From positions 1-32,606 of the forward strand of contig JAGVOT010000087.1 of assembly GCA_020052615.1 (NCBI GenBank): a stretch of DNA of 32,606 nt. Direction: 5' to 3'. The position numbers and the translations under genes were made by a program. Position 1 is the first letter of the stretch; the number at the start of each line of letters is the position of its first letter. The notes beneath the pieces are model-generated. The model saw only the letters and a program-made list of their open reading frames with translations. It was not told the origin of the DNA and searched no databases. This document shows, piece after piece, positions 1-32,606 of this stretch. This DNA is from Nitrospirota bacterium (GTDB lineage Bacteria; Nitrospirota; UBA9217).

Positions 1-1186
1 ATGCGCGCGGCACGCGCCGCCGCTCGGCATGGCGATGCGGCGCTGCGGGATCCCCGCTGATGACGTAGACATCAATATCGCCGCTGCCCCGCACGATCTC
101 GTCCAGGGGGGACCCGAAAAGTTTGTCCTTCCATCGCGCATGCGTCGGTTTCCCGACGATGATCCGGGTCACGTTCCGGCTGCGCGCGTAGGTCAGGATC
201 TCTTCGCTCATCTTCGGACCGGAAAGAACGGCTGTTTCCGCCCCGAGGCTCTCCGCGAGCCGCATATGGTCGGCCAGCTGCCGGAGGTCCCGCTCCGACG
301 GCCGGACTTTTGACGGGGCCTCGACATGCACGGCGATCCAGTCGGACCGCAGACCCGCGGCGAGCCTTCGTGCTGCGTGGATGAGCTTGATCGAACGGGG
401 GTTGGATCCGACGCAGACCAGGATCCGTTCACCGGCAGGCCAGATGTCCTTGATCCCCTTGTCCCGGCGGTAGTCCTGCATCTGCTCATCGACGCGTTCG
501 GCGGTTCGGCGCAGGGACAGTTCACGGAGGGCGATCAGGTTCCCTTTGCGGAAGAAGTTCTCGATGGCAGCTGCCGCCTGGTCCGGCATGTAAACCTTGC
601 CTTCCCGCAGGCGCTGGATCAGGTCGTCCGGCGGCAGGTCCACCAGTTCGATCTCGTCGGCACGCTCCAGGAGGAAGTCGGGCACGGTCTCACGCACGTT
701 GATGCCTGTGATCTGGGATACGACGTCGTTGAGGCTTTCCAGATGCTGCACATTCAGGGTGGTGTAAACAGAGATGCCCGTGCCGAGCAGTTCGTAGATG
801 TCCTGCCACCGTTTCTTGTGGCGGGAGCCCGGGGCATTGGTGTGGGCGAGCTCGTCAACCAGCATGATGGCCGGTTTGCGGAACAGGGCCGCGTCGAGGT
901 CGAATTCCTTTAAGAACGTCCCCCGATACTCGACCTTTCTGCGGGGCAGGAGTTCCAGCCCTGCGAGCAGCGCTTCGGTCTCTTTCCGGCCGTGGGTCTC
1001 GACAAGACCGACCACGATCTCCGCGCCCTCGTCGCGCTTCTGCCGGGCGGCCTCGAGCATGGCGTAGGTCTTGCCGACACCCGGTGCAGCGCCGAAGAAG
1101 ATCTTCAGCTGTCCTTCCCGGCCGCGCTCCTCTTCACGTCGCGCCTTGTCCAGAAGCACATCAGGATCAGGCCTTCGTTCACTCAT
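1..1186 (-). CDS. kdpD: KdpD osmosensitive K+ sensor histidine kinase, N-terminal part (cut by window edge)
   Basis: This is the N-terminal 395 residues of the sensor kinase that activates kdp transcription with KdpE when K+ is limiting. The frame opens at an ATG at 1186 (MSERRPDPDVLLDKARR) behind a GGAGAGGGAG Shine-Dalgarno and stays open to the left edge. A Walker A loop, GAAPGVGKT, lies at residues 32-40 and is typical of the cytoplasmic KdpD domain (about residues 20-235). VDELAHTNAPGSRH follows, as in other KdpD proteins. A universal-stress-protein-like domain starts near ILVCVGSNPRS and includes RNVTRIIVGKPTHARWK and the family-typical DIDVYVISGD. The four membrane segments, GAF and kinase domains, and probably kdpE, would lie to the left. 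It follows kdpC by 125 bp on the same strand, the usual kdpFABC-D order. Confidence 0.95.
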   Translation of the reverse strand, partial: MSERRPDPDVLLDKARREEERGREGQLKIFFGAAPGVGKTYAMLEAARQKRDEGAEIVVGLVETHGRKETEALLAGLELLPRRKVEYRGTFLKEFDLDAALFRKPAIMLVDELAHTNAPGSRHKKRWQDIYELLGTGISVYTTLNVQHLESLNDVVSQITGINVRETVPDFLLERADEIELVDLPPDDLIQRLREGKVYMPDQAAAAIENFFRKGNLIALRELSLRRTAERVDEQMQDYRRDKGIKDIWPAGERILVCVGSNPRSIKLIHAARRLAAGLRSDWIAVHVEAPSKVRPSERDLRQLADHMRLAESLGAETAVLSGPKMSEEILTYARSRNVTRIIVGKPTHARWKDKLFGSPLDEIVRGSGDIDVYVISGDPAAPHRHAERRRVPRA

Positions 1187-1265
1187 GTATCCGGCGCTCC
1201 CTCTCCGCAGCGCGTTCGATCGCGATACGGCACCTGCGGGTATTCTGGCACGTTTCCCTCGCAGC

Positions 1266-1282
1266 TGCAAATGCTATTTGCA
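1266..1282. other. Perfect 7-bp inverted repeat in the kdpC-kdpD spacer
   Basis: TGCAAAT and ATTTGCA face each other across a 3-nt centre (TGCAAATGCTATTTGCA) in the 125-bp gap between the kdpC stop and the kdpD start. There is no T-run on either side, so it is not an intrinsic terminator. It could be an operator or an mRNA-processing hairpin that sets the KdpABC to KdpD ratio. That role is a guess. Confidence 0.3.
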
Positions 1283-1311
1283 TTGTTCGCCCGATGTTCC
1301 GGTCTCCTTCA

Positions 1312-1881
1312 TCAGCGCTCGTCGAGCGCAATGTTCAAAGCAAGCACGTTCACCACTGGTTCCCCGATGATCCCAAGCCGCTTTTCCTGCGTGTGTTGAG
1401 CGACCAGTGCGCGAACGGCAGCGTCATCGATCCCGCGGGCCATTGCAACGCGATGGAGCTGATACTCGGCTGCGGCAGGGCTGATATGCGGGTCGAGACC
1501 GCTGCCTGAGGCCGTGACCAGATCTACAGGGATCTTCGAAGTATTTCCCGGTTCCGCCTCACGCAAGGCCTTGATGCGTCCTTCGGCGGCTGCCGTGAGA
1601 TTCGGATTGGTCGGGCCGAGGTTGGAGCCGGTCGATGCGGCGCCGTTGTAGGGATAGGGGCTTGTCGCCGAGAGCCTGCCCCAGAAGTACTTCGGGTCGT
1701 CGAACTGCTGGCCGATCAGCCGGGACCCGACGGCTTTGCCGTTCTTCACGATGATGCTGCCGGTCGCCTGTTGGGGAAATACTCCGTGAGCGATCCCGGT
1801 CACCGCAATTGGGTAGAGGACCCCGGTGAGTATCATGAACAGCAGCAGCAGCATGAGCGACGTGCGAATTAGTGCGACCAT
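1312..1881 (-). CDS. kdpC: KdpC, K+-transporting ATPase subunit C
   Basis: KdpC is the small single-span subunit that stabilises the KdpFABC P-type ATPase. The product is 189 aa against about 190 in E. coli. One N-terminal membrane segment (LMLLLLFMILTGVLYPIAVT) is followed by a periplasmic domain with family motifs GSRLIGQQFDDPKYFWGR, then TGSNLGPTNP and SGSGLDPHISPAAA. The ATG at 1881 is preferred because it has a GGGGGG-type Shine-Dalgarno. The frame extends upstream only to a TTG at 1902, which would overlap the end of kdpB. Spacing to the kdpB stop is 13 bp, so the two are co-transcribed. Confidence 0.96.
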   Translation of the reverse strand: MVALIRTSLMLLLLFMILTGVLYPIAVTGIAHGVFPQQATGSIIVKNGKAVGSRLIGQQFDDPKYFWGRLSATSPYPYNGAASTGSNLGPTNPNLTAAAEGRIKALREAEPGNTSKIPVDLVTASGSGLDPHISPAAAEYQLHRVAMARGIDDAAVRALVAQHTQEKRLGIIGEPVVNVLALNIALDER

Positions 1882-1894
1882 GGATCCCCCCATC

Positions 1895-3970
1895 CTAAAC
1901 AAGATGCAGCGCTGCTATGAGCATATCCACCAGCTTGATCCCGATGAACGGCACGATCAGGCCGCCGACACCGTAGATAAGCGCGTTGTTACGCAGGATC
2001 ACCGAAGCGCCCAACGGCCGGTATTTCACGCCGCGCAGGGCCAGGGGGACCAGGAAGATGATGATCAGGGCGTTGAATATCACCGCTGAAAGCACGGCGC
2101 TCTCGGGCGTTTTCAGACCCATGATGTTCAGCGCGCCGAGCGCCGGATAGATGGAGAGGAACGCGGCCGGCAGAATAGCGAAATACTTCGCCACATCGTT
2201 CGCGATGCTGAAGGTCGTGAGCGTGCCCCGGGTCATGAGCAATTGCTTACCGATCTCGACGATCTGGATGAGTTTGGTGGGGTTGGAGTCGAGGTCCACG
2301 AGGTTGCCTGCTTCCTTTGCCGCCTGGGTGCCTGTGTTCATGGCTACGGCCACATCGGCCTGTGCCAGGGCCGGCGCGTCGTTCGTGCCGTCTCCGGTCA
2401 TGGCAACGAGCCTGCCGCCCTGCTGGTACTCCCGGATGAGCTTCAACTTTGCCTCGGGCGTTGCTTCTGCAAGAAAATCATCGACCCCCGCCTCTGCTGC
2501 GACCGCGGCGGCGGTCAGCGGATTGTCGCCGGTGATCATGATCGTTTTAATGCCCATCCTGCGCATCTCGGCAAAGCGTTCCTTGATCCCGCCCTTGACG
2601 ATATCGTTCAGCCGAATGACGCCGAGCACCCTGGCCTTGTCGGTCACCACGAGCGGCGTGGCCCCCCGCTTTGCAATATCGTCGACGATCGCCCGGATCT
2701 CCGGGGGGAACGTGCCGCCCTGTTTTTTTACATACTGCTCCACGGAGTCGGCCGCGCCTTTGCGTATTTCCCGGCCATCGAGATCCACGCCGCTCATGCG
2801 CGTCTGAGCGGTGAACGGCACGAACGTTGCTCCCATCGTATGGATGTCCCGTGCCCGGAGTCCGTATTTTTCTTTTGCGAGCACCACGATGCTTCTTCCC
2901 TCAGGCGTTTCGTCTGCAAGAGAAGCAAGCTGGGCCGCATCTGCAAGGGCGTCCACCTGCACCCCCTGCGCAGGGATGAACTCCGTCGCCTGCCGGTTGC
3001 CAAGCGTGATGGTGCCGGTCTTGTCGAGCAGGAGGACATCGACATCTCCTGCCGCTTCCACGGCCCGACCCGACAGGGCGATCACATTTGCCTGGATCAT
3101 CCGGTCCATGCCGGCGATGCCGATTGCGGAGAGCAATCCGCCGATCGTGGTCGGGATGAGACAGACCAGGAGCGCCACAAGCACGGTAATGGTGACCGGT
3201 GTGCCCTGCCCCGCTGCCTTGACGCTGAAGAACGAATAAGGAAGCAGGGTCACGCACACGAGCAAAAAGATGATCGTCATTCCGGCAAGAAGTATGTCAA
3301 GAGCGATCTCGTTCGGGGTTTTCTGACGCTTTGCTCCTTCGACCATGCTGATCATGCGGTCGAGAAAGGTCTCTCCCGGATTCGACGTGATCCGCACCAC
3401 CAGCCAGTCGGACAGGACCGTTGTGCCGCCCGTGACCGCGCTCCGGTCTCCGCCGCTCTCGCGGATCACCGGTGCGCTTTCACCGGTCACGGCGCTTTCA
3501 TTGACCGTTGCGACGCCCTCGACAACCTCACCGTCCATGGGAATGACGTCGCCGGCTTCCACCAGCACGATGTCGCCCTTCTTCAGCTGCGATGAGGCGG
3601 TCTTCGTGACTTCTGCGTCCGGTTTCGGTCTTGCCAGGCGTTTGGCCAAGACCTCGCGCCGCGTCTTGCGGAGAGAATCGGCCTGGGCCTTGCCGCGGCC
3701 CTCGGCCATGGATTCTGCAAAATTGGCGAAGAGCACGGTTATCCAGAGCCAGAGTGAAATTTGAAGGATGAATGAAGGCGATGCTTCGCCCTTTCCCGTC
3801 AGGACAGCATGAAAGAACAACAGCGTCGTCAAGGCGCTGCCCGCTTCCACGACGAACATGACGGGGTTCCTGATCTGGTGAGCGGGATTCAATTTTGCCA
3901 GGGAATCCTTGAGCGCTTTTTGTATGATGGCGGGATCAAAGAGCGATCTCTTTTTCGATTTACTGCTCAT
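1895..3970 (-). CDS. kdpB: KdpB, K+-transporting P-type ATPase catalytic subunit
   Basis: This is the 691-aa ATP-hydrolysing subunit of the Kdp K+ pump in the inner membrane. The sequence shows the TGES actuator motif, the phosphorylation loop DKTGTIT (acceptor Asp near residue 317) and the hinge motif [21 protein letters not shown]. The Kdp-typical membrane segment [20 protein letters not shown] and C-terminal membrane helices are also present. Length matches the family (E. coli 682 aa). The ATG at 3970 follows GGAGGAATACC, a good ribosome-binding site, 23 bp after the kdpA stop. No key motif is missing. Confidence 0.98.
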
Positions 3971-3993
3971 GGTATTCCTCCAGAAGGCTCCTG

Positions 3994-5796
3994 CTATCGT
4001 GCGGCCGTTACCTGTTCAGCGAGCGGCCCGAGCGCCCACGCCGGCAGGAACGACAGCGCGCCGACGATCAAAATGACCCCGATCAAAAGCGCTATGAAGA
4101 GCGGTGTGTGCGTCGGCAAGGTCCCCAGGCTCGCTGGCACCTGCTTCTTTTTTGCCAGGGAGCCTGCAATGGCCAGGACCGGAATGATCACCCAGAACCG
4201 TCCGATGAACATGGCGATGCCGAGTGCCGTGTTATAAAAGACGGTATTGGCGGAGAGGCCGGCAAAGGCGCTCCCGTTGTTGTTCGCCGCGGACGAGAAG
4301 GCATAGAGGATCTCGGTAAAACCGTGCGGGCCTGGATTGGCGACGCCGGCGACACCTGCCGCCGTGGCGACGCCCAATGCGGTGCCGACCTTCACCAGGG
4401 CATTGACGATCAGGATCACGAGCGCGGCCATCTTCATCTCGAACATCTCGATCTTTTTGCCGAGATACTCCGGCGTGCGTCCCACCATGAGACCTGCGAG
4501 GAAAACCGTGATAATCGCCATGACCAGCATGCCGTAGAGCCCGGAACCCACGCCGCCGAAGATGACCTCTCCCAGCTGTATCAGGAGCAGCGGATACAGG
4601 CCTCCCAGGGGTGAATAGGAGTCGTGCATGGAATTGACCGATCCGTTCGAGGCGGCCGTGGTGGCCGTGGCCCAGATCGCCGAGTTCACGATTCCGAAGC
4701 GCGCTTCTTTTCCTTCCATATTGCCGCCCGGCTGCAGATCGTTCGCGGACTGATCGACACCGAAAGATGCGAATCGCGGGCTGCCGCCTTGCTCGCTCCA
4801 GGTGCACAGGACCATCAAGGTGACGAGGACTATCGTCATTGCTGACAGCAGCGCCCAACCCTGGCGGATGTCGCCGACCATCCTGCCGAAGGTGATGCAG
4901 AGAGCGGCCGGTATCAGCAGGATCGCCAGGACCTCCAGAAAATTGGACAATGCGGTAGGGTTCTCCAACGGGTGGGCTGCGTTTGCATTAAAGAACCCGC
5001 CGCCGTTCGTACCGAGCTGCTTGATGGCGATCTGAGAAGCAGCGGGGCCAAGCGGTATGACCTGCTCCTTCATTTCCGCCTTCTCGGTCACGGGATTGCC
5101 CTTTTCATCCTTGACCGGGCTGCCCTTGTCATCGAGCTTCGGTTTATCGTAGGTGATCGTCTGGGCGAGCTGCACGGTCTTGTATCCGCTGAATGTCTGA
5201 ACAACGCCTTGAGATACGAGCAGCAGCGAATACACGAGTGAAAGGGGTATCAGGATATACAGCGTGGAGCGGGTGAGATCGACCCAATAATTGCCGATGG
5301 TCTCGCTGGAATGTCTCGTGATCCCCCGGATCAGGGCAACGAGCACGGCCATGCCTGATGCGGCTGACACGAAATTCTGCACCCCAAGCCCTGCCATCTG
5401 TGTGAGATAGCTCAAGGTCGTCTCGCCGCCGTAGGACTGCCAGTTCGTGTTGGTAATGAAGCTTACCGCAGTGTTGAAAGCGAGATCGGGCGGGACCCCT
5501 GCGAACTTTTGCGGATTAAGCGGCAGCATACCTTGAAGCCGTTGCAGAAGGTAAAGAAAGAGGAAGCCCGCCGCGCTGAAGAGAAGCACCGCGCCGGCGT
5601 ATTTCTTCCAGCTCATTTCCTCATCAGGATTGATGCCGCAGATCCGGTAGAAGAGACGTTCAACCGGCCCGAGCGCCCGGTTCAGGCCGGATGATCGCCC
5701 TTCGTAGACCCGCGCCATGTAGACACCGAGCGGCTTCGCCAGGAGCATCAGGACGCAAAAGTACAGGCCCATCTGCAGATAGGCGTTCCCGGTCAT
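3994..5796 (-). CDS. kdpA: KdpA, K+-channel-like subunit of the Kdp pump
   Basis: KdpA is the ion-selecting subunit, a relative of the SKT K+ channels with four P-loops. The 600-aa product shows the selectivity regions [41 protein letters not shown] and [10 protein letters not shown] among about ten membrane spans. The frame extends 25 codons upstream, but the ATG at 5796 ([13 protein letters not shown]) has GGAGG before it and gives the family start. That ATG shares an ATGA with the kdpF stop, suggesting translational coupling. Compared with E. coli (557 aa) there is a charged insertion of about 25 residues ([20 protein letters not shown]) just before the second P-loop, in a predicted loop outside the membrane. 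Confidence 0.98.
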
Positions 5797-5885
5797 GAGA
5801 ATGCCTCCGGATTGAGCAATGCGATCAACAGGTAGACCAGCAAGCCAACGGCGATGATGCCGCCGATCCAATAGAAAAGCTCCAT
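5793..5885 (-). CDS. kdpF: KdpF, small accessory membrane peptide of the Kdp complex
   Basis: This is a 30-residue peptide, MELFYWIGGIIAVGLLVYLL then [10 protein letters not shown]. It is one hydrophobic helix with the Kdp-typical end LLNPE. KdpF binds between KdpA and KdpB and stabilises the complex in E. coli. It starts at an ATG at 5885 after an AGGGGGATC ribosome-binding site, and its TGA overlaps the kdpA ATG. Its size (29 aa in E. coli), hydrophobicity and position directly ahead of kdpA make the identity firm. It is short enough for automatic annotation to miss. Confidence 0.92.
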   Translation of the reverse strand: MELFYWIGGIIAVGLLVYLLIALLNPEAFS

Positions 5886-5895
5886 GACGATCCCC

Positions 5896-5976
5896 CTAGA
5901 CCCGGTCCACGAGCATCACGAACAGCCCGCTTGCAGGGAACAACACTATGCTTATGCCGACGAACATGATGTCCAT
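5896..5976 (-). CDS. 26-aa single-span peptide at the head of the kdp operon
   Basis: An ATG at 5976 sits behind an excellent CAGGAGG and encodes MDIMFVGISIVLFPASGLFV then MLVDRV, ending in TAG. It ends 10 bp before kdpF. The peptide is one hydrophobic helix with a short charged tail. Small ORFs of this form (MD..., one span, ending near ER/DR) occur ahead of kdpF in other bacteria as I remember them, but I know of no assigned function. It may be an extra Kdp subunit or a coupling leader. The strong ribosome-binding site and position support translation. Confidence 0.7.
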   Translation of the reverse strand: MDIMFVGISIVLFPASGLFVMLVDRV

Positions 5977-5995
5977 GACCAGCCTCCTGTATATA

Positions 5996-6062
5996 AGTAT
6001 AATCGTACCTTGCATTAAATTGCCGCTAAAACCGGTCAAATTATCATTAAGATTTCATAAAG
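5996..6062 (-). promoter_or_regulatory. Probable kdp promoter with KdpE-type direct-repeat box
   Basis: On the minus strand two 11-bp direct repeats abut, CTTTATGAAAT (6062-6052) and CTTAATGATAA (6051-6041), matching at 8 of 11 positions. That spacing is what OmpR/PhoB-family regulators such as KdpE recognise. Downstream is a -10 like TATACT (6001-5996), with no good -35 at 17 bp (GGCAAT). This suits an activated promoter. The box would sit roughly 50-70 bp upstream of the start point, similar to the E. coli kdp arrangement. Only the pattern is seen; binding is inferred. Confidence 0.5.
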
Positions 6063-6124
6063 ATGGAAGGAGGGGTTACATTCAAAGATTTCCATTCGGC
6101 TGAGGCGATAGCGGTGGTCGGACG

Positions 6125-6162
6125 AAAAAAAAAGCCGGGCCCCCTTCATCAAGGGTCCCGGC
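6125..6162 (-). terminator. Intrinsic terminator downstream of the hemerythrin gene
   Basis: The GC-rich hairpin at 6134-6162 (GCCGGG...CCCGGC, imperfect in the middle) is followed on the minus strand by nine T residues (6133-6125). It would end transcripts reading leftward from the hemerythrin gene and insulate the kdp promoter. Confidence 0.85.
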
Positions 6163-6195
6163 ATGCGCTCACCTGGTTATGGGTGAAAGCTGTTG

Positions 6196-6232
6196 AGATG
6201 TCGTAGTACAGGAAGAACTCGCAGTGATGGGG
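6196..6232 (-). repeat. Relic copy of the glnA 3' end
   Basis: These 37 bases match 6833-6869, the last codons of glnA, with two mismatches; the first 26 are identical. Read on the minus strand it encodes EFFLYYDI, the GlnA C-terminus, but the stop codon is changed to TCA and the frame runs on. A terminator-type hairpin lies just downstream of both copies. The upstream side ends in three GGGGAT units. It is best read as a scrap of a duplicated or recombined glnA end, with the hemerythrin gene now between the copies. Confidence 0.75.
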
Positions 6233-6249
6233 ATGGGGATGGGGACGCT

Positions 6250-6657
6250 CTACCTGAGACCGCAGCTGTTGAAATAGCTCGAATACTGCTTATCGGTCAC
6301 CAGGATATGGTTCTGCAGCCAGTCCTTCAGGAAGTTCAGCACATTGATTGTCAGGACAAAGCCCTTCCCATCCACGCGGGCCTTCAGATCAGCGGCCTTC
6401 CCGACGAAACCATCGTGCTCCGCCTTATGAACCGCATGGCCGGGAAAGCTGTAGATCCGCATATACTTCTCCTCGGTGCTGAAATGGACCGTTGCGTAAT
6501 CGACCATCTCGGTTATGATCTTTCCCTGCGTTTCCTTTCCCCGCCCGGCGACGAGCGCTTCATGGAGCGTATTGATCATGCCCACGAGGCGCTTGTGCTG
6601 CTCGTCGATCTCCCGCACGTTGACGCTGAACTCGTCCGACCACTGTAAAAACGGCAT
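6250..6657 (-). CDS. Bacteriohemerythrin, diiron O2-binding protein
   Basis: The product is a 135-aa single-domain hemerythrin, the usual length. All seven diiron ligands can be placed: His21 (DEQHKRL), His58 and Glu62 (HFSTEEKYM), His77 and His81 (HKAEHDGF), His117 and Asp122 (NHILVTDKQY). The N-terminus MPFLQWSDEFSV is typical. The ATG at 6657 follows AGGAGGGAATGCC. The frame is also open far upstream through the glnA region, but that part is not coding. Such proteins bind O2 for storage, sensing or delivery in microaerobic and anaerobic bacteria. The gene lies alone between terminators, so the exact role is open. Confidence 0.95.
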   Translation of the reverse strand: MPFLQWSDEFSVNVREIDEQHKRLVGMINTLHEALVAGRGKETQGKIITEMVDYATVHFSTEEKYMRIYSFPGHAVHKAEHDGFVGKAADLKARVDGKGFVLTINVLNFLKDWLQNHILVTDKQYSSYFNSCGLR

Positions 6658-6713
6658 GGCATTCCCTCCTGTCTGACCGATCTGCGAGCGGGATTTACCC
6701 AAGGCGGCTGCCC

Positions 6714-6725
6714 CGGGACGTCCCG
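6714..6725. promoter_or_regulatory. 12-bp perfect palindrome upstream of the hemerythrin gene
   Basis: CGGGACGTCCCG is self-complementary and lies 57-68 bp ahead of the hemerythrin start, in the 173-bp gap after glnA. It may be an operator. No convincing promoter was found beside it. Confidence 0.3.
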
Positions 6726-6774
6726 TCCGTCGTACCTGCGCTGTCAGTGCAGAAAATTGCATGTAACGAGAAAG

Positions 6775-6806
6775 AAACCGGGATCCCTGGTCGGGATCCC
6801 GGCGGG
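6775..6806 (-). terminator. Terminator-like hairpin after glnA
   Basis: A perfect 10-bp stem, CCGGGATCCC (6778-6787) with GGGATCCCGG (6793-6802), has a 5-nt loop. On the minus strand it is followed by TTTCTTTCTC. The T-tract is interrupted, but the stem is strong and lies 28 bp after the glnA stop. Confidence 0.7.
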
Positions 6807-6830
6807 TTTCAGCACGGTGCGAGGCAGTTC

Positions 6831-8243
6831 CTAGATGTCGTAGTACAGGAAGAACTCGTAGGGATGGGGCCGGAGCCGGAGGGCGTCCACTTCCTTGGTC
6901 CGCTTGTAGTTGATATGCATCTCGATGGCGTCCTTGGTGAAGACGTCGCCCTTCATCAGGAAGTCGTGGTCCGCCTCGAGGTTGTCCAAAGCTTCTTCCA
7001 GCGAACCCGGCATGGACGGCACGCCGGCAAGCTCCTCGGGCGCCATATCGTAGATATCCTTGTCCAGCGGCTGGCCCGGATCGATCTTGTTCTCGATGCC
7101 GTCCAGGCCCGCCATCAGCATGGCCGCGAAGGCCATGTAGGGGTTGCACGACGGGTCGGGGAAGCGGACCTCGATGCGCTTCGCCTTCGGATTCGCGCTG
7201 TACATGGGGATGCGGACCGAGGCCGAACGGTTCCGGCTCGAGTAGGCCAGGTTCACCGGCGCCTCGAAACCCGGGGTGAGCCGCTTGTAGGAGTTCATCG
7301 TCGGGTTGGTGAAGGCCGCGATGGTCTTGGCGTGCTTCAGGATGCCGCCGATGTAGTGGAGCGCCATCTGGGACATGCCGGCATACTGGTCGCCGTGGAA
7401 CAGGGGCTTGCCGCCCTTCCAGATGGACTGGTGGGTATGCATGCCGGACCCGTTGTCGCCGAAGAGCGGCTTGGGCATGAAGGTCACGGTCTTGTTGTGG
7501 CGCTTGGCCACGTTCTTGATGATGTACTTGAAATACATGACCTGGTCGGCGCACTTGACCAGCGGATTGAACCGGATGTCGATCTCTGCCTGGCCCGCGG
7601 TAGCAACCTCATGGTGCTGCCGCTCGACGTAGATGCCGACCTTCTGCATCTCCATGACCATCTCGGAGCGGATGTCCTCCTGGGAGTCGATGGGCGGCAC
7701 CGGGAAGTAGCCTTCCTTGTGGCGGGGCTTGTAGCCGAGGTTCGGCTTTTCGTCGCGGCCGCTGTTCCAGATGCCCTCGGAGCTGTCGATGTGATAGTAG
7801 CCCTCATGGGAGTTCTGGTCGAAGCGCACGTCGTCGAAGATGAAGAACTCCGGCTCGGGACCCATGTAGCAGGTGTCGCCGATGCCCGTGGACTTGAGGT
7901 ACGCCTCGGCCTTCTGCGCGATGAAGCGCGGGTCGCGGGAGTAGCGCTCCTTGGTGATGGGGTCCACGATATTGCAGATCAGCGACAGCGTCGCGTACTG
8001 GGTGAAGGGGTCCATCACCGCCGTCTCCGCATCGGGGACTACGAGCATGTCGCTCGTGTGGATCGACTGCCAGCCGCGGATGCTCGAACCGTCGAACCCG
8101 AGGCCTTCCTCGAAGATCCCTTCGGTCAGTTCGTCCACGGGAACGGAAAAGTGCTGCCACAGCCCTGGAAAATCCATGAACTTGAAGTCCACCATCAGTG
8201 CCTTGTTCTCTTTTGCCATTGCCAGTACATCTTTGGGTTTCAT
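6831..8243 (-). CDS. glnA: Glutamine synthetase, type I
   Basis: GlnA makes glutamine from glutamate, ammonia and ATP, the main ammonium-assimilation step. The 470-aa product matches bacterial type I enzymes (about 468-470 aa). It shows [11 protein letters not shown], the metal-site [12 protein letters not shown], the ATP-site region [28 protein letters not shown], and RSASVRIPM. Tyr in [10 protein letters not shown] occupies the adenylylation position (Tyr397 in E. coli), so control by GlnE-type adenylylation is possible. The ATG at 8243 has GAGGAGGAGGG upstream. It lies 111 bp after glnB and is probably co-transcribed. The gap carries a repeat hairpin. Confidence 0.98.
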
Positions 8244-8278
8244 TGTGCCCTCCTCCTCTACATCGGTTATTAAGAAAT

Positions 8279-8343
8279 TTAGTAATTAGTTATTGAGGGA
8301 GGGCCACGCCGCCTCACCCTTAATTACTCAATCACTATTCACT
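8279..8343. repeat. Heptad-word inverted repeat in the glnB-glnA spacer
   Basis: The left arm (8279-8302) reads TTAGTAA-TTAGTTA-TTGAGGG. The complement of the right arm (8343-8312) reads AGTGAAT-AGTGATT-GAGTAAT-TAAGGGT-GAGG. Both arms are degenerate 7-nt tandem words and pair imperfectly with each other around a GC-rich loop. No T-run follows. It is one of six similar elements in this window. Confidence 0.65.
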
Positions 8344-8354
8344 GATGACTATCT

Positions 8355-8735
<381 letters not shown>

Positions 8736-8774
8736 AAGTTAAATTATATATATTTCAATTGGTTATATAAGCAT

Positions 8775-8811
8775 AAAAAAGGATCGGCTGCCTATTATGT
8801 AAGCAGCCGAT
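8775..8811 (-). terminator. Intrinsic terminator after the TPR gene
   Basis: A perfect 9-bp stem (ATCGGCTGC at 8783-8791, GCAGCCGAT at 8803-8811) is followed on the minus strand by CC and six T. It lies about 30 bp past the TPR gene stop and separates that gene from the glnB promoter. Confidence 0.88.
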
Positions 8812-8842
8812 TAAATTATGGGCAATAGTATTACAGTATAGC

Positions 8843-11800
8843 CTATTTCTTGACCTTCTTGGTCTTCTCTTCCCGTTCTATGCGAGCACCCTCTTCCAGG
8901 AACTTGAAGGATATCTCTTTTTCGATATCCTCCTTGATCGCCTCAAGGGAAATGAAGTCGCCCTGCTGCAGTTCCTGGACCTTGGTGGCCACATCGCGAT
9001 AAGATGGATCGATGGCGAAGACCTTCTGGAATTCCTCGAGGGACGACGGATTGTTCCCGACCCCCTGGAAGGCCAGGCCCAGGTCATAATGCATCCCGAC
9101 CCGTTCTTCGCTCGCTTCGCCGAAGCTATAGGAATAGCCCAGCGCGTTCTGGATCTCGAGGATCGCGGTCTCGTAGTCCCCCTTCTCCAGATAGCAGAGA
9201 CCGAGCATGTAGCGGCTCTGAATGAACTTTGGCTCCCCCTCGTTGGTCATGTTGAACTCGGAAACAGCGTCGTCAAGAAGACCCATTTCGCGGTAGGCAA
9301 CGCCCAGATTGTAGTGGGTGTCCTCGTCCTCTTTCTTCTCGTGGTCCTCGACGCCCTTCTTGAACTCCTCGAAGATCTCGTCGAGGCTCTGATCATGGGA
9401 CGCGGCCGGCGTCTTCTGCGCCGGGGCGGTGCTCAGCTCATCGCGAAGCTCCGCCGCAAGATCGAAGAAATCGCCGGACGCTCCCGAATCTTCCTGCTCC
9501 GCGGGCGGCAGTGAAGGAGCCTTGGGGGCTTTGGCGCCCTTGATCTCCCGCGCAATATCAGCAAAGGACTCCTCGAACTCCGAGGACTCGTCGACCCGTT
9601 CCGGGGCCTCCTTGGCCTTGGGGGCCGCTGCGCCCTTGATCTCCCGGGCAATATCGGCGAAGGACTCCTCGAACTCCGAGGACTCGTCGGCTCGTTCCGG
9701 GGCCTTCTTGGCCTTGGGGGCCGCTGCACCCTTGATCTCCCGGGCAATATCGGCGAAGGACTCCTCGAACTCCGCGGTCTCGTCAGCCGGTTTCGGGGCC
9801 TTCGCCGGCTTCTTTGCGGCAGGAGCGGCCTTCTTCCCCTTCCGCATCTCGGTGATCTCCTGCATAAGGGACTTGACCGAATCGACATCGGTCGCGGTCA
9901 CAATGTCCTCGGTCGCCCCGGAGCCCGCATCGACTATACTTTCGAGACCCTCCACAGCGTCGGCAAGCCGGGAGAACTCCTGGTACTCTTCCTTCTCCCG
10001 GGTGATCTCGACGACACGGTCCATGGCTCGCCGGTCTCCGGGTTTCAGCTCCAGGATCCGCTCATAGTGTTTCCGAGCCTCATCGAACAATCCCTGCTGG
10101 AAGTAGAACTCCGCTTCGGACCAGAGCTCGGCGGTGTCCGTTTCAGCGATATGCGCCTGAACAGGGGCCGGGGCTTCTTCCTCGGCCTCCTCAAAGAGCA
10201 TTTCGTCCCCGAATGAGACCTCCTCGGCTTCCTCCGGCTCGACAGGGGCGCGGCGGGACCTCGCCGCAGCGGGAGGTTCAACGGCAGGCGGGGCTTCGTG
10301 CGAAGGTCCTTCTTCATCCAGTCCCGCTCCGGGGATATGGAGCTCATCGACAATTTCTTCTGCCGGCGTTTCCAGATCCAGGTCGGGAACAGCGAGGTCC
10401 GGAACCTCGGGGATCATCTCGATGGACTCGGGCTCCTCGATCGTCTCTATGACCTCGGGTTCCTCGACAACAGCCCCCACGCCCAGCTTGGCCATGATCT
10501 GAACGTTGCCGGGCGCCAGTTCCAGGGCGGCCTGGAGCACTGATCTGCTCTCCTGCTCGCGCCCCAGCTTTTCATAAAGCTCGGCGAGCATCAGCGCCTG
10601 GACCACCGCCTTCCCGGTGTTCTTCTGCTCACGGTACAGATCAAGAAGCCTGGCGCGCAGCTTCGGGTTCTCGGGGAAGGCCCGGATGGCCCCTTCGAGC
10701 TGCTCTACCGCCTTGGCACCGAGGCCATACTTAATGAGCACGTCCACTTCGGTGAGCGCCTCGACGATGGAGTGGTCTTCCTCCTCGACCGGCGCTTCCA
10801 TGACCGGCTGCGGGGCCGTCACGGGCAGTTCTTCGAGTACCGTCGCAGGCTCTTCCACGGTGAATTCCTGCGCCGGAGGTGGTACAGGCCCCTTTGCTTC
10901 TGCCGGCGCGGCCGATAGCCCGCTGAGCCGCTCCTTGACCTCGTACAGGTCCGGGGCCAGGATCCCGGCCTTTGCGAGCACCTCGCGGGCATCATCGGTG
11001 CTTCCACGCGCAATGAGGGCATCTGCCGCCTGCACAAGTTCCCGCGCGCCCTCCGACGAGCGGCCGAGCCTGGAGAAGAGTTCTGCAAGGGCCGACGCGC
11101 CCGCGACGGGGTCATGGGCAACGGCAATGAAACCCTTCAGGATCTCGGCGGCTCCGGTGAAATCCACGGTCTCCGCCTTGTGCTCGGCGAGGGCGACCGC
11201 CTGTTTCAAAGCCTTGTCGTAGTCCTTCTTGGAGAGGTGGATCTGGTAGAGCTTTTCGCGAAGATCAAGGCGGGATGGATCGAGCGTCAGGAGCTTCTTA
11301 TAGACCTCACCGGCATCTTCCGCGCGACCTGCCTTCGTGAGGGCCTCCAGGTAGAGATCGATGAGCTCCTGGTTCTCCGGGTCGTTCTCGAAGGCCGGCT
11401 TGAGCGCCTTACAGGCCTCGACGAACTTCCCTTCCTTGAAATAAACGATGCCGGCCTTGTGGTAGACCGCTTTATTGTCCGGTTCCACGGCCAGGACCTT
11501 CTCGAACATCTGGCGCGCTTCCTGGAACGCTTCTTTCGATACGTGCTGATCGGCCGCATCAAGGTAGGCCTTGACCCCCTCTTTCCGCATGCCCTCCTTG
11601 AGATACATATCCGCCAGCTTCATGCGGAACGCCACATTGGCGGGGCTCAGGTCGGCCATCTTCTGGTAAATGCCCAGGGCCTTGGGCATATCGTTCTTCT
11701 TCTTATAATGATCGGCGACGACCTTGTAACTTTCGAGGGCGTTCCCGGTGAGGCCTTTATCGGCGTTCATATCGCCGAGGGCGAGATGGACCTCGACCTT

Positions 11801-12073
11801 GTCGGGATCGATATTGAGGACCTTTTTGTAGAGGGCTATGGCCTTGGAGGTGAACCCGTCCTCGGCGAGCAGGTCGGCTGCGCGTTTGTACGCATCCACC
11901 GCCTCGGCCTTGGAGTTCTTCTTGAGGCACAGGTCGCCGATGGTATTGAAAAGGGTGGCGTCGTTCGGCGATTCCTTGACGAGCTTCCGCCATTCGGCGA
12001 TGGCCTTGTCGAACTGGCCTTTGCCCGCGAACTTCTGCGCTTCTTTGATAACGGTATTTCTGTCAACGGCCAT
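8843..12073 (-). CDS. Large TPR protein with three 32-residue tandem repeats
   Basis: The product is 1076 aa with no signal peptide or membrane span, so probably a cytoplasmic scaffold. An N-terminal TPR array covers about residues 1-390 (KGQFDKAIAEWRKLV, KAIALYKKVLNIDPDKVEVH and others). More TPRs lie near 440-530 and 640-690 (QGLFDEARKHYERILELKPG) and at 915-1040. Between them are long acidic, Pro/Ala-rich linkers. Residues about 752-851 hold three copies of a 32-aa unit with EFEESFADIAREIKGA as core. The ATG at 12073 (MAVDRNTVIKEAQKF) is preferred over an 85-codon upstream extension that has no TPR character and crosses the promoter. There is no Shine-Dalgarno. Similar proteins occur in Nitrospirota and Geobacter-like genomes as I recall; function unknown. 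Confidence 0.9.
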   Translation of the reverse strand: MAVDRNTVIKEAQKFAGKGQFDKAIAEWRKLVKESPNDATLFNTIGDLCLKKNSKAEAVDAYKRAADLLAEDGFTSKAIALYKKVLNIDPDKVEVHLALGDMNADKGLTGNALESYKVVADHYKKKNDMPKALGIYQKMADLSPANVAFRMKLADMYLKEGMRKEGVKAYLDAADQHVSKEAFQEARQMFEKVLAVEPDNKAVYHKAGIVYFKEGKFVEACKALKPAFENDPENQELIDLYLEALTKAGRAEDAGEVYKKLLTLDPSRLDLREKLYQIHLSKKDYDKALKQAVALAEHKAETVDFTGAAEILKGFIAVAHDPVAGASALAELFSRLGRSSEGARELVQAADALIARGSTDDAREVLAKAGILAPDLYEVKERLSGLSAAPAEAKGPVPPPAQEFTVEEPATVLEELPVTAPQPVMEAPVEEEDHSIVEALTEVDVLIKYGLGAKAVEQLEGAIRAFPENPKLRARLLDLYREQKNTGKAVVQALMLAELYEKLGREQESRSVLQAALELAPGNVQIMAKLGVGAVVEEPEVIETIEEPESIEMIPEVPDLAVPDLDLETPAEEIVDELHIPGAGLDEEGPSHEAPPAVEPPAAARSRRAPVEPEEAEEVSFGDEMLFEEAEEEAPAPVQAHIAETDTAELWSEAEFYFQQGLFDEARKHYERILELKPGDRRAMDRVVEITREKEEYQEFSRLADAVEGLESIVDAGSGATEDIVTATDVDSVKSLMQEITEMRKGKKAAPAAKKPAKAPKPADETAEFEESFADIAREIKGAAAPKAKKAPERADESSEFEESFADIAREIKGAAAPKAKEAPERVDESSEFEESFADIAREIKGAKAPKAPSLPPAEQEDSGASGDFFDLAAELRDELSTAPAQKTPAASHDQSLDEIFEEFKKGVEDHEKKEDEDTHYNLGVAYREMGLLDDAVSEFNMTNEGEPKFIQSRYMLGLCYLEKGDYETAILEIQNALGYSYSFGEASEERVGMHYDLGLAFQGVGNNPSSLEEFQKVFAIDPSYRDVATKVQELQQGDFISLEAIKEDIEKEISFKFLEEGARIEREEKTKKVKK
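9530..9805. repeat. Three 96-bp tandem repeats inside the TPR gene
   Basis: The word GATCTCCCG recurs at 9542, 9638 and 9734, an exact 96-bp period. Copies are near-identical at the nucleotide level over most of their length, including third codon positions. This points to recent expansion or gene conversion. Each encodes a 32-residue unit; the copy nearest the N-terminus (highest coordinate) is the most diverged. Confidence 0.9.
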
Positions 12074-12081
12074 AGCGTAAC

Positions 12082-12111
12082 AAAATACCACACTTGTCGG
12101 GAAACTGTCAA
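12082..12111 (-). promoter_or_regulatory. Promoter of the TPR gene, close to the start codon
   Basis: On the minus strand a perfect TTGACA (12111-12106) is followed after 18 bp by TATTTT (12087-12082), preceded by TGG as an extended -10. The predicted start is about 12075, only 0-3 nt before the ATG at 12073. No Shine-Dalgarno is present, so the mRNA may be leaderless. Confidence 0.65.
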
Positions 12112-12154
12112 CACAGATTCGAGCAGAAAAGCCATCTTTCCCTTGATTTTTCAA

Positions 12155-12160
12155 TATAAT
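12155..12160 (+). promoter_or_regulatory. Possible -10 element of def
   Basis: A perfect TATAAT lies 20 bp before the preferred def ATG. No convincing -35 was found at 16-18 bp. It would start transcription near 12167. Confidence 0.4.
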
Positions 12161-12179
12161 CGTGGTAAACATGGAACCC

Positions 12180-12698
12180 ATGGCGATTCGCGATATAAAA
12201 AAGCTTCCCGACCCCGTGCTGCGTAAAAAAACTGCCTCGGTAGGGGCCATCGACGGCGATCTTTGCCGCCTGATCGACGATATGGTGGAAACCATGCACG
12301 CGGCGCCGGGCGTCGGCCTGGCGGCCAATCAGGTGGGTGTCTCCCTTCAGGTCGCTGTCATCGATATCGGTGATCACGAGGAGGAGGGAAAGAAACACCC
12401 CCTGGTGGTCCTGATCAATCCCGAGGTCCTTTCCCTTGAAGGTACCGTCGTGGCCGAAGAGGGCTGCCTCAGCGTCCCTGATTTCACCGAGAAGGTGAAG
12501 CGCGCTGCCCGGATCAAGGTCCGGGCGAAGGACCGCGAGGGCAAGACCTTCGAGCTGGAGGCAGACGGTCTCATGGCGAAGGCCCTGCAGCACGAAATCG
12601 ACCACCTCAACGGCATTCTGTTCATAGACCGGTTAAGCCCCATCAAGAAGAGCATCTTCCGGCGAAGAATGAAAAAGGCCCTCGCAGAATCAGCGTAA
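12180..12698 (+). CDS. def: Peptide deformylase
   Basis: This Fe2+/Zn2+ metalloenzyme removes the formyl group from nascent proteins. All three motifs are present: GVGLAANQVG, EEGCLSVP (metal-binding Cys) and QHEIDHLNG (HExxH). The product is 172 aa from the ATG at 12180 (MAIRDIKKLPDPVLR), the conventional start. In-frame ATG 12171 and GTG 12162 are alternatives, and none has a strong ribosome-binding site. The following gene, fmt, makes the formyl-Met-tRNA whose formyl group Def later removes. The def-fmt pairing is widespread in bacteria. Confidence 0.96.
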   Translation: MAIRDIKKLPDPVLRKKTASVGAIDGDLCRLIDDMVETMHAAPGVGLAANQVGVSLQVAVIDIGDHEEEGKKHPLVVLINPEVLSLEGTVVAEEGCLSVPDFTEKVKRAARIKVRAKDREGKTFELEADGLMAKALQHEIDHLNGILFIDRLSPIKKSIFRRRMKKALAESA

Positions 12699-12708
12699 GA
12701 GACTAGGC

Positions 12709-12817
12709 ACGCATTTCAAACATTCCAGGTCCCAGATAAATGCCAAATGCCGGACACCGCATTCGTCGACATCTTGGCGCCTGAAAATTTGAATTTGGAA
12801 ATTATTGGGGATTTGTC
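12709..12817. repeat. Heptad-word inverted repeat in the def-fmt spacer
   Basis: The complement of the left arm reads GGCATTT-GGCATTT-ATCTGGG-ACCTGGA-ATGTTTG-AAATGCG. The right arm reads GAAAATT-TGAATTT-GGAAATT-ATTGGGG-ATTTGTC. Arms match each other at roughly 15 of 21 aligned positions around a central GC-rich stretch. It fills most of the 140-bp gap, which has no open frame of note. Confidence 0.55.
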
Positions 12818-12838
12818 GCTTGCGATCTGGAGCCTCCG

Positions 12839-13771
12839 ATGAAGGTCGTTTACATGGGCACACCTCTCTTTGCCGTCCCGCCGCTCCAGTCGCTGATCAC
12901 GGCCGGCCATGAGGTTGTCGGCGTGGTCACCCGGATCGACAAACCGGCCGGACGGGGCAAGGTCCTGACGCCGCCGGCGGTCAAGGTCGCGGCCATGCGG
13001 TCGGAGGTGCCCGTGTTCCAGCCGAAGCGGATACGGGAGCCCGAAAGCGTCGCGGCGATCCGGGCGATGGGGCCCGACGTGATCGTGGTTGCAGCCTACG
13101 GCCAGATCCTGCCCCGGGAGGTCCTGACGCTTCCGAAATACGGCTGCATCAACATCCACGCTTCGCTCCTGCCGGCCTATCGCGGCGCGGCACCCATCAA
13201 CTGGGCCATCATCAACGGCGAAACACGGACGGGCGTCACCATCATGCAAATGGACGAGGGCATGGATACCGGCGGGATCCTCGCGCAGGAAAGCATGCCC
13301 ATCGGCCCCCACGATACGGCAGGAGACCTGAGGTCAAAGCTCTCCGAGCTGGGCAGCAGGCTTCTCATCGACACCCTTTCCCGCATCGAGTCGGGCGGGT
13401 TGACCGCGGTTCCCCAGGACAACAGCAAGGCTTCGACAGCGCCGCTCCTCAAGAAGGACGACGGGCTGATCGACTGGACGATGAGCGCCCGGGAGATCCA
13501 TAACCGCGTCCGGGGTCTGTCCCCCTGGCCCGGCGCGCATGGCTACCTCGAGGGAAAGCTGCTTAAGGTCCTCGCGACCGACATCGCCGAGGGATCGGGC
13601 GCACCGGGAACGCTGTATGAACAGGACCGGGACAGCCTGGCGATGGGCACCGGCAGCGGCCTGCTCCGCATCGTGACCATCCAGCCCGAGGGAAAGAAAC
13701 CCATGTCAGCCGCGGAGTTCCTGCGGGGACACCGGGAAGCTGTGGGGAAGAAATTCTCGAAAAGTCCGTAA
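12839..13771 (+). CDS. fmt: Methionyl-tRNA formyltransferase
   Basis: Fmt formylates initiator Met-tRNA using 10-formyl-tetrahydrofolate. The 310-aa product has the family start MKVVYMGTPLFAVPPL, the folate and active-site region HASLLPAYRGAAPINWAIING (Asn-His-Asp type catalytic centre) and QMDEGMDTGGIL. A C-terminal domain (REIHNRVRGLSPWPGAHG) contacts tRNA. Length is usual for the family (E. coli 315). The ATG at 12839 follows TGGAG. It lies 140 bp after def and is probably in the same unit. Confidence 0.97.
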   Translation: MKVVYMGTPLFAVPPLQSLITAGHEVVGVVTRIDKPAGRGKVLTPPAVKVAAMRSEVPVFQPKRIREPESVAAIRAMGPDVIVVAAYGQILPREVLTLPKYGCINIHASLLPAYRGAAPINWAIINGETRTGVTIMQMDEGMDTGGILAQESMPIGPHDTAGDLRSKLSELGSRLLIDTLSRIESGGLTAVPQDNSKASTAPLLKKDDGLIDWTMSAREIHNRVRGLSPWPGAHGYLEGKLLKVLATDIAEGSGAPGTLYEQDRDSLAMGTGSGLLRIVTIQPEGKKPMSAAEFLRGHREAVGKKFSKSP

Positions 13772-13840
13772 GGGGTTAGGCGTCAGGGGAAAAGGCAAAT
13801 GCTGCCGTTTTCTTTTGTCGCCTAACGCCTGTCGCCTGCC
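13771..13840. repeat. Heptad-word inverted repeat in the fmt-DUF116 spacer
   Basis: The left arm reads AGGGGTT-AGGCGTC-AGGGGAA-AAGGCAA, starting at the last base of the fmt stop. The complement of the right arm reads AGGCGAC-AGGCGTT-AGGCGAC-AAAAGAA. The arms pair imperfectly (GTTAGGCG with CGCCTAAC is exact). The word is unrelated to those in neighbouring spacers. Confidence 0.68.
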
Positions 13841-13854
13841 GGAAGTTTAAAAGT

Positions 13855-14634
13855 ATGTCCGAACCGAAAAAAAGAATCTTTATCGGCCTCATCGTTTTCA
13901 CGGTCTTCCTGATCACGGCGATCACCGTGGGGCTCTATCTGATCCCCTACATCGGGCTCAGGAACATCCACCCCCTTGCGCCGACGGTGGTATGCGCCAC
14001 GATGGGTCTGGTCATCGGAACGCTCATCGTGGGAGTGGGGCTCCTGATCACCACGCTCATGGCGGGAAAAGAGGTCTTCTTTGCGTCGAAGCTCCGTGGC
14101 GTCGTGGTCGAAGTGCTCTTCCCGATCATGATCGTGGTGGGCAAGCTCCTCGGCATATCCAAGGAAAAGATCCAGCAGTCCTTTGTGGAGGTGAACAACC
14201 TCCTCGTCAAGGCCAAATGCAGCGGCTCCCGTCCCGAACGCATCCTGCTCCTGATGCCCCACTGCCTCCAGTTCAGCGACTGCGGCATCAAGATCACCAG
14301 CGACGTCAACAAGTGCCAGGCCTGCGGCAAATGCAAGATCAAGGACCTCGTGGAGCTGGCCCACCGGTACAAGGTCCATCTCTCCGTCGCCACGGGCGGG
14401 ACCCTGGCACGGCGGCGCGTGGCGGAAGCAAAGCCCCAGGCGATCATAGCGGTTGCATGCGAGCGAGACCTTACCAGCGGCATTCAGGACTCCTACCCCC
14501 TGCCGGTCATCGGCATTCTGAACGACCGGCCCTTCGGTCCGTGCTTCAACACCAGCGTGGACATTTCCAAGGTCGCCGAGGCCCTCGAATTCCTTGCGCG
14601 TGGACAATGTGAAACCCGTGCCGCACAAGGATAG
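13855..14634 (+). CDS. DUF116 family membrane protein, Cys-rich
   Basis: The product is 259 aa. Two N-terminal membrane segments (FIGLIVFTVFLITAITVGLY and TMGLVIGTLIVGVGLLITTL) and a third hydrophobic stretch precede a cytoplasmic-type domain rich in Cys: PHCLQFSDCGIK, NKCQACGKCKIKD, VACERDL and FGPCFNT. The CxxCxxC cluster suggests a metal or Fe-S site. The layout matches DUF116 proteins, which sit between fmt and rsmB in many anaerobes. No function is established. Its end overlaps rsmB by about 41 nt if the TTG start of rsmB is used, so the two are coupled. Confidence 0.88.
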   Translation: MSEPKKRIFIGLIVFTVFLITAITVGLYLIPYIGLRNIHPLAPTVVCATMGLVIGTLIVGVGLLITTLMAGKEVFFASKLRGVVVEVLFPIMIVVGKLLGISKEKIQQSFVEVNNLLVKAKCSGSRPERILLLMPHCLQFSDCGIKITSDVNKCQACGKCKIKDLVELAHRYKVHLSVATGGTLARRRVAEAKPQAIIAVACERDLTSGIQDSYPLPVIGILNDRPFGPCFNTSVDISKVAEALEFLARGQCETRAAQG

Positions 14635-15949
14635 GCCGCGGGAACGGGCCCTCGCCGTCCTCTGCGGGGCCGAACGCGGAACCTTCGCCGACTCCCTGCT
14701 GGAGGCCTCCCGCAGGGAATTTGACGGACGGGACAGCGCCTTTATCCTGGAGCTGGTGTATGGCGTCCTCCGGAACCGTTCATGGCTCGACTGGACCCTT
14801 GATCGATTCTCGGCAAATCCCGTTGCTACGACCGACAGCGGGACGCGGAACATCCTGCGCCTCGGCGCCTACCAGTTGCTGCTCCTTGACAAGGTGCCGG
14901 CCAGCGCCGCCGTAAATACCGCGACAGAGCTGGCCAAGGAGTACGGCAGAAAATCGGGCTACGTGAACGGTCTCCTCCGGAACCTGGAACGAAGCAGGAA
15001 CGCCCTGCCCCGTCCCGCCTTTGACGAGCCGGTCCGGCAGCTCAGCGTGCAATACTCCCATCCCGAGTGGCTGGTCCGGCGCTGGGTCGGACGGTTCGGG
15101 CAGGAACGGACCGAGAAGCTCCTCGCCGCGTGCAACCGGCCCGCGCCGCTCGTCATCAGAACGAACATCCTGAGAACCACGCGGGACAAGCTCAAGCAGA
15201 CGCTCGTCGCGGAGGGCGCTGAGGTGCGGGAAACGCGGTATTCGTCCGCAGGGATCGAGCTGCTGTCATCGCCGGGCCTGACCGATCTCGCCGCATTTCG
15301 CGAGGGCCGGTTCCTGGTGCAGGACGAGGCAGCGCAGCTCGTCGGGATGATGGTGGCGCCAAAGGCCGGGGAAGCGTTGCTCGATGCCTGCGCGGCGCCC
15401 GGCGGCAAAGCGACCCATCTCGCCGAGCTCATGGACAACCAGGGAAGCGTGGTCGCCCTGGACAGCGATGCGGGCAGGCTCAAACGGGTGGCGGAGAACA
15501 GCGCCCGGCTCGGGACGACCATCGTACGGCCCGTGACCGGAGATGCAGCGATATTCGAGGAAGGCCTTTTTGATAAGGTGCTGGTCGACGCACCCTGCTC
15601 CGGGCTGGGGGTCCTTCGGCGGCATCCCGACGGCAGATGGAACAAGAGCGGGAAGATCGTTGCGGAACGGCAGGCCGTCCAGAGGTCCATCCTGGCGAAC
15701 TGCGCCTCGCTCGTGAAGCCGGGCGGCGCGCTGATCTATGCGACCTGTACAACGGAACCCGAGGAGAACGAGGACCTGATCAATGCATTCATCGCATCGG
15801 GTCGCGGCGCATTTCGGATCGATGACCCCCGGCCGTACCTCCCTCCCTCTGCGGTGCCGCTTATCGGTCCCGAGGGATTCTTCCGGACCTTTCCCGATGA
15901 GCCTTCCCTGGACGGCTTCTTCGCTGCACGACTGATTAGAAATGGATAG
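14594..15949 (+). CDS. rsmB: 16S rRNA m5C967 methyltransferase RsmB
   Basis: RsmB methylates cytosine 967 of 16S rRNA with S-adenosylmethionine. The N-terminal third is NusB-like (FILELVYGVLRNRSWLDWTL, YVNGLLRNLER). The methyltransferase domain has motif I DACAAPGGKATHLAE (about residues 263-277), motif IV DAPCSGLGVLRRHPDGRW and motif VI YATCTTEPEENEDL, which contain both conserved Cys. Length is 451 aa against 429 in E. coli. The start is uncertain: TTG 14594, GTG 14600 and GTG 14609 are in frame, all inside DUF116, with a GAGG at 14578-14581. The overlap suggests coupled translation. Confidence 0.94.
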   Translation: MRVDNVKPVPHKDRPRERALAVLCGAERGTFADSLLEASRREFDGRDSAFILELVYGVLRNRSWLDWTLDRFSANPVATTDSGTRNILRLGAYQLLLLDKVPASAAVNTATELAKEYGRKSGYVNGLLRNLERSRNALPRPAFDEPVRQLSVQYSHPEWLVRRWVGRFGQERTEKLLAACNRPAPLVIRTNILRTTRDKLKQTLVAEGAEVRETRYSSAGIELLSSPGLTDLAAFREGRFLVQDEAAQLVGMMVAPKAGEALLDACAAPGGKATHLAELMDNQGSVVALDSDAGRLKRVAENSARLGTTIVRPVTGDAAIFEEGLFDKVLVDAPCSGLGVLRRHPDGRWNKSGKIVAERQAVQRSILANCASLVKPGGALIYATCTTEPEENEDLINAFIASGRGAFRIDDPRPYLPPSAVPLIGPEGFFRTFPDEPSLDGFFAARLIRNG

Positions 15950-15982
15950 GGATCAGGGATTATAATTACACTCCAGATCCCG
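15949..15982. repeat. Short heptad-word inverted repeat after rsmB
   Basis: The left side reads GGGATCA-GGGATTA-TAATTAC and the right side CTCCAGATCCC. GGGATC pairs with GATCCC. It is the weakest of the six such elements, placed directly at the rsmB stop. Confidence 0.4.
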
Positions 15983-16184
15983 GAAAACGACTAATTGACA
16001 ACAGAATCCCGGCAAAATACCGGCATCGCAGACAAAAGCGATTCAGGTCTTGAACGCAGATTTTCACTGAACTTCTTATGAAAAAACCATGCAAATTCTT
16101 CGCTTGTTACAGCGTCAATCATAGTTGTTTTCATAGTTCTTTCAGCGTTGAAGCCCTGTGGCGTCAGTTGTCCCTGTTCTTCAC
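15983..16184. other. AT-richer spacer before the PASTA gene
   Basis: This stretch is visibly lower in GC than its neighbours. A 47-codon frame on the minus strand has no ribosome-binding site and no family I recognise. I see no RNA gene or terminator in it. It may be decayed sequence. Confidence 0.4.
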
Positions 16185-16213
16185 TTGCATATTCACTTGA
16201 CTGTTGGTAAAAT
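16185..16213 (+). promoter_or_regulatory. Possible promoter of the PASTA gene
   Basis: TTGCAT (16185-16190) and TAAAAT (16208-16213) are spaced by 17 bp. The -10 fits 5 of 6 and the -35 only 3 of 6. The predicted start leaves a leader of about 12 nt without a Shine-Dalgarno. Confidence 0.4.
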
Positions 16214-16231
16214 ACGTGCTCACCTTTCCTC

Positions 16232-16948
16232 ATGAACCGGTTTATTAAAGGCATCGGAATATTTCTGACGCTGATCGTGGTCGGCGTGGCAAGCGCCGTT
16301 GCGGTCATCGCCCTGCTTCTCCGCCAGGAGGAGGTCCGGGTCCCGGACCTGACCGGCCAGGACATTGTCACGGTCATCGAAGTGGTCGGCCAGCAGGGCC
16401 TGCAGCTCAAGGTTGATCGCCGGGAACCGAGCCAGACAGTGCCGAAGGATGCCGTGATCTCCCAGATACCGCCGCCGGGAACAGGCCTTAAGAAAGGCCG
16501 TGCCCTGCGGGTAGTGGTGAGCCAGGGTCCCAGTGAACTGCTTGCCCCCAGACTGGTCGGCGAGCAGTACCGCAGGGCGGAGCTCCTCCTGCGGCAGGGA
16601 GGCCTCCTTGTTCTCGACATGGCCCGGGTATGGTCCGATACGATCGAGCGCGACATGGTGATCGCCCAGGACCCGCCGGCAGGCACGCCCATCGAACGCG
16701 GCGGCAGGATCAGCCTCCTGGTCAGCCTCGGAAAAAAAGGCAGGATGTATGTCACGCCGAAGCTTCTGGGGAAAAGAGCGGAAGAGGCGGTGCGGCTCGT
16801 TGACCGGATGGGGCTTCAGCATAGGGTGATCTCCAGGACCTCGGCGACGTCCCCCCCGGGAAGCGATCGGGTCATCGTAAGCCAGCGGCCGAATCCCGGG
16901 TATCCGCTCGCTGCGGACGGTGTGGTAGAGCTGGTGGTGGGCAGATAG
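16232..16948 (+). CDS. Single-span membrane protein with three PASTA domains
   Basis: The product is 238 aa: a short N-terminus, one membrane helix (IFLTLIVVGVASAVAVIALL), then three periplasmic PASTA domains. Their family-type entries are EVRVPDLTGQD, ELLAPRLVGEQY and MYVTPKLLGKRAEEAV, each ending in a VVVSQGP, LLVSLG or VELVVGR strand. PASTA domains bind peptidoglycan or related ligands. There is no kinase domain and no transpeptidase domain, so it is a stand-alone PASTA protein as found between rsmB and rpe in related genomes. Function is unknown; a cell-wall sensor or anchor is plausible. The start ATG at 16232 has no clear Shine-Dalgarno. Confidence 0.9.
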   Translation: MNRFIKGIGIFLTLIVVGVASAVAVIALLLRQEEVRVPDLTGQDIVTVIEVVGQQGLQLKVDRREPSQTVPKDAVISQIPPPGTGLKKGRALRVVVSQGPSELLAPRLVGEQYRRAELLLRQGGLLVLDMARVWSDTIERDMVIAQDPPAGTPIERGGRISLLVSLGKKGRMYVTPKLLGKRAEEAVRLVDRMGLQHRVISRTSATSPPGSDRVIVSQRPNPGYPLAADGVVELVVGR

Positions 16949-16955
16949 TAAAGCG

Positions 16956-17033
16956 CGAAGGTAGGAAGGTAAGAAACAGCTATCATGCATTGCAGTATGC
17001 TTTCCTTCTTTCCCTCTTACGTTCTTACGTTCG
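16956..17033. repeat. Octad-word inverted repeat in the PASTA-rpe spacer
   Basis: The left arm reads GAAGGTAG-GAAGGTAA-GAAACAGC. The complement of the right arm reads GAACGTAA-GAACGTAA-GAGGGAAA-GAAGGAAA. Period is 8 here, and two units are exact copies. The arms pair at about 17 of 20 positions in the outer part. It ends about 24 bp before the rpe start. Confidence 0.7.
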
Positions 17034-17057
17034 TGTTTATATCTTGATGAGGTGTCT

Positions 17058-17717
17058 ATGACAAAGAAAATCAAGGTAGCACCCTCTATCCTCTCAGCCG
17101 ACTTTTCCCGTCTGGGAGAGGAGATCAAGGCCGTCGAGGCGGCCGGCGCGGACCTCATCCATGTCGACGTCATGGACGGCCACTTCGTGCCGAACATCAC
17201 CATCGGCCCTTTGGTGGTGCAGGCTTGCCGCAAGGTGACGAAACTGCCGCTGGACGTGCATCTCATGATCGATAATCCCGAGCTGTACATCGCGGACTTC
17301 GCGAAGGCCGGCGCGGATTACCTCACGGTCCATGTGGAAGCGGCAACGCACCTGCACCGTCTGATCCAGAACATCCGCGAGCACAAGGGCGTGAAGGCCG
17401 GTGTATCGCTCAATCCCGCCACGCCGCTCGAGACGCTGGATTACGTCCTCGGCGACATCGACATGGTGCTGATCATGTCCGTAAATCCCGGCTTCGGCGG
17501 CCAGGCCTATATTCCCTCGGCATCGGACAAGATCCGCAGGCTCCGGAAGATGATCGACGACCGGAAACTTTCGATCGAGATCGAAGTGGACGGCGGGGTC
17601 AAGCCGGAGAACGCCGCCGGGATCGCCGGCGCCGGCGCCGACATCCTCGTAGCGGGATCGGCGGTCTACGGCACCCGTGATTATGCCGCCGCGATCAGGG
17701 AAATACGGGGAACCTGA
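17058..17717 (+). CDS. rpe: Ribulose-phosphate 3-epimerase
   Basis: Rpe interconverts ribulose 5-phosphate and xylulose 5-phosphate in the pentose phosphate pathway. The 219-aa TIM barrel shows [49 protein letters not shown] and EVDGGV, covering the catalytic Asp pair and the phosphate loop. The ATG at 17058 is 5 nt after GAGG. An in-frame GTG at 17052 overlaps that site and is less likely. It sits 109 bp after the PASTA gene. Confidence 0.97.
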
Positions 17718-17724
17718 ACGGCAA

Positions 17725-17776
17725 GGCATTGCAAAGTGCAAGTTGCAAACTTTGCAATTTGAAATTTCCAATTTAA
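17725..17776. repeat. Heptad-word inverted repeat in the rpe-metallolyase spacer
   Basis: The left arm reads GCATTGC-AAAGTGC-AAGTTGC-AAAC. The complement of the right arm reads AAATTGG-AAATTTC-AAATTGC-AAAG. The arms pair at about 17 of 22 positions and abut with almost no loop. This is the cleanest example of the heptad design in the window. Confidence 0.72.
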
Positions 17777-17796
17777 CCGAGATTCGGGAGGCTGCA

Positions 17797-19584
17797 GTGA
17801 CGATAAAGAAACAGAACGTAAAGGTACCCTTTGAGCTCAAGGACGTGAAGGAACCCGTCCTCTATCGGGACATCTTCCCGTACTCCAGCGTTCCCAAGGT
17901 CGTGTTCGAGGACCGGATCATCCAGGCCAACATGCCCAAGGACATCTGGCTCACCGACACGACCTTCCGCGACGGCCAGCAGTCCCGGCCGCCCTACACG
18001 CCGGTCCAGATCGCGGACATCTTCGACTTCATGCACCGCATGAGCGGCCCCAACGGCGTGATCCGCCAGACCGAGTTTTTCCTCTACTCGGAGAAGGACC
18101 GGGAGGCGGTGCGGCTCTGCCAGGAACGGGGCTACAAGTTCCCGGAGGTCACCGGCTGGATCCGGGCGAACAAGAACGACTTCAAGCTCGTGAAGGAGAT
18201 GGGGCTCAAGGAAACGGGCATCCTCACCTCCTGCTCGGACTACCATATCTTCCTGAAGATGAACCTGTCCCGCAAGGACGCGCTCAGGGCGTACCTCGAC
18301 ATCGTGGCCACGGCACTTGAGCAGGGCATCGTGCCCCGCTGCCACCTCGAGGACATCACGCGGGCGGACTTCTATGGTTTTGTCCTCCCCTTCGTGCAGG
18401 ACCTCATGAAGCTCTCCGAGGCCGCCAAGATGCCCGTGAAGGTGCGGGCCTGCGATACCATGGGCTACGGATTCCCCTTCCCGGGAACGTCCCTGCCGCG
18501 CGGCGTGCCCGAGATCTTCTACGCTCTGATCCACGAGGGAGGCGTCCCGTCGGAACTTCTCGAATGGCACGGCCACAATGACTTCCACAAGGGCCTCGTG
18601 AACGGCACGGCGGCGTGGCTGTACGGCTGCTCGGCAGTGAACGGCGCACTGCTCGGCTTCGGAGAACGCACGGGAAACACGCCCATCGAGGCCATGCTCA
18701 TCGACTACATCAGCCTCACGGGCAGCGACGCGGGCATCGACACCGCCGCCATCACGGAAATGGCGGAATACTTCCGGCGGGAGATGGGCTTTGACATCCC
18801 CTCCAACTACCCCTTCGTGGGTTCGGAGTTCAATTCCACGGCGGCCGGCATCCATGCGGACGGCATGATGAAGAACGAGGAGATCTACAACATCTTCGAC
18901 ACCACAAGGATCCTCAAGCGTCCCATGGGCGTGATCATCACGGACAAGTCCGGCATCGCAGGCATTGCCCACTGGGTGAACAGCCACCTCGGCCTCGACG
19001 CGGACAAGAAGATCGACAAACGCCACCCCGGCCTCGCCAAGATGAACAAGTGGGTCCTGGAGCAATACGAACAGGGCAGGACCACGAGCATGTCCCACGA
19101 CGAGTTGCAGGAGAAGGCGAAGAAGTACCTGCCCGAGTACTTCGTCTCCGACCTTGACCGGCTCAAGAAAAAGGCCTCGGAATTGGCGCGGCACATCGTC
19201 GAGGGCTTCGTGGAGCGGCCGGAGATCCGGACCATGGACCCGGCGAAGCAGGAGCCCGTGATGGAGACGCTGCAGAAGGAAGATCCCTATGTCCAGTTCG
19301 CCTACGTGGTGAATGCAAAGGGCAAGAAGATCACGCGCAACATCACGGACGTGGCGGACAAGGCGAAGTACGAGACCGCCGGTCTCGGCGACGACTTCTC
19401 GGACCGGCCCTGGTTCATCAACCCCATGAAGGACGGGAAGAGCTTCGTCTCGGACTTCTACACCTCGAAGATCACGGGCGCCCTCTGCATCACCGTCTCG
19501 GCGCCCATTGCCGACGACGAGAGCAACATCATCGGCGTCTTCGGCGTGGATATCCGTTTCGAGGACCTCGTGCGGGCGGAATAG
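17797..19584 (+). CDS. DRE-TIM metallolyase (Re-citrate/isopropylmalate synthase-like) with C-terminal Cache-like domain
   Basis: The product is 595 aa. Residues about 50-400 form an HMGL-like TIM barrel with the DRE-type motif DTTFRDGQQ (54-62), SCSDYHIF, PRCHLEDITRADF and the metal-site WHGHNDF (257-263). These resemble Re-citrate synthases and homocitrate or isopropylmalate synthases, which condense acetyl-CoA with a 2-oxo acid. The exact substrate cannot be read from sequence. About residues 486-592 form a second module: FAYVVNAKGKKI, DRPWFINPMKDGK, VSDFYTSKITG, CITVSAPI and IIGVFGVDIRFEDL, the pattern of Cache/PDC ligand-sensing domains. There is no membrane span, so the sensor would be intracellular. 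GTG at 17797 follows GGGAGG; the frame upstream crosses a repeat. A strong terminator follows. Confidence 0.85.
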   Translation: MTIKKQNVKVPFELKDVKEPVLYRDIFPYSSVPKVVFEDRIIQANMPKDIWLTDTTFRDGQQSRPPYTPVQIADIFDFMHRMSGPNGVIRQTEFFLYSEKDREAVRLCQERGYKFPEVTGWIRANKNDFKLVKEMGLKETGILTSCSDYHIFLKMNLSRKDALRAYLDIVATALEQGIVPRCHLEDITRADFYGFVLPFVQDLMKLSEAAKMPVKVRACDTMGYGFPFPGTSLPRGVPEIFYALIHEGGVPSELLEWHGHNDFHKGLVNGTAAWLYGCSAVNGALLGFGERTGNTPIEAMLIDYISLTGSDAGIDTAAITEMAEYFRREMGFDIPSNYPFVGSEFNSTAAGIHADGMMKNEEIYNIFDTTRILKRPMGVIITDKSGIAGIAHWVNSHLGLDADKKIDKRHPGLAKMNKWVLEQYEQGRTTSMSHDELQEKAKKYLPEYFVSDLDRLKKKASELARHIVEGFVERPEIRTMDPAKQEPVMETLQKEDPYVQFAYVVNAKGKKITRNITDVADKAKYETAGLGDDFSDRPWFINPMKDGKSFVSDFYTSKITGALCITVSAPIADDESNIIGVFGVDIRFEDLVRAE

Positions 19585-19601
19585 AGCCGCTCATGACAAA
19601 G

Positions 19602-19641
19602 AAAAAGCGGCGAAGGGCATGTGCTCCTTCGCCGCTTTTTT
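19602..19641. terminator. Bidirectional intrinsic terminator
   Basis: AAAAAGCGGCGAAGG pairs with CCTTCGCCGCTTTTT around a 9-nt loop. T-runs follow the stem on both strands. It ends the plus-strand metallolyase transcript and the minus-strand eptA transcript, which converge here. Confidence 0.93.
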
Positions 19642-19748
19642 ATTTTCCGCGGTGCCTCCGCGAGATCCGCGGACATTCCTCAAAGGCGCTGCCGATATCG
19701 TCGGACCGGATCACGTTTGATCTGCCCAATGCAGGCAGGTACCGGCGA

Positions 19749-21395
19749 TCAAAGGGCCCTTACTCCGGTCCTGCAGGCCGCCAGAACATCCCGATCACGC
19801 CGATACACCCCGGTCTGCACTTCGAACGATCCCAGCAAAATATGGAACAGGTTGGCATGCGAATACAGATGATCATGATGCGACTCAAGACATTGCCGGT
19901 CGACGCCATGTTCGCGCGCGTAGCTATCGGAGAGCCATGCGATGAACGGAACATGGGTCTGTTCGTCAGGTGCGACCATATAGGGAAGGCCGTGCAGATA
20001 GATGCCATTCTCGCCCAACGACTCCCCGTGGTCGGAGAAATATAAGAGCATCGTGTTGTCGGACGCGAACCTCGTCCGCAAGAGGTCGATCGTCCGGTGG
20101 AGAAAATAGTCCGTGTACACGATCGTGTTGTCATAGGCGTTGACGATCTCGCCGGTCGCGCAGTTCTGCGGTGAATCGCTGCTGCATTCTGGCGTGAATA
20201 CGCGGAAGCGGGAGGGATAGCGCTTGTAGTATGCCGGTCCGTGGCTGCCCTTCTGATGCAGGACGACAAGGACGTCGCCATCGGCCTCTTTGACGCGTTC
20301 TTCCAACCGGTCGAGCAGCACCTCGTCGAAGCACTCCTCGCCGCTGCAATGTCCGGGCTCCTTCGCATGCGACAGATCCTCCGCTGCCACACGCAGGCAC
20401 ACGCCCTTGCACCCTGCGTTATTGTCCCTCCACAGGACCCGCACACCGGCCCGGGAGAGCACGTCAAGCACATTTTCGTGACTGGCCGCCTTGCTCACGG
20501 AGTATTCGCTCCTGTCAAAAGCGGAGAACATGCAGGGAAGGGAGTCCGCGGTCGAGGTGCCGCAGGCAAAGGCCCGGGTAAAACTGAAAACGCCGTCCTG
20601 TTCCAGCAGCGGGTTGGTCGTTCGTTCGTATCCGTTCAGAGAGAATTCCCGTGCACGCGCCGTTTCGCCCACAACGAGGACCACCACGTCCCGTTTTTTC
20701 CCCGTACGCACGGCGTCACGCCGGGCATCGCCTCCCACCGTGGCGACGACGACGTCCGTCCGTAGCCTGCTCTTCCCGTACTTGGCCGCTGAATAGAGGG
20801 CATAGAGGGGATTCATCGTCATACGAAGCTCTTTATGCTCCCGTCCGATCAGGACGAGGTCTTTATAGACGGCCAGGGCGGAGAACAGGAGCAGGCATAG
20901 CGTAATGCCGATCGCGATCGACCGAAGCCGCAGTTCCTGCCCCGGTCCCCGGGAGCTCACGCGGACAAATCCGGCCAGGAGCGCGGGAAGCACCCCGAAC
21001 ACCAGGACCTCCACCGCGAGCCGCCACGTCAGCAATTCGCCCGCCTCCCGCATGTCCGTAGCGAAGACACTCTGTACCATGCTGCCTTCAACGATCACTC
21101 CGTAGGAGCTGCCGAAGTATCCGATGATCGCCGCAAGGAGCAATGACAGGATGAGAACGGGCCGGAACAGATAGCGGGCGCTGAATACAAGAAAAAAAAC
21201 GGTCAAGCTTCCGGCGAGGGCGAGAAATGCGGCGAGAGTCAGAACAAGACCGCTCAGCGTCAGCGGATCGACGACCTTGAACAAGGAGATCCAGAAAAGA
21301 CGGTTGTCGGCCAGAGCAATGAAGACGGCACACAGTATCGCCAGGCTGGAGGCCTGCAGGACAGGTCGCGGGACTTTCAAGTTATTTCCTTTCAT
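19749..21395 (-). CDS. eptA: Lipid A phosphoethanolamine transferase, EptA family
   Basis: EptA adds phosphoethanolamine to lipid A in the inner membrane facing the periplasm and lowers affinity for polymyxin-type peptides. The 548-aa product has five N-terminal membrane helices and a periplasmic sulfatase-fold domain. Motifs match E. coli EptA closely: VLVVGETARAREFSLNGY (metal Glu), CGTSTADSLPCMFS with the nucleophile Thr near residue 282, NDNAGC-type Cys region, HQKGSHGPAYY, NTIVYTDYFL, and FSDHGESLGENGIYLHGLP. Start choice: ATG 21395 aligns with the family. A GTG at 21470 has an AGGGG site and would add 25 residues. The gene stands alone between terminators with its own promoter. It is evidence for an LPS outer membrane. 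Confidence 0.95.
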   Translation of the reverse strand: MKGNNLKVPRPVLQASSLAILCAVFIALADNRLFWISLFKVVDPLTLSGLVLTLAAFLALAGSLTVFFLVFSARYLFRPVLILSLLLAAIIGYFGSSYGVIVEGSMVQSVFATDMREAGELLTWRLAVEVLVFGVLPALLAGFVRVSSRGPGQELRLRSIAIGITLCLLLFSALAVYKDLVLIGREHKELRMTMNPLYALYSAAKYGKSRLRTDVVVATVGGDARRDAVRTGKKRDVVVLVVGETARAREFSLNGYERTTNPLLEQDGVFSFTRAFACGTSTADSLPCMFSAFDRSEYSVSKAASHENVLDVLSRAGVRVLWRDNNAGCKGVCLRVAAEDLSHAKEPGHCSGEECFDEVLLDRLEERVKEADGDVLVVLHQKGSHGPAYYKRYPSRFRVFTPECSSDSPQNCATGEIVNAYDNTIVYTDYFLHRTIDLLRTRFASDNTMLLYFSDHGESLGENGIYLHGLPYMVAPDEQTHVPFIAWLSDSYAREHGVDRQCLESHHDHLYSHANLFHILLGSFEVQTGVYRRDRDVLAACRTGVRAL

Positions 21396-21575
21396 GCCAG
21401 GGGCGCCGGCCCCGGGGGAACGGACCCGGGACGCAGCGCCGTTTAAGGCGGCGTTGCTGCGGTATATCACGCATCCCCTTTTGAACGTTCCGGAAGACGA
21501 AGGGGCTTCACCTGCTGCGCTGCGCAGCCTCCGAACACCTCGCGTCCGGTCGCCGATCGTCGCATGGCCTGCCCC

Positions 21576-21588
21576 GCAGATGATCTGC
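21576..21588. promoter_or_regulatory. 13-nt palindrome at the eptA transcription start
   Basis: GCAGAT-G-ATCTGC overlaps the predicted start point of the eptA promoter (about 21587). That is a typical place for a repressor operator. Regulator unknown. Confidence 0.4.
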
Positions 21589-21593
21589 CGCGC

Positions 21594-21622
21594 AATATAG
21601 CTCTTCGATCATGCAAAGTAAA
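21594..21622 (-). promoter_or_regulatory. Promoter of eptA
   Basis: On the minus strand TTTACT (21622-21617) and TATATT (21599-21594) are spaced 17 bp, matching 4 and 5 of 6 consensus bases. The leader to eptA is about 120 nt if the GTG start is used and 190 nt if the ATG is used. Confidence 0.55.
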
Positions 21623-21660
21623 GACATTTAACAGGAGCAAATCGCACCGGTTTCATGCAC

Positions 21661-21693
21661 AAAAAAGCAGGGATGCGAAAACGCCGCATCCCT
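21661..21693 (-). terminator. Intrinsic terminator after the small secreted protein
   Basis: GGGATGCG (21670-21677) pairs perfectly with CGCATCCC (21685-21692), extended by an A:T pair. On the minus strand TGC and six T follow. It closes the ubiB-secreted protein unit and insulates the eptA promoter. Confidence 0.88.
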
Positions 21694-21745
21694 TTCCCTG
21701 AGGATATTCCCTGTCCCGCCAGGGTGGAACCGCGGGCAGCCTATT

Positions 21746-22177
21746 TTAGCCTCTGCTCCGGCCCTTCCCTTTCCCCTTGCCTTTTCCGCTGCCGCCGCCA
21801 TCGAGGTCATGGCCCCGTTTCAGGGCGTGGAACTCCCTGGATCCCGGCTTGATGCCCAGGCCCTTTGCCAGGTTGCCCCATCCCTGCCCCTTCGACGAGC
21901 GGTATCGCTCCGTGACGCGGTCCGCCGGCTGTCCCGACATCTCCCCGAGACGCAGAACCATGTAGGCGTCCGCCGGATTCGCCGTGTTGCCGATGACCGC
22001 GTCGATCTGTGCGCCGCCGATCTTGAACCGCGCGGCGAGGCTCGCCCTGAATCCCGACGGATCTGCCTGCGCCTTGATGTTGAAATCCTTCATCCACTCG
22101 AAGTCGCCTGCCAGCGCCGCTCCGGCCGCGAGCAACACCACGACCGCTCCCGCCAGCACCCCTCTGACTGTCCTCAT
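21746..22177 (-). CDS. Small secreted protein of unknown function
   Basis: The product is 143 aa. It starts MRTVRGVLAGAVVVLLAAGA with a likely signal peptide cut near ALAG-DFEW. The mature part has the conserved-looking stretch GWGNLAKGLGIKPGSREFHAL and ends in a basic, glycine-rich tail (KGKGKGKGRSRG). I recall similar short periplasmic proteins from Geobacter-like genomes but know no function. The ATG at 22177 has GGGGGGAAAGG before it; an upstream in-frame ATG at 22195 lies ahead of that site. It follows ubiB by 39 bp on the same strand, so the two probably share a transcript. Confidence 0.85.
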   Translation of the reverse strand: MRTVRGVLAGAVVVLLAAGAALAGDFEWMKDFNIKAQADPSGFRASLAARFKIGGAQIDAVIGNTANPADAYMVLRLGEMSGQPADRVTERYRSSKGQGWGNLAKGLGIKPGSREFHALKRGHDLDGGGSGKGKGKGKGRSRG

Positions 22178-22216
22178 CCTTTCCCCCCTGACCATGGATA
22201 TTCGGGACCGCGCGAA

Positions 22217-23842
22217 TCAGTCCCGCTGCCGCAATTTCCTCATGAAATATACCGCTGCAAACAGAAGGAGTCCGGACGCGCCGGCGCTCCAGCGCGCGTC
22301 GGCGTCGAAACCGCTGATACGGAATGCCACAGCAGCGGCTGCCGCGCCCGCCGAAAACATGGCGAGGACGAAGGCCCTGCCGATGTTGTGGATGTGCCGG
22401 AGCACGCCCACGATGTCCCGGGACCCGATCTCGACCTTCAGTTCTCCCCGTGACGTGGTGACCAGGAGATCATGGAGCAATTTCGGCAGCTTCACGAGCG
22501 ACCGCGCCGCGCCGGCAACCTGCTTCAGCGCACCCTGGGGAGACAGCTCCTGCGCCTGGATGAACCGCTTCGCGTAGGGAGCCGAGATCTCGATGATATT
22601 CGTCCGCGGGTCCAGCTGCGAGCCGAGGCCGTTCAGCATGCCGACAACGCGTCCGAACAGGATAAAATCGTTGGGGATCTGTATCGAAGGATTGAGCTGC
22701 ACCGCCTGCTGGATGTCGCGGCCCATCTCCTCGATGTCCATGGCCTTGAACTCGCCGGGCGAGATGTCGCGGTACTTCAGGAGGATCCGCTCCACGAACT
22801 GCACGAGCGGCTGGATGTCCTTGGTGAGCGGGATGAACCCCATGTCCACCAGCGACCGCACCAGCCCGAGGCTGTCGCGTTCCACGATTGCTATGAACGC
22901 CTGCCGGAGCCCCTCCTTCTTCGGCGCCGAGATGCGGTCCACCATGCCGAAGTCCACGAGGATCACCTCGGGACCCCGCCGGACGAAGATGTTGCCGGGG
23001 TGCGGATCGCCGTGAAAGAATCCGTCCACAAAGAACATCTGGGCATAGGCCTCGGCAAGGATGCGCGCCACTTCCATCCGGTCGATGTCGCGCCGGTCGA
23101 TCTCGTCCAGGTCGGTGATCTTGATGCCCTCGAGGAATTCGAGCGTCAGCACTTTGGACGTCGTATAGGGCCAGTACACGATGGGGATCTTGATCCGCGG
23201 ATTCTTCGCGAAGTTCCGGGCAAAGGTCTCGGCATTCTTCCCTTCCAGCAGGTAATCCAGTTCCTCGGAGACGATGCGGGAGAACTCGGAAAAGATGACA
23301 TCGAGGTTGATCTGCTTGTAAAGGAACCGCAGGATCCGGACAATAAGCTTGAGGGCCCGGATATCGGCGGCGATCACTTCTTCGATCCCGGGATACTGTA
23401 CCTTGACCACGATGCAGTCGCCGTCACGAAGGCAGGCCCGGTGCACCTGGCCCAGGGACGCCGAGGCGATCGGGATTTCACTGAACTGTGAAAAGACCTC
23501 GTTCATCGGCCCCAGTTCTTCGGTGACGCGCTTCACGATGTCGGAGAACGGCGCCGGCGGCACCTGGTCCTGGAGCTTCGAGAGCTCGTCCGTATATTCC
23601 GCGGGAAGGATGTCGACGCGGGAAGAGAGGAACTGCCCGATCTTGATGAGGATCCCCCGCTGCGTGAGCATGCGTTCCCGCAGGAGGCGGGCGTTCTTCC
23701 CATGCAGCAGTTTGTATCGTTCCTGCCGCACCGGGGCCGAGGTGAAAATATTTCTGAGCGAAAAAAACTTATAGCTCAGGAGGACCCTGAGGAACAGGGT
23801 CACCCCCTTGATGACGCGTCCTCGATACCGGAACATATGCAT
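22217..23842 (-). CDS. UbiB/AarF/ABC1 atypical kinase family protein
   Basis: The product is 541 aa with the atypical-kinase set: KxGQ-type IKIGQFLSSR, ASASLGQVHRA (A-rich loop in place of the P-loop), VVKVQYPGIEEV, HGDPHPGNIF and ILVDFGMVDR. Two C-terminal membrane helices follow. The family supports biosynthesis of ubiquinone or other isoprenoid lipids, probably as an ATPase. No ubi genes are nearby, so a quinone link is unproven here. Start ATG 23842 (or 23836, MFRYRG) has no Shine-Dalgarno, and a -10 element ends 5 nt upstream, suggesting a leaderless mRNA. Confidence 0.93.
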   Translation of the reverse strand: MHMFRYRGRVIKGVTLFLRVLLSYKFFSLRNIFTSAPVRQERYKLLHGKNARLLRERMLTQRGILIKIGQFLSSRVDILPAEYTDELSKLQDQVPPAPFSDIVKRVTEELGPMNEVFSQFSEIPIASASLGQVHRACLRDGDCIVVKVQYPGIEEVIAADIRALKLIVRILRFLYKQINLDVIFSEFSRIVSEELDYLLEGKNAETFARNFAKNPRIKIPIVYWPYTTSKVLTLEFLEGIKITDLDEIDRRDIDRMEVARILAEAYAQMFFVDGFFHGDPHPGNIFVRRGPEVILVDFGMVDRISAPKKEGLRQAFIAIVERDSLGLVRSLVDMGFIPLTKDIQPLVQFVERILLKYRDISPGEFKAMDIEEMGRDIQQAVQLNPSIQIPNDFILFGRVVGMLNGLGSQLDPRTNIIEISAPYAKRFIQAQELSPQGALKQVAGAARSLVKLPKLLHDLLVTTSRGELKVEIGSRDIVGVLRHIHNIGRAFVLAMFSAGAAAAAVAFRISGFDADARWSAGASGLLLFAAVYFMRKLRQRD

Positions 23843-23847
23843 AGTTG

Positions 23848-23856
23848 ATTATACCA
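23848..23856 (-). promoter_or_regulatory. Extended -10 promoter of the ubiB-like gene
   Basis: The minus strand reads TGGTATAAT, a perfect extended -10, followed by CAACT and the ATG. The expected start point falls at or within 3 nt of the ATG. The -35 region is poor, as allowed for extended -10 promoters. Confidence 0.65.
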
Positions 23857-23967
23857 GATTACCGGGATCGTACCAGGGCGTCCCGGAGCAGGACGTGCGA
23901 GCAGACGGGATGCGGTGCGTGCGAACACCGGTTGCCGGGCGTCGTTCCCTGACCCGGACCGGCGCGG

Positions 23968-24774
23968 TCATTTTATGATATCGCCGTATTCCGAAGGCCT
24001 CCGGCGGCGCAGAAACCCCCAGGTCTCGGCAGCCGCGTCGCGGTCCTTGTGGTCGAGGTCGGCAATGACAATGGCGTCCTTGCTCCCGGCCAGCTCCGAG
24101 ACCATCTCCCCCCAGGGCCCGGCGCAGAAGCTCCTGCCATAGAAGGAGAGCCCGTCCTCCTGACCGACGCGGTTGACGCGGAAGACGAAGAGGTTGTTGG
24201 CAAAGGCGTTGGCCGTTACCGCCCGCTCCCACAAGGCATGGGTGTTAAGCGATGCCGCCGTAGGCGCAAATACCATGTCGGCCCCGTTCAATGCCAGGAT
24301 CCGGGTCCCTTCGGGAAACAAGTTGTCCCAGCAGATCTGGATGCCGATCCTGCCCCGGGAGGTCTCGAAGACGGGGAACCGGGTGTCCCCGGGCGTAAAG
24401 TAGAATTGCTCCTTATAGAGAGGAAGATCGGGAAGATGGACCTTGCGGTACAGCCCGGCGATCCTGCCGCAATCGATGACGACGGCGCTGTTAAAATAGC
24501 GGTCGGCGTCCTTCTCGAAGAACGGGAGGACGATGACGACCTGGTTCTTGATCGATGCCTTCACAAAGGCGCTGATCGCCTCGCTGGAGACCTCGTGAGC
24601 GAGGGAGAACCGGGAGCGGTCCTCCAGCCGCGGGAACCATGGCGTGAGGCAGAGCTCGGGAAAACCAATGACCTTGGCGCCTTTTTCCGCGGCGACAGCG
24701 GTCATTTCCACGCCGCGGGCGATGTTCTTTTCGACGTCGCGTCCCGCGCTCATCTGTATGCCGGCGATACGCAT
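23968..24774 (-). CDS. Nitrilase-superfamily amidohydrolase (carbamoylputrescine amidase-like)
   Basis: The product is 268 aa with the full catalytic triad: Glu40 (FPELCLTP), Lys111 (LYRKVHLPD) and Cys148 (IQICWDNLFPE). A supporting motif is TANAFANNLFVFRVNRVG. These enzymes cleave C-N bonds of linear amides. The form most resembles N-carbamoylputrescine amidase or beta-ureidopropionase branches, but the substrate is not certain. The ATG at 24774 (MRIAGIQMSAG) gives the family start; an upstream extension of 31 codons runs through a repeat element and is rejected. No clear ribosome-binding site. It is downstream of the giant activase gene, with a repeat element between. Confidence 0.9.
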   Translation of the reverse strand: MRIAGIQMSAGRDVEKNIARGVEMTAVAAEKGAKVIGFPELCLTPWFPRLEDRSRFSLAHEVSSEAISAFVKASIKNQVVIVLPFFEKDADRYFNSAVVIDCGRIAGLYRKVHLPDLPLYKEQFYFTPGDTRFPVFETSRGRIGIQICWDNLFPEGTRILALNGADMVFAPTAASLNTHALWERAVTANAFANNLFVFRVNRVGQEDGLSFYGRSFCAGPWGEMVSELAGSKDAIVIADLDHKDRDAAAETWGFLRRRRPSEYGDIIK

Positions 24775-24814
24775 AGGTGTGCAGTGCCCTCGGGAACTAG
24801 GTTCAGTCCATCCT

Positions 24815-24959
24815 TGATGCATTCGTAAAAAGTCGAGAAAGTCGTCTTTGCGAGCGTAGCGAAGCAATCTCGTAGTCCGTATCTGTCTGAAAAATCGAGA
24901 TTGCCGCGTCGCTACGCCCCTCGCAATGACAGCGGGGAGGACCTTTTACGAGACCATCA
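24815..24959. mobile_element. Palindromic MITE/REP-like element
   Basis: A 145-bp imperfect palindrome. Outer arms TGATG....TCGTAAAAAGTC (24815-24834) and GACCTTTTACGA....CATCA (24940-24959) match at 11 of 12 in the core. Inner arms TTTGCGAGCGTAGCGAAGCAATCTCG and the reverse of CGAGATTGCC...GGGG...GCAATGACA form a long stem. The words GCAATCTC and CTCGCAATGAC are ones I recall as a dispersed repeat in many anaerobe genomes. No target duplication is clear. It has no ORF and lies between the activase and nitrilase genes. Confidence 0.75.
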
Positions 24960-25040
24960 TCCTTGACTCTGCGTCACATTATAGCGGCGTAGCGGCGAAA
25001 TGTAAAAGGAAAATTCGGCGAAGGATAAAAAGGCCGGATA

Positions 25041-28000
25041 CTATGAACTCTGCCCTGCCATTCTTCGAGATGACCGTATGGCCGCGTGCTGAAGGACCTG
25101 CTGAATGTGGACTTGCACCTGCCGAAGGACCGAGGGCGAGACCGCGTAACCGTCGCTTTCGTAGGTCAGGACAGGCATTCCCTGCCGGATGCTGAGCGGT
25201 TTCAGGATCGCCTCGGAGATGCGGAACGGGAGGCAGTTGAACGGGCCGATGATGATGATCCCGTCATAACCGTCAGCCTCGGCCTCCAGCCCCCGGCCCA
25301 CGGTCGGGAGGATCTCCCCATAGATCCCCGGAGACACATGATCAGCAGCCGTCTCGAACAGGGATGCGGCGTCATTGGGACCTGCCACGAGCAGGCCCGA
25401 CTTCCCGAACAGGCCCCGGTAATCGTCCTCGATGCGCCGCTCCAGATGATAAGCAAGCCAGTGCTGCAGATACTGTTTGCCGTCCTGCTGGAACATCCTC
25501 GAACAGGCCTTGGCGAGCGCCAGGCCGCCCGGTTTCATGCCCCACCCGCTCGCGGCATCGGCCACGCCGTAGTAGGTGTGATAGTGCAGCAGGTCGGTCA
25601 TATCAACGGGCTTCAGGATGATGCCTTGCCCGCTATAGAGGTCCCGGACGCCGTCCATGAAGAACGGGCTGAAGCGGGTGAAAAAGTCGCCCATGACCAG
25701 CACCTTGGGGCAGGCCCGCGGCTCCCGGACGCGCCGGAGCGCTGCGATCGCGTTGACGAATCCGCCCAACTCGGCATGGAACCGGGCCCCTGAGTCCGCC
25801 GCAACGACGATCCGCCGCCACTCCTGCCTGAGCCGGTCCACGCTGCCTGCGGCGCCCACCACACGGAGCACGTTCTCGATCTCCACGACCAGGTCCGCTA
25901 CGATGAGCGTTTGCGCCGAATTCTTTGCCAGGGTCATTCTGTCCCTGGCGCTCCGGCCGTTCTCTTCGGTCGGCGCGAACAGGAACAGGTCGGTCAATCG
26001 CTGCTCCTCGATGAAGCGCCTGAGAAAACCCAGATAGGCGTCCAGTACGCAGGGCGCACCGCCTTTCAGCATATAAAATCCCGCGATCTCGCCCGGCCTG
26101 CGCGACTCGTTAATCCCGAGGATTTGTCCGATGCAGAGCGGCAGCGGAAGGCACTCCCGTCCCGATGTGTACTGGAGGCCCCGTTCGAGCTGGGTCCGGT
26201 CCAGCGGAGCGATCTCGCCCGTGTGCAGACCCGCCCAGCGGAACGCCATGCCCAGGGCCTGGGTATGGACCTCGGAAAAGTTCGGGAAATAAAAGGTAAC
26301 GCGCGGGTCGTTCATGGCTACCGTTTCGCCATTGGTCCGGACGACCTGGTTGTTGCTGCCGATCCGGCAGGGAGTGAACGGCGCGCCCTGTACAACGGCG
26401 GCGGCATGATGATGGTGAACGATGTCGAGAAAGGCCTCGATGCGGGTCTGGATCCCGGCGTCGGCGGTGTGCGCGTCGATCTCGAGGAGCAGGTAGGGCT
26501 TGGAACCCATCCCGGCCGCGACCTCGGCATGCGTGAAGGCATCGACGGTGCAGCTGAAATTGCTGATGCAGACCAGGAACAGGTTCGGATGTTTCTTGGC
26601 CAGCGCCATGGCGTTCAGGATCTGGTTCGAGAAGTGCCAGGCAAAGGGCCCTTCCCCGACCGGCGCCAGACAGTCGGCTGGGATGGCCGCCACGCCCATG
26701 CTCGAGAGCTTCCTGCCGATCGATTGGGATGCCTCTGCTGCATAGGCGTTGTAGCTGCGTCCGGCAAGCAGGACCGCCGGTCTTCCGTCCTGCAGCGCGC
26801 GCTCAAGGGCCTTTTGTCCCAGCTCCTGCATGGCCCGTTCCGCCGCCCGCTGAGCGCTCTTTGCCGCCTCCCAGGCCTGCCCGACCGCTTCGCGCCCGAT
26901 CCCGAACTCTTTCGCGAAGAGCTCCTCAAGCTCGGGGCCGCATTCATAGCCGCGGGAAAGGTCGAGGACCGGCGAAAGAACGCGCAACTCCGGAAATGCC
27001 GCGGCAAGGAAAAAGGGGCTGGCCTGCGATATGGGGCACAAATAGGAATCATGGCACGGGCCGGGCTTCGGCATGCGCTTCACATGCGGCAGGAATATCA
27101 GGCCCACGCCCTGGTTTGCAAGGTCCAGGACCGCTCCGTGGGCTGTCTGCGCAGGAAAGCAGAAGCCGGAATAGGATTTCAGCTCGCCCCGCGGGTCCAG
27201 GCCGGACAGGACCACCTCGAATCCCAGACAGGACAGGAACGTCGAATAGAGCGGGTAGAGCGAGTGCGTCAGCAAAGCCCGCGGAATCCCGATTCTCGGC
27301 TTGCCGCTGTTGTTCGTCTGTTTTTCTCCCGGAGTGTTGTGCGTGTCAAAGATCATGTCCGCCCGCTGTCCGACCAGGTCCGGAGCCTCGACAACGCGGG
27401 CGTTCCGCTTCCAGACATTTTCATACAGACTGCAGCGTCCGCCGAAGGGGAACCGCCGGCCGGCGACCTCGAAGCGGTCGATGGTGCAATGCATCCCGCA
27501 GGCCTTGCAGGTGAAGCGGCCCGGGGACTCCATCTCAGGTGCGGCAAGGGCAAGCAGGTCTGTTGCCTGGTCGAACGCGGCTTGGGACCGCGTGAGGGCG
27601 AGAAGCGCCACGCCGAGCGCTCCCATCAGCTCCGGGTCGGGCGGGATCACGACCGTGCGGTCCACGCTCTGGGCAAAGGCATGGCCCACGGCGCGGTTCA
27701 GGGCCACGCCGCCCTGGAGGAACACTTTTTTTCCCACCACGCGCGGCCCCTTGACCTTGGTGAGGTAGTTTGAGGCGATGGCATAGACCAGTCCGGCCAC
27801 GATGTTCTCCCGCGACTGGCCCTGCTGGAAGGCGATGCGTATGTCGGAATTGATGAAGGCTGCGCAGGTCGCTTTGAGCTGCACCGGAGCGGCTGCGGAG
27901 AGCGCTGCTCCGGCGATCTCCAGGACGGTGATGCCGAGGTCTCCCTGGGCGCTTTCTTCCAGGAACGAGCCGGTGCCGGCGGAGCATGCGTTGTTCATGG

Positions 28001-29249
28001 CGTAGTCGACGGGCACGCCGTTCCGCAGAAGGATATACTTTGCGTCCTGGCCGCCGATCTCGAAGATGGTGTCCACGTCGGGATCGAAGTGGGCCGCGCC
28101 TGCGGCATGGGCCGAGATCTCGTTGTACACATGCGAGGTGCCGAGGTAGGCCCCGATGAGCTCCCGGGCCGAGCCGGTGGTCCCGACCAGCCCTACCCGG
28201 AGGTTCCCGGCCTCGACCGCCATGGCCCTGAGGCATTCGCGTGTCGCTGCCACGGGATCGCTCTTCGTGCGGGTATAATGCGATGAGACCACTGCCCGCG
28301 TCGCGGGATCGATCAGGACGGCCTTGGTCGTCGTCGATCCGGCATCGAGGCCGAGGACCAGCAGACCTCCGGTCGGGGCCTGGCGCGGCTGCGGTGCGAT
28401 GACCTGCACGCGGTCCGCGTACTTCCCGAGCGGGGGAGCGCTGTCCAGGACCTGCTGCGGCGAGATCTTCGGGGAACGGTAGCGGGGATCGTCCCGGGTG
28501 AGCAGGGCGCAGCCCCAGGCTTCGAAGTAAAGGCTCTCGGGAACAACGACGAATTCTGTCGAGGGAAGCTTCTCTCGCAGCGACGCGAGCATTGCGGCGT
28601 TGCGGGACAGGCCGCCGATGACGAGCGCCCGGTCGAGCCGGCGCTGGCCTTTCTCGAGCAGCGAGATCACCTTGTCGGCCATGCGGTCATGAAGCGTGTG
28701 CAGGATGTCTTCGGGGCTCGCTTCGTTCCGGTTCAGTTTGTGGGTGATGTCCGATTTGCAGTGGACCGAACAGCGGCCTGCCAGGGGGACGACCTTGCCG
28801 ATGAACGACCGATCGATCGCGTCCTCCATGTCCAGCTTCATCCGTGTGATCTGCTGCACAAAGAACTCGCCGCTGCCGGCAGCGCATTTATTGTGCGAAA
28901 GGACGTTCGCGATCCTGCCGTCCGTGAGGAAGTACACCAGAAACGATTCACCGCCCAGCGAAGCGACAGCATCGAACTCGCCCAACCTCTCAGCCAACGC
29001 CCGCTCGATGGCGGCAACCTCCGTGATATGGCCGCGGCTGCCGGAAATCCCGAAATACTCTGCTTTGCCGAATTCCTTCTCCAGCAGCAGTTCCCTGAGC
29101 GCGTCCATGGGTCTGCCCTGATGGGTCATGACGCGGGTGAAAGACCCCTCCCCCTGCAGCGCCACCGCCTTTAGCGTGATGGCGCCGATGTTCACGCCCA
29201 CGAAACAGGGCTGCGGCGGTGCAGTATGTCTCCCGGGCTGGTTGTTCAC
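25041..29249 (-). CDS. Giant CoA-dehydratase activase-like fusion (BadF/BadG/HgdC family)
   Basis: The product is about 1402 aa. Two activase (ASKHA ATPase) modules stand in tandem. The first has VGVNIGAITLKAVAL and HNKCAAGSGEFF (Cys near 121), the second LGLDAGSTTTKAVLID and NNACSAGTGSFLEE (Cys near 420), then KATCAAFINSD. The Cys of these motifs holds the bridging 4Fe-4S cluster in HgdC. A Cys-rich linker near 580 (CKACGMHC, GGRCSLYENV) leads into a C-terminal half of over 700 residues starting RIGIPRALLTHSLYPLY, the DUF2229/HgdB-like region. The family couples ATP hydrolysis to low-potential electron transfer in anaerobes. The partner reaction is not known. The first module's P-loop is degenerate (IGAIT for AGSTT). 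GTG 29249 follows GAGGG; a TTG at 29252 is the alternative. Confidence 0.92.
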   Translation of the reverse strand: MNNQPGRHTAPPQPCFVGVNIGAITLKAVALQGEGSFTRVMTHQGRPMDALRELLLEKEFGKAEYFGISGSRGHITEVAAIERALAERLGEFDAVASLGGESFLVYFLTDGRIANVLSHNKCAAGSGEFFVQQITRMKLDMEDAIDRSFIGKVVPLAGRCSVHCKSDITHKLNRNEASPEDILHTLHDRMADKVISLLEKGQRRLDRALVIGGLSRNAAMLASLREKLPSTEFVVVPESLYFEAWGCALLTRDDPRYRSPKISPQQVLDSAPPLGKYADRVQVIAPQPRQAPTGGLLVLGLDAGSTTTKAVLIDPATRAVVSSHYTRTKSDPVAATRECLRAMAVEAGNLRVGLVGTTGSARELIGAYLGTSHVYNEISAHAAGAAHFDPDVDTIFEIGGQDAKYILLRNGVPVDYAMNNACSAGTGSFLEESAQGDLGITVLEIAGAALSAAAPVQLKATCAAFINSDIRIAFQQGQSRENIVAGLVYAIASNYLTKVKGPRVVGKKVFLQGGVALNRAVGHAFAQSVDRTVVIPPDPELMGALGVALLALTRSQAAFDQATDLLALAAPEMESPGRFTCKACGMHCTIDRFEVAGRRFPFGGRCSLYENVWKRNARVVEAPDLVGQRADMIFDTHNTPGEKQTNNSGKPRIGIPRALLTHSLYPLYSTFLSCLGFEVVLSGLDPRGELKSYSGFCFPAQTAHGAVLDLANQGVGLIFLPHVKRMPKPGPCHDSYLCPISQASPFFLAAAFPELRVLSPVLDLSRGYECGPELEELFAKEFGIGREAVGQAWEAAKSAQRAAERAMQELGQKALERALQDGRPAVLLAGRSYNAYAAEASQSIGRKLSSMGVAAIPADCLAPVGEGPFAWHFSNQILNAMALAKKHPNLFLVCISNFSCTVDAFTHAEVAAGMGSKPYLLLEIDAHTADAGIQTRIEAFLDIVHHHHAAAVVQGAPFTPCRIGSNNQVVRTNGETVAMNDPRVTFYFPNFSEVHTQALGMAFRWAGLHTGEIAPLDRTQLERGLQYTSGRECLPLPLCIGQILGINESRRPGEIAGFYMLKGGAPCVLDAYLGFLRRFIEEQRLTDLFLFAPTEENGRSARDRMTLAKNSAQTLIVADLVVEIENVLRVVGAAGSVDRLRQEWRRIVVAADSGARFHAELGGFVNAIAALRRVREPRACPKVLVMGDFFTRFSPFFMDGVRDLYSGQGIILKPVDMTDLLHYHTYYGVADAASGWGMKPGGLALAKACSRMFQQDGKQYLQHWLAYHLERRIEDDYRGLFGKSGLLVAGPNDAASLFETAADHVSPGIYGEILPTVGRGLEAEADGYDGIIIIGPFNCLPFRISEAILKPLSIRQGMPVLTYESDGYAVSPSVLRQVQVHIQQVLQHAAIRSSRRMAGQSS

Positions 29250-29435
29250 CAATATTCCCTCGTTCCCCTGGGGCGATATGGCCCCACTGCCGTGCTATTC
29301 TTCCGAACCGCGTGTATCGCGGTGAACTTGGGCAACATCCTGAAGGGCGAGTGTGGTCCAGGCATGAAGAAACCTGCGGTTCGGATCCGGTCCGCTCACG
29401 GTAATGCAGGATCCGCAGATGACCGAGCTGCATCA
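29250..29435 (-). other. Untranslated leader of the activase gene
   Basis: If the promoter at 29436-29464 is used, the transcript has about 180 nt before the start codon. Within it GGATCC occurs twice in inverted setting, flanked by CTGC and GCAG (about 29367-29419), so a bulged hairpin can form. No known riboswitch was recognised. Confidence 0.35.
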
Positions 29436-29464
29436 AGTATAGCACCCGGTGGTACTTCTGGAAA
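29436..29464 (-). promoter_or_regulatory. Promoter of the activase gene
   Basis: On the minus strand TTTCCA (29464-29459) and TATACT (29441-29436) are spaced by 17 bp. A TG one base upstream of the -10 makes it an extended -10. It is divergent from the desaturase gene. Confidence 0.55.
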
Positions 29465-29524
29465 AAAAGAGCGAAAGGTTGCATTTTTGCTGAAGCGCAT
29501 CAGCATCAAAAACTGGAGAACAAT

Positions 29525-30532
29525 GTGTTATATTTAATGCGGTGCTATGACCTCATGCGCTTTTCCCCGGTGGCGGGCACGAGGGATCCTGTTATGGGAA
29601 GAATGCTTGATCAGCTGTTCGTCCGCATTCGTCATTGGGCTGTCAGCCTTTTCGTCCTGCACGAAGAGAGCGACCAGGGGAAGAAGGGGATCCGCTGGAG
29701 GGACAATCTTCCTTTTGTCCTGTTCCATATTGCGCCTCTCGGTGTCCTTTGGGTCGGATGGAGCGCCTTCGCCGTCCTTTTCGCCGCGCTGTATTACCTC
29801 GTCCGCATGTTTGCCATCACGGCATTTTACCACCGGTATTTTTCCCACCATGCCTTCGCCACGAGCAGGTTCTTTCAGTTCCTCTTCGCCTTCTGGGGCT
29901 GCTCTGCGATGCAGAACGGGCCGCTCTGGTGGGCTGCCATTCATCGTCATCACCACATCTACGCGGACACGGAGAAGGACCTGCATTCTCCCAGGATCCA
30001 GGGATTTTTATGGAGCCATATCGGCTGGATACTGGCGGCCGAGAACAAGCGGATTCGGGTGGAATACGTGAGGGATTGGCTCAAGTACCCGGAACTGATC
30101 TTTCTCGAGAACATCGCCTATGCGATCCCCATCGTGGAGGCGGGCATCATCCTGATCATTGGGCATGTCCTTTCCCTGTACCGGCCGGACCTGAACACCA
30201 GCGGTCCTCAATTGCTCGTCTGGGGATTTTTCATCTCCACCGTCGCGTGCAGCCACGCGACATTTTCGATCAATTCGATCGATCATATGTACGGTTCGCG
30301 AAGGTACGACATGCCGAATACCAGCCGCAACAACGTCTGGATGGCAATACTGACGCTCGGCGAAGGCTGGCATAACAATCATCACCATTTTCCCATAACT
30401 GCCCGGGCGGGATTCTACTGGTGGGAGGTCGACATAACCTATTATCTCCTGGTGCTGTTCTCCTGGCTCGGCATCGTTCGAAACCTCGTCCCCCTGCCGG
30501 ACGAGATCAGAGACAGTAAACACCTGACTTGA
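29525..30532 (+). CDS. Membrane acyl-CoA/acyl-lipid desaturase (delta-9 type)
   Basis: The product is 335 aa with the three His boxes of the membrane diiron desaturases: HRYFSH, HRHHH and HNNHHH (in GEGWHNNHHHF). These alternate with hydrophobic segments (FVLFHIAPLGVLWVGW, ENIAYAIPIVEAGIILIIG). Such enzymes use O2 to insert a double bond into saturated acyl chains, so some O2 must be available to the cell, as the hemerythrin also suggests. GTG 29525 is 6 nt after GGAG; ATG 29537 and later ATGs are alternatives without such a site. The gene is divergent from the activase gene. Confidence 0.93.
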   Translation: MLYLMRCYDLMRFSPVAGTRDPVMGRMLDQLFVRIRHWAVSLFVLHEESDQGKKGIRWRDNLPFVLFHIAPLGVLWVGWSAFAVLFAALYYLVRMFAITAFYHRYFSHHAFATSRFFQFLFAFWGCSAMQNGPLWWAAIHRHHHIYADTEKDLHSPRIQGFLWSHIGWILAAENKRIRVEYVRDWLKYPELIFLENIAYAIPIVEAGIILIIGHVLSLYRPDLNTSGPQLLVWGFFISTVACSHATFSINSIDHMYGSRRYDMPNTSRNNVWMAILTLGEGWHNNHHHFPITARAGFYWWEVDITYYLLVLFSWLGIVRNLVPLPDEIRDSKHLT

Positions 30533-30595
30533 CAACGAGCAATGCAACGATCTGCCGGGAATTGTACAGGGCATCGGGGGGACGAACGGAAGCTG

Positions 30596-30787
30596 TCAGC
30601 GGCCGGCGAAGATCGGATTCTTCCGGCGCATGGGGCCAAGCTCGGACTGACGCTTGGCGTAAAAGGGGCACAGGGTGTACCGGCTGTCCGTGCAGTACTC
30701 CTCGGTCTCGAACGCACTGGGCACGTACACCTCTCTGCTCACGGTGCAGGATTTAAAGTATTTTCCCGTTAAGAATGGGCAATGCAT
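30596..30787 (-). CDS. 63-aa four-cysteine protein
   Basis: The product starts MHCPFLTGKYFKSC and continues with EVYVPSAFETEEYC and CPFYAKRQ. Four Cys at 3, 14, 32 and 40 suggest a zinc or Fe-S knuckle. The ATG at 30787 follows a near-perfect AAGGAGGGAGAATT, so translation is well supported. I recall small proteins of this shape, with CPF...C...VPS..E..EYC...CPFY, in other anaerobes, but no function. It is convergent with the desaturase gene, 63 bp from its stop. Confidence 0.8.
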   Translation of the reverse strand: MHCPFLTGKYFKSCTVSREVYVPSAFETEEYCTDSRYTLCPFYAKRQSELGPMRRKNPIFAGR

Positions 30788-31137
30788 AATTCTCCCTCCT
30801 TGCTGACTGCCGTTATGCGCTGTGAGCGCACCCGGCTGCCTTGGCCCCTGGGTCGTTGACAGGGCACATGGTGCAGGATTCTATTGCCGCCTTCTAATTT
30901 GTGCAGGTTTCTCCGTCTATATTGGATGCCGGAAATAATGCGTTAATAAATTTGCAAACCCTGTGCCAGTCGGAGCGGCTTAAAAACAGGCCAAAAATCA
31001 AGCATTCCCTGCCCGATGGGCAGCGCGGCCGGCCAGAACGAATAAAACGACCCGTTCATTTTGGACGGTATAAACCTCGTTAAACCGACGAGCGAACGAT
31101 CAGAATACCGGCCGCGGCAATGTGACTGTTCCGTGCA
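30788..31137. other. Spacer between two divergent small genes
   Basis: No convincing gene is visible. It holds a 6-bp perfect hairpin TGCGCT-GTG-AGCGCA at 30816-30830, about 30-43 bp ahead of the four-Cys protein, possibly an operator. A plus-strand TTGACA at 30856-30861 has only a poor -10 (TTCTAT) at 17 bp. The part after 30880 is lower in GC than its surroundings. Confidence 0.4.
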
Positions 31138-31146
31138 TGCTATAAT
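31138..31146 (+). promoter_or_regulatory. Extended -10 promoter of the 69-aa gene
   Basis: TGCTATAAT is a perfect extended -10. The predicted start near 31153 leaves a leader of about 38 nt that contains AAAGGGAGG before the ATG at 31191. No good -35 is seen. Confidence 0.6.
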
Positions 31147-31190
31147 GAAGATAGGATCAGACCTCTTTCAGGTTTTAAAGGGAGGCTGCC

Positions 31191-31400
31191 ATGAACAGGA
31201 TAGAGAAGAAGGAAACGGCTGCCGATGCCGCTGTGTTATTCAGGGAAGAAGTCCTGGATTTGATGCCGGAAATTTCCCGCAAGGAACTGTGCGACATGGT
31301 AGATGACTATGTCTATTATCAGACGGACGGCATGAGCAAGACCGAGGCCCACAGGATAATCGAGGCTACCTGCATTCCGGATCAGCCGAAGCGGTCTTAG
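31191..31400 (+). CDS. 69-aa hypothetical protein
   Basis: The product begins MNRIEKKETAADAAVLFREE and is mostly helical and acidic, with one Cys in SRKELCDMVDDYVYYQ and one near the end (ATCIPD). A good ribosome-binding site (GGGAGG) and an extended -10 promoter support expression. No family recognised. It has no membrane span and no signal peptide. The next gene is convergent. Confidence 0.65.
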   Translation: MNRIEKKETAADAAVLFREEVLDLMPEISRKELCDMVDDYVYYQTDGMSKTEAHRIIEATCIPDQPKRS

Positions 31401-31452
31401 GAAACGGTTGACGATCGCTCTCCCCGGCACATCCCCTTCAGATGGAATTGTC

Positions 31453-31896
31453 CTACAGGAACTGATCGACCCAGCGGACCAGGTCGATCTTTTCCTTTGG
31501 CGCGCCGTCGATCCGGGCGAGAGACTGTCCGTTCCGGAGCACGATGAATGTGGGCGTGGCCATGGCCTGGAACCGCTGTGCAAGGGGAAGCTCGCTCTGC
31601 ACATCCACCTTGAGCACTTTGAGCCTGCCGGCCTTCCACCGGGCAATGTCGTTCACCACCGGCTCCACCATCCGGCAGTAGCCGCACGTAGTGCTCCAGA
31701 ACTCAACAAGCAGGGTCCCGGGCCAGTCGTTCGCTTCCCGGTCAAAGGAGGCAGCGGTCGCGTTGACAGGCGCGGAGGGAAAACGCAGGCCGGTCTTGCA
31801 GGCGCCGCAGAGCGGGCCGCTCATCAGCTTGTCCGCGGGAACGCGGTTCAACGTCCGGCAGGAAGGACAGCGCAGGACCACGGAACTGGAGGCCAT
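31453..31896 (-). CDS. Zinc-ribbon thioredoxin (Trx2-like) with CGYC active site
   Basis: The product is 147 aa. An N-terminal zinc ribbon (CPSC at 10-13, CGAC at 30-33) leads into a thioredoxin fold with active site STTCGYCRMVEP, LKVDVQSE and the cis-Pro loop MATPTFIVLRNG. This is the layout of E. coli thioredoxin 2 (TrxC), but the active-site dipeptide is GY instead of GP, which should shift the redox potential. It reduces disulfides in the cytoplasm; the partner is unknown. The ATG at 31896 follows GAGGAGAATG. Confidence 0.9.
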   Translation of the reverse strand: MASSSVVLRCPSCRTLNRVPADKLMSGPLCGACKTGLRFPSAPVNATAASFDREANDWPGTLLVEFWSTTCGYCRMVEPVVNDIARWKAGRLKVLKVDVQSELPLAQRFQAMATPTFIVLRNGQSLARIDGAPKEKIDLVRWVDQFL

Positions 31897-31980
31897 GGAA
31901 CATTCTCCTCATTCGGACCTAAGGCTGGGCAGGCCAAGCCTGGTACAGTATTACGCACGGACTGATGCCGTTCATAGGAT

Positions 31981-31986
31981 ATTATA
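31981..31986 (-). promoter_or_regulatory. Possible -10 element of the thioredoxin gene
   Basis: The minus strand reads TATAAT about 85 bp before the thioredoxin ATG. The -35 at 17 bp (CTGCCC) is poor. The rest of the 169-bp gap to the antitoxin gene shows no reading frame worth calling and no toxin gene. Confidence 0.35.
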
Positions 31987-32065
31987 ACTCCCCGGTCAAG
32001 GCCGGGCAGGCGTTGTGGCGAGGCCGGTCCCACCCGCGAGGGTCATATGAGGACAACAACTATGT

Positions 32066-32335
32066 CTAAGATGTTCTCTTCGCCTTGCGTGAGGGACGAC
32101 GGGTTTTATCGGGGCGCTCACGGGACTCGCGGACCATGCCGACAACGTCATCTGCAGTGACGTTCGTTTTCAGCCCGGAACTTGGGATGTCGAAGGGTGA
32201 GCGAAGAAACGCGGTCTTTGGCGTTACTGCATACAGCTCACCTTTTCTGCGTTTGATTATGATCTCTTCCGTCTTTGATTCCTCGAGAACAGAGGCGAGC
32301 CTGGCTCGCGCCGTTGAATAGGTATACTCTTTCAT
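32066..32335 (-). CDS. Phd/YefM-family antitoxin, orphan
   Basis: The product is 89 aa with the family N-terminus YSTARARLASVLEESKTEEI followed by IIKRRKGELYAVTP, the Phd/YefM DNA-binding fold. The C-terminal part (VGMVRESRERPDKTRRP) would bind a toxin. The ATG at 32335 follows GGAGTGACCC. No toxin gene (Doc, RelE or PIN) follows on this strand; the next gene is thioredoxin. So it is either an orphan antitoxin or a stand-alone repressor. It directly abuts a transposase fragment, suggesting arrival with mobile DNA. Confidence 0.85.
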   Translation of the reverse strand: MKEYTYSTARARLASVLEESKTEEIIIKRRKGELYAVTPKTAFLRSPFDIPSSGLKTNVTADDVVGMVRESRERPDKTRRPSRKAKRTS

Positions 32336-32358
32336 GGGTCACTCCATCACGGTAATTT

Positions 32359-32463
32359 TCATGGCCTTCGCGATTCGGTCTTGAAAACGGCCTTCCGCTC
32401 ATTGCCCCGGGAGGTGACATGATAGACGGCACCGGCGTATTCGATCCGTAAGGGACGGGTCAT
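32359..32463 (-). pseudogene. N-terminal remnant of a REP-associated tyrosine transposase (RAYT)
   Basis: From the ATG at 32463 the frame reads MTRPLRIEYAGAVYHVTSRG then NERKAVFK and stops after 34 codons. RAYT/Y1 transposases begin in the same way, with ARPLR(I/L)EYPGAVYHVTSRGNER, and continue for about 200-300 residues through the HUH and catalytic Tyr motifs, which are missing here. The break is followed within 24 bp by the antitoxin gene. It is a truncated relic, not a working transposase. Confidence 0.85.
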
Positions 32464-32526
32464 GATGGAACAATATCAGCGGTGAAAGGGAAAGTCAAAC
32501 ATTCAATACCTGATAATCATATGAAG

Positions 32527-32602
32527 GCACCTCAGCATACCAGAGAGGGTTAAGCTCTCTGGTATGCTTCTAGGAAAGAGTCCAATCCAACCTAGGAGGT
32601 GC
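32527..32602 (+). promoter_or_regulatory. Three-way-junction RNA leader that can cover a Shine-Dalgarno
   Basis: Three helices fit end to end. P1 is GCACCTC (32527-32533) with GAGGTGC (32596-32602). P2 is a perfect 14-bp hairpin, AGCATACCAGAGAG (32534-32547) with CTCTCTGGTATGCT (32555-32568). P3 is CTAGG (32570-32574) with CCTAG (32591-32595). The 3' strand of P1 contains the AGGAGG of a gene that should start just past 32606. A -10-like GATAAT at 32512-32517 would start the RNA about at P1. A 10-codon frame (ATG 32521) has its stop in the P2 loop. The complementarity is seen; regulation is inferred. A mobile-element end is an alternative. Confidence 0.55.
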
Positions 32603-32606
32603 TGTA

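What the first reader, a model, noticed from the sequence alone, without database searches (positions are those of the whole stretch)
17797..19584. Re-citrate/isopropylmalate-synthase-like enzyme fused to a Cache-type sensor domain
The N-terminal barrel has clear DRE-TIM motifs (DTTFRDGQQ, HGHND), while the last 110 residues show the Cache/PDC pattern (DRPWF, VSDFY, CITVSAPI, GVFGVDI) normally found outside the membrane in chemoreceptors and kinases. No membrane span is present, so a ligand sensor would act directly on a carbon-entry enzyme in the cytoplasm. This replaces the LeuA-type regulatory domain expected in isopropylmalate synthases.
Basis: partly seen in the sequence, partly recalled or inferred. 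Interest (0 to 1): 0.62.

Follow-up and report, generated by a model that had tools for sequence, protein, structure and literature searches.

The report
Re-citrate synthase with cytoplasmic Cache domain
This gene encodes the unusual anaerobic type of citrate synthase with a small-molecule sensor domain of the bacterial-receptor kind attached, so a central metabolic enzyme probably senses a metabolite directly; the fusion is widespread and old, but I found no description of the sensor part in the papers I could search.

Summary
The 595-aa protein (17797-19584, +) is a DRE-TIM metallolyase (HMGL-like 52-324) followed by a C-terminal Cache module (dCache_1 and MCP-like_PDC_1, both above Pfam cut-offs). 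It has no membrane span. An alignment-based AlphaFold model (pLDDT 90) matches homocitrate synthase, and the tail matches Cache sensors by profile and fold. At least 590 loci across many phyla encode relatives; of the 80 kept, nearly all are full length with the Cache module. The barrel is most likely Re-citrate synthase. In 19 of 80 loci aconitase and/or isocitrate dehydrogenase follow directly. 25 of 34 carrier genomes lack Si-citrate synthase. Syntrophus aciditrophicus SB, whose Re-citrate synthase was characterised, has only three clear homologues: LeuA, CimA and this Cache-bearing protein (60% identical). The Cache pocket keeps the amino-acid-receptor residues R537, W539, F540, Y555 and D585 in 70 of 75 relatives. 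Five Auribacterota relatives, 63-67% identical, lost exactly this module. I infer allosteric control by an amino acid or other small carboxylate; ligand and regulation are untested. The window's own genome also has Si-citrate synthase genes. Literature searches found no paper linking Cache to this enzyme. It is a new variant of a known enzyme kind.

The parts
17797..19584 (+). Whole gene: Cache-bearing Re-citrate synthase, 595 aa, GTG start after GGGAGGCTGCA
   Evidence: start agrees with close relatives
17950..18768 (+). HMGL-like DRE-TIM barrel, residues 52-324; invariant R58, D59, E185, T221, H258, H260, E290, N294
   Evidence: Pfam PF00682 E 2.4e-25; invariant in 75 relatives
18787..19143 (+). 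Post-barrel (communication) region, residues 331-449, with invariant H353, D355 and Y364; Cache-less relatives end at about residue 450
   Evidence: weak HCS_D2 match 349-403
19144..19230 (+). Helical linker, residues 450-478, least conserved part
   Evidence: AlphaFold helix 452-471; mean column conservation 0.50
19231..19575 (+). Cache sensor module, residues 479-593; pocket residues R537, W539, F540, Y555, D585

Best explanation
A cytoplasmic Re-citrate synthase (acetyl-CoA + oxaloacetate to citrate, first step towards 2-oxoglutarate and glutamate) carrying its own metabolite sensor. Shown by computation: an intact DRE-TIM active site, a C-terminal Cache module with a conserved pocket, no membrane span. 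Inferred from genome context: that the reaction is Re-citrate synthesis. Inferred from pocket residues and analogy: that the Cache module binds a small carboxylate, most likely an amino acid (glutamate-family end product as first guess), and changes activity through the helix at 450-495, in the role played by the LeuA regulatory domain or the RAM domain of Sulfolobus homocitrate synthase.
For: Domains and fold. Aconitase and/or isocitrate dehydrogenase directly downstream on the same strand in 19 of 80 loci, from Elusimicrobia, Omnitrophota, Nitrospirae, Syntrophorhabdia, Desulfovibrio and Erginobacter, several above NCBIfam cut-offs. No PF00285 in 25 of 34 carrier genomes. Pocket conserved in 70 of 75, and R/W/Y/D match PctA R126/W128/Y144/D173, the amino-acid motif (PMC10104139). 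Module lost once in Auribacterota with the barrel 63-67% identical.
Against: The window's own genome has two PF00285 proteins, one clearly a 2-methylcitrate synthase type, so the gene is not its only candidate citrate synthase. In the window the gene is not beside aconitase. The sixth amino-acid-motif position (PctA Y121) is not aromatic here, only in 11 of 75, mostly Desulfovibrionaceae. No C. kluyveri sequence could be placed in the tree, and SYN_02536 was not matched by accession. No ligand or activity data.
Confidence: 0.66

Rival explanations
1. Re-citrate synthase in which the Cache module is structural only (dimerisation or stability) and binds no ligand.
For: Fold-only roles are known for sensor-type domains (general knowledge); Cache evolves faster than the barrel; five relatives do without it.
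Against: Pocket residues W539, F540, S557 and D585 are invariant and R537 is 93% conserved in 75 relatives, more than fold alone needs.
Confidence: 0.17
2. The enzyme makes another 2-hydroxy acid (homocitrate, citramalate or isopropylmalate) and the Cache module senses its own pathway's product.
For: Best NCBIfam scores are to NifV homocitrate synthase and archaeal LEU1, though far below cut-off (125 of 463 bits); own genome's fourth homologue is homocitrate-synthase-like below cut-off.
Against: LeuA and CimA are separate genes in own genome and in S. aciditrophicus; neighbours score as aconitate hydratase and isocitrate dehydrogenase; Si-citrate synthase is missing from most carriers.
Confidence: 0.09
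3. A moonlighting signalling protein: the barrel is no longer a biosynthetic enzyme and the Cache module is the working part.
For: Cache is otherwise reported with signalling outputs (PMC4822843).
Against: All twelve catalytic and metal positions examined are invariant in 75 relatives; linkage to aconitase and isocitrate dehydrogenase; Cache-less orthologues persist, one in a genome where no Si-citrate synthase was found.
Confidence: 0.04
4. Artefact of assembly or frameshift joining two genes.
For: None beyond the unusual architecture.
Against: Same fusion at the same junction in hundreds of independent genomes including finished chromosomes.
Confidence: 0.003

Closest known systems
Re-citrate synthase of Syntrophus aciditrophicus (Kim et al. 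2013, cited in PMC12016533)
   Same: The SB genome's only close homologue is 60% identical, full length and bears the same Cache module; same tree clade
   Different: Published gene matched by elimination, not by accession; I could not read the paper to see whether the tail is mentioned
Re-citrate synthases of the Heliomicrobium / C. difficile / Thermoanaerobacter type (HM1_2993, PMC12016533)
   Same: DRE-TIM barrel, proposed same reaction
   Different: Reported only about 28% identical to the S. aciditrophicus type; none of their sequences was available here
Sulfolobus homocitrate synthase with RAM domain (6ktq) and LeuA with its C-terminal regulatory domain (1sr9)
   Same: Barrel fold (best Foldseek hits); a C-terminal ligand-binding regulatory domain on a DRE-TIM enzyme
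   Different: Regulatory domain is RAM or LeuA-type, not Cache; about 14-24% identity in the structural alignments
Amino-acid-sensing dCache_1 receptors PctA and Tlp3, and KinD
   Same: Profile matches E 4.7e-7 to 5.1e-11; R/W/Y/D pocket; R537 aligns with PctA R126 and KinD R131
   Different: Those are extracytoplasmic membrane receptors with two modules; here one module, cytoplasmic, on an enzyme
YkuI (EAL domain with YkuI_C, 2bas)
   Same: A principally intracellular Cache-superfamily module (PMC4822843); Foldseek and profile match
   Different: Output is an EAL signalling domain, not a central-metabolism enzyme

Membership tests
Re-citrate synthase (DRE-TIM metallolyase) | DRE-TIM barrel with metal and catalytic residues | tested here: met
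   R58, D59, H258, H260, N294, H353, Y364 invariant in 75; Foldseek homocitrate synthase E 4e-26
Re-citrate synthase (DRE-TIM metallolyase) | Not LeuA, CimA or NifV | tested here: met
   Far below every NCBIfam cut-off; LeuA and CimA are other genes
Re-citrate synthase (DRE-TIM metallolyase) | Orthology with a characterised Re-citrate synthase | tested here: inconclusive
   60% identical to the only unassigned clear homologue in S. aciditrophicus SB; locus tag not matched; genome named by remembered length
Re-citrate synthase (DRE-TIM metallolyase) | Linked to citrate-to-2-oxoglutarate genes and filling a citrate synthase gap | tested here: met
   Met in relatives; in the window's own genome Si-citrate synthase is present as well
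Re-citrate synthase (DRE-TIM metallolyase) | Makes citrate with Re stereochemistry | not testable with these tools
   needs enzyme assay
Cache superfamily | Significant match to Cache Pfam models | tested here: met
   dCache_1 53.7 against 45, MCP-like_PDC_1 53.1 against 27; 38 of 38 relatives
Cache superfamily | Cache fold with long N-terminal helix | tested here: met
   helices 452-471 and 482-495, strands 499-506, 563-572, 578-587; Foldseek KinD E 1.4e-6
Cache superfamily | Extracytoplasmic location (usual, not universal) | tested here: not met
   no membrane span; YkuI_C is a known intracellular exception (PMC4822843), so this does not exclude membership
dCache_1AA amino-acid sensors | Six-residue amino-acid motif (PctA Y121, R126, W128, Y129, Y144, D173) | tested here: not met
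   five of six in the window, with F for Y129; all six only in 11 of 75, mostly Desulfovibrionaceae; single module
LeuA-type regulatory domain | LeuA C-terminal dimerisation domain | tested here: not met
   no such Pfam match

The most novel reading that the evidence does not exclude
Anaerobic bacteria of many phyla control entry of carbon into citrate by a receptor-type amino-acid sensor built into the citrate synthase itself. This would be a Cache sensor whose output is a central metabolic enzyme, and a third kind of regulatory domain on DRE-TIM enzymes.
Probability: 0.5. Interest if true: 0.72.

Novelty: new variant of a known kind. Interest (0 to 1): 0.56.

Why it matters
The large Cache survey (PMC4822843) describes the superfamily as mainly extracytoplasmic and lists only signal-transduction outputs. 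A Cache module fixed to citrate synthase would show the same sensor used for direct allosteric control of central metabolism. Regulation of Re-citrate synthase is, to my knowledge, little understood. The gene is common in sulphate reducers and syntrophs, and the domain boundary is set by natural Cache-less relatives, so the idea can be tested at once with purified protein.

Tried and rejected
A single-sequence structure model was poor overall (pLDDT 37) but its ordered part gave the Cache fold hits. The alignment-based model's Foldseek list is filled by the barrel. The primary papers on the S. aciditrophicus and C. kluyveri enzymes are not held. Literature searches for Cache with HMGL-like, isopropylmalate synthase, citrate synthase or Re-citrate synthase gave nothing relevant, nor did DVU0398 or SYN_02536. 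A strict absence of Si-citrate synthase in carriers was rejected: 9 of 34 genomes and the window's own have it. The long reverse-strand frame over the gene was read and not pursued; it looks like the usual shadow of a G+C-rich coding frame.

Full report
What is there. Pfam gives an HMGL-like barrel at 52-324 and a Cache domain at 479-591, the latter above the curated cut-offs of two Cache families. There is no membrane span. With 75 sequences aligned, AlphaFold gives a confident model (pLDDT 90) whose best PDB matches are homocitrate, methylthioalkylmalate and isopropylmalate synthases. The Cache tail matches Tlp3, KinD and PctA by profile and KinD, YkuI, Tlp3 and CitA by fold, using the part of the single-sequence model that is ordered.

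How common it is. Nearly all of the kept ones run full length through the Cache domain. They include Nitrospirota, Thermodesulfobacteriota, Spirochaetota, Elusimicrobiota, Omnitrophota, Lentisphaerota, Auribacterota and others. In sampled whole genomes the protein occurs in 31 of 148 Nitrospirota, 92 of 149 genomes of the class around G157 and 129 of 247 of the family around a Fundidesulfovibrio.

Cache-less relatives. Five Auribacterota genomes carry relatives 63-67% identical that stop at residue 450. In the barrel tree they form one group (99/85) within the Cache-bearing proteins, which reads as one loss of the module and marks the natural domain boundary. More distant Cache-less relatives occur in some Desulfovibrionaceae (45% identity) and on a Deinococcus plasmid (41%).

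Which reaction. The protein scores far below the NCBIfam cut-offs for isopropylmalate, citramalate and homocitrate synthases. LeuA and CimA are separate genes in the same genome. In 19 of 80 loci the next genes on the same strand encode aconitase and/or isocitrate dehydrogenase, and several of these exceed the cut-offs for aconitate hydratase or NADP isocitrate dehydrogenase. Of 34 carrier genomes, 25 lack any PF00285 citrate synthase, while 13 of 14 control genomes have one. G256 is a single contig of 3,179,300 bases, the length I remember for Syntrophus aciditrophicus SB. It has three clear homologues: LeuA, CimA and a Cache-bearing protein 60% identical to the window's. Two further marginal matches there (E about 0.004-0.007) cover only the Cache region of other proteins. 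The Re-citrate synthase of that organism has been identified and characterised (Kim et al. 2013, cited in PMC12016533; not readable here). Re-citrate synthase is therefore the best reading. A caveat is that the window's genome also holds two PF00285 proteins, one of the 2-methylcitrate type, besides isocitrate dehydrogenase and an aconitase-family gene. PMC12016533 notes that Clostridium thermocellum likewise has both kinds.

How it may work. In amino-acid-sensing Cache domains R126 of PctA binds the ligand's carboxyl group, W128 and Y144 line the pocket, Y129 is structural and D173 is a key motif residue (PMC10104139). The profile alignment places R537, W539, F540, Y555 and D585 at these positions, and 70 of 75 relatives keep the set. 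The same arginine aligns with KinD R131, the residue mutated in the KinD structures; KinD has also been crystallised with pyruvate. The sixth position, Y121, is aromatic only in 11 relatives, mostly Desulfovibrionaceae. I infer a small carboxylate ligand, an amino acid first, and allosteric control through the helical linker. Glutamate-family feedback is a guess from pathway logic. Binding, ligand identity and the effect on activity are not shown.

Novelty. A survey of 31,572 Cache proteins found 78% confidently extracellular and known signal-transduction outputs apart from one family (PMC4822843). Searches of the open literature for Cache together with this enzyme returned nothing relevant, though the two primary enzyme papers are not held. 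The enzyme is known; a cytoplasmic Cache regulatory domain on it appears undescribed. I rate it a new variant of a known kind.

Noticed in passing
L148 and L149 (Desulfovibrionaceae G427, G387): Homologues 38-39% identical carry a different tail of about 110-130 aa with no Pfam match, possibly a decayed or alternative sensor domain; their DRE motif reads FREGQQ.
   Followed up: partly
L146 and L147 (Desulfovibrionaceae G423, G382): Cache-less homologues 45% identical, the nearest group outside the Cache-bearing clade in the tree; function unclear.
   Followed up: partly
L152 (Deinococcus wulumuqiensis plasmid pDrdI): A Cache-less homologue (41%) named pyruvate carboxyltransferase lies divergently beside a citrate/2-methylcitrate synthase gene.
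   Followed up: no
L130 (G298:C191): A genome with the Cache-bearing enzyme also encodes a 455-aa, about 31-33% identical Cache-less homologue, perhaps of the Heliomicrobium/C. difficile Re-citrate synthase type.
   Followed up: no
G000:C81:1374-2453 (L085): The window genome's citrate-synthase-II-like gene lies just after an aconitase-family fragment at the contig start, so this organism may run both citrate synthase types.
   Followed up: partly
window 25041-29252 (-): A 1403-aa protein with acyl-CoA dehydratase activase matches.
   Followed up: no
window 8843-12328 (-): A 1161-aa TPR protein whose N-terminal part resembles the type IV pilus protein SgmX, below cut-off.
   Followed up: no
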